NCBI GenBank assembly: GCA_017996375.1
Contig: JAGOHC010000004.1
Coordinates: 1-52,835, forward strand
Source: Saprospiraceae bacterium
GTDB lineage: Bacteria > Bacteroidota > Bacteroidia > Chitinophagales > Saprospiraceae
DNA length: 52,835 bases
Reading direction: 5' to 3'
How positions within the stretch are numbered: position 1 is the first letter of the stretch; the number at the start of each line of letters is the position of its first letter. Below, piece after piece: positions 1-52,835 of the stretch. The notes under the pieces were generated by a model. It was not told where the DNA came from. It made no database searches and saw only the letters and a program-made list of their open reading frames with translations. The position numbers were made by a program, and so were the translations under genes.

Positions 1-628
1 CTGCTGTACAGCGTTGCCGCAACGATTTCAGATAGTCGCCAACGGGCGTGCGTACACCCCATTCGGCTTGTACGGTTTCAATGATGACCGCTGCCGTTTG
101 TGTGGTAATGTACTGTAAATCAGACTCATCATTATATTCAATATGGCGGATAGCAGGCAGCAGTGGTCGGAAGGCTTGTGTAAAATATTGGTCACTTATC
201 AAACTAACCGCACCTTGTGTACTACCGTGATAGGCATTGCGACAAGCAATAATTTCCGGTCTGCTGGTGTACCGTTTTGCTAATTTCATTGCGCCTTCGG
301 TGGCTTCGGCACCACTATTAACAAAATATACGCTATTCAGCGTAGGTGGTAATGTGCTAACCAATTTTGTGGCTAAAGCGACTTGTGGTTGTAGGACGTA
401 TTCGCCATACACCAACGTATGCAGATACTTATCGGCTTGCTCCTTGATGGCAGCTACTACCTCTGGGTGGCAATGCCCTAAGCAACTTACGCCTATACCC
501 GAAATTAAATCCAAATATTGTTTGTCGTATTTGTCATACAAATAAACGCCCGCCGCTTTTACGATTTCGAGCATGAGTGGCGTATCGCTGGTTTGGGCTA
601 CGTGTTGAAGAAATTGTTGTCGAAGCAT
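1..628 (-). CDS. Class III PLP-dependent aminotransferase (acetylornithine/ornithine type), 3' end missing
   Basis: Reading the minus strand from an ATG at 626-628 gives 209 residues with no stop before the window edge, so the gene is cut at its C-terminus. The visible part is the N-terminal half of a fold-type I, class III aminotransferase: ISGIGVSCLGHCHPEVVAAI near residue 45, the cofactor-phosphate motif VNSGAEATEGAMKLAKR near residue 105 and RNAYHGSTQGA near residue 130. The family transfers amino groups between a terminal amine and 2-oxoglutarate using PLP. The catalytic lysine lies beyond the window, so substrate (acetylornithine, ornithine, 4-aminobutyrate) cannot be decided. It is divergent from the GH25 gene at 749. 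Family call is firm; substrate is open. Confidence 0.88.
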   Translation of the reverse strand, partial: MLRQQFLQHVAQTSDTPLMLEIVKAAGVYLYDKYDKQYLDLISGIGVSCLGHCHPEVVAAIKEQADKYLHTLVYGEYVLQPQVALATKLVSTLPPTLNSVYFVNSGAEATEGAMKLAKRYTSRPEIIACRNAYHGSTQGAVSLISDQYFTQAFRPLLPAIRHIEYNDESDLQYITTQTAAVIIETVQAEWGVRTPVGDYLKSLRQRCTA

Positions 629-748
629 ATGCTATTTATCAAAATGCAAAAATTGTCAGGTAAATTTTATTCACAAAATGTTGCTTATTAAAGATTTTTA
701 TTAGCATCTTGTACGCTATTATCAATCCGACTTTTCATCCTATTGTTG

Positions 749-1477
749 ATGCAAAATGGTTACCGATATATTTTATATTGTTTAGTTACTTTGTATGTGG
801 TAACAACTTATTTTTCTTGTAATAACGTTACGATGCGGCGGCGAGATTTCGCCGTGCAGGGTATTGACGTTTCGCATTACCAAAAGCACATAAATTGGCA
901 AGAAGTGGCCACTCAAAACATATCATTTGCCTTTGTAAAAGCTACCGAAGGTGCCACTATCAAAGATACACTTTTTGATATAAATTGGCGGGATATGGGG
1001 CGCGTTAAATTGCGGCGGGGCGCATATCATTTTTTTCGACCGAGCATACCTACCTACAAACAGGTGTTTAACTTTATTGATGCCGTCAAGCTGAACACTG
1101 GCGATTTGCCGCCCGTATTGGATGTGGAAGTTACGGATAACGTCAGCCCAACTGCTTTAGTTAATCGCGTGCAATCGTGGCTGACTATCGCAGAGCTGCA
1201 TTACGGCGTAAAGCCTATTATTTATACTAATGCTTCTTTTTATAATAGATATTTGGTGGGGCATTTCAATGATTATCCGTTGTGGATTGCTCGATACGGC
1301 ATCTATGAGCCACTTCAGCATGATGGAAGACGCTGGACGTTCTGGCAATACGGTAATCAGTTTCGCGTAGGAGGCATCAAAAATGTTGTGGACTTGAATG
1401 CCTTCTACGGCACAGAGGCAGATTTATACGAATTGTGTATTCCAACCTTTACCCTTAGCCGTGGCGTGAAGCCATAA
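749..1477 (+). CDS. GH25 family lysozyme (N-acetylmuramidase), probably membrane-anchored
   Basis: The 242-residue product has the GH25 signature: GIDVSHYQ around Asp40, FVKATEG near 62, and VLDVEV with Asp125 and Glu127, the acidic DxE pair used for catalysis in this family, followed by WIARYG and FWQYG. GH25 enzymes cut the beta-1,4 bond between N-acetylmuramic acid and N-acetylglucosamine in peptidoglycan. An N-terminal hydrophobic stretch ends at Cys24 (YFSC), suggesting a signal peptide and possibly a lipoprotein, though the lipobox is not classical. Two in-frame TTG codons precede the ATG at 749; the ATG is preferred. It is a single gene divergent from the aminotransferase and convergent with the M36 protease; a hairpin follows. 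Confidence 0.92.
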   Translation: MQNGYRYILYCLVTLYVVTTYFSCNNVTMRRRDFAVQGIDVSHYQKHINWQEVATQNISFAFVKATEGATIKDTLFDINWRDMGRVKLRRGAYHFFRPSIPTYKQVFNFIDAVKLNTGDLPPVLDVEVTDNVSPTALVNRVQSWLTIAELHYGVKPIIYTNASFYNRYLVGHFNDYPLWIARYGIYEPLQHDGRRWTFWQYGNQFRVGGIKNVVDLNAFYGTEADLYELCIPTFTLSRGVKP

Positions 1478-1480
1478 AAA

Positions 1481-1514
1481 AAGCAGCACCAATTTTTATC
1501 ATCTGATGCTGCTT
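1481..1514. terminator. Probable bidirectional terminator
   Basis: Arms AAGCAGCA (1481-1488) and TGCTGCTT (1507-1514) form an 8-bp stem with an 18-nt loop, preceded by an A run and followed by a T-rich stretch. It lies between the convergent lysozyme and M36 protease genes, so it could serve both. The loop is long for a classic terminator. Confidence 0.5.
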
Positions 1515-1547
1515 GCCTTTTAGCTGTTCTTGGAGTGTGTGAAATAT

Positions 1548-4500
1548 TTATCGTTTAACCACTTTTGTAACAACCACTTCGTTATCGCTTTTCACTTTTA
1601 CAACATACATGCCTGTCGGCAAATGAGCAATATTAATTGTCTTATTAATATAATTAGATTGGCTTTGCAGCGCAATATTTTCGAGAACTTTGCCATCTAA
1701 AGCCGTGATAGAAATATCATAAGGCTTTGCTCTTTCGCTGCTGATGCCGATATTGAGTATATCGTGTGCAGGGTTTGGCGAAATGCTCACCGCAAACGAA
1801 GACGCATTTATCTCGTGTGTGTTTAATACACTGCCCGGCTGAACTACCGTTCCTCTTCCCGTTGGTATTTTGCAGATATTATCACCCTGTTCAGTGGTTA
1901 CGCATACTTCGCTTAAATAATTTTTCATATCTATCACTTCAAAATCATCAATAAACCAGCCACCACCTGTAGGTGCTTCGATGAGCGAATCGGATACAAA
2001 GCGATAGCGGAATATGGCATCTTGCCCGATGTATGCTGATAGGTCTGCATAGGTTGTTTGATAGTTTGAGCTGTTGCCTGTAAACACATATTGGTTAGGT
2101 AGCGGAACCGACGAATAAGAAATGATACCATCATAGCCTTTACGGAACATTTTACTACCTAAATCAAACCAAGTGTTGCCACCATTAGTTGATACCTGTA
2201 CAAAGCCGCCATCGTTTTTTAAACCTACATTATATTTGTGTGCAAAACGCAAAACAGGCTGTGTGCCGGCAATAGTCACCTCGTTTATCATATCTAATAT
2301 TTGGTCATTAGTATTAAGGGTTATGGGCACTTGCCAAATCGTGTTGGGGCTTGGTGCCGTAGGAGAAGTGCCAACACTCCACGTATCGCTACCGCGATTA
2401 CTAAGCACCTCCCAGTTAAAGTCGCCGTTTTCGAGGTTATCATAAAAAATACGTGTAGAAAGTACATTATCAGGTGTGTTGAGTTTGTACGAAAGTGTAA
2501 TTGAATCGCCTACGTTCAAATTATTAACTGTAAAGTTTACTTCGCTACCTGCAGAAGTGCCACCGTTGTTTGCAGAGCCTGCGACATAAGTTGTGCCAAC
2601 CGGAATATAATCGCGGATGACAACATTTGACACCGGATTTTCTTTATAATTGATAAGTTTAATTGTAACGATAATTTGGTCGCCCGCCATAATTGTCGGT
2701 GTTACCGTTTTGGTCACTTTTAGTTCGTTGGAGCAGAAGGGATATGTTTCAAAACTACTGACACCATCTAAAGCAGAGTTGCTACTACCTTGCGAAGCAT
2801 AATAACCCAATCCGCGCCGCGCAAAAACATTCCAAATAAGGCATTGATCCGCACCATTATTAAACTCCATATCTGCTGCCAAGATAGCGTCGCGCCCGTC
2901 TTCAAAACCCGGAGTACAGGGTTGTAGCTTCATGCCATCCATCACTAATTGTATAGCTTTGTTGTTGCCGGCATTGCCGTTTAACAAATCAGCACTCCAG
3001 CCGTATTTATCCACCATTGCCCAATATAAATCCCAGAGCATAGCTGTCCAAATTTCGCCAACGGCGTGAACTTCTGTATTTTCTGCTACATTATCATATA
3101 CTAAAGGGTTTAGTGCCATATCCGTGGCGTACGGGTAACGGCGTATACCAGTACCTTGATTTTGTTCGCGCAACACATACGTACCGACCCCCCTTCTACG
3201 TTGGCTTACATCATCAGAATTTACAGTGGTAACGAGGCCGATAAAATCGCTCCAGCCCTCACCCATTTGTTCTGCATTACCTAAACAATTGGAATTTTGT
3301 GGACCGCCTGTCAAGCGGTTAGATATGCCGTGTGCATATTCGTGTGCGATGATGCCATTGTCAAAGTCGCCATCTAAATTATCCGGTCCTTCTTGTACTG
3401 CCGGTTCTTGCAACGCTACCATTAACCCGTTATCTACTTGTGTGCGGATTATCTGACAATCGCTTTTCTTTAACTGTACAACGGGAATGGTAACATCGTT
3501 TCCGCAAATGCCACTACCCATATTAAGTAATTCGTCAAGGTGATTACAAATGATGACTGCAATGGCACCTGCGTTTTGAGCATTAAGAGATTTGCAACCG
3601 AACTCACACTCGCCTCTGTCTATGAGTACTATTTTACCTTGCACATCATTGATGAGTGGGAAGCAAGCACGTGTTGGACTGGCGGAGCCATCATCGGCGA
3701 TAGCCACTGCTCCTGAAACTGGCGTGGTGGTTATTGCTCCACCCCAACCTTGTGCATCGGCACGCGAAGATTCGTATGAACCCGCTACTTGTGCTGGTGC
3801 TGTGACATTAAACACACGGCTACCTGAGGCTGCTTCGCGCGTCCACAGATACATTTGCATTACACCACTTTGCCCGTCGTTAGGTGTAGCAAAATTGGCA
3901 TTGTTTGTACCGCTACCGTCTTGTGCTTCTGCTTTTACCGGATCATTACCTGTGCCACCTGTACCATAGTTGTTTTGTTGAAATGCACCTGCTGGTCCGT
4001 CCATACCATAATTATATGCAAAATCGTGCATAGCATTACACATATAAAATAAGTTGGTGACGGCAGCATTGCCATAATTAGTTGGCTCGGCATTTACATC
4101 ATCAAAAGGGTAGTCGAATATTAGTGCAGCACCACCGTTAGGTTCAGGATAGGCGGGGTTGGGTGCATTGCTGTTGGCAATATCCAAATAAGCATGTGCA
4201 TTATTTCCGCGTGTGATGGTGTATTCTGCCCCGATTGCGCCGTTGGTATCATGCCAACCGTAGGGCGATGCTGTAGGGTCTGCGGGGTCAGTTAGTAATG
4301 TGTAGTCGCCGTGTGCAGGGCTTTCTATCGGAAGTGGGAATACGCGATATTGTGCTGTTACACTAGTAGGCGTAAATTGCTGTGTATCATCATTTTTTGT
4401 TATAAGATTATGGTTCGCTTCGACACAATTGTCTTCGTGCTGGTAGGTGTCTTTATGGAACTGACAATGCGTCATTAAATCCTGTTTTTTGATAATGCTA

Positions 4501-5117
4501 CCGCTTAGGGCATCTACTTGAATACTCCACAAGTGTTGCGCTTGGCGCGGATGGAATTGTACGTTCCAAGCCAACTTGATGGGTGTTTCTTTATCGGTAG
4601 CAACATAGTTTAAGGTCACGCGAATATCGTCTGTTGAGCCTGTTGCTGCTTCAAAAATGTAAGTGTGTTCGTTGGGCTGTTCCTTTATGCGAAGAGGCGC
4701 AGCAGATTGCCCCACTTCTTGTTTGGCAAAGGTTATTGCTTGTTCTGCCGATATTGCAGCGATGCTGGCATTGCAGCGATTTTTCATATCGGGTTCAAAC
4801 CTTTTGCCTACGTGAAAGACCTTACCTTTTGCATTTACATTGACGTTGAGGATGCCGTTGTAAAGTTCTATGCCCGCGTTGCGTTGCACAAAAAATATGT
4901 GTGTTGCGCCATTGTTACTACTTTGATATTGGTATTGCACCGCCATATCACGAATGTCTGCGTCAGTTAACCCCCAATCGGTGTAGTGTTGTTCAATATA
5001 GCGTAGCGCTGCATCCACTGATGTTTGGGTTTGGGTTTGTGCTATGAGTATTGATTGGCTATACACACAACAAACTAACCAGAACATCGTCCGAAATGAT
5101 TTGGAAAGATTCATCAT
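1548..5117 (-). CDS. Secreted M36 (fungalysin) metalloprotease with PA domain and T9SS sorting domain
   Basis: The 1189-residue product starts with a signal peptide ending near SILIAQ (residue 26). A fungalysin-type propeptide and PepSY-like region fill about 30-220. The catalytic domain carries the zinc motif HEYAH at 592-596 and the third ligand Glu620 in GEGWSD, the spacing expected for M36. A protease-associated (PA) domain (about 425-575, with GKIVLIDRGECEFG) is inserted just before the zinc motif. After the catalytic domain come a DUF11-like adhesive repeat (about 796-880), a beta-sandwich region resembling those of immune-inhibitor-A proteases (about 895-1070) and a type A sorting domain (SISPNPAHD near 1110 to the end, finishing KVVKR). 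The protein should be exported through Sec, matured by removal of the propeptide, and carried to the surface by T9SS. A paralogue without the PA insert is at 45566-48904. Confidence 0.96.
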   Translation of the reverse strand: MMNLSKSFRTMFWLVCCVYSQSILIAQTQTQTSVDAALRYIEQHYTDWGLTDADIRDMAVQYQYQSSNNGATHIFFVQRNAGIELYNGILNVNVNAKGKVFHVGKRFEPDMKNRCNASIAAISAEQAITFAKQEVGQSAAPLRIKEQPNEHTYIFEAATGSTDDIRVTLNYVATDKETPIKLAWNVQFHPRQAQHLWSIQVDALSGSIIKKQDLMTHCQFHKDTYQHEDNCVEANHNLITKNDDTQQFTPTSVTAQYRVFPLPIESPAHGDYTLLTDPADPTASPYGWHDTNGAIGAEYTITRGNNAHAYLDIANSNAPNPAYPEPNGGAALIFDYPFDDVNAEPTNYGNAAVTNLFYMCNAMHDFAYNYGMDGPAGAFQQNNYGTGGTGNDPVKAEAQDGSGTNNANFATPNDGQSGVMQMYLWTREAASGSRVFNVTAPAQVAGSYESSRADAQGWGGAITTTPVSGAVAIADDGSASPTRACFPLINDVQGKIVLIDRGECEFGCKSLNAQNAGAIAVIICNHLDELLNMGSGICGNDVTIPVVQLKKSDCQIIRTQVDNGLMVALQEPAVQEGPDNLDGDFDNGIIAHEYAHGISNRLTGGPQNSNCLGNAEQMGEGWSDFIGLVTTVNSDDVSQRRRGVGTYVLREQNQGTGIRRYPYATDMALNPLVYDNVAENTEVHAVGEIWTAMLWDLYWAMVDKYGWSADLLNGNAGNNKAIQLVMDGMKLQPCTPGFEDGRDAILAADMEFNNGADQCLIWNVFARRGLGYYASQGSSNSALDGVSSFETYPFCSNELKVTKTVTPTIMAGDQIIVTIKLINYKENPVSNVVIRDYIPVGTTYVAGSANNGGTSAGSEVNFTVNNLNVGDSITLSYKLNTPDNVLSTRIFYDNLENGDFNWEVLSNRGSDTWSVGTSPTAPSPNTIWQVPITLNTNDQILDMINEVTIAGTQPVLRFAHKYNVGLKNDGGFVQVSTNGGNTWFDLGSKMFRKGYDGIISYSSVPLPNQYVFTGNSSNYQTTYADLSAYIGQDAIFRYRFVSDSLIEAPTGGGWFIDDFEVIDMKNYLSEVCVTTEQGDNICKIPTGRGTVVQPGSVLNTHEINASSFAVSISPNPAHDILNIGISSERAKPYDISITALDGKVLENIALQSQSNYINKTINIAHLPTGMYVVKVKSDNEVVVTKVVKR

Positions 5118-5167
5118 AAAAGATTTTTGAAACTAGTTTAAATTAAAATTATAAATTGGTTTGCGTA

Positions 5168-5175
5168 CAAAGTTA
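5168..5175 (-). promoter_or_regulatory. -7 box (TAACTTTG) of the M36 protease gene
   Basis: On the minus strand this reads TAACTTTG, a match to the Bacteroidota sigma consensus TAnnTTTG. It lies 50 bases before the ATG at 5117. No clear -33 TTTG was found at the usual spacing. Confidence 0.5.
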
Positions 5176-5240
5176 ATTTTTATTCACAAAAAATTATGTT
5201 AATGCAGATGAATAAGCACCTCAATATGCGAAAAATAAAA

Positions 5241-5275
5241 AGCCCCGACTCTTCAAACTGAGTCGGGGCTTTTTA
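5241..5275. terminator. Strong rho-independent terminator
   Basis: AGCCCCGACT (5241-5250) pairs perfectly with AGTCGGGGCT (5261-5270) around a 10-nt loop, extended by one more C-G pair. It is flanked by A-rich and T-rich runs, so it could work in both directions. It sits upstream of the M36 promoter; on the minus strand it would stop read-through from the enoyl-CoA hydratase gene about 800 bases away. No plus-strand gene directly precedes it. Confidence 0.8.
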
Positions 5276-5353
5276 TTTTGTTTTGAACTTCTGAAAAGTA
5301 CCTTGTTTAAGGTTGGTTTGTTTTGATTTTGTAAGTGCCCAAAGCGCACTTTT

Positions 5354-5668
5354 TTACAACAAATTTTATAATCCCATGAACATTTTAAGCATTTTAGATA
5401 ATCTCTTTCTTCGCATCTTTTCCTTTTCTCGTAATCCTCTAAGAGAGAGAGACGCGGGTTGCGAAGCTAACTTTTTAAACTTCGCAACCCGCTTACAACA
5501 AAATTATAATCCCATGAACATTTTAAGCATTTTAGATAATCTCTTTCCCTGCATCTTTTCCTTTTCTCGTAATCCTCTAAGAGAGAGAGACGCGAGTTGC
5601 GAAGCTAACTTTTTAAACTTCGCAACCCGCTTACAACAAAATTATAATCCCATGAACATTTTAAGCGA
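5354..5668. repeat. 138-bp tandem repeat with internal hairpin (two full units plus a partial third)
   Basis: The words ATCCCATGAACATTTTAAGC recur starting at 5371, 5509 and 5647, exactly 138 bases apart. Each complete unit contains an inverted repeat, GCGGGTTGCGAAG ... CTTCGCAACCCGC (5454-5466 with 5480-5492; second copy 5592-5604 with 5618-5630, one arm mismatch), with a 13-nt loop. The third unit breaks off after about 35 bases. Units differ by only a few substitutions, plus one single-base length difference at the left edge, suggesting recent duplication. Because 138 is a multiple of three the repeat leaves an open frame (5313-5678), but this looks like a by-product rather than a gene. 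Confidence 0.9.
5454..5492. other. 13-bp palindromic hairpin inside the repeat unit (first copy)
   Basis: Left arm 5454-5466 and right arm 5480-5492 are perfectly complementary, with loop 5467-5479. It is preceded by an AG-rich track (AAGAGAGAGAGACGC). It may be a structured RNA, a mobile palindromic element or a recombination hot spot; the sequence alone does not decide. Confidence 0.75.
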
Positions 5669-5678
5669 AAGAACTTGA

Positions 5679-6062
5679 TTTGGGGTGCTGTTATTATTTG
5701 TTCGTTTTGATGATACAAAGATGTACCGATAACCCTCTAAAAACAAAGACAAAAATATACGATTGTGAATAAATTTATTTTACAATTATATGTATATATA
5801 TTTATATAATTATTGATAATCAATCAATTACAATAATTATTATTAGTGAAAACTTTTACTTTTGTGAAATATAATTTCATAAAATGAGTGTATTTTTAAA
5901 TAAAAATATTTTTATTTTTTTGTCTAAAGGCAGTTTTTACTGCGATGTGAGCGAAAAAAACGAAACAAAATAGCTCTCTCCCCGCACTTGTCATTTGCTG
6001 AAGTGTATATATTTATGGGGTTGTTCCGACTTAGTTATGTGAAAACTTTTATTTGGCGCAGT
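5679..6062. other. AT-rich intergenic stretch
   Basis: Very A+T-rich, with long runs of A/T alternation between 5740 and 5930. I see no gene, no convincing terminator hairpin and no promoter box that can be linked to a neighbour. Confidence 0.6.
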
Positions 6063-6845
6063 TTATTTGCCTGTAAAATTTGGTCTGCGCTTTTCAACAA
6101 AAGCTGCCGCGCCTTCCTTAAAGTCTTGGGTATTGCAACATTTGCCAAAACCGATTATCTCATAGGCATAGCCATCCTTGTCTCTATCAAAATAGGCTTG
6201 TACGCACTCCATCACCTTCGATATGGCGAATGGTGCTTTGGTAGCAATTCTTTCGAGCATATCAATGGCAGCAGCAACCTCTTCGCCTACCGCAACCACT
6301 TTATTTACCAATCCTAAGCGAAGAGCTTCTTCTGCATTAATCATATCGCCGGTAAGGAGCAACTCTAATGCTTTGGCTTTACCAATCAGTTGCGGCAAGC
6401 GTTGAGTGGCGCCGTATCCGGGTATCAACCCCAAGTTTACTTCGGGCTGACCGAAGCGTGCTTTTTCGCCTGCAATGCGTAAATGACACGCCATTGCTAA
6501 TTCGCAACCACCGCCCAAAGCGAAGCCTTGTATGGCTGCAATGACTGGTTTATGGAATGTTTCAATCAGTCGAAAAATATCTTGCCCACGTTGAGATAGC
6601 ATGGCGCCAGCATTGGCATCCAACCCTGCAAACTCTTTGATATCTGCTCCGGCGGCGAATGCTTTGTCACCTGCTCCTGTAATCACTACGCCTGCCAAAT
6701 TAGGGATGGTGGCAGCACCGGTAGCGAAGAAGCTACGCAAATCGTTGAATACAAATTTGTTGAGGGCATTGAGTGCATCGGGGCGATTGATAGTTAATAT
6801 TACAACTCCGTTTCTATTCTCTACTAAAAGTGTTTCGTATGTCAT
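6063..6845 (-). CDS. Enoyl-CoA hydratase/isomerase (crotonase family)
   Basis: A complete 260-residue crotonase-fold protein. The oxyanion-hole and CoA-binding segment AFAAGADIKE is at 62-71, and the two glutamates used by true hydratases are both present: Glu115 in GGGCELA and Glu135 in FGQPEVNLGLIPG. Such enzymes add water to trans-2-enoyl-CoA in fatty-acid or amino-acid breakdown in the cytoplasm. The gene stands alone, divergent from the 3-hydroxyanthranilate dioxygenase gene. The acyl-CoA range cannot be read from sequence; a short-chain enzyme is the default inference from length. Confidence 0.93.
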   Translation of the reverse strand: MTYETLLVENRNGVVILTINRPDALNALNKFVFNDLRSFFATGAATIPNLAGVVITGAGDKAFAAGADIKEFAGLDANAGAMLSQRGQDIFRLIETFHKPVIAAIQGFALGGGCELAMACHLRIAGEKARFGQPEVNLGLIPGYGATQRLPQLIGKAKALELLLTGDMINAEEALRLGLVNKVVAVGEEVAAAIDMLERIATKAPFAISKVMECVQAYFDRDKDGYAYEIIGFGKCCNTQDFKEGAAAFVEKRRPNFTGK

Positions 6846-6878
6846 ATACTTTAAATTGATTAGTTTGTTTTATGATTA

Positions 6879-6886
6879 CAAAAGTA
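6879..6886 (-). promoter_or_regulatory. -7 box (TACTTTTG) of the enoyl-CoA hydratase gene
   Basis: Minus-strand TACTTTTG fits TAnnTTTG and lies 33 bases upstream of the ATG at 6845. Confidence 0.45.
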
Positions 6887-6962
6887 GTATATTCGTGAGG
6901 AAATTTGTAACTTGATTAGATGATATTATCATTTCAACAACTACTAAACATCACATAATACT

Positions 6963-7478
6963 ATGGCTATAACACAACCTTTCAACATTCATAAATGGGT
7001 TGACGAAAACAGACACCTCCTCAAACCACCCGTTGGGAATAAACAAATCTACTTCGGCAATGATGATTATATTGTTATGGTGGTAGGCGGACCGAATGGG
7101 CGTAAGGATTACCATTACGAAGATGGCGAGGAATTATTCTACCAATTAGAAGGTGACATTTCAGTGAAAATTATTAACGAAAACGGCGAACCCGAAACCA
7201 TCCATATCCAAGAAGGAGATATGTTTTTGCTACCACCGCATATACCACACTCTCCACAACGCCCTGCTAATACGGTAGGTATCGTGATAGAGCGTTACCG
7301 CAAACCGGGCGAGATGGATAAACTCATGTGGTTCTGCGACTCCTGCCATGCGCCTTTGCACGAAGCAACTTTCGCACTCAAGGATATTGGCACACAAATC
7401 AAACAAGCCATTGAAGACTTCCGTGCCAACGAAACACAGCGCACCTGCCAACGTTGCCAAGCGGTGTTGGAAGTATAA
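6963..7478 (+). CDS. nbaC: 3-hydroxyanthranilate 3,4-dioxygenase
   Basis: The 171-residue cupin keeps the iron ligands of the family at His51, Glu57 and His96, with substrate arginines Arg47 and Arg100. It also has the bacterial C-terminal rubredoxin-like second metal site with CxxC pairs Cys125/Cys128 and Cys162/Cys165. The enzyme opens the ring of 3-hydroxyanthranilate to 2-amino-3-carboxymuconate semialdehyde, a step of tryptophan catabolism and of kynurenine-route quinolinate synthesis. No other kynurenine-pathway gene is in the window, so its partners must be elsewhere. Length and residues match the short bacterial form closely. Confidence 0.95.
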   Translation: MAITQPFNIHKWVDENRHLLKPPVGNKQIYFGNDDYIVMVVGGPNGRKDYHYEDGEELFYQLEGDISVKIINENGEPETIHIQEGDMFLLPPHIPHSPQRPANTVGIVIERYRKPGEMDKLMWFCDSCHAPLHEATFALKDIGTQIKQAIEDFRANETQRTCQRCQAVLEV

Positions 7479-7526
7479 CAGCTAAAGATAGGTATTAACT
7501 ACCTCGGCTAACCGCTTTATCAGTTT

Positions 7527-8747
7527 CTATCTGAACGGGTCGCTAAACATAGGTTCTGTCAGACTCTTTGTGTCAGTAAGGGTATTCAAAAATGCCACTA
7601 ATGCCTGCTGCTCAATCGGCGACAAGTTCATGTTGCGCGGCGCGCCGTCAGTGTTTTTCAGGTTGTTATCTAAATGTATGTGCGGTTGAATACCTTTATT
7701 ATAATGTGCTATTACTTGTTCCAGTGTGTTGAAACGCCCATCGTGCATATATGGTGCAGTTACGGCAATGTTTCGCAAACTCGGAATTTTAAACTTGCCG
7801 TCACGTCTGCCGTTATCATTATAAATTAAATTTAAACCGATATTGGCAGTTCCCATACTGCCCTGAGAAAATGTTAATTCACCAGTGATGGGGTCAAAAA
7901 ACGGACCGCCACCGCCTCCGTGACCACCATAAATAGTATCAAATGCGAACTCCTGCGAGGATACCGTAAAGTTTTTTCCACGATGACAATTACTGCAGTT
8001 AGTGCGTGTACTGAAGAATAAGTCTTTGCCCATTTTTTCCATTTCTGAGAAGTTAGCAAATTGCGAGCGAGACCCTTCATCAAATTTAGAGTTACAACTG
8101 ACTAATGTGTTGACAAACTGCGCCAGTGCTGTGCTTATCGTTGACTCAGTTATCAAATCACTATTAGTTATTTCTGCGGCGAACGCTTTGTTAAATAATT
8201 CTTGGTAGTATGGAATGGCAGCCAATTTTCTTTTGAGGATACTCAAATCTTCCATACCCATTTCGATATGATTCTGAATAGGTCGCAACACCAAATCTTC
8301 GGTGCTGTGTGAGCGCGAATCCCAAAATAAATTGCCATTAAACACCGTATTGATGATAGCCATGGAGTTGCGGGTAGTCATGCGCCCTTCAAATCCTTCG
8401 CTGAATGCTTTCGGCTCGGCGAAGCCAAGTTGTTGATGGTGGCAAGTACCGCAAGATATACGGTTGTTAATAGACAGTTGCGTATCATAAAAAAGTACGC
8501 GCCCCAAGGTTGCTTTGTTGTTATCAATACCGAAGTTAGCCAACGTAAATGATGTAAAAATTGGGTTAGCTATATCCGTTTGAGAATTAGCAATATTGGC
8601 AACATCAATATTTGCATATTCATACGGCACTGCAGGAAGATTAGGCGTAGCGCGGCGCACCTCGGGTGAAGAAGCGATGTCTTTCTGACACGCCACAAAA
8701 ACTACCGCCACACATAGCGTTGCAAAAAAATAGATAACCTGTTTCAT
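7527..8747 (-). CDS. Dihaem cytochrome c peroxidase / MauG-family protein, secreted
   Basis: A 406-residue protein with two c-type haem motifs, C99-x-x-C102-H103 and C251-x-x-C254-H255, the layout of bacterial cytochrome c peroxidases and MauG relatives. The N-terminus is hydrophobic and ends at Cys20 (FVAC), so it is exported and may be lipid-anchored. Between the haem domains and the C-terminal PYMHDGRF segment lies an unusual glycine-rich loop (GGHGGGGG, about residues 275-283). Likely role: reduction of peroxide or oxidative modification of a partner in the periplasm. It is convergent with the dioxygenase gene. No maturation partner is adjacent. Confidence 0.92.
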   Translation of the reverse strand: MKQVIYFFATLCVAVVFVACQKDIASSPEVRRATPNLPAVPYEYANIDVANIANSQTDIANPIFTSFTLANFGIDNNKATLGRVLFYDTQLSINNRISCGTCHHQQLGFAEPKAFSEGFEGRMTTRNSMAIINTVFNGNLFWDSRSHSTEDLVLRPIQNHIEMGMEDLSILKRKLAAIPYYQELFNKAFAAEITNSDLITESTISTALAQFVNTLVSCNSKFDEGSRSQFANFSEMEKMGKDLFFSTRTNCSNCHRGKNFTVSSQEFAFDTIYGGHGGGGGPFFDPITGELTFSQGSMGTANIGLNLIYNDNGRRDGKFKIPSLRNIAVTAPYMHDGRFNTLEQVIAHYNKGIQPHIHLDNNLKNTDGAPRNMNLSPIEQQALVAFLNTLTDTKSLTEPMFSDPFR

Positions 8748-8789
8748 ATTGATGCAGATTGGTTTTAGTTATTAATTTTTTTAATAAAA

Positions 8790-9461
8790 TTAAAATATAA
8801 CGATAAAATAAATATTTGTTGGCAGCGATGTTTGCAAGTTGTATCCAAAGCCTTTTCTTTCTTGTTTAAATACAAAAGGACCTCCCTGCTGTATCGTATT
8901 TTTATCATTAAAAAGTCGAGCATACAGCGCGCCCTCCGTACCTAACTGTAGGCGCGAATTAATCCTAAATTGAATACCTGTTGCAACACCTGCTCCATAA
9001 CTAAATGTGTAGTTACTCAATTCAACCCGAGTCGGCTCAAATTCGCCTGCCGTGGATACACTTTTGCTATTACTATAGCCCAACACGCCGTCCGCCCCAA
9101 TATAGGTCATCCAACGCTTCGTCAATGGAAATTGCCACTCATGCCCTAAGCGTAGATTGACAAAAAAATCGTTCGTTTGAACATCAACATTATTATCCTC
9201 TGTGCGCTTTAAGCCGGATGCATCCATGCCCAATCCTATACGAAAGCCTTTGTTGTTTTTGATAGATTTGAACGTAAAGATATATGGCGTTACGGCGGTG
9301 ACATCATTCGTACTCAACATACTCAATACCAGTCGTGTGACATCCACGCCAACCTCTTTATGGCGTAAAGTATCTTGCTCGGCAAGGTGTGTTTGGGCAA
9401 ATGCGGCAACAACTGTCAGCAAAAAAAAGAGCAAAGTATAAAAGTATTTTTTCATTGTCAC
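8790..9461 (-). CDS. Predicted outer-membrane beta-barrel protein
   Basis: The 223-residue product has a clear signal peptide (KKYFYTLLFFLLTVVAAFAQ) and then alternating polar/aromatic strands such as FRIGLGMDASG, FFVNLRLGHEWQF, YTFSYGAGVATGIQFRIN and a C-terminus ending in IYFIVIF with terminal Phe, as in barrel proteins inserted by BamA. No family name can be given with certainty. It ends 42 bases before the start of the dihaem peroxidase on the same strand, so the two may be co-transcribed. The start could equally be the second Met (MKKYF) two codons in. Confidence 0.75.
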   Translation of the reverse strand: MTMKKYFYTLLFFLLTVVAAFAQTHLAEQDTLRHKEVGVDVTRLVLSMLSTNDVTAVTPYIFTFKSIKNNKGFRIGLGMDASGLKRTEDNNVDVQTNDFFVNLRLGHEWQFPLTKRWMTYIGADGVLGYSNSKSVSTAGEFEPTRVELSNYTFSYGAGVATGIQFRINSRLQLGTEGALYARLFNDKNTIQQGGPFVFKQERKGFGYNLQTSLPTNIYFIVIF

Positions 9462-9595
9462 CAGTTAGGTTTTGTATTGTTTTATAAAGATAACGTGTAT
9501 GTTTTACTTTTGTGAGGCTTGCAATCAACTTTAACACTTTGAGTGCATTTTTTTATTACTTTGTAAATATGAATGTCTATCTGATAAATATTCCC

Positions 9596-9603
9596 TACAT
9601 TTG
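9596..9603 (+). promoter_or_regulatory. -7 box (TACATTTG) upstream of lemA
   Basis: TACATTTG fits TAnnTTTG and lies 110 bases upstream of the lemA ATG at 9714. The leader would be long; another possible box (TACTTTTG) is at 9505-9512. Confidence 0.35.
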
Positions 9604-9713
9604 TAATCTGTGGAAAAAATTACCGATTGGAACTATCTTTACCCAAAAACAGTTTTATAGGTAATTTTCTAAAACAAATCAGAATAGTTAACCAAACTGC
9701 ATGTAACTTATTT

Positions 9714-10295
9714 ATGAAAACCAGTAACATTATTTTATTAGTATTATTAGCAATCGTACTGTTGCACGGCTGTAGCACCTACAATGGATTTGTCGGCAAA
9801 GACGAACAAGTGAAAAACGCTTGGGGTGATGTACAAAGTGCCTACCAACGCCGTGCCGATTTAGTACCTAACTTGGTAGAAACCGTAAAAGGTGCTGCAA
9901 ACTTTGAGCAAAAAACCCTCACCGACGTAATAGAGGCACGCGCCAAAGCTACCAGCATGACTATTGACCCCTCCAAAGCAACACCTGAGCAACTACAAGC
10001 GTATATGAACGCCCAAGGCGGGCTATCGCAAGCCTTAGGGCGATTGATGGTTGTATCAGAGCAATACCCGCAGCTACGCGCAACGGAGAGTTTCAAAGAA
10101 TTACAATCACAACTGGAAGGCACGGAAAACCGCATCAAAGTATCACGCGATAAGTACAACGCCGCCGTGACGGATTATAATGTAGGCGTACGCCGATTCC
10201 CGAGCAACCTATATGCTCGTATGTTTGGCTTCAACGCCAAGCCTCAATTTGAGGCAGACCCTTCCGCACAAAAGGCCCCACAAGTAAAGTTTTAA
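9714..10295 (+). CDS. lemA: LemA family protein
   Basis: The 193-residue product starts at an ATG followed by a hydrophobic segment ending in LLHGC (Cys20), then the LemA helical core: AWGDVQSAYQRRADLVPNLVETVKG, LSQALGRLMVVSEQYPQLRATESF, ENRIKVSRDKYNAAVTDYNVGVRRFPSNLYARMFGF. An open frame continues upstream to a TTG at 9627, but the ATG places the membrane segment at the very N-terminus as in the family, so it was chosen. LemA proteins are membrane-anchored helical bundles facing the periplasm or cell exterior; their molecular job is unsettled. Here the usual TPM-domain partner gene is absent. A strong hairpin follows the stop. Confidence 0.93.
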   Translation: MKTSNIILLVLLAIVLLHGCSTYNGFVGKDEQVKNAWGDVQSAYQRRADLVPNLVETVKGAANFEQKTLTDVIEARAKATSMTIDPSKATPEQLQAYMNAQGGLSQALGRLMVVSEQYPQLRATESFKELQSQLEGTENRIKVSRDKYNAAVTDYNVGVRRFPSNLYARMFGFNAKPQFEADPSAQKAPQVKF

Positions 10296-10312
10296 TTTAA
10301 CACACAACGATA

Positions 10313-10350
10313 TAGGGCAAGAATATAACATTACTAATATTCTTGCCCTA
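10313..10350 (+). terminator. Hairpin terminator after lemA
   Basis: TAGGGCAAGAATAT (10313-10326) pairs perfectly with ATATTCTTGCCCTA (10337-10350), a 14-bp stem with a 10-nt loop, starting 17 bases after the lemA stop. The following T run is short (ATTTG), so some read-through into the RidA-like gene is possible. Confidence 0.65.
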
Positions 10351-10375
10351 ATTTGTATTCAATATACTGCGCTGT

Positions 10376-10765
10376 ATGAAAAACAGACTAAACATTGCGT
10401 CTGGTGCAATATGGGAGGACATCATTGGATATAGCCGCGCGGTACGCATCGGGAACGTCATTGAAGTTGCCGGCACAGCACCCGCCGACGAGCACGGTGT
10501 CGTTGTGGCAAAAGGTGACGTATATACACAAACCGTTTTTTGCTTACGCAAAATTGAAAAGACTATCCACCTCGCTGGCGGCTCATTGGAAGATGTTGTA
10601 CGTACACGTCTGTTTGTAGCAGATATTACACAATGGGAAAAAATCGGACGTGCCCACGGCGAGTTTTTTGGCAACATCAAACCCGTCACCACTATGGTAG
10701 AGGTCAGCCGCCTAATAGATACCGATATGCTTATCGAAATAGAAGCTACTGCTCTTTTGTCTTAA
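10376..10765 (+). CDS. RidA/YjgF/UK114 family protein
   Basis: A 129-residue protein of the RidA fold: GNVIEVAGTAPAD near residue 26, the VRTRLFVADITQWEKIG segment containing the conserved arginine, and a C-terminal LIEIEATALLS containing the glutamate found in active members. RidA proteins are cytoplasmic trimers that hydrolyse reactive enamine/imine intermediates made by PLP enzymes; subgroup members may have other roles. It starts 26 bases after the lemA hairpin. Family certain; whether it is a true deaminase is inferred from the arginine and glutamate only. Confidence 0.88.
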   Translation: MKNRLNIASGAIWEDIIGYSRAVRIGNVIEVAGTAPADEHGVVVAKGDVYTQTVFCLRKIEKTIHLAGGSLEDVVRTRLFVADITQWEKIGRAHGEFFGNIKPVTTMVEVSRLIDTDMLIEIEATALLS

Positions 10766-10786
10766 AGCAACCGCTAACAACACAAA

Positions 10787-11701
10787 TCACCTACCTTGTA
10801 GCAAAAAACGCATTGGTATCACCAATCGCGCACTCCAGGACCGTTCAGAGTGGTCAGCACCTTCAAACGCCCGCGTCATACAGTTGTGTGAACGGTAACC
10901 CTTGCTCTTCACCGTTCTATCAATACGCAACTGATGTGGTTTGTATAAACTATCAAGCGTAGCTGTTCCGTAGTCAAAGTATAAGCGATGGTCTTTTGGC
11001 GATGGTAAGTTTTTTTTGAGATACGTATTGAACGCATCCATAATTGGTAGTGGCGACTCCTTAAAAAAAGTGCTGCCAATCCAATGAGTAGAAATACAAG
11101 CTGCAGCCCCAAATACTTCAGGATACTCGCAAATGGCGTACAATGAAATCAGCCCACCCATACTCGAACCCGCAATAAATGTATGCGCCTTATCCGCTTG
11201 TGTAGCGTATGTTTTATCTATAAACGGTTTCAATTCGGCAGTTAAAAACTGTAAATAATTATCCGCCAGGGGTTTGTCTCGTAAGTTGAGCGATACGATG
11301 GAGTCACGTAGCGACGGGCGCAACGCATTTAGAGGCTTTTGCGGAAAGTATTCGGCATGGCGGTACTTATCGTTGTTCCAAATGCCAACAACGATGCACG
11401 TAGGCGCCCCCTCGTTGAACATAGCACATAGCAGCTCATCTACTTTCCATTCTTGCTTATTCCAAGTAGTGGTACTATCGTACAACATTTGTCCGTCGTG
11501 CATATACACGACCGGATAGCGTTGAGCTATATTGTAATTTGGCGGAAGCCAAACGTCAATATTTCGTGTATCCACATACTTGGATTCAAATTTGTGCCGA
11601 ACAATATTGCCACAACTAACCATTGGCTGGGCTATTGCTGAAAGCAAACACCAACTTACAAGAAGGCACAAAAGCAGCATTTTAAGAATTCGTGTTTTCA
11701 T
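10787..11701 (-). CDS. Secreted alpha/beta hydrolase, esterase D / enterochelin esterase-like
   Basis: The 304-residue product has a signal peptide (LLLCLLVSWCLLSAIAQ) and an esterase-type alpha/beta hydrolase fold. The nucleophile is Ser180 in G178-S-S-M-G182, the HDG segment (VVYMHDGQMLYD, about 65-74) is typical of the putative-esterase (Esterase D) family, and a late His284 in GADHSERSW can complete the triad. The substrate is unknown; relatives include feruloyl, acetyl-xylan and siderophore esterases. It lies 39 bases downstream of rimO on the same strand and may be co-transcribed. A distant paralogue without an obvious signal peptide is at 49012-49833. Confidence 0.85.
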   Translation of the reverse strand: MKTRILKMLLLCLLVSWCLLSAIAQPMVSCGNIVRHKFESKYVDTRNIDVWLPPNYNIAQRYPVVYMHDGQMLYDSTTTWNKQEWKVDELLCAMFNEGAPTCIVVGIWNNDKYRHAEYFPQKPLNALRPSLRDSIVSLNLRDKPLADNYLQFLTAELKPFIDKTYATQADKAHTFIAGSSMGGLISLYAICEYPEVFGAAACISTHWIGSTFFKESPLPIMDAFNTYLKKNLPSPKDHRLYFDYGTATLDSLYKPHQLRIDRTVKSKGYRSHNCMTRAFEGADHSERSWSARLVIPMRFLLQGR

Positions 11702-11740
11702 AAAGTTATTGTAAAATTTTAACCCTACTAAAAATACTTC

Positions 11741-13054
11741 TTACTTTGCCACCTCCCCGTACAAATCATATTCTTCAGCATCTGTGATGCGAATATCTGC
11801 AAAATCGCCGATGCGAATGTACTGTGTGGCAGCATCTACCAATACTTCATTATCGACTTCGGGTGAGTCGCCTTCGGTGCGCCCGACAAAAAACTGCCCT
11901 TCCTTTCTGTCAAAAATCGTTTTAAATTTTTTGCCTATTTTTGCCTGATTTTTTTCGAGAGAAATGGTTTGTTGTAATTCCATCAGCCTATTGGCGCGTT
12001 CCTGTTTTATTTCAGTTGGTACATCATCCTCCATTTCATATGCCGATGTACTCTCTTCATGTGAATATTGAAATACCCCTACGCGGTCGAAGCGTTCATG
12101 TTCAGCGAAGCGACAAAGGTGTTCAAACTCTGCATCTGTTTCGCCCGGAAATCCTACTAAAAAAGTGGTTCGCAAGGTAATATCCGGAACGGCATTTTTG
12201 ATAGCATCAATCAGCTCCCACGTTTCTTTTTGTGTAATCTGTCGGCGCATTCGTTGCAGCACACCATCGTGTGCATGTTGCAAAGGAATATCTAAGTAGT
12301 TACAGATTTCCGGTCGCTCCGCCATCACAGGCAAAATCTCCATTGGAAATTTACTCGGGTACGCATAATGCAGGCGAATCCAATCAATGCCATCCACATC
12401 CGCAAGGGCATGGAGCAAGCGGGGCAACTCGCGCTTTTTGTATAAATCTAATCCGTAATAGGTTAGCTCTTGCGCGATGAGTAGTAATTCTTTTACGCCG
12501 TGTCTGGCTAAGTTTTTTACTTCTTGTACTAAGGTTTCGATAGGCTTAGAAATGTGTTTTCCGCGCATCAACGGGATGGCACAAAAAGAGCAGGTGCGGT
12601 TACAACCTTCCGATATTTTCAGGTAGGCATAATGTTGAGGTGTGGTGATGTATCGCTCGCCGATGAGGTCATGTTTGTAGTCGGCATTCAGTTTGTTTAA
12701 CAAAGCGGGCAATTCTAACGTACCGAAATAGGCATCTACTTCGGGTATTTCTTGTTCTAAATCATCTTTATAACGTTGTGATAAACAACCCGTTACGTAA
12801 AGTTTGTCAATATTGCCACGCTTTTTTACATCAGCATATTGCAAAATAGTGTTAATGGATTCTTCTTTTGCTAAATCAATAAAACCACAGGTGTTGATAA
12901 TGATAATGTTGGCATCATCGCTATTACTATCGTGCATCACATCGTATTGGTTGCCCCGTAATTGGGTGATGATATTTTCGGAGTCCACCAAATTTTTGGA
13001 ACACCCCAACGTAATGACGTTTACCTTACTTTTTTTTAATGTTTTTGTTTTCAC
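11741..13054 (-). CDS. rimO: Ribosomal protein S12 methylthiotransferase RimO
   Basis: A 437-residue MiaB/RimO-type radical SAM enzyme. The N-terminal UPF0004 domain supplies Cys18, Cys56 and Cys90 for the auxiliary iron-sulphur cluster; the radical SAM cluster is bound by Cys151, Cys155 and Cys158 (EGCNRTCSFCAIP). A TRAM-like C-terminal domain holds the substrate. The sequence around the radical-SAM motif (FCAIPLMRGKHISKP) is the RimO rather than MiaB form. It adds a methylthio group to an aspartate of ribosomal protein S12. A -7 box is found 120 bases upstream. Confidence 0.96.
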   Translation of the reverse strand: MKTKTLKKSKVNVITLGCSKNLVDSENIITQLRGNQYDVMHDSNSDDANIIIINTCGFIDLAKEESINTILQYADVKKRGNIDKLYVTGCLSQRYKDDLEQEIPEVDAYFGTLELPALLNKLNADYKHDLIGERYITTPQHYAYLKISEGCNRTCSFCAIPLMRGKHISKPIETLVQEVKNLARHGVKELLLIAQELTYYGLDLYKKRELPRLLHALADVDGIDWIRLHYAYPSKFPMEILPVMAERPEICNYLDIPLQHAHDGVLQRMRRQITQKETWELIDAIKNAVPDITLRTTFLVGFPGETDAEFEHLCRFAEHERFDRVGVFQYSHEESTSAYEMEDDVPTEIKQERANRLMELQQTISLEKNQAKIGKKFKTIFDRKEGQFFVGRTEGDSPEVDNEVLVDAATQYIRIGDFADIRITDAEEYDLYGEVAK

Positions 13055-13174
13055 AAAATTGAAATGATTATGTAATGTAAATTAAAACAAACAGCATCCT
13101 CAAAAAATCAGTTTCCGACAACCGAAGTGCCAATATGAACGCTCTGTTTCATTTATCATATCTAATTCGCCGCA

Positions 13175-13182
13175 CAAAGGTA
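13175..13182 (-). promoter_or_regulatory. -7 box (TACCTTTG) upstream of rimO
   Basis: Minus-strand TACCTTTG fits TAnnTTTG, about 120 bases before the rimO ATG. It lies near the divergent box at 13223-13230. Confidence 0.45.
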
Positions 13183-13222
13183 GTCTTTTTTAAGATTGTT
13201 TTCATTTTTCCAACAACATCGC

Positions 13223-13230
13223 TACCTTTG
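13223..13230 (+). promoter_or_regulatory. -7 box (TACCTTTG) upstream of the DUF4956 gene
   Basis: TACCTTTG matches TAnnTTTG and lies 32 bases upstream of the ATG at 13263. It forms a divergent promoter pair with the rimO box. Confidence 0.5.
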
Positions 13231-13262
13231 CAACCCGACAAAAAAATGCATTTTAAACCATT

Positions 13263-13949
13263 ATGCTGGAAGAATTTCAGACCATCAATATATTCCCTGT
13301 CACCGCTGCCGATGTGTTGAGCAACCTGTTGGCTGCCTTGATATGCGGTATTGCGCTGTCGCTGATTTATCGCGCCACCTATCGTGGCCCTTCCTATTCT
13401 GCTTCCTTCGTCAATGCCATTGTTATGCTCTGCCTCATAGCAGCACTCATCATATTAGTAATTGGCAACAACCTTGCCCGGGCTTTTGGCTTAGTAGGCG
13501 CAATGAGCATCATCCGCTTCCGCACCGCCGTGCGCGACACGATGGATATGGTGTTCATCTTTTTATCGCTGGCTATCGGCATGGCTTGTGGCGTGGGGTT
13601 AAAAGTTGTGGCATTAATCGGCGTATTGGTGGCAGGCATCATTATCATTATACTAACCTATACCAACTTCGCACAACCGCGTAAACGGCTTTACCTTTTG
13701 CAGTTAGCGTATGACATGAACAAAATTAACTCGCTCGAATTAGAAAAATTATTGGCAAAAAATTGCAAATCAAGTAAATTAGTGAACATCAAAAATTACG
13801 GCAACGGCAAAGATATTGAAGCATTTTACCATGTGTCTTTTCGTACAAAAGCATCCGCCGAAACGCTCACACGCCAGCTTAACAGCGTAGAAGGCATCCG
13901 CCAAACTCAGGTGTTTTTTGATGAAGATGATATTAATGCACCAAGTTAA
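13263..13949 (+). CDS. DUF4956 family inner-membrane protein
   Basis: The 228-residue product has four hydrophobic segments (about 18-36, 49-67, 97-112, 113-133) and the DUF4956 hallmark GNNLARAFGLVGAMSIIRFRTAVRDTMDMVFIF (68-100, described by its GNN, GAMSIIRFRT and RDT elements), followed by a soluble C-terminal domain of about 90 residues. In many genomes DUF4956 genes accompany VTC-type polyphosphate polymerase or CotH genes; neither is seen here. The function is unknown. It is followed after 29 bases by rsmG on the same strand, a likely operon. Confidence 0.88.
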   Translation: MLEEFQTINIFPVTAADVLSNLLAALICGIALSLIYRATYRGPSYSASFVNAIVMLCLIAALIILVIGNNLARAFGLVGAMSIIRFRTAVRDTMDMVFIFLSLAIGMACGVGLKVVALIGVLVAGIIIIILTYTNFAQPRKRLYLLQLAYDMNKINSLELEKLLAKNCKSSKLVNIKNYGNGKDIEAFYHVSFRTKASAETLTRQLNSVEGIRQTQVFFDEDDINAPS

Positions 13950-13978
13950 AACAAACTAAACAAACTGCATATATCTAC

Positions 13979-14605
13979 ATGGATACCATCACACGTTACT
14001 TTCCGGATTTAACCACACATCAACAGCAACAACTTGCACAACTACAACCGCTATACACCGATTGGAACGCAAAAATTAATGTCATCTCCCGTAAGGATAT
14101 TGACCAACTTTATACACACCATGTTTTGCACTCGCTCGCAATCGCCAAAGTAATGCGCTTCGTGCCACAAACTAAGGTACTCGATTTAGGAACGGGCGGT
14201 GGCTTCCCGGGCATTCCCTTAGCCATCTTGTTTCCTGAGGCGCAGTTCAAATTAGTAGACAGCATCGGAAAAAAATTAAAAGTAGCAATGGGTGTGGCAG
14301 AAGCCATCGGACTGAAAAATGTTTCGGTACAGCACACTCGTGCAGAGGATATGAAAGAGCGATTCGATTTTGTGGTGTCGCGTGCCGTTGCGGATTTAGG
14401 GCAGTTGTTAGCGTGGAGTCGCAAGCTCATTCACCACAACCATAAAAATGCATTGCCCAACGGCTGGTTTATCTTAAAAGGTGGCAATGTTCCTGTAGAA
14501 ATAAAAGCACTGCCTGGCAAAGAATATACCGAACTAACGCCCGTCAGTCAACATTTTGCGGAAGCATATTTTCAGGAGAAATACGTGGTGTATGTGCAGG
14601 CTTAG
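13979..14605 (+). CDS. rsmG: 16S rRNA (guanine-527-N7)-methyltransferase RsmG
   Basis: A 208-residue Rossmann methyltransferase with the RsmG/GidB SAM-binding signature VLDLGTGGGFPGIPLA at 67-82, LVDSIGKKLKVA for the acidic ribose ligand, and the FDFVVSRAVADL segment. Length is normal for the family. It methylates G527 in the decoding region of 16S rRNA. Together with the upstream DUF4956 gene it probably forms a two-gene operon, convergent with the ABC exporter. mnmG, its partner in many genomes, is far away at 37476. Confidence 0.96.
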   Translation: MDTITRYFPDLTTHQQQQLAQLQPLYTDWNAKINVISRKDIDQLYTHHVLHSLAIAKVMRFVPQTKVLDLGTGGGFPGIPLAILFPEAQFKLVDSIGKKLKVAMGVAEAIGLKNVSVQHTRAEDMKERFDFVVSRAVADLGQLLAWSRKLIHHNHKNALPNGWFILKGGNVPVEIKALPGKEYTELTPVSQHFAEAYFQEKYVVYVQA

Positions 14606-14615
14606 TAGGGCACAA

Positions 14616-16445
14616 TCAAAACGTTTGCAAGGCAACCAATTTAGCGTATTCGCCATTCTGCTTTTGTAGTAACATATCGTGTGTGCCGCGTTCTACGATG
14701 CTTCCATTTTTCATAACAACTATCTCATCGGCGTGCTGAATGGTCGAAAGTCGGTGTGCAATAATTATTGCTGTGCGGTTTTGCATGAGTGCCACCAACG
14801 CAGCTTGTACTAACTGCTCCGACTCCGAGTCGAGGGCAGAAGTAGCTTCATCCAAAATGAGGATAGGTGGATTTTTTAAAATAGCGCGTGCAATAGTTAG
14901 GCGCTGGCGTTGTCCGCCACTTAATTTCATGCCTCTATCGCCGATATTGGTTTTGTACCCATGCTCCGTTTGCAGAATAAAATCATGTGCATTAGCAACT
15001 TTAGCTGCTGCCATAACATCCTCTTCTGTTACGTCTTTTTTACCAAAAACGATGTTGTTATAAATGGTATCATTAAACAAAATTGCTTCTTGCGTGACGA
15101 TGCCAATTTGTGTTCGCAGGTCGTATAATTTCAGTTGTCGAATATCCGCGCCGTCAATCAAAATAGTGCCATCCGTCACATCATAGAAGCGTGGTAGCAA
15201 ATCTATCAGCGTGGACTTTCCTGCACCCGACATACCCACCAATGCAACCACTTTTCCTTTTGGTATAGTCAGGTCAATATTTTTTAGTACCCAATCTGTA
15301 TCTTGTTTGTAGCGAAAAGAAACTTTTTTGTATTCAATTTTATCTGTAAATGTTGCCAACGCTTGTGCTTGTGGCACATCCTGAATAGTAACGGGTGCAT
15401 CTAAAATAGTTTCGATGCGCTCCATTGAGGCAATGCCTTTTTGAATGTTGTAGAACGCACTCGAAAACGTTTTAGCGGGGTCAATTACACTAAAAAAAGC
15501 ATATAAAAAAACGATGAACCCCGAAGGGTTCAACAGCCCTTGTTGCACCTCTCTGAAGCCATACCATATCAACACTGCTACAATGGCAACACCCAAAAAT
15601 TCAGACAATGGCGATGCCAAATCGCGCTTTCGAGCAATGCGAACTACTGCTCTGCGATATGCATTGTTTTCTTTCAAAAAGGTATGATGCTGATGTCGCT
15701 CTGCATTGAATCCTTTGACTATTCGCAAGCCACCAATCGTCTCTTCGATTATTGAAATGAGGTTGCTGAGTTTTTCTTGTGCTAGTGTAGAATCCTTGCG
15801 TAGCAATTTACCGATTCCACCGATGACTATTGCCGTAAAAGCAATAAGTACCAGCACAAAAACGGTAAGGTGCGGGCTAAGCAAAACCATCATCAAAACA
15901 CTTCCTATTATCATAAGTGGCGCACGGACAACCGTTTCCAATACATTCAAAATACTCCAATCAATTTCTTGCACATCATTGCTGATACGCGTGAGTAGGT
16001 CGCCTTTGCGCTCCTCGCTGAAGTAAGCTAAGGGCAGGGATGTCACTTTGTTAAATAGTTGCTGCCGCAAATCACGTACAATGCCGTTGCGAGCAGGTGA
16101 AATGAAATAAAGGGATAAATAGCGAAATAGATTGCGGAAAAAGTAGATAATAACAATGGCTACACACAACAATATAAGCGCATGTTCCTTTCCGTTTTGT
16201 ATGATTATCTGACTGAGTTGGTAATAAAAATGCTCGGTCAGCGATTTGATATTAGTGATACTTAGTGGCGTTGTCGGTGGCTGCCGCACAATCTGCTCTT
16301 GCCCTAACAGCAGCTCTAAAAATGGTTTCAGTGCCGGGATGCTGATAACCGAGAATGCCACCATCAGGAGGTTACAAATAATGTTGAGTATGACAAATGT
16401 TTTGTAAGGGCGCAAATATGCTACCAGTCGCCAAAAGCTTTTCAA
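14616..16445 (-). CDS. ABC transporter, MsbA-like exporter (fused membrane and ATPase domains)
   Basis: A 609-residue half-transporter. Residues 1-320 hold a six-helix type IV (ABC1) membrane domain; the nucleotide-binding domain follows with Walker A GMSGAGKST at 404-412, signature LSGGQRQR near 517, and Walker B ILILDEATSALD near 540. The architecture and length match lipid/multidrug exporters such as MsbA, acting as homodimers in the inner membrane. Its ATG overlaps the stop of the upstream methyltransferase by 4 bases, so the two are translationally coupled. Lipid A flipping is plausible but not proved by sequence. Confidence 0.9.
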   Translation of the reverse strand: MKSFWRLVAYLRPYKTFVILNIICNLLMVAFSVISIPALKPFLELLLGQEQIVRQPPTTPLSITNIKSLTEHFYYQLSQIIIQNGKEHALILLCVAIVIIYFFRNLFRYLSLYFISPARNGIVRDLRQQLFNKVTSLPLAYFSEERKGDLLTRISNDVQEIDWSILNVLETVVRAPLMIIGSVLMMVLLSPHLTVFVLVLIAFTAIVIGGIGKLLRKDSTLAQEKLSNLISIIEETIGGLRIVKGFNAERHQHHTFLKENNAYRRAVVRIARKRDLASPLSEFLGVAIVAVLIWYGFREVQQGLLNPSGFIVFLYAFFSVIDPAKTFSSAFYNIQKGIASMERIETILDAPVTIQDVPQAQALATFTDKIEYKKVSFRYKQDTDWVLKNIDLTIPKGKVVALVGMSGAGKSTLIDLLPRFYDVTDGTILIDGADIRQLKLYDLRTQIGIVTQEAILFNDTIYNNIVFGKKDVTEEDVMAAAKVANAHDFILQTEHGYKTNIGDRGMKLSGGQRQRLTIARAILKNPPILILDEATSALDSESEQLVQAALVALMQNRTAIIIAHRLSTIQHADEIVVMKNGSIVERGTHDMLLQKQNGEYAKLVALQTF

Positions 16446-17047
16446 CGGTTTATTTTTTTACAAATGAGTATAAATGCGGGAGGGATATTTCGTGGCTCGA
16501 ATTTTACGCTGACTTCTTCAAAAATTTTCAAGTACATTTTTTTTACCATCAGTGAATAGTGAAATTGAATAAAAAGTCCGCTCATGCGAAGGTGTTTTTT
16601 TGCCTGTTCAACAATCGTCACGGCGAGGTCATCCGGCAGCATGACAAACGGAATAGCGGAAACGATGTAATCCGCGAAAGCGCAATCATGTTGCTTCAGG
16701 TACTTTCCGATATACTCGGCAGAATCCTTAATAACTACTAAGCGTTTATCTTTTATGTCGCGGAGCTTTTCGCAAAACACTTCGTTCACCTCAAACGCTA
16801 ACAACCGCGCATCGGGGCGCATATTTTCTAATATGTACTCTGTAATAACGCCATCGCCAGCTCCCAGTTCTACTAAGCACTTTGCTTCTGCAAAATTGAT
16901 TGGCTCAATCATAGCTTGGCACAAATACTTGGAACTGCGAGCTATAGTGCCTGTGGTTCTCAAGTTTTTGATGCTTTCTCTGATAAAGTCTACATTCACA
17001 CGTTTGTTTTTTTTAGGCAATTCATCATGCATATCACTCGCCATCAT
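16442..17047 (-). CDS. Class I SAM methyltransferase, PmtA / rRNA-dimethylase-like
   Basis: The 201-residue product carries SAM motif I as LVELGAGDGVITEYI (58-72), an acidic loop LLAFEVNE (80-87) and a motif IV-like ADYIVSAIPFVML. The GDGVITEYIL start with SAIPF rather than NPPY resembles bacterial phospholipid N-methyltransferases, which share ancestry with KsgA-type rRNA dimethylases. The substrate could therefore be a lipid headgroup. The gene overlaps the upstream OmpA-type gene by 14 bases and the downstream exporter by 4, showing tight coupling. A second Met one codon in is an equally good start. Confidence 0.72.
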   Translation of the reverse strand: MMASDMHDELPKKNKRVNVDFIRESIKNLRTTGTIARSSKYLCQAMIEPINFAEAKCLVELGAGDGVITEYILENMRPDARLLAFEVNEVFCEKLRDIKDKRLVVIKDSAEYIGKYLKQHDCAFADYIVSAIPFVMLPDDLAVTIVEQAKKHLRMSGLFIQFHYSLMVKKMYLKIFEEVSVKFEPRNIPPAFILICKKINR

Positions 17048-19277
17048 CTGCTAAGTAATTATTCAAATCACTGTATTTTGAAGCGAGTTTTTGTGCTTCT
17101 GCCTTACTAACCCGCACACCATTGATGTACGGAATAATTTTTGGCACATTTATTCCTTTAGTTACTAAATCTTCTTTCAGTTGTATTGCCGATGCTGCGG
17201 TGCGATACAACCCTACGGTATAATAAAGTGTTTCGCTATCGCCATTAGCCTCCACCATAATGTCGGAATAATCCAACAATTCACTATTTGAATATAATTG
17301 TTTGGTGGCGGCTACTTGCACTTTGTACGAAAGCCCTTTGATAGTATTTTTGCGCCGATTGTCTGTGTCACTCTGCATATATTCGCCAACAATGGGGTTG
17401 ATGTTAGTAAACTTGATAGGCACACCATCGGTATTGTACACTAAAGTTTCTATACGCCGATTGAAGCGTTGCCCTGCTATGTTCGGCTTTCCATCCGATT
17501 CATTTTTGGCAATGGCATAGTTTGCTCCGCACCCCTTCGTAGATATATTGGCAGCGTTCACACCCTTGCCTATCAGAAACTGTGCAACTTTTTGTGCACG
17601 TTTATTGGTAAGATACGCTTCTAACGTTGCTGATTCTGCTTTATAATTATGTGCTACAATATCAACTTTTAGCTGTGGATATGTTATCAGTAAGGTGGCG
17701 AGTTTTACTAATTCTTGTTGGTTGAGGGTTGCCAGTATGTCATTATCATCATTATACATTAATGTTGTAATATGAAACTCCTGCCAATTTTCGTTTTTAG
17801 TTGGGATGGGCGGTGGCGATTTTTTCTTTTCGCTGCTGCTACCGGTTATTTTTATTTTTTCAGATGTTGAGGTCTCAGCAACTCCACTCGCTACGGTATT
17901 TGTGACAAATGCTAATGTGCCATCTACATACTGCATCGTTTCAATCGGTTTTTTGAACGAACAACTGAAAATATCGCGCTGCCCAATACTTTCTTTTCGG
18001 GTGGACGACAAAAACGCTCTGCTACCATCATTTACCAATCTAAAGTAAGTATCGTCGCCTGCTGAATTAACGGGCATACCCATGTTTTGCGGAGTGCTCC
18101 ACACTTTAGTATCGGCATCAAATTGACTTGTAAATACATCAAATCCACCAATACTCTTGGTGCTATTACAGCTAAAATAAAGCGTGCGTTTGTCATTTGC
18201 CAAAAATGGTGTTACCTCATCGTAAGCAGAGTTTATTTTATTGCCGAGGTTTTGTGGCATTGTCCATTGTTCGGCGAGGCGTGTTGTAATATACAGGTCG
18301 TACCCTCCGTATCCACCGGCACGACGGCTGGCAAAAATAAGTGTGGAATCGTTTACAAATTGAATCCCATAATCGCCCTGCGTAGTAACTACTGGCGATA
18401 TAAGTTTGGGTGGAAACAGGGGTTTCTCCTCAATATTTTCGACGAATGTATCCATCAAAATATCTCCGTCTGTGGTTGATAGTCCTTGATAAAAATACAG
18501 CACTTGTCCGTTATTTGTAAAGCCGAGTATAACATCTTGACGCGGGCTATTGAGTAGTTCACTCATGCGTTCGGAAGTCGCCCAGCCTGCGCCATCATAT
18601 TCTGTAACGAACATATCCAAACCATAAGTGCCATTCGCTTCATCGGACATTCCTTTCTCATTACGCAAGCCGCCAATATTCCCTTCGCGAGCGGAGGAAA
18701 AATAGATGCGTCCTGCGTTAGCGGGGCTGATTATTGCTCCGAAGTCATCCCAAGCGGTGTTAATATTTTCTCCGAGATTTTCCGCAATGGCTTCTTCTTC
18801 TTTAAAAAAGAGGTTCATGCCTTCCATACAGCGTTTGATGTCATTGATAATTGCAGGGCGGTTATTTTCTTTTTTGGCAACACTCAGATATTTTTTATAT
18901 CCCGCTATAGCTTGCCGAAACTGGTGTTCGGCATGATCACATTTTGCTAAGTATAAAAACAGATCTTCACTTGGTTTTTTCTCGTTATCTACAACATAAT
19001 TAAGATACTTGCGTGCTTCCGAAACATTGTTTACATAGTAATAACAGATACCTATGTGTTGTTTAACCTCCAAGTCGTCGGGTTTAATGCGCTGGTAGCG
19101 CAAGAAGTTTTTGAGTGCTCGCATATGCTTGCCGGCATTAAAATATTCCATTCCGGCATCGCGCAATTCTTTTGGCGAAGGCTGCGCTGTTTGTGCGATT
19201 GTGTGCAGGCAACTTCCGCATAGTAACAGAAAAATGAATAAAAAATTTCTTTTGTGTAAAAGGCTACGTGTGTGCAT
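17034..19277 (-). CDS. TPR / PD40 beta-propeller / OmpA-domain envelope protein (PorE-like architecture)
   Basis: From the ATG at 19277 (747 residues) the product starts with a signal peptide (NFLFIFLLLCGSCLHTIAQ). It then has TPR-like helices (about 35-150), a WD40-like PD40 propeller (about 190-460) with repeated ...IYFSSAR..., LIFASRRAGGYGGYDLY and LYFSCNS blades, an OmpA-like peptidoglycan-binding domain (about 510-635, ending QRFNRRIE), and a C-terminal SPOR-like region. This is the order seen in PorE and related T9SS- or gliding-associated proteins of Bacteroidota, although many paralogues share it. An in-frame ATG at 19316 would add 13 residues before the signal peptide and is less likely. 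It lies between the E2 and methyltransferase genes. Confidence 0.85.
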   Translation of the reverse strand: MHTRSLLHKRNFLFIFLLLCGSCLHTIAQTAQPSPKELRDAGMEYFNAGKHMRALKNFLRYQRIKPDDLEVKQHIGICYYYVNNVSEARKYLNYVVDNEKKPSEDLFLYLAKCDHAEHQFRQAIAGYKKYLSVAKKENNRPAIINDIKRCMEGMNLFFKEEEAIAENLGENINTAWDDFGAIISPANAGRIYFSSAREGNIGGLRNEKGMSDEANGTYGLDMFVTEYDGAGWATSERMSELLNSPRQDVILGFTNNGQVLYFYQGLSTTDGDILMDTFVENIEEKPLFPPKLISPVVTTQGDYGIQFVNDSTLIFASRRAGGYGGYDLYITTRLAEQWTMPQNLGNKINSAYDEVTPFLANDKRTLYFSCNSTKSIGGFDVFTSQFDADTKVWSTPQNMGMPVNSAGDDTYFRLVNDGSRAFLSSTRKESIGQRDIFSCSFKKPIETMQYVDGTLAFVTNTVASGVAETSTSEKIKITGSSSEKKKSPPPIPTKNENWQEFHITTLMYNDDNDILATLNQQELVKLATLLITYPQLKVDIVAHNYKAESATLEAYLTNKRAQKVAQFLIGKGVNAANISTKGCGANYAIAKNESDGKPNIAGQRFNRRIETLVYNTDGVPIKFTNINPIVGEYMQSDTDNRRKNTIKGLSYKVQVAATKQLYSNSELLDYSDIMVEANGDSETLYYTVGLYRTAASAIQLKEDLVTKGINVPKIIPYINGVRVSKAEAQKLASKYSDLNNYLADDGE

Positions 19278-19327
19278 GGTTGATTCTAAAAATTTCGTGG
19301 ATTCGTTTTGGCTCATTTAATCATCCG

Positions 19328-20629
19328 CTAAATAGTTTGTTTATCATCAAACGCCTCCAGATAGTCAGCTACCTTACGAAGAAAAGAGCCGCCGAGTGCG
19401 CCATCCACCACGCGATGATCATACGAAAGAGATAAAAACATCATCTGCCGAATAGCAATAACATCTCCCATTTCAGTTTCAATAACGGCGGGGCGTTTGC
19501 GAATGGCTCCAGTTGCTAAAATGGCTACTTGCGGTTGGTTAATAATGGGCGTACCCATAACGTTGCCAAATGTACCCACGTTGGTAAGTGTAAAAGTTCC
19601 TCCTTGCGTTTCATCTGGTTTTAGTTTGTTTTGACGGGCGCGATTGGCGAGGTCATTTACCGCTTTGGTGATACCTACCATATTGAGTATATCTGCATTT
19701 TTGATAACGGGCACAATCAAATTACCGGACGGCAATGCCGCCGCCATACCGATATTTATATCTTTTTTACGAATGATGCGAGAACCATCCACTGATGCGT
19801 TGATAAGTGGGTAGTCTCGTATGGCTTTTATCACGGCATCAATAAAAATAGGTGTGAAGGTGATGTTTTCGCCATATTTATTTTGAAATTCTTTTTTAAC
19901 GCGCTCACGCCATCTGACCAAGTTTGTTACATCTGCCTCCACAAATGAAGTGACATGTGGCGAGGTGTGCTTGCTCATTACCATGTGGTCGGCAATGAGC
20001 TTACGCATTCTGTCCATTTCAATAATTTCCACATTAGCACTTGCCTCCTGCGTAGTGTGGCTCACCGCCGGCGTAGTTTGAGGTGTTTGTTGCGGTGCAA
20101 CAATCGCAGGCGCAGCGACGGTTTGGCGCGTATCAACATAGCTCAAAATATCTTTTTTGGTTACTCTACCCTGTATGCCTGAGCCTGCGATGGTTTCTAA
20201 TTCTGCAGTGCTGATGCCTTCTTGTTTGGCAATATTTTTCACTAATGGAGAATAAAATCTCGTTGCTGTAGCATCTGGAGCAGTTGACGTTATTGCCACT
20301 TGTGGTTGTGCATGCTGCCCGTTGGTTTTTACGGGTGCTGACGACGCAGGTGCTACTGCCGGAGAAGCTGCTGGTGGTGCAGCATTTGCTTCAGTGGATA
20401 TAACGGCAATCACTTTGCCGATAGGTACTACATCATTCTCTTGAAAAAGAATTTGTGTGATAACACCTGCCGTTGGAGAAGGCACTTCGGAATCTACTTT
20501 ATCGGTGGCAATTTCTAAAATGGTTTCATCCAACTCAACACTATCACCTACTTTTTTTACCCATTTCAGGATGGTGGCTTCCATGATGCTTTCGCCCATT
20601 TTAGGCATTATAAGTTCTATCTGCGGCAT
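19328..20629 (-). CDS. 2-oxoacid dehydrogenase dihydrolipoamide acyltransferase (E2)
   Basis: A 433-residue E2 subunit: one lipoyl domain (1-78) with the lipoylated Lys44 in EIATDKVDSEV, an Ala/Pro-rich linker, a peripheral-subunit-binding domain (about 125-168, YSPLVKNIAKQEGI...GRVTKKDIL), a second flexible linker, and a catalytic acyltransferase domain ending with SYDHRVVDG (His405 and Asp409). It transfers acyl groups from E1 to CoA in a 2-oxoacid dehydrogenase complex. One lipoyl domain and the sequence style suit branched-chain or mixed-specificity E2s, but E1 and E3 genes are not nearby, so the substrate stays open. First gene of a four-gene minus-strand run. Confidence 0.93.
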   Translation of the reverse strand: MPQIELIMPKMGESIMEATILKWVKKVGDSVELDETILEIATDKVDSEVPSPTAGVITQILFQENDVVPIGKVIAVISTEANAAPPAASPAVAPASSAPVKTNGQHAQPQVAITSTAPDATATRFYSPLVKNIAKQEGISTAELETIAGSGIQGRVTKKDILSYVDTRQTVAAPAIVAPQQTPQTTPAVSHTTQEASANVEIIEMDRMRKLIADHMVMSKHTSPHVTSFVEADVTNLVRWRERVKKEFQNKYGENITFTPIFIDAVIKAIRDYPLINASVDGSRIIRKKDINIGMAAALPSGNLIVPVIKNADILNMVGITKAVNDLANRARQNKLKPDETQGGTFTLTNVGTFGNVMGTPIINQPQVAILATGAIRKRPAVIETEMGDVIAIRQMMFLSLSYDHRVVDGALGGSFLRKVADYLEAFDDKQTI

Positions 20630-20708
20630 ATCATATTATATTTTAACATAATTAAACGGTAGCCTGTACCGATAATAATTAACTTGTTTTTTTACGCTAA
20701 TGGCGGTG

Positions 20709-20716
20709 CAAAGGTA
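20709..20716 (-). promoter_or_regulatory. -7 box (TACCTTTG) upstream of the E2 gene
   Basis: Minus-strand TACCTTTG fits TAnnTTTG, about 80 bases before the ATG at 20629. It may drive the whole E2 / OmpA-like / methyltransferase / exporter run. Confidence 0.5.
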
Positions 20717-20825
20717 CACAATTATACTAATAATCAGGTAGATTATTACAGACTTATCTGCTTGATGCTGCACCGTGCAGTGCTGAATCATAACTCATTA
20801 AACGAAATTTTTATTAGTATTAGAT

Positions 20826-20833
20826 TATCTTTG
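20826..20833 (+). promoter_or_regulatory. -7 box (TATCTTTG) of the rluB-type gene
   Basis: TATCTTTG matches TAnnTTTG, with only 19 bases between it and the ATG at 20853, so the transcript would have a very short leader. Confidence 0.5.
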
Positions 20834-20852
20834 TCAAAATTTTTTTATACTG

Positions 20853-21671
20853 ATGAAAAAAATACGGGAATCACAACTACGACCTCCTTCGCATAAAGGC
20901 TTTTCTGTTACTAAAAAAGGGAAAAAAACTCCACCACCATCTGCTACTTCGCCTGATGAACCGATGCGCCTCAACAAATACATTGCTCACTGCGGTATTT
21001 GCTCGCGCCGAAATGCGGTGGATTTTATCAAGGAAGGACACGTTTTTGTAAATGGGAAAGCAGTTGTAGAGCCTTACTACGAGGTGCAGCCTACGGATGC
21101 CGTTACGTTTAAAGGCAAGGCGGTGCGCCCCGAAGTGCGGAAGGTATATTTATTGCTCAACAAGCCAAAAGATGTTATCACTACTGCCAGCGATGAGCGC
21201 GGACGCAAAACTGTAATGGATATTGTTGGGAATAAAATTAAGGAGCGTATTTTTCCAGTGGGGCGATTAGACAGAACTACAACAGGATTATTATTGCTGA
21301 CCAATGATGGCGATTTGGCGCAAAAACTGTCGCACCCAAGTTATAGCGTGAAGAAAATTTATCATGTAGCTCTCAACAAGCCTTTGGAACGTTCAGATTT
21401 TGAGTTAATTGCAAAAGGGTTGGAGTTAGAAGATGGTATTGCAACCATTGACAAGCTCCATTTCGTAGATAGTAAAAACAAAGCAGAGGTGAGTATTGAG
21501 TTGCACATTGGCAAAAATCGTATCGTGCGCCGCATTTTTGAACACATGGGCTATGAGGTTGCTTGTTTAGATAGGGTGTATTATGCTGGGTTAACCAAAA
21601 AAGATTTGCCCCGCGGCTTTTTCCGTCACCTCACTGACCAAGAGGTAGTTATGCTCAAACATTTTACCTAA
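20853..21671 (+). CDS. rluB: Pseudouridine synthase of the RsuA/RluB family
   Basis: The 272-residue product has a basic disordered N-terminus (1-36), an S4 RNA-binding domain (about 38-85, MRLNKYIAHCGICSRRNAVDFI), and a catalytic domain with the conserved Asp140 in VGRLDRTTTGLLLLTNDGDLA. The RIVRRIFEHMGYEV segment is typical of RluB/RsuA-type enzymes. They isomerise uridine to pseudouridine in rRNA; RluB acts on 23S U2605. Assignment to RluB rather than RluF/RsuA rests on overall resemblance. Confidence 0.88.
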   Translation: MKKIRESQLRPPSHKGFSVTKKGKKTPPPSATSPDEPMRLNKYIAHCGICSRRNAVDFIKEGHVFVNGKAVVEPYYEVQPTDAVTFKGKAVRPEVRKVYLLLNKPKDVITTASDERGRKTVMDIVGNKIKERIFPVGRLDRTTTGLLLLTNDGDLAQKLSHPSYSVKKIYHVALNKPLERSDFELIAKGLELEDGIATIDKLHFVDSKNKAEVSIELHIGKNRIVRRIFEHMGYEVACLDRVYYAGLTKKDLPRGFFRHLTDQEVVMLKHFT

Positions 21672-21714
21672 GAAAATTTATTCAAACATTCCACCACTTG
21701 GTTAGCTGACATAA

Positions 21715-22719
21715 TTACAACTCTTCGATACCTGTTACCGTAGTATATTTAAACGAAAGTTTCTTGTCGGGATAAATATACTTATAAGCTGATTGACACA
21801 TAAGCGTTGCTTCGTGAAACCCACAGAGTATTAATTTTAACTTCCCTTCGTAAGTGTTGATGTCGCCGATAGCATAAATACCTGAGATGTTGGTGCTGTA
21901 ATCTAAGGTGTTTACGACGATAGCATTTTTGTCAATATTTAGCCCCCAGTCACCTATGGGTCCGAGTTTTGGTGTTAAGCCGAAAAGCGGTATGTAGTGG
22001 TCAGCAAGTTGGGTATATGTTCCTTCAGTTTGGTGCTTGATAACTACTTCACTAAGTTGCCCGTTACCGTGTAGCCCTACTACTTCTGAATCTGTAACGA
22101 GTTTTATTTTTCCAGCTTGATGGAGTGCTAATACTTTTTCAGTAGAGTCTATTGCGCCACGAAATTCTTTGCGACGATGTACTAAGGTTACTTCTTGTGC
22201 TACATCGGCGAGGAAAATTGTCCAGTCCAATGCAGAGTCGCCACCACCAGCAATGACAATTTTTTTGCCTGTATATTTTTCCGGATTTTTTACAAAATAA
22301 TCTACGCCTTTATCTTCAAAAGTGAAGATATTATCTATTGGCGGCTTGCGTGGTTCAAAACTACCCAAGCCACCAGCAATAGCGATAACAGGTGCTTGTA
22401 GTATTGTGCCTCTATTGGTAGTCACTTGCCAACGCCCATCGTCTGTCTTTTGGATAGTTTCTGCTCGCTCGCCTAATGTGAAAGTGGGTTTGAATGGAGC
22501 AATTTGCTTCATCAAGTTATCAACCAGTTCCTGCGCTAATATTTCGGGATAACCCGGAATATCATAGATAGGTTTTTTAGGATAAATCTCGGTGAGTTGC
22601 CCGCCGGGATGCGGAAGCGCATCTACCAAGTGGCAGCGCAACTTGAGCAAGCCTGCTTCAAAAACGGTAAACAGCCCGCAAGGACCGGCACCAATGATGA
22701 GAATATCTGTCTGTATCAT
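21715..22719 (-). CDS. Ferredoxin/flavodoxin-NADP+ reductase, thioredoxin-reductase-like type
   Basis: A 334-residue two-dinucleotide-domain flavoprotein. FAD is bound by IGAGPCGLF (9-17) and NADPH by the second glycine motif IVAGGGDSALDW; the segment GGQLTEIYPKKPIYDIPGYP is typical of the FNR family related to Bacillus YumC. The CxxC redox pair of thioredoxin reductases is absent, which separates it from TrxB. The C-terminus reads ISGIYAIGDINTYEGKLKLILCGFHEATLM, also as in YumC-type FNRs. It passes electrons between NADPH and ferredoxin or flavodoxin. Divergent from cysS. Confidence 0.92.
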   Translation of the reverse strand: MIQTDILIIGAGPCGLFTVFEAGLLKLRCHLVDALPHPGGQLTEIYPKKPIYDIPGYPEILAQELVDNLMKQIAPFKPTFTLGERAETIQKTDDGRWQVTTNRGTILQAPVIAIAGGLGSFEPRKPPIDNIFTFEDKGVDYFVKNPEKYTGKKIVIAGGGDSALDWTIFLADVAQEVTLVHRRKEFRGAIDSTEKVLALHQAGKIKLVTDSEVVGLHGNGQLSEVVIKHQTEGTYTQLADHYIPLFGLTPKLGPIGDWGLNIDKNAIVVNTLDYSTNISGIYAIGDINTYEGKLKLILCGFHEATLMCQSAYKYIYPDKKLSFKYTTVTGIEEL

Positions 22720-22752
22720 GCTAAAATCAAGTCATTTTAAATTTTTGCGCGA

Positions 22753-22760
22753 CAAAGGTA
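22753..22760 (-). promoter_or_regulatory. -7 box (TACCTTTG) of the ferredoxin-NADP reductase gene
   Basis: Minus-strand TACCTTTG fits TAnnTTTG, 33 bases upstream of the ATG at 22719. Confidence 0.5.
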
Positions 22761-22818
22761 GGGATTTTTACAGTAAAATGCTATTGGTTTTGTGGATACA
22801 TAATTAGCGCAATAGTCG

Positions 22819-22826
22819 TAACTTTG
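22819..22826 (+). promoter_or_regulatory. -7 box (TAACTTTG) upstream of cysS
   Basis: TAACTTTG matches TAnnTTTG and lies 99 bases upstream of the cysS ATG. The leader in between shows no clear attenuator or T-box-like structure. Confidence 0.45.
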
Positions 22827-22925
22827 TAGCTGCTTGGTGCGTTATCTTGTTCGATGTGTCAATAATAAGTTGTTTTGATACCGTTCATATTAGTATAAAT
22901 CATCATAAAAATATTTTTTAGAACC

Positions 22926-24422
22926 ATGAGTTTAACCATTTATAACAGTCTGACGCGCGACAAAGAAGTTTTTGAACCTTTGGTAGAAGGTAGAGTAGGT
23001 ATGTATGTGTGCGGCCCTACGGTATATAACGATGTGCATTTGGGCAACTGCCGCACGTTTGTAAATTTTGATGTTATATATCGCTACTTGTTATACTTGG
23101 GATATAAAGTGCGTTACGTCCGCAACATTACAGATGTTGGGCACTTGGAAGGCGATGCCGATTCGGGGGCAGAAGATAAAATGGCAAAACGCGCACGCAT
23201 TGAGCAGCTTGAGCCAATGGAAGTAGCGCACAAATACACAGCAGGGTTTCATGAAATGATGAAAATTTTTAATACGTTGTCGCCATCTATTGAGCCCCGA
23301 GCAACAGGGCACATACCAGAACAGATAGAAATGGTACAGGCAATTTTTGACAGAGGTTATGCTTACGAAAACAACGGATCGGTGTATTTTGATACACTTA
23401 AATTTGCTAAAGAGAACGATATTTATGGAAAATTATCCGGACGAATTTTGGATGATTTAATTGCCGAATCGCGTGATAACCTTAAAAATCAGGAAGAGAA
23501 AAAAAGCCCTGCCGATTTTGCCATCTGGATAAAAGCTGCTCCTGAGCACCTCATGCGTTGGCAGTCGCCATGGTCAGAGGGGTTTCCGGGCTGGCATCTC
23601 GAATGTTCTGCTATGAGTACCAAGTATCTGGGACATGTATTTGATATTCACGGTGGTGGCAATGATTTAAAATTCCCTCACCACGAAAACGAAATTGCTC
23701 AAAACCAAGGTGCTTGCGGAGTGAGCCCAGCGCGTATCTGGATGCACGCCAATATGCTTTTGTTAAATGGAAAAAAAATGTCGAAAAGTGATGGCAACAC
23801 CATTTCGCCTGTTGAACTTTTTAGTGGTCACAGCCCACATGTAACGAAAGGATACAGCCCGATGGCGGTGCGCTTTTTTATGTTGCAATCGCATTACCGC
23901 AGTACGCTGGATATGAACGATGAGGCTTTGCAAGCTGCTGAAAAAGGATATCGCCGATTGCTTGAATCATACAAAACATTACAAACACTACAACATCCCG
24001 CAGCAGGTAATGCTGGCACTTTAGATACCGAAATTAACGAATTAATGTCGGCTGCTTTTGATGATATGAACGATGATTTTAATAGCCCTAAGGCAATGTC
24101 ACGCTTGTTTGAGTTGGCAGCAAAAATTAATGGATTGAATGATGGTCATTTATCATATAATGATCTAACTGTCACTACTTTACAAAACTTGAAGGAATTT
24201 TATCATCGCTTTATTTTTGATATTTTAGGCTTATGCGACGAAACCGCAGCAGCTACCGATCATCACTTGATGAATGGCATAATGCAGCTTATCATTGACC
24301 TTCGCGCGCAATCGCGCTCCAACAAGGATTGGGCTACTTCCGATAAAATTCGAGATACATTGACCGCACTAAACATTCAATTAAAGGATAGCAAAGAGGG
24401 CACTACTTGGTCAGTACAGTAG
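22926..24422 (+). CDS. cysS: Cysteinyl-tRNA synthetase
   Basis: A 498-residue class I synthetase. Zinc-site residues start with Cys29 in MYVCGPTVYN; the HIGH motif is HLGN (38-41) and the KMSKS motif is at 284-288 (NGKKMSKSDGN). The GWHLECSAMS and FDIHGGGNDLKFPHHENEIAQ segments are diagnostic for CysRS. It charges tRNA-Cys with cysteine. Full length with a normal helical C-terminal domain; transcribed alone, convergent with the DUF4290 gene. Confidence 0.98.
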   Translation: MSLTIYNSLTRDKEVFEPLVEGRVGMYVCGPTVYNDVHLGNCRTFVNFDVIYRYLLYLGYKVRYVRNITDVGHLEGDADSGAEDKMAKRARIEQLEPMEVAHKYTAGFHEMMKIFNTLSPSIEPRATGHIPEQIEMVQAIFDRGYAYENNGSVYFDTLKFAKENDIYGKLSGRILDDLIAESRDNLKNQEEKKSPADFAIWIKAAPEHLMRWQSPWSEGFPGWHLECSAMSTKYLGHVFDIHGGGNDLKFPHHENEIAQNQGACGVSPARIWMHANMLLLNGKKMSKSDGNTISPVELFSGHSPHVTKGYSPMAVRFFMLQSHYRSTLDMNDEALQAAEKGYRRLLESYKTLQTLQHPAAGNAGTLDTEINELMSAAFDDMNDDFNSPKAMSRLFELAAKINGLNDGHLSYNDLTVTTLQNLKEFYHRFIFDILGLCDETAAATDHHLMNGIMQLIIDLRAQSRSNKDWATSDKIRDTLTALNIQLKDSKEGTTWSVQ

Positions 24423-24469
24423 TACGGTAATGATGAACAGATGCTGGTTTTTGTAAAACCTATTTTTGT

Positions 24470-25174
24470 TTATCGCTTTTTGCGGAAACGCTGGTTATCG
24501 TTATGCCCGCCTCTATTATCGTTTTTATTATTGCGATAATTGTCGTTGCGCCCACCTCTATTGTTGTTAGGTTTGCGGTGGTTGTTATTATTTTGCGGCA
24601 TATTGCGTGGCTTGTTGTACAACATTCCCCCACCCATTGTTTCGATAGGCATATCATCGCGCAACTCTAATTGCCCGTTAGAGAAAGAGGCTAAATCTTC
24701 CTTAATGACATCATCGCCCACGTAGTATTCCTTATTCCATGTTTTATATGCCAGCTTCATATATGACCCGATGACAGCCACAAAGGCATCGCGTTTAGCT
24801 CCCGGCTCCATAGCCAACGCTTTTTGGATGAGTTTTTGCACATGCCCGCCATAGTGGCGATAACGTGAATCCACTTTTTGATACGTAAGCGGCTCGGGGC
24901 GTTTGTGTGCATCCTCACGCTTAGGTATTTCGCCATTAGGCGGCATTACATCCAACTCATAATTAGTTATGCTGAACACATGATGCCAAAGTTTTATGCG
25001 TTGATCCTCCAAACTTTTTGCTTGCGGATTAATTTGTTGCATCAAATCTACAATACGCTCAACGTATGCCTGCCTCATGGGTTTGTCGGCAATAGTCTTT
25101 GCGTGTTGTAGCAATTTTTGCACGTTTCTGCCGTATTCCGGAAAGACAAGTTCTTCCTGATTGATATATTCCAT
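24470..25174 (-). CDS. DUF4290 family protein with Asn/Arg/Gly-rich tail
   Basis: A 234-residue protein. The first ~175 residues are a helical domain matching DUF4290, a Bacteroidota-specific family (FPEYGRNVQKLLQHA near 11, PKREDAHKRPEPLTYQ near 85, SRYRHYGGHVQKLI near 103, YMKLAYKTWNKEYY near 137). The last ~45 residues are low complexity, rich in N, R, G, D and K and ending in FRKKR, resembling RGG-type nucleic-acid-binding tails. Function unknown. It starts 42 bases after glmS on the same strand, so it is probably the last gene of the glgA-like / DUF4270 / glmS operon. Confidence 0.85.
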   Translation of the reverse strand: MEYINQEELVFPEYGRNVQKLLQHAKTIADKPMRQAYVERIVDLMQQINPQAKSLEDQRIKLWHHVFSITNYELDVMPPNGEIPKREDAHKRPEPLTYQKVDSRYRHYGGHVQKLIQKALAMEPGAKRDAFVAVIGSYMKLAYKTWNKEYYVGDDVIKEDLASFSNGQLELRDDMPIETMGGGMLYNKPRNMPQNNNNHRKPNNNRGGRNDNYRNNKNDNRGGHNDNQRFRKKR

Positions 25175-25216
25175 AATCGTTTTGTCTAAATTTTATACAC
25201 TGGTTTTCGGGGGTTA

Positions 25217-27052
25217 CTATTCTACGGTAACTGACTTCGCCAAGTTGCGCGGTTGGTCAACGTTGCAACCACGCATTACTGCGATGTGATACGCCAATAA
25301 CTGTAATGGTATGGATGATAACAGCGGAGTTAGTGGCTCTGCGGTATCTGGTATTTCGATGGTGTAGTCAGCTAATTGGCTAATCACTTTTTCGCCTTCG
25401 GTAACGATGGCAATAACGATGCCTTTTCGCGCTTTTACTTCTTGCACATTACTGACAATCTTTTCGTAAGCGCTGTGGTTGGTGGCAATCACCACTACTG
25501 GCATATTTTCGTCAATCAATGCGATAGGACCGTGCTTCATTTCTGCAGCTGGATAGCCTTCGGCGTGGATGTACGATATTTCTTTTAGCTTCAAAGCTCC
25601 TTCTAACGCTACCGGGAAGTTGTAGCCTCTGCCTAAGTAAAGTGCATTTGGTGCGTGTTGAATTTCTCTGGCAACGTATTTTATCTTTGCATCAGCTTCT
25701 AATACTTTTGCTACTTTAGCGGGTATGTTTTCTAATTCCTTCAACAAGTATTCAAACTGCTCATCAGATATTGTTCCTCTGATTTTGCCTATCTGCAATG
25801 CCATCAACGTTAGTAGCGTTACCTGTCCAGTAAATGCTTTGGTGGAAGCCACGCCAATTTCCGGTCCACAGTGAATATACGAACCTGCATCTGTGATACG
25901 CGCAATAGACGAGCCTACCACATTTACAATTCCGTACAATAATGCGCCACGTTCTTTTGCCAACTCTAAAGCAGCTAACGTATCAGCCGTTTCGCCAGAT
26001 TGCGATATAGCGATTACGACATCATCTTTGTTAATTATCGGGTTGCGGTAACGCAACTCTGACGCATATTCTACTTCTACAGGTATGCGTGCTAAATCCT
26101 CAAAGAGGTATTCGGCTATCAAACCCGAGTGCCACGAGGTACCACAACCGGCAATGATAAAACGGCGGGCACTTGCAATTTTTTCTTTGTAGGCTTCCAT
26201 ACCACCGAGCACCACCCATTTTTGGACAGCATTGAGGCGGCCACGCATACAGTCAGCAATAGTTGTTACTTGCTCATGAATTTCTTTGAGCATGAAGGAG
26301 TCGTACCCTCCTTTTTCGAGCGCTTCTATTTTTAATTCTAATTCGTGTATGAATGGTGTTTGTAGTTCGTTATTTAATGTTTTGATATGGAATTTTGTAC
26401 CCTCGATAATCGCCATTTCGTTGTCTTTGAGATAAACGACCTTCTTAGTATGTTCCACAATTGGCGTAGCGTCAGAAGCGATAAAAAATTCTTTATCACC
26501 AATGCCTACCACCAAGGGGCTAGACTTACGCGCTGCCACTAATTTATCAGGCTCTTGTTTGTCAATTACCACAATGGCATACGCCCCGACTACCCTGTTG
26601 AGTGCCAAGCGCACGGCTTCGTCAATACTCAAGTTGTCATGTTCTTGCAATTCAGCAATGAGGTTTACCAAAACTTCGGTATCTGTATCACTATGGAATT
26701 TATGACCGAGTTTTTTGAGTGCCGTTTTTAGCACAGCGTAGTTTTCTATAATGCCATTGTGTACCAGTGTCACACGCCCGTTGCTGGAAGTATGTGGGTG
26801 AGCATTGACATCATTTGGCTGTCCGTGTGTTGCCCAACGGGTATGCCCGATACCAACGGAGCCATGCAGGTCTTTTTCTTTAGAAAAATCTACTAAGTCG
26901 GCAACTTTGCCTTTTTTCTTATATATGTTTAGGTTGCCGTTAAGGAGGGCAACACCGGCACTATCGTAGCCGCGATATTCGAGGCGTTGCAGCCCTTTTA
27001 TAAGTATTGGGTAAGCCTTTTTTTCTCCGATATAAGCGACTATTCCACACAT
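25217..27052 (-). CDS. glmS: Glutamine-fructose-6-phosphate aminotransferase (isomerising)
   Basis: A 611-residue GlmS. The N-terminal Ntn glutaminase domain begins with the nucleophile Cys2 (MCGIVAYIG) and includes LEYRGYDSAG and GHTRWATHG; two SIS domains follow (about 285-430 and 455-600) with CGTSWHSG and AISQSGETADTLAAL, and the C-terminus is NLAKSVTVE as in the family. It makes glucosamine-6-phosphate from fructose-6-phosphate and glutamine, the first step to peptidoglycan and LPS amino sugars. No glmS-ribozyme-like leader is recognisable in the short gap upstream; regulation is likely through the operon promoter near 29374. Confidence 0.98.
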   Translation of the reverse strand: MCGIVAYIGEKKAYPILIKGLQRLEYRGYDSAGVALLNGNLNIYKKKGKVADLVDFSKEKDLHGSVGIGHTRWATHGQPNDVNAHPHTSSNGRVTLVHNGIIENYAVLKTALKKLGHKFHSDTDTEVLVNLIAELQEHDNLSIDEAVRLALNRVVGAYAIVVIDKQEPDKLVAARKSSPLVVGIGDKEFFIASDATPIVEHTKKVVYLKDNEMAIIEGTKFHIKTLNNELQTPFIHELELKIEALEKGGYDSFMLKEIHEQVTTIADCMRGRLNAVQKWVVLGGMEAYKEKIASARRFIIAGCGTSWHSGLIAEYLFEDLARIPVEVEYASELRYRNPIINKDDVVIAISQSGETADTLAALELAKERGALLYGIVNVVGSSIARITDAGSYIHCGPEIGVASTKAFTGQVTLLTLMALQIGKIRGTISDEQFEYLLKELENIPAKVAKVLEADAKIKYVAREIQHAPNALYLGRGYNFPVALEGALKLKEISYIHAEGYPAAEMKHGPIALIDENMPVVVIATNHSAYEKIVSNVQEVKARKGIVIAIVTEGEKVISQLADYTIEIPDTAEPLTPLLSSIPLQLLAYHIAVMRGCNVDQPRNLAKSVTVE

Positions 27053-27125
27053 AATATTTTTTTTAATGGTATTAACGATAGTGGTTTAACAATCCTTTTA
27101 ACTAATCTTTCTATTCTATTTTGTG

Positions 27126-28478
27126 TTATATTTTAGTATAAATCAATTTTAGCTTGGCAGGGTAGGTGCTGTGTTTTGGTCCGTAAATAACTACTCTGCG
27201 CGATTGCTCTGCCGACGGATAGGGGTTGATGTAAATATCTTTATTATACTTTCCGCTTATCATACCTTGCAAATGCGATGTAAAGTTCATTTTATAACGG
27301 TATAGCTTTACGCCATCAACGGTTTCTTCCGTAACGCTACCACCAAAAGTGGTTGGTATGGTGCCAGCATAAAATGCCGTTCCGAAATCGTTAGTAAACA
27401 CAAACTTACCTTCATCGTTTTTTCGCGATGCTGATAGTTGAGGCACTGGCGGATATTTCAGCGTATCATCACCGGGCAATACGGCTACGGTGAACTCCAA
27501 CGTGGCATTATTTATCACTATCTTTGTAAGATCGGTGATATGCGGCAACGACACTTTAAGGCTTAAACCTGATAAAGATTGTATAAACCCTAAACTATCA
27601 CCTAACGCAGTGTTATCAATAAAAGGAACAACACTCGTGCCGATATAGTTGTGCGTGACGTTCGCTGTCATTACTGTGTAGGTATTTGTCCAGTAACGGA
27701 ATATTTTCTGTTTACCATTAAGGGAGTCCCGATAAAATAATACCATTGCAGTTTGCGCGGAGCGAACATCAATGCTCACCATTCGGGAGTTTGCTGCTGC
27801 TGCCGCTATTTTTATTCCTCTGAAACTGTTTTCAAAATTACTACCGGTAGCATATGATGCGCTATCCAAATGTACCAATTCTTCAGCTAATGTTGTTGGC
27901 AATGGCACACGCATTTGTGGTGCTGCGTGTACATCAAGGGTATCTATTCTGTATGTTATGGAATCTTTGTTATTGGGAATTAAACTGATGTTAGTAATTT
28001 GCCCACTTGTAGTAAATTGGTGTGTAGAGTAGTACGACACTTGGTCGCTGATGGAGTCGGATAATCTATAAATATCGTAAGTTTGGAAGGCACTTACATC
28101 GCCGTAGGTAGTAGTATCTAAGGCTAAGGTTAGCACGAACGAATCTATGACGGTTGTACTCAAAAAATTAGGGTTGGTGCGTTCCGGCTGAAATTGCAAA
28201 CATACATCGCTACGCAGTTCGCCAAAAACAGGGTCGTTGTATCGCCCTAATTGGTAATACCGCAACTGATTAACGATTGAAGCGGAATCGCTGGTGGTGA
28301 ATACCTTTATAGAGTCTTCGCGAATAGTTGTAAATTGCAACGTGGTTGTATCGGAACTAACAATGTCGAGTTGGTTATTATCAAACAACTCGGATCCTAC
28401 TAACGTTGGTTCGTTGCAAGCGCAAGCCACCAAGAGGGTCACGACAGACACTATCCAAAAACAGAGATTTAGTTTCAT
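27126..28478 (-). CDS. DUF4270 family lipoprotein
   Basis: A 450-residue protein with lipoprotein signal peptide (lipobox LVAC, Cys19) and the DUF4270 pattern: GSELFDNNQLDIVSSDT near 28, the LGRYNDPVFGELRSDVCLQF segment near 77, and a beta-rich body ending GPKHSTYPAKLKLIYTKI. This family is confined to Bacteroidota and its function is unknown; it is expected on the periplasmic or outer face of the outer membrane. It starts 18 bases after the glycogen-synthase-like gene, and glmS follows after 73 bases, an arrangement I recall from other Bacteroidota. Confidence 0.9.
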   Translation of the reverse strand: MKLNLCFWIVSVVTLLVACACNEPTLVGSELFDNNQLDIVSSDTTTLQFTTIREDSIKVFTTSDSASIVNQLRYYQLGRYNDPVFGELRSDVCLQFQPERTNPNFLSTTVIDSFVLTLALDTTTYGDVSAFQTYDIYRLSDSISDQVSYYSTHQFTTSGQITNISLIPNNKDSITYRIDTLDVHAAPQMRVPLPTTLAEELVHLDSASYATGSNFENSFRGIKIAAAAANSRMVSIDVRSAQTAMVLFYRDSLNGKQKIFRYWTNTYTVMTANVTHNYIGTSVVPFIDNTALGDSLGFIQSLSGLSLKVSLPHITDLTKIVINNATLEFTVAVLPGDDTLKYPPVPQLSASRKNDEGKFVFTNDFGTAFYAGTIPTTFGGSVTEETVDGVKLYRYKMNFTSHLQGMISGKYNKDIYINPYPSAEQSRRVVIYGPKHSTYPAKLKLIYTKI

Positions 28479-28496
28479 TGAAACAGCTAAGGAATA

Positions 28497-29312
28497 TTAG
28501 GCGAGCAAAGTAGTGTAAAAATCAGTATATGCTTGTAAATAATCACCCTCTGTGCCTACATTATCTAATATCGGTTTATTTAATTGTTTTATTTGTTTCA
28601 TAACGGCGACATCCTCCAATTTGCTGCCTACAATTATGCCATCGGCATAAAAAGCAGCACCTGTATCTAGGCTCAAAACACCGCCTTGCATATAAGGGAG
28701 CGCATCTTCGGCCTGAACGTTATTGATAATTGTGGTTTGCAAAAAATCTTGTTGTAATTCTGCCTCCATAGAGTTGTTATACATGGAGTATATCACCTTA
28801 GCATTTTGAAACAACGGGTCGTTTTTATATACTGTTTTTAGTAGTAGTGGTGTCATACTCGTAAACCAACCATGGCAATGTACTATATCCGGTGACCACC
28901 CAAATTTTTTAACAATCTCTAATGCACCTTTGCAAAAGAACAACATACGGTCGTGGTTATCTTCAAAGGATTTACCTTCAGAATCTTGAAAAACTGACTT
29001 ACGTTTGAAGAAATCTTCGTTATCTAAAAAATATACCTGAATACGGCTGCCAGGTAGCGAGGTGACTTTTATAATAAGCGGGTAGTCGTCATCGTTCACC
29101 ACAATATTCATCCCGGACAAACGCACTACTTCATGTAAACGATGCCGTCGCTCGTTGATAGTGCCGTAGCGAGGCATCAAAACGCGCAACTCAATATCTT
29201 TATTGTTGGCAAACATCAGAAGATCATGTACAATTTGAGCTATCTCTGACAACCCCGTATAAGGGTCTATTTCCTGCGTGATTATCAGGACTCTGCTTTT
29301 ATCCATGTGCAA
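28497..29312 (-). CDS. Glycogen/starch synthase N-terminal (GT5-like) domain protein, lacking the C-terminal half
   Basis: The 271-residue product resembles only the N-terminal Rossmann domain of GT5 glycogen synthases (ITQEIDPYTGLSEIAQIVHDL near 10, VHCHGWFTSMTPLLLKT near 145), while full GlgA proteins are about 480 residues. The usual K-x-G-G-L loop reads TGLSE here, and the C-terminal GT-B domain that binds most of the ADP-glucose is missing altogether. The stop is genuine: the next gene starts 18 bases later in another frame. Such short forms occur widely in Bacteroidota, so this is a lineage feature rather than a fresh truncation. Catalytic activity is doubtful. First gene of the probable operon with DUF4270, glmS and DUF4290. 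A second Met two codons in is an alternative start. Confidence 0.82.
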   Translation of the reverse strand: MHMDKSRVLIITQEIDPYTGLSEIAQIVHDLLMFANNKDIELRVLMPRYGTINERRHRLHEVVRLSGMNIVVNDDDYPLIIKVTSLPGSRIQVYFLDNEDFFKRKSVFQDSEGKSFEDNHDRMLFFCKGALEIVKKFGWSPDIVHCHGWFTSMTPLLLKTVYKNDPLFQNAKVIYSMYNNSMEAELQQDFLQTTIINNVQAEDALPYMQGGVLSLDTGAAFYADGIIVGSKLEDVAVMKQIKQLNKPILDNVGTEGDYLQAYTDFYTTLLA

Positions 29313-29373
29313 TTTTCTGCGTACTTTAAGTCAGTTGAAATAATTCTCTGAGGACTCAATCCAAATGAGTTTG

Positions 29374-29381
29374 CAAAAATA
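29374..29381 (-). promoter_or_regulatory. -7 box (TATTTTTG) of the glgA-like / DUF4270 / glmS operon
   Basis: Minus-strand TATTTTTG fits TAnnTTTG, 61 bases upstream of the ATG at 29312. Confidence 0.4.
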
Positions 29382-29440
29382 TAAATTTTTTTTCGATTAT
29401 CTGTACTTTTCAGAAGTGTAAAAATTTAATGCGTATTTTT

Positions 29441-29448
29441 TACATTTG
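29441..29448 (+). promoter_or_regulatory. -7 box (TACATTTG) of the DUF1015 gene
   Basis: TACATTTG matches TAnnTTTG and lies 49 bases before the ATG at 29498. Its position inside the upstream part of the open frame (which begins at 29429) argues that the real start is 29498. Confidence 0.45.
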
Positions 29449-29497
29449 CAAAATCTGTCAAATTTCTTTTATTTTTTTATTATCAAAAGAATATTTT

Positions 29498-30613
29498 ATG
29501 CGTATTCGACCGTTTCAAGCCTTGTATCCTAACGTGGACCTAATCGCTTCTACCGACCTCTTTTTTGCGGAAATAAAAAACGAATTTACCGAGTACGTAA
29601 AAAGTGGTTTTTTTGACCGCACCGATAAAGACAGCTTTTATATCTATGAAATAGTGACCCCCAATGATGCTTACCTCGGACTTATTGCTTGCGTGGACAT
29701 CCACGATTATTTTGATAATCGCATCAAAAAACATGAAAAAACACTCGCTGCCAAAGAGCAAAAACAAATGCACGTTTTGTTGCGAATGGGCGCTATGACC
29801 AAACCCGTATTGCTGACACATCCTACAGTTTCCTCCATCAGCGATTTGCTGCGACAACACATTGCAATGCACACACCATTTTTTACCGTTCAATTTCAGG
29901 ATGGCACACAAACACATCGCATTTGGATGGTTTCGGACACCTCGTTAGTACACACCATTCAGGAGGCTTTTGAAAAACACGTACCCAATGCGTACATCGC
30001 TGACGGGCATCACCGCTGCTCAACAACTGCTATGCTTTATGAGAAAATGTACAACCGCCGACAAGATTTATCTTACGATTTGCTGTTAGCCGCATTTTTT
30101 CCGTCTGACCAGTTAGTCATACACGATTACAACCGCGTAGTAGAAGCATTTAAGGAGCATAGTACAACGCTGTTTATGGCAAAGCTCTCGCAAGTATGCA
30201 ACATCACCCCGCTTGTTGCAGCCCAAAAGCCAACACAGAAATTTGAGCTTACTTTTTGTATTCAAGACGAATGGTTTTTAATGCGCTGGAAGCACGATAT
30301 ATTAGCGCGTTACCGCAACGAAAAAGCCGTTTTGGATGCCACTCTCCTCAATGAAATTGTGCTGCGCGACATACTGAACATTCAAGATGTACGTACCGAT
30401 AATCGCGTACAATATGTTGAAGGAGTGCGTGGGTTGAAAGGCGTAGTGCAATTAGCTGACAAGGTAGAGAACAGCGTAGGGTTTTGTATGTTCCCATTAG
30501 CTTTTGAAGATTTATTTATTGTATCAGATGCGGATGAATCTTTACCGCCAAAATCTACGTGGTTTGAACCCCGCATGAAAAACGGGTTAATCATCAAAGA
30601 ATTTAGTACATAA
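29498..30613 (+). CDS. DUF1015 family protein
   Basis: The 371-residue product matches DUF1015 (COG4198): start MRIRPFQALYPN, the internal HRIWMVSD segment near 160, YIADGHHRCSTTAMLYEKM near 185 containing the family's conserved GHHR, and a C-terminal VQLADKVENSVGFCMFPLAFEDLF. The open frame continues 23 codons upstream, but the family begins with RPF close to the N-terminus and a promoter box lies in that extension, so 29498 was chosen. The biochemical role is unknown; many members are annotated as possible ATP-binding or kinase-like. Convergent with the purine nucleoside phosphorylase gene. Confidence 0.88.
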   Translation: MRIRPFQALYPNVDLIASTDLFFAEIKNEFTEYVKSGFFDRTDKDSFYIYEIVTPNDAYLGLIACVDIHDYFDNRIKKHEKTLAAKEQKQMHVLLRMGAMTKPVLLTHPTVSSISDLLRQHIAMHTPFFTVQFQDGTQTHRIWMVSDTSLVHTIQEAFEKHVPNAYIADGHHRCSTTAMLYEKMYNRRQDLSYDLLLAAFFPSDQLVIHDYNRVVEAFKEHSTTLFMAKLSQVCNITPLVAAQKPTQKFELTFCIQDEWFLMRWKHDILARYRNEKAVLDATLLNEIVLRDILNIQDVRTDNRVQYVEGVRGLKGVVQLADKVENSVGFCMFPLAFEDLFIVSDADESLPPKSTWFEPRMKNGLIIKEFST

Positions 30614-30632
30614 TATTGTATTCGGAAAGTAT

Positions 30633-31466
30633 TTAAAATTGGTACTTATGATACTCGCCGACAAAACGCAGTATAATTTGTTCCATTTTCGCAGCAGCAT
30701 CCTGCACTACTGCTAACACGTCATCAATAGTGGTTTCCTGAATAGCCTTTATAGGATAACACTTATTGGAAACAACCGAAATGCCCAACACGCGCAAGTT
30801 GCTGTGACGCGCTACAATAGCCTCTGGTACAGACGACATCCCTACCAAGTCAGCACCAATGCGATGTGCAAATTCATATTCTGCTGGTGTTTCCAAATTC
30901 GGACCTTGCAAAGCAAGATATACGCCTTGATGCGTGTGAATATCCAACTGTCTGGCAATTGCTTCACAAGCCTCTATATATGGGCGATGATAGGTATACA
31001 ACATATCAGGAAATCGGACACCTAGCCGCTCATCATTGGCTCCTCGCAGCGGGTTATCCGGCATCAGGTTGATATGGTCTTTTATAAACACCACATCGCC
31101 AGCCTCAAAATTGGGGTTCACGCTACCCGAAGCATTGGTAATAAGTAGTGTTTCGATACCCAAATTTTTTAGCACCCTCACTGGGAATGTGGTTTGTTGC
31201 AAAGAGTATCCTTCGTAGTAATGAAAGCGTCCGGAAAGTATCGCAACCGGTTTATTTTCGAGCAATCCGAGCAGCAGTTTACCGGCATGACCCTGTACGG
31301 TTGAGGTTGGAAAATGCGGAATTTCTGTGTATGCAATCGCACACACATCGGTTAATTTATTTGCTAAATTGCCCAACCCTGTACCCAAAATTATCCCCAA
31401 TGTTGGTTGTAACTGGCTGCGTTGGCGGATGTAGGTTACGGCGGCTTGTATTTGTTCGTATAGCAT
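30633..31466 (-). CDS. punA: Purine nucleoside phosphorylase (inosine/guanosine type)
   Basis: A 277-residue trimeric-type (PNP I) phosphorylase. Motifs: ILGTGLGNLA (26-35), phosphate-binding GRFHYYEGY, LITNASGSVNPNFEAGDVV with the purine-site region, LQGPNLETPAEY, and VGMSSVPEAIVARH. It splits inosine and guanosine (and deoxy forms) with phosphate into base and ribose-1-phosphate for purine salvage. Length and motifs match the mammalian-like class rather than hexameric DeoD. A -7 box lies just upstream, in the gap after the TIGR02757 gene. Confidence 0.95.
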   Translation of the reverse strand: MLYEQIQAAVTYIRQRSQLQPTLGIILGTGLGNLANKLTDVCAIAYTEIPHFPTSTVQGHAGKLLLGLLENKPVAILSGRFHYYEGYSLQQTTFPVRVLKNLGIETLLITNASGSVNPNFEAGDVVFIKDHINLMPDNPLRGANDERLGVRFPDMLYTYHRPYIEACEAIARQLDIHTHQGVYLALQGPNLETPAEYEFAHRIGADLVGMSSVPEAIVARHSNLRVLGISVVSNKCYPIKAIQETTIDDVLAVVQDAAAKMEQIILRFVGEYHKYQF

Positions 31467-31508
31467 ATACTATTTATAAAAACTAAAATAATTGACCTAA
31501 ATAAAACA

Positions 31509-31516
31509 CAAAGTTA
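31509..31516 (-). promoter_or_regulatory. -7 box (TAACTTTG) of the purine nucleoside phosphorylase gene
   Basis: Minus-strand TAACTTTG fits TAnnTTTG, 42 bases upstream of the ATG at 31466 and between it and the stop of the previous gene. Confidence 0.5.
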
Positions 31517-31520
31517 GTTT

Positions 31521-32288
31521 TCAATCGGGCATTACACCTAATCCGAATAGTGCAAAATCATACTTCACGGGATCATCGGCATCAAATTGCCGCAAAGCAG
31601 TCGTCAATTCCTGAACGGCTTTCCAGTCGCGCTGCGGACGCTGCAACAAGCCCAACTGTCGAGCAATGCGCTCTACGTGTACATCTAAAGGTATGAGTAA
31701 TTGCGAAGGGCGGATGCATTGCCACAACCCAAAATCAACACCGCTGGCATCTTTGCGAACCATCCATCTCAGAAACATATTTAGGCGCTTGCAGGTGCTT
31801 TTCGTAGCTGGTGAAGCGATGTGTTTGCGCGTGCGTTGCGGCGCATCGGGCAATGAAAAAAATGTTTCATGGAATTGTATTAGCGCATTGGTTATGTCGC
31901 AATCATTGGGTGCTAAGCCTTTCGTAAATGCTAACTCCAGCGATTGGTAGCGGCGATAATAGGCTTGAAAAAATGCCAGAAAATAAAGCACATCAGTAGC
32001 CTGAAATGTACGATGTTTAAATTGCAAAAATGGTTTTAAATCAGTAGGTTGATGGTGCACGACAAAATCGTGAGGAGCATTATCCATCAACGTACAGAGT
32101 TGTAGCCCACTTTTGATGATAGTTTTTCGTTGCCCCCAAGCGAGCATGGCAGTCCAGAAACCAATAATCTCAATATCCTGTAGTTTGGAAAAGCGATGTG
32201 GAATACTGACGGGGTCGTATAGGATAAAAGCCGATTGATTATATTTTTTAACGCAATCGTCCAAAAAAAACTGTAAGTGGTTGGGCAT
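31521..32288 (-). CDS. TIGR02757 family protein (helix-hairpin-helix-like, possible DNA-glycosylase relative)
   Basis: The 255-residue product matches the conserved TIGR02757 family: DPVSIPHRFSKLQDIEIIGFW near 22, RLNMFLRWMVRKDASGVDFGLW, then LLIPLDVHVERIARQLGL and DDPVKYDFALFGLGV at the C-terminus. The family is widespread in Bacteroidota and other bacteria; the PLDVHVERIARQLGL/DPVKYDFALF ending recalls HhH-GPD base-excision glycosylases, but the function is unproven. The open frame extends to 32387, yet a TATTTTTG box inside that extension and the family's usual start support the ATG at 32288. Confidence 0.82.
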   Translation of the reverse strand: MPNHLQFFLDDCVKKYNQSAFILYDPVSIPHRFSKLQDIEIIGFWTAMLAWGQRKTIIKSGLQLCTLMDNAPHDFVVHHQPTDLKPFLQFKHRTFQATDVLYFLAFFQAYYRRYQSLELAFTKGLAPNDCDITNALIQFHETFFSLPDAPQRTRKHIASPATKSTCKRLNMFLRWMVRKDASGVDFGLWQCIRPSQLLIPLDVHVERIARQLGLLQRPQRDWKAVQELTTALRQFDADDPVKYDFALFGLGVMPD

Positions 32289-32367
32289 TCCAAAATTTTG
32301 TCGTAAAATAGCAGCGCAATTTACGGTAAATTCGTTACGTTTAAAACGACAATGCCGATTTTGAGTA

Positions 32368-32375
32368 CAAAAATA
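32368..32375 (-). promoter_or_regulatory. -7 box (TATTTTTG) of the TIGR02757 gene
   Basis: Minus-strand TATTTTTG fits TAnnTTTG, 79 bases upstream of the ATG at 32288. It falls inside the longer open frame, arguing against the farther start at 32387. Confidence 0.4.
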
Positions 32376-32401
32376 GTAACCAAGCAAGCCTCCATAGTTT
32401 T

Positions 32402-32503
32402 ATGATGACAGCCACGCTTACTTATACCCTAATATTAGCGGCTATCTGTTTAGGTAGATGGATAGTAGATTACATCAACCAGCAGTATAATCACTACCCG
32501 TAG
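32402..32503 (+). CDS. Possible small membrane peptide (33 residues)
   Basis: An ATG at 32402 opens a 33-codon frame ending with TAG at 32501-32503. The product has one hydrophobic stretch (TLTYTLILAAICLGRW, residues 5-20) followed by an acidic/polar tail ending NHYP. It fills the gap between the divergent TIGR02757 gene and panC, whose ATG is 44 bases further on. Nothing identifies a family and the frame is short enough to arise by chance; it is noted because it is a compact, single-membrane-segment reading frame in an otherwise empty gap. Confidence 0.35.
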   Translation: MMTATLTYTLILAAICLGRWIVDYINQQYNHYP

Positions 32504-32547
32504 TGTTTGCACCTTGCCGCGCTTCCATCATTACACGCTAAAAAATT

Positions 32548-33405
32548 ATGTTTCTTTTTAAAAAGGTTGCAGACCTGCAACGCTATGTGCAGTCGTTACA
32601 AAAAGCCAATCAAACAATTGGATTCGTGCCAACGATGGGCGCACTGCATACCGGGCACGTTTCGCTAATCGAAGCAGCGCGCAAGGCAACTGATGTTGTT
32701 GTATGTAGCATTTTTGTAAATCCGACACAATTCAACGACCCTAAAGATTTAGAGAAATACCCACGCACTGAAACGCACGACATTGAGATATTAGTAAAAG
32801 CACAGTGTGACATTCTATTTCTGCCTACCATAAGTGAAATTTATCCGCCCGATATAAATACCACGCTGCAAATAGATTTTGGCGCATTAGAAACCGTTAT
32901 GGAGGGCGCGTTTCGTCCTGGACATTTCAGAGGTATGGCACAAGTTGTTAACAGGCTGCTCCAAATCGTCCAACCGCAACAACTATTTATGGGGCAAAAA
33001 GATTTTCAACAAGTAGCAATCGTGCAAAATATGTTGCGACAACAGCAGTCGCCTGTCAAATTGATAATGTGCCCAACGCTGCGTGAGCCCAATGGCTTGG
33101 CAATGAGTTCGCGCAATGTCCGCCTCTTGCCGACGGTACGCGAACATGCCGCAATAATTTATAAAACATTATCTGAAACAAAAGAGAATATAAACACACA
33201 GCCTATCGCAAAACTCCAACACGATGCCATGCAAGCCTTAGCTGCCGTACCGATGTTTCGCCCCGAATATGTAGAGATTGTAGATGGCAATACACTACAA
33301 CCCATATCATCACAAAATGAAAGTATGTATATAGTAGCCTGTATTGCTACTTGGGCAGGCGATGTGCGCCTTATTGATAACATGATACTCAAGTCGCCGA
33401 AATAA
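32548..33405 (+). CDS. panC: Pantothenate synthetase
   Basis: A 285-residue PanC. The ATP-binding HxGH motif is His34-His37 in VPTMGALHTGHVSLI, followed by SIFVNPTQFNDPKDLEKYPR and the MGQKDFQQVAIVQ and GLAMSSRNVRL (KMSKS-like) segments. It joins D-pantoate and beta-alanine with ATP, the last step of vitamin B5 synthesis. panB and panD are not in the window. Complete and normal in length. Confidence 0.97.
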   Translation: MFLFKKVADLQRYVQSLQKANQTIGFVPTMGALHTGHVSLIEAARKATDVVVCSIFVNPTQFNDPKDLEKYPRTETHDIEILVKAQCDILFLPTISEIYPPDINTTLQIDFGALETVMEGAFRPGHFRGMAQVVNRLLQIVQPQQLFMGQKDFQQVAIVQNMLRQQQSPVKLIMCPTLREPNGLAMSSRNVRLLPTVREHAAIIYKTLSETKENINTQPIAKLQHDAMQALAAVPMFRPEYVEIVDGNTLQPISSQNESMYIVACIATWAGDVRLIDNMILKSPK

Positions 33406-33548
33406 TTTATTTGGAAAAACGTAACGAAATGTCGAAAAGCAGCGTCTAAGTAGAAATAATTTAACAACTTGTGCGTTAGTATAACGTGCAAAGTATGCCA
33501 GACAACTTGCCCTACCATCAACAAAATATTAAAAAATCAATACTGCCA

Positions 33549-34268
33549 ATGAGTACCACCGCAAAAATACTTTTAGTAGAAGATGACCAAAATTTTGGCG
33601 AAGTGCTAAAGTCCTATTTAGAAATGAACGATTATGACGTGACCTTAGCAACGGATGGCGTTATCGGCTTGGAGCAATTCAAAAGAGGACAGTTCGACTT
33701 GTGTATCTTTGATGTAATGATGCCAAAAAAAGACGGATTCACGCTTGCTAAGGAAGTCCGTGAAAAAAATGCCGACATACCCATTATCTTCCTCACCGCA
33801 AAAACTATGAAGGAAGATATTTTGCAAGGCTTTAAAGCGGGTGCAGACGACTATATCAGCAAACCCTTCAACTCAGAGGAGTTGTTTTATCGCATCCAAG
33901 CCGTACTCAAGCGTAGCAAGGCAAAAGTTGATTTGGACAACGACGAAAAAGAGTTTACCCTCGGTAAATATCGTTTCAATTATCCGCTGCGTATCCTTAG
34001 TTTACGCGATGACACTAAGGCTGTACCCGACGAAAAACTTTCCCCCAAGGAAGCCCATCTCCTAAAAATGTTTTGTCAGCGACGCAATGATGTATTACCA
34101 CGCTCCGAAGCACTCAACAAAATATGGAGCGAAGATAACTACTTTACGGCACGCAGCATGGACGTGTTCGTTACCAAACTTCGCAAGTATCTCAGCCACG
34201 ACCCCAACATTGAAATTATCAATATACATGGTAACGGATTCCAATTACTCATAAAAGAAGAAGCATAA
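33549..34268 (+). CDS. OmpR/PhoB-type response regulator, orphan
   Basis: The 239-residue product has a receiver domain (1-120) with acidic pocket Glu11-Asp12-Asp13, phosphoacceptor Asp55 (CIFDVMMPKKDG), LTAKT and the conserved Lys in YISKPF, then a winged-helix trans_reg_C domain (about 140-235, LSPKEAHLLKMF ... RSMDVFVTKLRKYL). The style resembles RprY-type regulators of Bacteroidota. The open frame runs back to a GTG at 33486, but ATG 33549 places MSTTAKILLVEDD correctly. No sensor kinase is adjacent, so its partner is elsewhere. Confidence 0.93.
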   Translation: MSTTAKILLVEDDQNFGEVLKSYLEMNDYDVTLATDGVIGLEQFKRGQFDLCIFDVMMPKKDGFTLAKEVREKNADIPIIFLTAKTMKEDILQGFKAGADDYISKPFNSEELFYRIQAVLKRSKAKVDLDNDEKEFTLGKYRFNYPLRILSLRDDTKAVPDEKLSPKEAHLLKMFCQRRNDVLPRSEALNKIWSEDNYFTARSMDVFVTKLRKYLSHDPNIEIINIHGNGFQLLIKEEA

Positions 34269-34388
34269 AAATAACACTCTCACATATAGACTTACGCAAA
34301 AAAATGTAACGCCGATAAACTATGTCGCTTTCGGCAGCGTTTTTGCAACCTACCCTCATCAGTACTTTTAATTATAAAGCAGTAATTT

Positions 34389-35630
34389 ATGCAACTACTA
34401 CGCCTTACCACCGCTGGCAGTGTGGATGACGGCAAAAGCACCCTGATAGGCAGGCTATTGTACGATACAAAATCTATTTTTGAAGACCAATACGATGCGT
34501 TGCAAAACAGCAGCCGCAAACGTGGCGAAGCGACCGTCAATTTAGCCCTTCTGACCGATGGCTTACGTGCCGAACGCGAGCAGGGTATCACCATTGACGT
34601 AGCCTATCGCTATTTTGCCACTCCGCAGCGCAAATTCGTTCTCGCCGATTGCCCCGGGCATATACAATATACGCGCAATATGGTTACAGGTGCTTCTACG
34701 GCAAATGTCGCCCTCATCTTGATAGATGCGCGGCAAGGCGTGGTGGAGCAAACGCGTCGCCATGCCATTATTGCCTCACTCCTCAATATCCCGCATTTAG
34801 CAGTTTGTATTAATAAAATGGATTTAGTGGATTACGATGCAACAGTCTATCACAATATAAAACAAACTTTTTCTTTATTTGCTGATAAGTTGGACGTGCA
34901 AGACGTGCAGTTTTTTCCCGTATCCGCGCTACATGGCGACAACGTGGCGCGGAAATCTGAGAACACACCTTGGTACGAAGGCACTTCGCTGCTATATTAT
35001 TTAGAAAACGTACATATCGGTAGCGACCATAACCTGACAGACTGCCGCTTTGCGGTACAGCACGTCATACGTCCCAACTCCGATGCTCACCACGACTATC
35101 GCGGATATGCCGGTACGGTTGCTGGTGGTGTTTTTAAAGCTGGCGATGATGTATTGGTTCTACCTTCTGGTTTCCAAACAAAAGTTGCTAAAATTGACAC
35201 CTTTGAAGGGGAACTCTCATCTGCGTTTCCGCCCATGGCAGTGACGATGTTATTAGAAGATGATATAGATGTCAGTCGCGGCGATATGATTGTTCGCCCC
35301 AACAATCAGCCAAACACGACGCAGGATATTGATGCCATGCTTTGTTGGTTCAGCGAACAGCCCATGAAGCCCAACGGCAAATACCACATTCAACATACTA
35401 CGGCACAGGCGCGTTGCCTCATCAAAGAAGTACGCTACAAGTTAGATGTCAATACGCTGCACCGCAACTTAGATGATTCAAGCGTCAGGATGAATGACCT
35501 CGTGCGGGTACACTTGCGTACTACCAAACCACTCTTGACGGATGCCTACAAGCGCAATCGCCAAACTGGTAGTTTTATCTTGATAGATGAATTTACGAAT
35601 CAGACTGTTGCCGCCGGTATGATTTTATAG
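34389..35630 (+). CDS. cysN: Sulfate adenylyltransferase subunit 1 (GTPase)
   Basis: A 413-residue EF-Tu-like GTPase with G1 GSVDDGKST (10-18), G2 EREQGITIDVAYRYF, G3 DCPGH, G4 NKMD and G5 SALHGDNV, and a C-terminus GSFILIDEFTNQTVAAGMI that matches CysN ends. CysN uses GTP to drive CysD-catalysed adenylation of sulfate to APS. CysN and CysD normally sit together, but no cysD is beside it here: upstream is the response regulator and downstream the GH109-type gene. It is shorter than Escherichia CysN (about 475) because it lacks an N-terminal extension. NodQ-type fusion is excluded, as no APS-kinase domain follows. Confidence 0.93.
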   Translation: MQLLRLTTAGSVDDGKSTLIGRLLYDTKSIFEDQYDALQNSSRKRGEATVNLALLTDGLRAEREQGITIDVAYRYFATPQRKFVLADCPGHIQYTRNMVTGASTANVALILIDARQGVVEQTRRHAIIASLLNIPHLAVCINKMDLVDYDATVYHNIKQTFSLFADKLDVQDVQFFPVSALHGDNVARKSENTPWYEGTSLLYYLENVHIGSDHNLTDCRFAVQHVIRPNSDAHHDYRGYAGTVAGGVFKAGDDVLVLPSGFQTKVAKIDTFEGELSSAFPPMAVTMLLEDDIDVSRGDMIVRPNNQPNTTQDIDAMLCWFSEQPMKPNGKYHIQHTTAQARCLIKEVRYKLDVNTLHRNLDDSSVRMNDLVRVHLRTTKPLLTDAYKRNRQTGSFILIDEFTNQTVAAGMIL

Positions 35631-35650
35631 TTCAACCATTGATTAATTTT

Positions 35651-37027
35651 TCAATAATCATTTCCTAATGCAAAAGTATTGGTATTGGTTGTCCACCGCC
35701 CTCGTGTAAAATCCGGAAAAGCCTGCGGCATACTGCCCGTAGCAATAGAGGCTTCGGACAGCGGCGTAATCGCCATCCACGTAGCAGCATCATACACATC
35801 AATAGGTGGCGCAAGGTTACGCTTTACACATTCCACAAAGGCATGCAGCACGAAAAAGTCCATCCCGCCATGGCCGGCACCCTCCGCCTGATGTTCATAT
35901 TTTTGCCAAAGCGGGTGGTCATACCGCTTTAGAAAGTCGTCTGCTTTTTCCCACTGGTGCGGTTTAGATACGCCTTCTATGTGTAATGATTTGTTTAAAT
36001 CCATCCAAATTCCTTTCGTACCCTGCACCCGAAAACCCAAAGAGTATGGTCGCGGAAGCGATGTGTCGTGGCTGATAATAACCGTTTCGCCGTTGTTGCA
36101 TTTTAGCACAGTACTAACGAGGTCGCCCAATTTAAATTCTACGGAAGCATTAGGATGTTGGTTACCACCCTTAGGTTGCTGAACGATATAGTCATGCAAT
36201 CCCCTTGCTTTTGAGGCTGTAGCTGTTAGATACAAAATCCGATTACCACGATTGATGTTGATGAATTGTGATACTGGTCCAATGCCGTGCGTAGGGTATA
36301 AGTCGCCGTTGCGGTGTACAGATTGTATGGTGCGCCAACGCGCTTCGCTGAAGCCTTTTTCGCCAAACTCTACACCCCCGCCATAAGGGTTTGCGCCGTC
36401 ATTAAATTTCACTGCGCGGAGGTCATGTTGATAACCACACTCTAAGTGAACAAGCTCGCCAAACATATTTTGCCGAACCATATTGAGCACCGCCATCACA
36501 TCGCGGCGATAGCAAACATTCTCTAAAAACATCAGGTGCATGCCTGTGGTTTCGTGTGTATTTACCAACTGCCAACATTCGTCGAGCGAGAAGGCACCGC
36601 ACACCTCTACGCCGACATATTTTTTTGCTTTCATGGCAGCAATGCTCATTTCGGTATGCCACTGCCAAGGCGTGGAAATGATAACGGCATCCAACCCTTT
36701 GTGTTCTAACAAACGGAGATAGTCTCGCTCACCTTTGTCATAAACCGCAGGCATTCTTTTGCCTTTGTCGGTGAATATTTTTTTTGTACTTTCTATCATG
36801 CGCGGCTCAATGTCGCAGATGGCAATGGCTTCGCAATCATCCCGGTCTAAGATAAGCGAAACGTGGTCTTGTCCGCGCATACCAACACCAATAAAACCGA
36901 TATTGATTTTGGAAGGAGCATCAGTCGGAGTAGGTGTGGGCGTGGCAGCGGTAAGGAGTTTGCCCGCAGCAATTCCGGTTGCCGAAAGGGTAGCATTACG
37001 AATGAATGTGCGGCGATTGAAAGGCAT
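35651..37027 (-). CDS. Gfo/Idh/MocA family protein, GH109 alpha-N-acetylgalactosaminidase-like, with Tat-type signal
   Basis: A 458-residue protein with a twin-arginine-like N-terminus (NRRTFIRNATLSATGIAAG), a Thr/Pro spacer, an NAD-binding Rossmann domain (INIGFIGVGMRGQDH from about 41) and the Gfo/Idh/MocA C-terminal half. The EVCGAFSLDECWQLVNTHE, LENVCYRRDVMAVLNMVRQ and THGIGPVSQFININRGNR segments resemble the GH109 enzymes, which hydrolyse alpha-linked GalNAc by an NAD-dependent oxidation/elimination mechanism. It would act in the periplasm or at the surface. Stands alone; the GH109 assignment is strong by motif resemblance but the substrate is inferred. Confidence 0.85.
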   Translation of the reverse strand: MPFNRRTFIRNATLSATGIAAGKLLTAATPTPTPTDAPSKINIGFIGVGMRGQDHVSLILDRDDCEAIAICDIEPRMIESTKKIFTDKGKRMPAVYDKGERDYLRLLEHKGLDAVIISTPWQWHTEMSIAAMKAKKYVGVEVCGAFSLDECWQLVNTHETTGMHLMFLENVCYRRDVMAVLNMVRQNMFGELVHLECGYQHDLRAVKFNDGANPYGGGVEFGEKGFSEARWRTIQSVHRNGDLYPTHGIGPVSQFININRGNRILYLTATASKARGLHDYIVQQPKGGNQHPNASVEFKLGDLVSTVLKCNNGETVIISHDTSLPRPYSLGFRVQGTKGIWMDLNKSLHIEGVSKPHQWEKADDFLKRYDHPLWQKYEHQAEGAGHGGMDFFVLHAFVECVKRNLAPPIDVYDAATWMAITPLSEASIATGSMPQAFPDFTRGRWTTNTNTFALGNDY

Positions 37028-37086
37028 ATCATTTATTTTGTTAAAAACTGAAATTCAAAAAATGATGCAGCGTTCTCGTGCATTTA

Positions 37087-37094
37087 CAAAAGTA
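37087..37094 (-). promoter_or_regulatory. -7 box (TACTTTTG) of the GH109-type gene
   Basis: Minus-strand TACTTTTG fits TAnnTTTG, 59 bases upstream of the ATG at 37027. Confidence 0.4.
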
Positions 37095-37128
37095 AGAGAT
37101 TCAAAACATTTTTTATGAAATATTACTT

Positions 37129-37395
37129 TCATTTGATATACGCTGGCGTGATAATGTGTTTAGTGACGTTTTCTGTAAGAATCGGGTGGTAAAAGCCAAT
37201 TGTATGAGTGTACCTAATTTTCTGCTTTAGTTTCACCACATACTTTAAGCCTATCTTGTTTACAAAGCGATAAGCAAGATATAGTCGAACCCACTTTCTG
37301 CCAAAACCTGTTCTCCGCTCAGTACCACTTGTGCTGACACTTAAATTTGGTAATTTGTGCGCTTCGATAGTATCTTTGCTCAAGATTTCAATCAT
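37129..37395 (-). CDS. Hypothetical small basic protein, possibly a decayed transposase fragment
   Basis: An 88-residue reading frame rich in Lys, Arg and Tyr fills the gap between the GH109-type gene and mnmG. It has no signal peptide or membrane segment. The first ~20 residues (MIEILSKDTIEAHKLPNLSV) recall the start of IS4/IS5-group transposases common in Bacteroidota, but the rest shows no DDE motif I recognise, and no inverted repeats are seen at its edges. It may be a remnant, a lineage-specific gene or chance. No -7 box was found before it. Confidence 0.35.
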   Translation of the reverse strand: MIEILSKDTIEAHKLPNLSVSTSGTERRTGFGRKWVRLYLAYRFVNKIGLKYVVKLKQKIRYTHTIGFYHPILTENVTKHIITPAYIK

Positions 37396-37475
37396 AGTGA
37401 TGTTTTATGATTCATATCACGAATTTTATCTATTTTGGAAATCTTTTTTATCCTAAATAAGTTCAGTATAAAAAT

Positions 37476-39341
37476 ATGTTTCCGGAATATGATGTTATTG
37501 TAGTTGGTGCTGGGCATGCCGGATGTGAAGCTGCCGCTGCTGCTGCCAATATGGGTTCAAAAGTGCTATTAGCAACAATGAATATGCAAACCATTGCACA
37601 GATGTCCTGCAATCCTGCTATGGGCGGCGTAGCAAAAGGACAAATTGTGCGCGAGATAGATGCGCTCGGTGGTTATTCGGGTATCGTTACTGACCATACC
37701 ATGGTGCAATTCAGAATGTTGAATCTTTCTAAAGGTCCCGCCATGTGGAGTCCACGAGCACAGAGCGACCGAATGTCGTTTGCACGAAAGTGGAGAACTA
37801 TGTTAGAAGCGCATCCTAATATTGATTTTTGGCAAGATATGGTTTCGGGCATCCTCGTCAAAAATGGCGTAGTGCGAGGCATACGCACTAGCATGGGCTT
37901 GGAGATTGCCGGAAAAGCCGTAGTGCTCACTAACGGCACATTTCTCAACGGAATTATCCATATAGGTGAAAAGCAATTTGGCGGCGGGCGTGCTGGCGAA
38001 AGCGCAGCTAAAGGCATCACAGAACAGTTGGTGGCTTTAGGCTTCAAAGCCGGACGTATGAAGACGGGCACGCCACCGCGTGTGGATGGGCGGTCGCTCG
38101 ATTATTCTCGCATGGAAGAACAAGTCGGTGATAATCCTGCCGGAAAATTTTCTTATACCGACACACCAACTCTCAGCAAACAACTGCCCTGCCATATCAC
38201 CTATACCAACGATAAGGTACACGAAATACTGCGTAGTGGTTTTGGACAATCGCCAATGTTTATGGGGCGCATACAAGGTCTGGGTCCGCGTTATTGCCCG
38301 TCTATCGAAGATAAAATTAATCGCTTCGCCGATAAGGAACGCCACCAGCTTTTTGTAGAACCGGAAGGATGGGATACTTGCGAAATCTACATCAATGGAT
38401 TTTCGTCATCACTGCCAGAAGACGTGCAATACAAAGCTTTATTGCAAGTACCCGGATTTGAGCGAGTAAAAATGTTTCGCCCAGGCTATGCCATTGAGTA
38501 TGATTATTTTCCGCCAACACAACTTCAACTTTCTCTAGAAACACACTTAATCAAAAACCTATTTTTTGCCGGACAAATAAACGGCACCACTGGCTACGAA
38601 GAAGCTGCTTGTCAGGGATTGATAGCAGGCATGAACGCGCACCTGACACTTCACGACCAAGCACCATTTATCCCAAAACGCTCCGAAGCCTATATTGGGG
38701 TGTTAATTGACGATTTGGTGAATAAAGGCACCGACGAGCCATATCGGATGTTTACTTCTCGTGCCGAATATCGCATCATGCTTCGGCAGGATAATGCCGA
38801 CATCCGCCTATCGCCATTGGCGCAGCAGTTGGGTGTTCGGGGTATGGATGAACGCATAGTGCGTGTACAACAAAAACTTGCTGCCGCACAAGCGGTAGAA
38901 GAATATTTCCGCACCGCAACGGTTGTGCCCGATGCCATTAATAATTACTTGGAAAGCATCGGCTCATCGCCGATACAGCAGCGATTGAAGTTGATAAATA
39001 TTTTAGTGCGTCCGCACATCAATATTGCTGCTATACGAACTGCGTTGCCGTATTTAGATGAATTTTTATGCACATTCGATAATGAGTGTATCGAATTAGC
39101 AGAGTTCAACCTAAAGTACGAAAGCTATATTCAAAAAGAACAAGAAATGGTAGATCGAATGATGAAACTCGAAGCGTACCAATTACACGAAAGTATTGAT
39201 TATAAAAATATCGTATCGCTATCATCAGAGGCGAAAGACAAGCTGTCAAAAATAAAACCACGCACGCTTGGGCAGGCGAGCCGCATCAGTGGAATTTCAC
39301 CAGCAGATATTTCCGTACTGTTGGTACACATCGGCAGATGA
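37476..39341 (+). CDS. mnmG: tRNA uridine-5-carboxymethylaminomethyl modification enzyme MnmG (GidA)
   Basis: A 621-residue FAD enzyme: VVGAGHAGCEAAAAA near residue 10 binds FAD, MSCNPAMGGVAKGQIVREIDALGG and GRMKTGTPPRVDGRSLDY are MnmG signatures, and the helical C-terminal domain ends with LGQASRISGISPADISVLLVHI. With MnmE it installs cmnm5U34 on tRNAs reading split codon boxes. It is distant from rsmG (13979), with which it is often linked in other bacteria. Full length and intact. Confidence 0.98.
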   Translation: MFPEYDVIVVGAGHAGCEAAAAAANMGSKVLLATMNMQTIAQMSCNPAMGGVAKGQIVREIDALGGYSGIVTDHTMVQFRMLNLSKGPAMWSPRAQSDRMSFARKWRTMLEAHPNIDFWQDMVSGILVKNGVVRGIRTSMGLEIAGKAVVLTNGTFLNGIIHIGEKQFGGGRAGESAAKGITEQLVALGFKAGRMKTGTPPRVDGRSLDYSRMEEQVGDNPAGKFSYTDTPTLSKQLPCHITYTNDKVHEILRSGFGQSPMFMGRIQGLGPRYCPSIEDKINRFADKERHQLFVEPEGWDTCEIYINGFSSSLPEDVQYKALLQVPGFERVKMFRPGYAIEYDYFPPTQLQLSLETHLIKNLFFAGQINGTTGYEEAACQGLIAGMNAHLTLHDQAPFIPKRSEAYIGVLIDDLVNKGTDEPYRMFTSRAEYRIMLRQDNADIRLSPLAQQLGVRGMDERIVRVQQKLAAAQAVEEYFRTATVVPDAINNYLESIGSSPIQQRLKLINILVRPHINIAAIRTALPYLDEFLCTFDNECIELAEFNLKYESYIQKEQEMVDRMMKLEAYQLHESIDYKNIVSLSSEAKDKLSKIKPRTLGQASRISGISPADISVLLVHIGR

Positions 39342-39506
39342 TAAATTATTGATTAAATAAAATTGCATTTTCAAAAAAATAATTACAACTTGCCACTATT
39401 AAATGTGTAAAAAATAGTTTCTTTGCAACTCATTTCTAATACATAACGTTTAGAGATATATTTCGAAACAATAATATTATAGCCCAACTCCGTTACCTAT
39501 TTGCTT

Positions 39507-40445
39507 ATGCTCAGTCGCAGAAATGTCCGCGTTAAAGTCATGCAAGTTCTCTACGCCGTAAGCCGCGATAGCGAACTCACTCTCGCCGATGCACACAAAC
39601 GTTACAAAGATAGTGTGCGTGCTGCCATTAAGTTGTATATGTTCAACTTATTGTATCTTTCCAAATCCGCAGAGTATTCCATCAAAGATGCCGAGCGACG
39701 CAAAGCCAAGCATTTGCCATCCGCCGAAGATAAAGCCTTTTCGCCCAAACTGTATCGCAACCCTTTAGCCGATTCGCTTACGCGGAATACCAAAGTTGCT
39801 GCTTACTACAAGCACGATGATATGGAGGTGTTGATAAACGAAGATATTATCAGGCGATTATATACCGAGTTTGCCAAAACGGATGAATATCGAGAGTTTG
39901 TTATGACTGCCCGCCCCGTTGATGAACACTATATTGATATGTGGTTGGAGTTATATAAAGTACTCCTCCGCGATGAGGCTTTCAACGAACTTTTGGAAGA
40001 TGCTTATCCGAATTGGATTGATGATGAATCACTCATTATCGGCGCAGTGAAAAAGACGTTGAAAAGTATGCCCCTGCAGGAAAACTTCTACGAGGCTTAT
40101 CTGCCTTCGGATGAAGCGGTACGCGAATTTGGCGAAGCCCTTTTAGAAAAAGTAATAACGTTAGATAAGGAACTCACTGAAATTATTGAACCGATGCTGC
40201 AAAATTGGGATGCCGACCGTGTAGCTATTATTGATATGATATTACTTAAAATGGCAGTAGGCGAACTGACTGCATTCCCAACCATCCCTACCAAAGTAAC
40301 GCTGAACGAATATGTGGAAATCGCCAAGTTATACAGCACCGATAAAAGCCAAGAGTTTATAAACGGTATCTTAGACCGATTGATGAAAAAACTACAAGCC
40401 GATGGCGATATTGCTAAAATTGGCAGAGGCTTAGTCGAAGACTAA
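39507..40445 (+). CDS. nusB: Transcription antitermination factor NusB, long Bacteroidota form
   Basis: The 312-residue product begins with the NusB-type RRNVRVKVMQVLYAVSRD and ends with the conserved C-terminal half WDADRVAIIDMILLKMAVGELTAFPTIPTKVTLNEYVEIAKLYSTDKSQEFINGILD. Classical NusB has about 140 residues; here roughly 150 extra residues (about 40-200) are inserted between the first helix and the core. NusB binds boxA RNA with NusE in rRNA antitermination. A TTG two codons upstream also opens the frame; the ATG was chosen. It is convergent with gpsA, with only 9 bases between the stops. Confidence 0.92.
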   Translation: MLSRRNVRVKVMQVLYAVSRDSELTLADAHKRYKDSVRAAIKLYMFNLLYLSKSAEYSIKDAERRKAKHLPSAEDKAFSPKLYRNPLADSLTRNTKVAAYYKHDDMEVLINEDIIRRLYTEFAKTDEYREFVMTARPVDEHYIDMWLELYKVLLRDEAFNELLEDAYPNWIDDESLIIGAVKKTLKSMPLQENFYEAYLPSDEAVREFGEALLEKVITLDKELTEIIEPMLQNWDADRVAIIDMILLKMAVGELTAFPTIPTKVTLNEYVEIAKLYSTDKSQEFINGILDRLMKKLQADGDIAKIGRGLVED

Positions 40446-40454
40446 GCAATGCAT

Positions 40455-41498
40455 TTATAAAAAATCTACATCCACATCATAAGGATATTCAATCAAATTA
40501 CTCAATGCCTTTTGTATGGAGTATCCGTCAAAAACAACACTGTACAGCATCATAGTAATTGGTACGTGCAACTTGTAAGTTTTTGCCAAATAGCGCATAA
40601 TTCTTAATGTGCGAACACCCTCCGCCAACTCTGGCATAGACGCGTTTATTTCATCAATAGTTTCTCCTTTTGCCAAACGCACACCAAACGTATAGTTGCG
40701 GCTACCGATACTGGTTGCCGTAGCCACCAAGTCGCCAATGCCCGCAGTGCCCAAAAAAGCTTTATTGGTTGCTCCTAATGCTTTGCCGAAATAAATCATC
40801 TCCGTCAGCCCGCGTGTGATGAGCATGGCTTGTATATTTTTGCCCAAGCCCAAGCCGCCCAATATACCCGAGCCAATAGCAATAACGTTTTTCATGGCAC
40901 CGGCAAGCTCCGCTCCAAATATTTCGTTTGAGCCAAATACGCGAAATTGCGAGCTGTTCAGCGCATTCTTACCGGCATCCACTACTTCTTTGAATCGGCT
41001 GGCAACCACAGAGGCGGCTGGTTGTCCGGCAATGATTTCGGTAGCTAAATTTGGTCCCGACAAGCAGCCAACACGTACCACCACACTTTCCTCTAAAATC
41101 ACCTCGCTCATGGTGCGGATATTTTTGCGCATGACAGGTTGTGTGCCTAATTTCGCTTCATCAAAATCATGTAAATCAAAGCCTTTTGTGCCGTGTATCA
41201 ATATGTGATACGGGCGCAAATGTGGTGCTAACTTAACAATCATGTTTCTGAATTTTGCAGAAGGCACTATGGGAAATATCAGTTGGCATTTTTCGGCAAC
41301 TTCTTGTAGGCTGACAGTTGCTATAATATTTTCAGACATGGCAATGCCATCATTAATATGTTGCTTATTGATAGCATCTCGTTGTTCGGGTTGGCGGCAA
41401 CACAGCAGCACCCGATGATTAATAGCAATCAGGTTGGCAATAGCCGATCCGAAGCTGCCCGCCCCGATTATACCAATAGGTATGAGTGTATTCTCCAT
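40455..41498 (-). CDS. gpsA: Glycerol-3-phosphate dehydrogenase [NAD(P)+]
   Basis: A 347-residue GpsA: NAD-binding GIIGAGSFGSAIANL (9-23), HGTKGFD, SGPNLATEI (147-155), catalytic Lys203 in AGAMKNVIAIGSGI, and TAGIGDLVATATSIGSRNYTFG. It reduces dihydroxyacetone phosphate to sn-glycerol-3-phosphate for phospholipid synthesis. Length is normal for the family. Confidence 0.97.
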   Translation of the reverse strand: MENTLIPIGIIGAGSFGSAIANLIAINHRVLLCCRQPEQRDAINKQHINDGIAMSENIIATVSLQEVAEKCQLIFPIVPSAKFRNMIVKLAPHLRPYHILIHGTKGFDLHDFDEAKLGTQPVMRKNIRTMSEVILEESVVVRVGCLSGPNLATEIIAGQPAASVVASRFKEVVDAGKNALNSSQFRVFGSNEIFGAELAGAMKNVIAIGSGILGGLGLGKNIQAMLITRGLTEMIYFGKALGATNKAFLGTAGIGDLVATATSIGSRNYTFGVRLAKGETIDEINASMPELAEGVRTLRIMRYLAKTYKLHVPITMMLYSVVFDGYSIQKALSNLIEYPYDVDVDFL

Positions 41499-41706
41499 TA
41501 TTTAGTATAAATTGTTTGATGTTGTATTATTCAACTTTAACAAATATTATTTTTAATTATATCAATGTATTTACATATTAAAAAAAATAAATAACTGATT
41601 GGTTATCAAATATTTATATGTATATTTCTTTTAATTAAAACATTTTTTAGCTTCCAAAGTGCAACTACACAAAGTTGGGGTTGTTTTACTTTAAACAGTA
41701 TTGTAG

Positions 41707-41714
41707 TATCTTTG
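41707..41714 (+). promoter_or_regulatory. -7 box (TATCTTTG) of pckA
   Basis: TATCTTTG matches TAnnTTTG and lies 66 bases upstream of the pckA ATG. The 282-base gap it sits in (41499-41780) is otherwise AT-rich, without a visible gene or hairpin. Confidence 0.55.
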
Positions 41715-41780
41715 TAGAACACCCACAAAATTAACTTATTTTCGCCTAACGAATATTAATAGAACCAAAAGTTATTAATT

Positions 41781-43373
41781 ATGACCAATGTACTAAATGC
41801 GCTTGGTATCAACCACCCTGCTAACATCTATCACAATTTAACGCCTACCGAACTCGTAGAACATACTATTATTAAAAAACAGGGCGTTCTCGCTGACTCT
41901 GGAGCCATCACTATTTTAACTGGAGAATTTACCGGACGCTCCCCAAAAGATAAGTTCATCGTTAAAGATGCAAACACCGAAAATAGTGTAGATTGGGGCA
42001 GTACCTTCAACATCCCTTTTGATGCCGATAAGTACGACTCGCTGCGTAACAAAGTAGCACATTACTTCAACGAAAAAGATGTGTATGTACGCGATGCGTA
42101 TGCATGCGCCGATGATACCTATCGCATGAACATCCGCGTGGTAACGGAGTATCCTTGGAGCAATATGTTTGCCGGAAATATGTTCTTGCGCCCCACAAAA
42201 GACGAACTTGAAAATTTCACTCCCGAATGGACGATATTGTGCGCGCCGGGCTTCTACGCCGATGCCACCATTGACGGTACTCGTCAGCATAATTTCGCCA
42301 TTGTTAATTTTACAAAAAAACAAATATTAATCGGTGGCACAGGCTATACGGGTGAAATAAAAAAAGGCATATTCAGCGTACTGAATTACGTGTTGCCATA
42401 CGAGCGCAAGGTACTATCAATGCATTGCTCCGCCAACGTTGGCGCAGAGGGCGATACTGCCATTTTCTTTGGGTTGTCGGGTACAGGCAAAACAACCCTT
42501 TCTGCTGACCCTGAACGACGCCTTATCGGCGATGACGAACACGGTTGGAGTAATGAAGGTGTATTTAATTTTGAAGGCGGTTGCTATGCAAAGTGCATCA
42601 ACTTGTCTGCAGAGAACGAACCGGAAATCTACGGTGCCATTCGTCACGGTGCCATTCTCGAAAATATCAAATTTATAGAAGGTACACGCACGCCAGATTA
42701 TACTGATGGCTCCATCACAGAAAATACGCGCGTGTCTTATCCTATTAATTTTATAGACAATGCCTTACCGCAATCCAAAGCCGGGCATCCTAAAAATATT
42801 TTCTTCCTCACTTGCGATGCGTTCGGTGTGTTGCCGCCCATCAGTAAATTGACTACCGGGCAGGCTATGTACCATTTTATATCTGGGTATACTGCAAAAA
42901 TTGCCGGTACTGAAGTTGGTATTAAAGAGCCTCTTTTAACATTTTCGGCGTGTTTCGGCGCACCTTTTTTACCACTACACCCTACGCAATATGCCGAAAT
43001 GTTGGGTGAGCAAATGCGTAAACACAAGGTGAATGTTTGGCTGATCAATACTGGTTGGACGGGTGGCGGCTACGGCGTAGGCAATCGTATAAAACTGGCA
43101 TTTACACGTGCTATGATTTCGGCTGCTTTGAAAGGAGTATTAGATACCGTATTGTATGAAACACATCCGGTATTTGGTTTGGCAATGCCTAAGTCGTGCC
43201 CACAAGTGCCAGACAATATGCTCAATCCACGCAGTACTTGGGAAGATGAAAGTGCTTATGACCGCAAGGCAACCGAATTGGCAGTTTCCTTTAATAAGAA
43301 TTTTGAAAAATTTGCAGCGCAAGCTAATGAAGAAATTCGTGCGGCAGCACCACAAGTACTCACTACTGCATAA
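41781..43373 (+). CDS. pckA: Phosphoenolpyruvate carboxykinase (ATP)
   Basis: A 530-residue ATP-type PckA. Visible motifs are TGEFTGRSPKDKFIV (47-61), the kinase P-loop GLSGTGKTT at 231-239, and GDDEHGWSNEGVFNFEGGCYAKCI with metal-binding residues. It converts oxaloacetate and ATP to phosphoenolpyruvate and CO2 in gluconeogenesis or the reverse anaplerotic direction. It is complete and has its own promoter box and terminator. Confidence 0.98.
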   Translation: MTNVLNALGINHPANIYHNLTPTELVEHTIIKKQGVLADSGAITILTGEFTGRSPKDKFIVKDANTENSVDWGSTFNIPFDADKYDSLRNKVAHYFNEKDVYVRDAYACADDTYRMNIRVVTEYPWSNMFAGNMFLRPTKDELENFTPEWTILCAPGFYADATIDGTRQHNFAIVNFTKKQILIGGTGYTGEIKKGIFSVLNYVLPYERKVLSMHCSANVGAEGDTAIFFGLSGTGKTTLSADPERRLIGDDEHGWSNEGVFNFEGGCYAKCINLSAENEPEIYGAIRHGAILENIKFIEGTRTPDYTDGSITENTRVSYPINFIDNALPQSKAGHPKNIFFLTCDAFGVLPPISKLTTGQAMYHFISGYTAKIAGTEVGIKEPLLTFSACFGAPFLPLHPTQYAEMLGEQMRKHKVNVWLINTGWTGGGYGVGNRIKLAFTRAMISAALKGVLDTVLYETHPVFGLAMPKSCPQVPDNMLNPRSTWEDESAYDRKATELAVSFNKNFEKFAAQANEEIRAAAPQVLTTA

Positions 43374-43408
43374 CATTAGTATATACAGCGTTCATGCTAA
43401 AATATATT

Positions 43409-43437
43409 GCCACAATCTTTAAGGTTGTGGCTTTTTT
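43409..43437 (+). terminator. Rho-independent terminator of pckA
   Basis: GCCACAA (43409-43415) pairs with TTGTGGC (43425-43431), with further pairing towards a small loop, followed by a run of six T. It starts 35 bases after the pckA stop and ends just before the 3' end of the convergent PycTM gene. Confidence 0.85.
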
Positions 43438-43438
43438 A

Positions 43439-44101
43439 TTACTGAAAAATGGCTATCAAAAACGCAAGCACGGCAGCAACTAAACCAACTACAAACACAT
43501 TGTAGGAAATAGTCAGGAAGCGATACTTCTTATCTAATACTTTGCCTAAGTAATACATATCGCGCGTCATATTGCCGTACAACAAGTCCTTACTTTGCAA
43601 CACTTCTTCCATAACTTGCTCATATTCTTGGAGCGTTAACGAAACGAAATTACCGAAATACATCATGTTGCGTTTGGCAGCATCAAGCGTAGCAGCTTTG
43701 ATGTGTGTCACCTTAGGGCGTGCCGACATAACAGCAAAAACCAATGATACCAAACCACTCAACAGGAAAATAATAATGGGCAACATGAGCATAGGATTGG
43801 TGTAAGTGATTTTGTTCTTATACGCTACTGAAATGATGATACTAATAAGGATAGAATTGACGCTTATCATAATGTGGGCTTTGTTATCAGCGATATGACT
43901 TAACGTGATGTGGTTATGGAAATTAGTGCGAAAAAAAGTTTGTATCGCTTTGCGTGGTTTTTTGTTTTTTTCGACACCGACAAATCGCTCAGTAGTTTGT
44001 GGCTGCGATTTTGTTGAAATGAACGAGGAATAGTCTTGCAATTTTGTCGAAGACGGATATGCAACAGCTGGAGGATCTAAGTGTAACATAGCCCAATGCA
44101 A
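43439..44101 (-). CDS. Stand-alone Pycsar-effector-type membrane protein (PycTM / former DUF5706)
   Basis: A 220-residue protein: a polar N-terminal region (1-70), then a PycTM-type domain with hydrophobic segments at about 74-93, 103-126 and 198-220. Conserved elements shared with its neighbour are ADNKAHIMISVNSILIS (71-87), ARPKV (127-131), YFGNF (148-152), and LLYGNMTRDMYYLGKVLDKKY (173-193). In Pycsar antiphage systems proteins with this domain respond to cCMP or cUMP and damage the membrane; no cyclase is visible here. It lies 107 bases downstream of the HD-fused paralogue and has its own promoter box. A second Met at residue 4 is an alternative start. Confidence 0.82.
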   Translation of the reverse strand: MHWAMLHLDPPAVAYPSSTKLQDYSSFISTKSQPQTTERFVGVEKNKKPRKAIQTFFRTNFHNHITLSHIADNKAHIMISVNSILISIIISVAYKNKITYTNPMLMLPIIIFLLSGLVSLVFAVMSARPKVTHIKAATLDAAKRNMMYFGNFVSLTLQEYEQVMEEVLQSKDLLYGNMTRDMYYLGKVLDKKYRFLTISYNVFVVGLVAAVLAFLIAIFQ

Positions 44102-44164
44102 TTTTGGTTAAAAATAAAACGGTATGTGAGTGCTAATTTATGTGTAGTTTTGCCCCACGCTAAA

Positions 44165-44172
44165 CAAAGATA
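44165..44172 (-). promoter_or_regulatory. -7 box (TATCTTTG) of the stand-alone PycTM gene
   Basis: Minus-strand TATCTTTG fits TAnnTTTG, 63 bases upstream of the ATG at 44101, in the gap after the HD-PycTM stop. It suggests the second gene can be expressed by itself. Confidence 0.5.
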
Positions 44173-44208
44173 ACAATTATTCTGAAAAATACAGGCAGGA
44201 TTTAATAA

Positions 44209-45441
44209 TTATGAAATGGCAAATGCTATTGCAAATGCTATCACCGCAGCAATCAATCCGTACATAAATACATTATAGCAAATGCTCAAGTAGTTATATT
44301 TCTTTGCCAAAACTTTCCCCAAAAAATATAAATCGCGCGTCATAGAGTTATAAAGAAAGTCGTTATCACGCATCATCTCTTTCATGCCCCACTGGAAATC
44401 CTCCAGCTTCATATTATAAAAATTTCCAAAAAATAGCAGATTAGAACGACGTTGTGTAATGTCTTCACGCGATACTTTCCCTTCCGTCACCTTGGGTCGT
44501 GTGGATAGTGTTGCAAAAACATAAGATACCAAACAGACTACAAATAACATGGCGGTAGGCAATATCAAAATAGGCATCTCCTTACACTTTGGAATGAGTG
44601 TACCCATCGCTACAGAAATAACAATAGCATTGATACTCAACATAATATGTGCTTTTGTATCCGCTTGTGCACTAATACTCAAGTGGGTGCGGTACAGTGA
44701 GCGAAACATCGTTTCAACGCCTCTGCTTAACTCTATTTGCTCCAATGCGGAATGTTGCTCTAATTTTTCCTTTACTGCTTTTTCTTCTTTAGTAGGTTTT
44801 TCGAGCAAGTAATCGTCCAGCTCTACGGTGTCATATTTATCAGGATTGAGGCGTTTGCGTTGCTTCTCTAATTGGCGTGTATATTTCTTTTTTGATGGGT
44901 TGTACAATGTGCGGGCTACTTCGGTGTGATAATCATGCTGGTTCATGAAGTCTATTTCAAAATCAATCCATGATTGTTCGTCCATCACCTTTCCGCGTGT
45001 AATATTCAGCTCTTGGCGCAAACGGCTGCATCTGTCCCAATAAGTTGATTTTCCCAAATGGCTCATGTCCGCATCGCAAATAATTTCCTCTAAGGTGGTC
45101 TTGGGGCTTTGTGGCATCTTAGTAGCCATAATGCACCCCTTCACAATATTTATATCATCATCGTTAAATTCTTTTCCTTGTAAATATTGTTCTACATATT
45201 TTGCACTCCGTTCCTCGTGGTCAGTAGCTCCTTGGTCATAACCTGTGTCATGAAACCACGCCGCTACTTGCAGTAGCACCCATTCGCGCTCCGAAAAGTC
45301 GTAGTAAGCGGCAATATCCTTACAAGCACTCACCACCTGTAGTGTATGTTGGAAATCGTGAAAGACAAAATCTTTGGATATGCTTTGTTCAAAAAATTTC
45401 GTCACATAGTTACTAACGGTGGTTAGCGTGTTATTATCCAT
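44209..45441 (-). CDS. HD-domain phosphohydrolase fused to a Pycsar-effector-type (PycTM) membrane domain
   Basis: A 410-residue protein. Residues 1-135 are an HD domain with metal-binding candidates His32 (FQHT), His64-Asp65 (WFHDTGYD) and Asp123/Asp125 (ICDADMSHLG). A charged linker follows (about 185-245, rich in K and E), then a PycTM-type domain (248-410) with hydrophobic segments near 264-283, 290-312 and 388-410 and the elements ADTKAHIMLSINAIVIS, STRPKVT, FFGNF and LYNSMTRDLYFLGKVLAKKY. HD domains hydrolyse phosphoesters of nucleotides, cyclic dinucleotides included; one can imagine it degrading or sensing the signal that controls the membrane part. That link is inference. HD-PycTM fusions are recurrent in Bacteroidota. 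Confidence 0.87.
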   Translation of the reverse strand: MDNNTLTTVSNYVTKFFEQSISKDFVFHDFQHTLQVVSACKDIAAYYDFSEREWVLLQVAAWFHDTGYDQGATDHEERSAKYVEQYLQGKEFNDDDINIVKGCIMATKMPQSPKTTLEEIICDADMSHLGKSTYWDRCSRLRQELNITRGKVMDEQSWIDFEIDFMNQHDYHTEVARTLYNPSKKKYTRQLEKQRKRLNPDKYDTVELDDYLLEKPTKEEKAVKEKLEQHSALEQIELSRGVETMFRSLYRTHLSISAQADTKAHIMLSINAIVISVAMGTLIPKCKEMPILILPTAMLFVVCLVSYVFATLSTRPKVTEGKVSREDITQRRSNLLFFGNFYNMKLEDFQWGMKEMMRDNDFLYNSMTRDLYFLGKVLAKKYNYLSICYNVFMYGLIAAVIAFAIAFAIS

Positions 45442-45474
45442 ATCGGGAGTTTGTATTTCCTAAAACCAAAATTG

Positions 45475-45482
45475 CAAATATA
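45475..45482 (-). promoter_or_regulatory. -7 box (TATATTTG) of the HD-PycTM gene
   Basis: Minus-strand TATATTTG fits TAnnTTTG, 33 bases upstream of the ATG at 45441. Confidence 0.45.
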
Positions 45483-45515
45483 TAATTTTTTGTTTTTGCT
45501 TGTACGCATTAAAAT

Positions 45516-45542
45516 CCCTCGCAGTTACATCAGCTGCGAAGG
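45516..45542 (-). terminator. Terminator after the second M36 protease gene
   Basis: CCCTCGCAG (45516-45524) and CTGCGAAGG (45534-45542) form a 9-bp stem with one mismatch and a 9-nt loop; on the minus strand it is followed by ATTTTAA. It starts 23 bases after the protease stop and separates it from the HD-PycTM gene. Confidence 0.6.
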
Positions 45543-45565
45543 AATCATCATTTCTACCTTGATTT

Positions 45566-48500
45566 TTATTCTTTGATAAATCGAGTACTCTTCGTCCGAT
45601 TATCTTGTTCTATTTGCAATAAATATGTGCCGGCAGGCAGGTTAGTAATATCTACGGATAAATTATTATTGTGTACAACCACGCTATGCGTGGTATGTTG
45701 AACAACCCTACCCAATGGATCTATGATTTTGAGTGTGGCATCGGTACTGTTACTACTTTTATAACTGACCGTTAGGGAATGTTGTGCAGGGTTGGGATAT
45801 ACGGATATATCGTCTGCTGCACGCACAATAGCAATCACATCCGAATACTCATATGTGCCATCAAATTGATTCACCTTTAAACGATAATAACAAACACCGT
45901 CAAGCGGCTGGTTATCATTAAAATTATATTGTTTGGATGCAGTAGTATTATCGTGTATTGCTACAACACTACCGATACTCACAAACTCGCGCTGATTAAT
46001 GGAGCGTTCAACAGTATAATTTTTCACGCCAACATCTTGGAGTGTGCGCCAATGTAGCCGATTATAAGTTTCCTTCGGTTCACCCGTAAACGATATTAGG
46101 TTAGTTGCTAACAAACTGCTCGGCAATATTTTGATACAGACATTATCCGTACCGGCAGCAGCCCCGTTGATGGTAATATTACCTGTATTAATTAATCCTG
46201 TATAAGCAGTAAGTGTAACGTCATCAATATACCAACCTATATTTGCTCCGGTAGCAGCCGTATTGGAATCGGCAGTAAAGCGGAAGCGGATACGAAGGTT
46301 CTGGCCAGCATAACTGCTAAGGTTTACAATAGTTTGGATATAACCGTTGCTGTTCCCGATAAATCCTTTGGTATTTGTACCATCCCCGAATGTGCCGTTA
46401 TAGCCGTTTTGCGTCATCAAGCTGCCCACGTCTGTCCACGAAGAGCCATTGTTTGTAGAAACCTCCACCCTGCCACCGTCCCAACCGTTTTCGGTGTTGT
46501 AACTGTGCCAAAATATTAGTTCAATGCAGTGATCTGCTGGCAATGCAAAATTTGTATTGTTCGTTAGTGATATATTCGTAGTTGTTTCATAATTAGTAAT
46601 AAACCAAGAGCCTGTTCCGCTATGCGGAAAGCTGCCGGATATACTAAATTGTTTGCCACTACTTACTTGGCTTGTCCAGCCCGATGCCGCGTCCATTGTG
46701 CTGGCATTATCTATAAGAAAATCTGTTGGTGCTGCCGCTATACCCGTATTAACGGTGGCATTAACGGTCATCGTTTTAGTGCTCGTGGGCGACATATTTG
46801 TTGTTGTAGATGTAATAGTGTTACCCGAAAAAGTGCCCGTGCTGCTCGTATAAGTTAATCCTGTGGGCAGTACATCTGTTATTACTACGCTATTCTCTGT
46901 TTGGCAACGGCTCTTGGCTTCTAATGTAAATGATACTACATTTCCTTCTATAACGTATTCATTGTCAGCACGTTTATCAAACACAACGCCCGAAGGTGCT
47001 GTAAAGTCTGCCGCTCCATCCGAATACGATGCAGGGTCACCTTGTGCGGCATTCATACCCAACCCTCTACGACGAAACGCTTCCAAAATAGTACAAATAT
47101 GCGCACCACCGTAACGTATCTCGTCGGCTAATACTATAGCATCGCGCCCATCTACAAAACCCGGATTACACGGTTGCAATTTCATAGCATCAATTACTAA
47201 TTGTAGTGCAATTTGATTGCCCGCGCTACCGGGCGTTCTGATATCTGCCTTGCCCGCGCCTGCATTAATTAATGCCCACGTCATATCCCAAAGCATGGAG
47301 CACCATACTTCGCCGATAAAATGTGCGCCACCGGTACTGACATTGCTGTAAGTAAGGTTGTTTACTGCTAAATCGGTGCTATACTTTTGCGTGCGAATAC
47401 CATTGCCGGTTGTAGCTTGTCCGTCAGCATAAGTGGCGATGGGGCGTGCCAAGCTTTCGGAAGCCGTAGACCAATCAGTTATCAGCATGAGTGCTAAGTA
47501 ATCACTCCAGCCTTCGCCCATTTGTTCGCCTACGGCGAGGCAACCACTACTTGCGGCACCCCCAGTAAGGCGATTAGAAACGCCATGCCCGTATTCGTGT
47601 ACAATTATACCATTGTCCAAATCGCCGTCCCTGTCAGGTCCAGTCCACAAATACATTTGCATACGAGGAGGCGTGCCATCGTCCGGAGTCGCAAAGTTGG
47701 CATTATTTGATCCGCTGCCGTCTTGTGCTTCGGCGCGTACATAATCGCTACCTAACCCCGAACCAGAGGTATTTGATTCCTGAAAATTGCCGGAGGCTTC
47801 ATCAAAACCATAATTGTTTAAAATATCGTGAATGACATTGTTCCAATAAAAAAGATTAGTCACTGCTACATCACGGTTAGTTGTGGTGGTGGGTAATTGC
47901 GCTGCATCAAATACGAAAGGGAAGTCTAATGAAGCTCCTGATGTTGAAGAAGCTGCATCGGCAGGAGCACCAGCATTATCATTAGCAACATCTAAGTAGG
48001 CAAAAACATTATTTCCTCGTGTATAGGTAAAGTTTGTAGCAGCTGTATGATGCCAGCCATTTGTGGCACCGGGTCCAGTACCGCCAAAACTTGCCCATGG
48101 CGTGCTAACGGTTGTTTGTGCACCAAAGGACGGAGCCTCTATCGGAAACGGAAAAACGTTATATGTGTTAGTCACTATGTTTTCCACCTTTCGGTGAATA
48201 TCATTGCTTGTGATTTCTTTCTCCGCAGTTTCATGCCTATCGTGCGTACACGGCTCATCCGATTTATCATGATGAAACTTACAATTGACGACCCAGTCAT
48301 TCATATCAACAATTTCACCAGTTAAAGCATCCACTCTAATATTCCACCAATGAGCAGCATCCATTGTATAGATGCGCACCTCCCACACCAATCGCAATGT
48401 TTGGTTGTTATCAAGTTGCCATTTTGCCTCTACGGGAATATTCTCTAAAGAAATATAGGCTTTATTAAAAAGTATTTTTTTGATCCCGCCGCGATTTAAG

Positions 48501-48904
48501 TTAGTGGTTTCGATGATCGTTGGTGCTTGAGTGATGTTAATGTCTATATGCTGGCAAGCGCGAAGCAATGCTTGCGCTGGAGTTAAAGTTGGGGAATCCA
48601 CATTTATTTTGGCCGCTACATTTTTAACAAATCTGTCGCCCACACTCAATACCTTGCCATTACGGATATTCATATTGGTAATAGCATTAAAAATATCTCT
48701 TTCGGCATACACTTGCTGAAAGTAAATATGCGTAGTACCCGTGGATGCGGTTTGGTATTCGTTACTTATGCGTGCTTCGGCAAAATCGGCATCATGCAAC
48801 CCTGTTTTTGCCAAGTGCTTCTGCGCCAATGAACGAGGACTTTGTGCTATTAAATTTTTGGAAAGGAGGATTAGAAAAGAAATGATCAATAAACGACCGA
48901 ACAT
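45566..48904 (-). CDS. Secreted M36 (fungalysin) metalloprotease without PA domain, T9SS-sorted
   Basis: A 1112-residue paralogue of the protease at 1548-5117. Signal peptide (LLIISFLILLSKNLIAQ), fungalysin-type propeptide (about 20-220), catalytic domain with zinc motif HEYGH at 436-440 and third ligand Glu464 in GEGWSD. The segment MQMYLWTGPDRDGDLDNGIIVHEYGHG shows that the PA insert of the other copy is absent at exactly this point. A DUF11-like repeat (about 638-722), a beta-sandwich region (about 735-930), and a type A sorting domain (VYPNPAQHSL near 1036, ending STRFIKE) follow. It should be secreted and anchored or released by T9SS. Both copies end in a terminator. Confidence 0.96.
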   Translation of the reverse strand: MFGRLLIISFLILLSKNLIAQSPRSLAQKHLAKTGLHDADFAEARISNEYQTASTGTTHIYFQQVYAERDIFNAITNMNIRNGKVLSVGDRFVKNVAAKINVDSPTLTPAQALLRACQHIDINITQAPTIIETTNLNRGGIKKILFNKAYISLENIPVEAKWQLDNNQTLRLVWEVRIYTMDAAHWWNIRVDALTGEIVDMNDWVVNCKFHHDKSDEPCTHDRHETAEKEITSNDIHRKVENIVTNTYNVFPFPIEAPSFGAQTTVSTPWASFGGTGPGATNGWHHTAATNFTYTRGNNVFAYLDVANDNAGAPADAASSTSGASLDFPFVFDAAQLPTTTTNRDVAVTNLFYWNNVIHDILNNYGFDEASGNFQESNTSGSGLGSDYVRAEAQDGSGSNNANFATPDDGTPPRMQMYLWTGPDRDGDLDNGIIVHEYGHGVSNRLTGGAASSGCLAVGEQMGEGWSDYLALMLITDWSTASESLARPIATYADGQATTGNGIRTQKYSTDLAVNNLTYSNVSTGGAHFIGEVWCSMLWDMTWALINAGAGKADIRTPGSAGNQIALQLVIDAMKLQPCNPGFVDGRDAIVLADEIRYGGAHICTILEAFRRRGLGMNAAQGDPASYSDGAADFTAPSGVVFDKRADNEYVIEGNVVSFTLEAKSRCQTENSVVITDVLPTGLTYTSSTGTFSGNTITSTTTNMSPTSTKTMTVNATVNTGIAAAPTDFLIDNASTMDAASGWTSQVSSGKQFSISGSFPHSGTGSWFITNYETTTNISLTNNTNFALPADHCIELIFWHSYNTENGWDGGRVEVSTNNGSSWTDVGSLMTQNGYNGTFGDGTNTKGFIGNSNGYIQTIVNLSSYAGQNLRIRFRFTADSNTAATGANIGWYIDDVTLTAYTGLINTGNITINGAAAGTDNVCIKILPSSLLATNLISFTGEPKETYNRLHWRTLQDVGVKNYTVERSINQREFVSIGSVVAIHDNTTASKQYNFNDNQPLDGVCYYRLKVNQFDGTYEYSDVIAIVRAADDISVYPNPAQHSLTVSYKSSNSTDATLKIIDPLGRVVQHTTHSVVVHNNNLSVDITNLPAGTYLLQIEQDNRTKSTRFIKE

Positions 48905-48963
48905 AATGATAGATTAAGCAAATTTTTAGAAAAAAAATCTTGTTTTTCAAAAGGATGGGGTCA

Positions 48964-48971
48964 CAAATTTA
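48964..48971 (-). promoter_or_regulatory. -7 box (TAAATTTG) of the second M36 protease gene
   Basis: Minus-strand TAAATTTG fits TAnnTTTG, 59 bases upstream of the ATG at 48904. Confidence 0.4.
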
Positions 48972-49011
48972 TTAAAATGTCTTATTTTATCGAAATATTT
49001 TTTGGTAAATT

Positions 49012-49833
49012 TTATCCAAATACAAACTTTAAGAAATCGGGTAAAACCTTCGCCCATGTGAGTGGGTTGTGTTCGCCACCTTCTACTTCTACGTAGTGCA
49101 GATGCTCGTTGTTGTAACCCTTCTGATGCAGCAGTTTTAACAAATCCAACGTGTCATCTATAGAATCAATAATACCATTATTATTGCGGTCGCTCGTTTC
49201 ATCATGCGTTCCCGTTTGTAGCCATATTTTTTGCAACGCTGGCGGCAGTTGCTGCTGTTCCACAAAGGTATGTACCATGCGGTCGGCATCGGGGTCATAC
49301 GTGCTAAAGGGTGCAGAACGCCACCAAAACGAGCCGGAAAAAACGCCCACTGCATAAAAATAATGCGACTGATGCCATGCAATATCGAAAGCAGATAAAC
49401 CGCCTAAGGAGCAGCCAGCTATTGCGCCGGATGCTCGCGTGCGGAAATCTTTTTTTAGTTGTGGCAATAATTGTTTTGTGATAAAATCGGTATAAGCTGC
49501 AGCTTTTTTGCCGCGTCCGGCATAATCGGGTTGATGTGCCACACCGTATTCTTGCAGCCTGTCGGCAGCCGTATGTACTGCTGCAACAACGATAGGGGAA
49601 ATTTGCTCATTGGCATACAAATCTTCCAAGGTAGCCGCTACCGCTAATGCCTCTGTGTCTTGTCCGTCATTTAAAATTAGGAAAGGATATTTTTTCCAAA
49701 AAAACAAACGAAAGTACGGTGGCAAAAATATATCAACCACAACATTGCGCTGCAACGTGTTAGAGTAGTAATCTCTCCGTTCAACAGTTGTGCTTTGCGC
49801 CCAACGAATAACCCTGTTTAAGAACGTTTGCAT
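49012..49833 (-). CDS. Alpha/beta hydrolase of the putative-esterase (esterase D / Fes-like) family
   Basis: A 273-residue hydrolase with nucleophile Ser142 in G140-C-S-L-G144, the early LILNDGQD segment (52-59) and late His255 in GGEHNPLTWAKVLPDFL. No signal peptide is obvious, so it is probably cytoplasmic. Residues 215-226 (DRNNNGIIDSID) spell an EF-hand/dockerin-like calcium loop with ligands Asp215, Asn217, Asn219, Asp223 and Asp226 embedded in the hydrolase domain. Substrate unknown. It is a distant relative of the secreted esterase at 10787-11701 and lies directly upstream of the second M36 gene on the same strand. Confidence 0.85.
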   Translation of the reverse strand: MQTFLNRVIRWAQSTTVERRDYYSNTLQRNVVVDIFLPPYFRLFFWKKYPFLILNDGQDTEALAVAATLEDLYANEQISPIVVAAVHTAADRLQEYGVAHQPDYAGRGKKAAAYTDFITKQLLPQLKKDFRTRASGAIAGCSLGGLSAFDIAWHQSHYFYAVGVFSGSFWWRSAPFSTYDPDADRMVHTFVEQQQLPPALQKIWLQTGTHDETSDRNNNGIIDSIDDTLDLLKLLHQKGYNNEHLHYVEVEGGEHNPLTWAKVLPDFLKFVFG

Positions 49834-49955
49834 GAAGGATATATGACGGCTTTTATAATATCTGGCACTGCAAAGTAACGCAATAAGTGGCAGTTCTAAA
49901 ACTTTCGAGCAACTCTTTCTACAACTAATCCCGACAGATTTTAAAAAAGTTGTAC

Positions 49956-49963
49956 TATTTTTG
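49956..49963 (+). promoter_or_regulatory. -7 box (TATTTTTG) of the membrane-protein / pabB operon
   Basis: TATTTTTG matches TAnnTTTG, 41 bases upstream of the ATG at 50005. Confidence 0.4.
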
Positions 49964-50004
49964 GCAAATATTTAAGGCAGTTGCCTTTATATTTATTTCG
50001 ATAC

Positions 50005-50580
50005 ATGGAAAATCCTATCATCAATAAACTAACGCGAACGTTTAGTGTAGAACTGCCCGAATTGGAAAGTATTGACGATTACGTTGATTTTATAATTCCA
50101 AAAATATACAAATACAGCGAAGACCTGTACGAATCAGACTATTACATCGAAACGCGCTGGCTCGAAGTACGCGATGACGATAATTTCTTAGAAACGGTGT
50201 TGCACATCTTCCGCGACAAAGGCGAATACCTCCAGTCGGTTGATGGCAACATTGCTCGCGGTGGCTGGCAAGTTTTAGATACGTCTAATACACTTATCCT
50301 CAACCAACTTTCCGGCAACTCGGTGGTGCGTAGCGAACTATACGACCTCATTTTTTTGAATAGCGATTTTCTTATTTTAAAAAAACATGGCGATCAACAG
50401 CGCAAAGGGCAGCGCAAATATTTTGTGTTGGCAAACGAAATGGTGGCACGCGGGTTGGAGTGGCGAGAGGTAATGGATTTACTCTATAATCTGCATCGTG
50501 GCAACAGCCGTTCATTCAATATGATATTGTTCTTGTTATTGTTAATTGCGCTTATTATCTTATATTTTTCCTATCGTTAA
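50005..50580 (+). CDS. Hypothetical protein with a single C-terminal membrane segment
   Basis: A 191-residue protein I do not recognise. The body is soluble and acidic near the start (ELPELESIDDYVDF), contains a beta-rich middle (YIETRWLEVRDDDNFLETVLHIF, GGWQVLDTSNTLILN) and a KHGDQQRKGQRKYFVL basic stretch. It ends with a 20-residue hydrophobic helix (MILFLLLLIALIILYFSYR), giving a tail-anchored topology. The frame opens at a TTG (49981); the ATG at 50005 was preferred. Its TAA is directly followed by the pabB ATG, so both are in one operon. Confidence 0.75.
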   Translation: MENPIINKLTRTFSVELPELESIDDYVDFIIPKIYKYSEDLYESDYYIETRWLEVRDDDNFLETVLHIFRDKGEYLQSVDGNIARGGWQVLDTSNTLILNQLSGNSVVRSELYDLIFLNSDFLILKKHGDQQRKGQRKYFVLANEMVARGLEWREVMDLLYNLHRGNSRSFNMILFLLLLIALIILYFSYR

Positions 50581-51876
50581 ATGAGCCTGTACCACACGCA
50601 ACAATTTACACTAAAGGATTTATCTGCCTTTCGGCAACAGGTATTGCACTGGGCAGCACAGCATGATGTGTGTTGTTACTTGGATAACAACGGGTATCAC
50701 CAAAATAAATACCAAACCTTTGATGTACTCATAGCGGTAGGCGTACACCGCGAGCTATCCGTTACCGCCACCGGCAATGCTTTCGCGGCGTTGCGGCATT
50801 TTCATCAACGACAATGGCTATTCGGTCATTTGTGTTACGATTTGAAAAACGAAGTAGAGCGACTTACTTCCGAAAACCACGATGGCTTAGGCTTCCCGAT
50901 GTTATATTTTTTTCAGCCCGAAACCATCATCGAAATAAAAGAAGCGACCATAATAATTCATACCATCACACACACACCAAAAAAAATACTGGCTGCCATT
51001 CGGCAATTAACACCAACAGCAAGTAGCCCCATTCTAAGCGATATACAAATACAAGCCCGTGTACCTAAATCGGAATATTTACAAAACGTAGCTGCCATTC
51101 AGCAACACATCATTGAAGGCGACCTCTACGAAATGAACTACTGTCAGGAGTTTTATGCTGAACAAGCCGAGATTACACCAATCACTTTGTTTGAGCAATT
51201 AAACAACCTGACACAATCGCCGTTTGCTGCATTTTACAAAAACAGACAGCAGTATGTATTGTGTGCAAGTCCGGAGCGTTTTATCAAAAAAATAGGTCGC
51301 AAAATTATTTCACAACCCATCAAAGGCACTATGCGGCGCGGCAGCAGCAATGCCGAAGATGCCTGGCTCCAACAAGCATTAGCCAACAGCGAAAAAGACC
51401 GCGCAGAAAATGTGATGATTGTAGATTTGGTTCGCAACGACTTTGCTCGAAGCTGCCAATCCGGCAGCGTGCAAGTAGAAGAGCTTTTCGGCATTTATAC
51501 TTTCCGGCAAGTACACCAAATGATTTCCACTATCAGTGGTACACTTCGCAAAAATGTATCTTGGGTAACTGCCATTCGCAATGCCTTCCCGATGGGATCA
51601 ATGACGGGTGCGCCAAAGGTGATGGCAATGCAACTCATCGAGCAATACGAGGCAAGCAAGCGCGGGTTGTATTCGGGTGCGATTGGGTATATAACACCAC
51701 GCGGTAATTTTGATTTCAATGTGGTCATCCGAAGTTTGTTGTATAACGCCGCCAACCGCTACCTATCCTTTCAAGTAGGTGGTGCCATCGTGTATGATTC
51801 TGAGCCTGAAAAAGAATACGAAGAATGTCTGCTCAAGGCATCAGCTATTATGCGCGTGTTGCAAAATGAAAGATGA
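50581..51876 (+). CDS. pabB: Aminodeoxychorismate synthase component I (PabB)
   Basis: A 431-residue chorismate-binding enzyme: YEMNYCQEFYAE and ASPERFIKK, the PIKGT motif whose Lys marks PabB over anthranilate synthase, SEKDRAENVMIVDLVRNDFAR, and the C-terminal GAPKVMAMQLIEQYEASKRGLYSGAIGY and FQVGGAIVYDSEPEKEYEECLLKA. It aminates chorismate to 4-amino-4-deoxychorismate for folate synthesis. No pabA or pabC is adjacent. It follows the membrane protein gene with zero spacing. Confidence 0.92.
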   Translation: MSLYHTQQFTLKDLSAFRQQVLHWAAQHDVCCYLDNNGYHQNKYQTFDVLIAVGVHRELSVTATGNAFAALRHFHQRQWLFGHLCYDLKNEVERLTSENHDGLGFPMLYFFQPETIIEIKEATIIIHTITHTPKKILAAIRQLTPTASSPILSDIQIQARVPKSEYLQNVAAIQQHIIEGDLYEMNYCQEFYAEQAEITPITLFEQLNNLTQSPFAAFYKNRQQYVLCASPERFIKKIGRKIISQPIKGTMRRGSSNAEDAWLQQALANSEKDRAENVMIVDLVRNDFARSCQSGSVQVEELFGIYTFRQVHQMISTISGTLRKNVSWVTAIRNAFPMGSMTGAPKVMAMQLIEQYEASKRGLYSGAIGYITPRGNFDFNVVIRSLLYNAANRYLSFQVGGAIVYDSEPEKEYEECLLKASAIMRVLQNER

Positions 51877-52012
51877 GATAATAATCTTTTTTGGATGGCA
51901 ACTGTGTAAAACTTTTTTCCATTTTCATAAAAACAAGGTGTGTTCGAAATTATATATTATATTTTTTTGCATATATCAAAAATGTTTTATATATTGCGAT
52001 TGACAATAAGGT

Positions 52013-52835
52013 GTGGCGATTAAAAAACCACGCACAAACACAAAAAATATTCAATCACTCTTAAAAATTGACACCCTGAAAAAGGTTCTCTTCTCGCTCA
52101 TTGTAGCACTGCTCACCACTTTCAACACTTTCGCACAACTTTATGAAGTATCGCTCGACCAAAAAATTGATGCTTCGCCCCTGATTATCGAAGGCAAAGT
52201 TATCGAACAAAAATGTTTCCGCACCAAGTATGGCGACATTTACACCGCCAACAAAATCCAACTCTCCGGTACGCTCAAAGGCAATTACGACAAGGACGTT
52301 TTGACCGTCACCACTTGGGGTGGCGAATTAGACGGCGAGATGCAAACTTGGACGCACTTACTCACTTTGCGCGTTGGAGAAAAGGGAATTTTCTTCTTAG
52401 AACCCACCCGCGTTGAAAGTATTGACAATCCGGATTTCGCACCCGCCTTTGATGTGTATGCCGGCGTACAAGGGTTTTTGCAACAACGCACGAATGACCA
52501 CAAGGCAATTTTTTATGCCGAACCCTTTCATGCCTATTTTAATCCGGAGGCTGAAATTTTTGCGTACATCGCCCGAAAAGTAAATCAACCATTTGCGGCA
52601 CACGGCGAGGAGGACACCAAAAAATCGGGTATCCGTTTTCATTTTACCGACATTAATTTTGATGGAACTTCCATCAGTTTTAAAATTTATGTGAACTCCC
52701 TTTACGGCGAAAAAAAGTTGTTCAAATCGGGTGTAGCTATGGGGTATAACTCCGAATTTTTTGGCGAAAATGTTGCCGTAAATAACCACCTGCAACTGAC
52801 GGAAGATGGCATATCGCTACCCGCCGCCTATACTT
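52013..52835 (+). CDS. Secreted protein of unknown function, 5' part only, start codon uncertain
   Basis: A plus-strand frame stays open from 52013 to the window end. From 52076 it reads (L)KKVLFSLIVALLTTFNTFAQ, a good signal peptide, followed by a beta-rich domain (PLIIEGKVIEQKCFRTKYG..., IYTANKIQLSGTLKGNY..., LTLRVGEKGIFFLEPT) of the kind found at the N-terminus of large Bacteroidota surface proteins. There is no in-frame ATG before the signal peptide; candidates are GTG 52013, which would add 21 residues, or CTG 52076. The C-terminus, where a T9SS signal might lie, is outside the window. Confidence 0.7.
   Translation, partial: MAIKKPRTNTKNIQSLLKIDTLKKVLFSLIVALLTTFNTFAQLYEVSLDQKIDASPLIIEGKVIEQKCFRTKYGDIYTANKIQLSGTLKGNYDKDVLTVTTWGGELDGEMQTWTHLLTLRVGEKGIFFLEPTRVESIDNPDFAPAFDVYAGVQGFLQQRTNDHKAIFYAEPFHAYFNPEAEIFAYIARKVNQPFAAHGEEDTKKSGIRFHFTDINFDGTSISFKIYVNSLYGEKKLFKSGVAMGYNSEFFGENVAVNNHLQLTEDGISLPAAYT

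Follow-up and report, generated by a model that had tools for sequence, protein, structure and literature searches.

What is the 138-bp tandem repeat that lies between two protein genes of a Saprospiraceae bacterium? The window we analysed is a stretch of 52,835 nucleotides, contig C57 of this bacterium's assembly (2.78 Mb, 242 contigs). The original prediction, made from the letters of that stretch, left two readings standing: a dispersed palindromic element of the REP or MITE kind, or a structured RNA family. Judged by its sequence, the array belongs to an RNA-like gene read from the minus strand, a member of a set found across the Saprospiraceae. We hold the RNA-gene part of our explanation to be nearly certain. 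The weak step is the pairing mechanism that we prefer for it, and most of the argument below concerns that step.

The array itself is as it had been described. TRF reports a single array with a period of 138, 2.3 copies, 96% matches and a score of 582. The two full units (5366-5503 and 5504-5641) agree at 134 of 138 positions (97%), differing at 5410-5412 and 5457 in the coordinates of the first unit. The claim of a hairpin per unit is confirmed, since each full unit has one with 13-nt arms. The arms of the first (5454-5466 and 5480-5492) pair at 100% and those of the second (5592-5604 and 5618-5630) at 92% on the plus strand. The odd pair of the second is an A-C mismatch on the plus strand and a G-U pair on the minus strand, so the stems of a minus-strand RNA pair fully. 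The non-coding setting is also correct: the gap is flanked at 1548-5117 by an M36 peptidase gene whose product has a T9SS sorting tail, and at 6063-6845 by an enoyl-CoA hydratase gene, both on the minus strand. An open frame of 121 aa spans the array on the plus strand (5313-5678); it stays open across the array because 138 is 3 x 46, and we judge it spurious. A broken third unit had been read as a hint of further copies in other strains. The piece is there (5642-5666, with 25 of 25 bases matching the unit), and the break is explained by the architecture: the repeated unit is motif, hairpin and spacer, and the third motif adjoins the unique 5' leader of the RNA. Recent expansion fits the near-identity of the window units, as it fits an array of five near-identical modules at 139-149 bp spacing in another genome (G168).

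Features of the predicted RNA gene and its tandem array in the window
Feature	Position	Strand	Basis
Conserved CACAA element upstream of the promoter	5763..5767	-	Profile of 97 good promoter matches; pattern match 5714-5767
Promoter box 1, TTTTTGTCTTTGT (-33 region)	5743..5755	-	Promoter profile
Promoter box 2, ATCTTTGTATCATCA (-7 region and predicted start)	5708..5722	-	Profile; predicted start near 5709
Predicted noncoding RNA, about 478 nt	5232..5709	-	Promoter and end hairpin; fold z -6.3; ends inferred
138-bp tandem array: motif, hairpin and spacer twice, then a bare motif	5354..5666	-	TRF, repeat search
Motif 1, ATGTTCATGGGATTATA	5643..5659	-	Motif search
Hairpin after motif 1	5592..5630	-	Inverted repeat
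Motif 2, ATGTTCATGGGATTATA	5505..5521	-	Motif search
Hairpin after motif 2	5454..5492	-	Inverted repeat
Motif 3, ATGTTCATGGGATTATA	5367..5383	-	Motif search
Short stem-loop after motif 3, without T-run	5333..5351	-	Fold
20-bp perfect inverted repeat ending in TTTTTATTTT, likely terminator	5232..5279	-	Symmetric, usable from both sides

The unit has relatives only in part. Uniqueness to this site had been named as evidence against a dispersed or family element; the whole 138-bp unit finds a full match here only, whereas a core of about 25-40 bases recurs, with three further copies on another contig of the same genome (C192). We read modules on the ATGTTCATGGGATTATA strand, which is the minus strand of the window, allowing up to 3 mismatches. 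The loci examined hold 326 modules in 159 clusters, a count that includes five viral-contig loci and one probable chance locus (L055) and in which some clusters are truncated by contig ends. Clusters have one module (54), two (59), three (32), four (13) or six (1), at a median spacing of 167; at 1 mismatch or fewer the count is 287, with 1-5 modules to a cluster. Of the 302 modules that have sufficient flank and no more than 2 mismatches, 299 have a hairpin behind the motif, and these hairpins have 285 distinct sequences. Folding is concentrated in them: the following hairpin has a mean z of -4.9 (95% below -2 among 78 sampled modules), control stretches (n=77) a mean of -0.3, the stretch before the motif a weaker -1.4 and the motif itself +0.6, that is, unpaired. 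An alignment of 44 diverse modules has 14 invariant and 5 nearly invariant bases; their hairpins cannot be aligned, and RNAalifold detects no shared pairs. By sequence, a module is a near-invariant, unpaired GGAU-AUGUUCAUGGGAUUAUA-AUUUG, then a hairpin of free sequence within about 20 nt. The predicted RNA of the window carries three copies of AUGUUCAUGGGAUUAUA. Its own genome has six exact modules at two loci. A third locus (L225, C79:39786-39806, minus strand) has one variant module, TTCATGAGATTATAATTTGTT, with a hairpin and then a T-run behind it. This module belongs to a subtype, TTCATGAGATTATRATTTG with terminator, of which the loci examined give 4 distinct copies and which also occurs in G027 and G001.

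The core is present in 24 of 37 Saprospiraceae genomes, the window's own included, and in none of 23 genomes from other families of the order. A wider search with a 20-base pattern (at most 2 mismatches) matches 128 of 150 Saprospiraceae genomes and 99 of 112 genera. Reversed as a control, the pattern matches 5 times over the whole listing. We also built a model of the motif region, R1, which uses sequence only because RNAalifold gave no common pair. It matched 6 of the 22 pattern-negative genomes at E up to 0.05. Two of these (G004 and G091) have two adjacent motifs each, with hairpins, so at least 130 of 150 Saprospiraceae genomes carry the motif. The matches in G150, G121 and G093 look like chance, and G137 has no motif within the mismatch limits. 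At least 119 loci carry the motif in the scan of named genomes. Among the 80 matches listed there, the titles read Saprospiraceae, Saprospirales, Lewinellaceae, Chitinophagales, Phaeodactylibacter, Flavilitoribacter or plain Bacteroidetes, Bacteroidia or Bacteroidota, and Phaeodactylibacter luteus and Flavilitoribacter nigricans are cultured carriers. Beyond the family there are scattered inexact matches only: one of 130 genomes at the level of the order (1 mismatch) and 9 of 196 at the level of the class (10 matches with exactly 2 mismatches; reversed control 0). Two of these ten were inspected, in G396 and G389, and both are without a strong hairpin; the latter reads as a gene start on the opposite strand. 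Rfam 15 gave no gathering-score match in the 10 loci scanned, and permissive scans of the window stretch and of one other locus (L012) gave sub-threshold rows only. The literature we searched, part of which makes no mention of Saprospiraceae, held nothing on this motif RNA. The RNA family is apparently undescribed.

Which strand is transcribed? The first module of a cluster is preceded by a conserved layout, CACAA-N8-TTTTGTCTTTG-N21-ATATTTGTA. A score of at least 20 out of 27 is reached by 97 of 151 first modules against 10 of 167 later modules and 2 of 318 shuffles; the profile was drawn from the same first modules that it scored, and the later modules and shuffles are its controls. The spacing between the boxes is 33 in 92 of those 97 matches. 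A Bacteroidota sigma-ABfr promoter has TTTG near -33 and TAnnTTTG near -7. Here both TTTG boxes are present at a fixed spacing, but the second reads ATATTTG and not strictly TAnnTTTG. We believe that the predicted promoter before the first module is of the Bacteroidota type. A wider search finds it at 102 of 142 clusters. A strict form of the pattern matches just two loci in the window's own genome, both of them RNA loci; among relatives it matches in just 3 of 20 genomes, being too stringent for the majority. In G001 at least one strict match precedes an apparent protein gene, and there (L233, L235) the same layout stands before a transcript with a degenerate motif and an apparent protein gene.

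The other end of the clusters is marked as well, with a run of at least six T within 75 nt after 126 of 154 last modules against 39 of 167 inner ones. The hairpins are more stable as RNA on the motif strand than on the opposite strand, by more than composition accounts for (-3.0 kcal/mol against -1.3 in shuffles, p 2.6e-14). Since the G-U asymmetry, the promoter and the T-runs all agree, we infer that the window RNA is transcribed on the minus strand. Its fold has a z of -6.3, and none of 100 shuffles was as stable; a simple terminator scan gave no flag at the end hairpin. Of the two readings originally offered, then, the structured RNA family is supported by the family-wide motif, the hairpins that follow it, the promoter, the T-runs and the strand-specific stability, and the RNA of the window is most likely a noncoding regulator.

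The genes around the clusters are mixed. The largest recurrent group, present on the upstream side of 25 of 159 clusters, is a cytochrome-c-peroxidase-like gene, named by reading its sequence. Upstream genes point the same way as the cluster in 93 cases and the opposite way in 43. In a type III toxin-antitoxin RNA the toxin gene lies directly downstream of the RNA repeats. Downstream neighbours here are mixed, with a largest group of 15 of 159 clusters. The exact 19-base motif also occurs in five IMG/VR contigs (L067 to L071), two of which have clear phage genes. L071 has tail sheath, tape measure and baseplate genes, with a module at 6654-6730 on the plus strand, 7 nt after a tail-protein gene, and L067 encodes a primase and a DnaB-like helicase. 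The tail-fibre matches of L068 are weak, and its module sits 15 nt after a gene end. L070 matches one phage family, mostly of unknown function, and the single protein tested from L069 matched no phage family.

Several readings other than a regulatory RNA have to be weighed against these data. REP elements and MITEs are short intergenic palindromes that occur in clusters, as these loci do, and hairpins beside a conserved stretch in near-identical tandem copies would suit such a DNA element. However, it is the unpaired stretch that is conserved here and the hairpins that are free in sequence (285 distinct of 299), there are few loci in each genome, and the promoter, the T-runs and the strand-specific stability also speak against it. 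We consider this the least probable of all the readings. Could the motif and hairpin instead mark and protect the 3' ends of transcripts, with tandem clusters as by-products? The two viral modules that lie 7 and 15 nt after a gene fit this, as do the 30 of 142 clusters without a promoter, 21 of which are single modules. Against it are the majority of clusters that have a promoter of their own and a conservation of the motif far beyond what an end signal needs, so we think it unlikely. Lower still we place a tiny peptide (AUG UUC AUG GGA UUA UAA) or a ribosome-stalling frame. Among 44 variants changed in TTATAA, the stop at codon 6 survives in 19, and 22 stop in frame somewhere in codons 4-8, where the other frames give 10 and 12. 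This comparison is biased towards the consensus frame, which has its stop from the outset. A T-to-C change at position 12, seen in about 9% of 54 variants, keeps leucine. Yet 98% of the same 54 variants have A as the last base of GGA, bases 7, 8, 10 and 11 are the most fixed, and there is no codon rhythm. This variation by codon position makes the micro-ORF improbable, though stop retention leans the other way.

The serious rival is an RNA that titrates a protein, in the manner of CsrB or RsmZ with another protein: the repeated unpaired site would capture an RNA-binding protein and the number of modules would set the amount. About 20 unpaired bases that are near-invariant in about 100 genera, in independent modules of variable spacing, are what such an RNA might look like, and repeating one site along a transcript is more usual among RNAs that capture proteins, which counts against a seed. 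CsrB and RsmZ have several copies of one binding site per RNA, and so does this one, but its site lies between hairpins, before the hairpin and not in its loop. CsrA was found in control genomes and in none of the 36 genomes searched, 23 of them Saprospiraceae, so a CsrA sponge is rejected. RRM proteins do not track the RNA either: among 24 Saprospiraceae genomes 16 have both, 4 the RNA only and 4 an RRM gene only (one of these last four, G004, does carry the RNA on later inspection of its motifs), and we find no co-occurrence that would make an RRM protein the partner. There is also one conserved gene start that is complementary to the motif. We therefore regard titration as doubtful, though to be taken seriously, and prefer seed pairing. 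The explanation we favour, at a probability of roughly 0.45, is a transcribed, trans-acting, multi-copy regulatory sRNA that resembles the FopS sRNAs, with its seed repeated in each transcript and pairing with the start regions of targets. The unpaired stretch, whose complement reads AAUCCCAUGAACAU, would be a seed that base-pairs around the start codons of target mRNAs and lowers their translation, as FopS sRNAs do in Bacteroides. The hairpins would insulate and stabilise each seed, and tandem copies would give more seeds per transcript.

Is there a pairing signal at gene starts? In general there is no clear excess. The motif was scored as a duplex against 574 gene starts in 800 kb of one genome (G147). 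Its mean was -11.06 and that of 25 shuffled motifs -11.03 +- 0.31, a result from which the rival of protein capture gains. Column-permutation tests show a small excess of long runs: 4 where 1.7 were expected, and 4 where 1.5 were. Windows at gene starts with 14 or more contiguous pairs number 2 in G147 against 0.6 expected, in other genes, and 5 at other loci against 0.7 expected, all orthologues of one gene. In the gene starts of G147 (L237-L276), C is the most frequent base at both positions preceding ATG (32 and 33%, 573-574 starts), so they often read CCATGAA.

That one gene, which lies upstream of the RNA, is a candidate target of seed pairing, and a likely one, in part of the Saprospiraceae. 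It encodes a T9SS-secreted Ig/cadherin-like protein (Pfam, 3 copies), and we have 11 copies (L085, L087, L124, L151, L173, L175, L187, L257/L280, L281, L286 and L289). Its start element, of the kind AAATCCACGAATCCATGAATGTAT, is conserved in nucleotides and complementary to the motif, although protein identity to the G147 copy is just 31-39%. From copy to copy the reading frame of the bases that precede the start differs, which points to an element that acts at the RNA level. Depending on the copy, between 0 and 24 of 500 shuffled motifs attain its duplex energy. For 7 copies the locus extends far enough to include the RNA, and there the motif follows the start of the gene by 2.9-3.4 kb on the same strand. 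In P. luteus (L085) RNA and gene stand side by side, the coordinates in G147 and G026 fit this arrangement too, and in G017 the gene and the RNA match on separate contigs. A search for the start pattern gave 15 matches in 13 of 150 genomes against 4 in the control, with the pattern tied to the Ig-like gene in only 4 of the 150, and the search showed no such element in the genome of the window itself. A second complementary match, in L063/L064, turns out to be a degenerate module read on its opposite strand. The Ig-like gene start is thus a lead for part of the family and no proof of a target.

The closest known system is that of the FopS and GibS sRNAs of Bacteroides thetaiotaomicron, which are reported to be multi-copy, with an unpaired seed, then a terminator, and pairing at start codons (PMC11697453, PMC7366714, PMC9723704). 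Both these sRNAs (PMC11697453, PMC7366714) and the probable sRNA studied here form multi-copy families of Bacteroidota with their own promoters, which here look Bacteroidota-type. As in FopS, a conserved unpaired seed precedes a hairpin or terminator (motif z +0.6 and hairpin z -4.9 here) and a phage-borne copy is known; in the Saprospiraceae RNA start-codon pairing is no more than a candidate. Unlike FopS as there described, the seed is repeated up to six times in one transcript, the host family is another, no matching Rfam family was seen, and an RRM protein, which is RbpB for FopS, appears dispensable by distribution, with 4 of 24 genomes having the RNA and no detected RRM gene. We do not claim membership of the FopS family. 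The LhrC and Qrr sibling sRNAs, as covered in one of the same reports (PMC11697453), also present several near-identical seeds per genome. They come from other phyla and are separate genes, and homology to them was compared through Rfam only.

Tentatively, we suggest a further reading, in which this would be a regulator in a class by itself: a multivalent RNA whose dosage can be tuned, with a variable number of identical unpaired sites between free hairpins, serving a partner in the Saprospiraceae that may be a protein or a core set of mRNAs, in genomes without detected CsrA. Viruses of these bacteria would carry single modules to capture or imitate the host system.

To our knowledge, riboregulation in the Bacteroidota beyond Bacteroides and a few flavobacteria is little explored. 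The Saprospiraceae are abundant in wastewater plants (PMC9304909). By the sequence evidence they have a family-wide and strand-specific RNA gene, which would act by seed pairing, the mechanism we prefer, or by protein capture. Because the RNA is family-wide, with near-invariant sites, natural variation in copy number and cultured carriers, both its partner and the logic of a repeated seed are directly testable.
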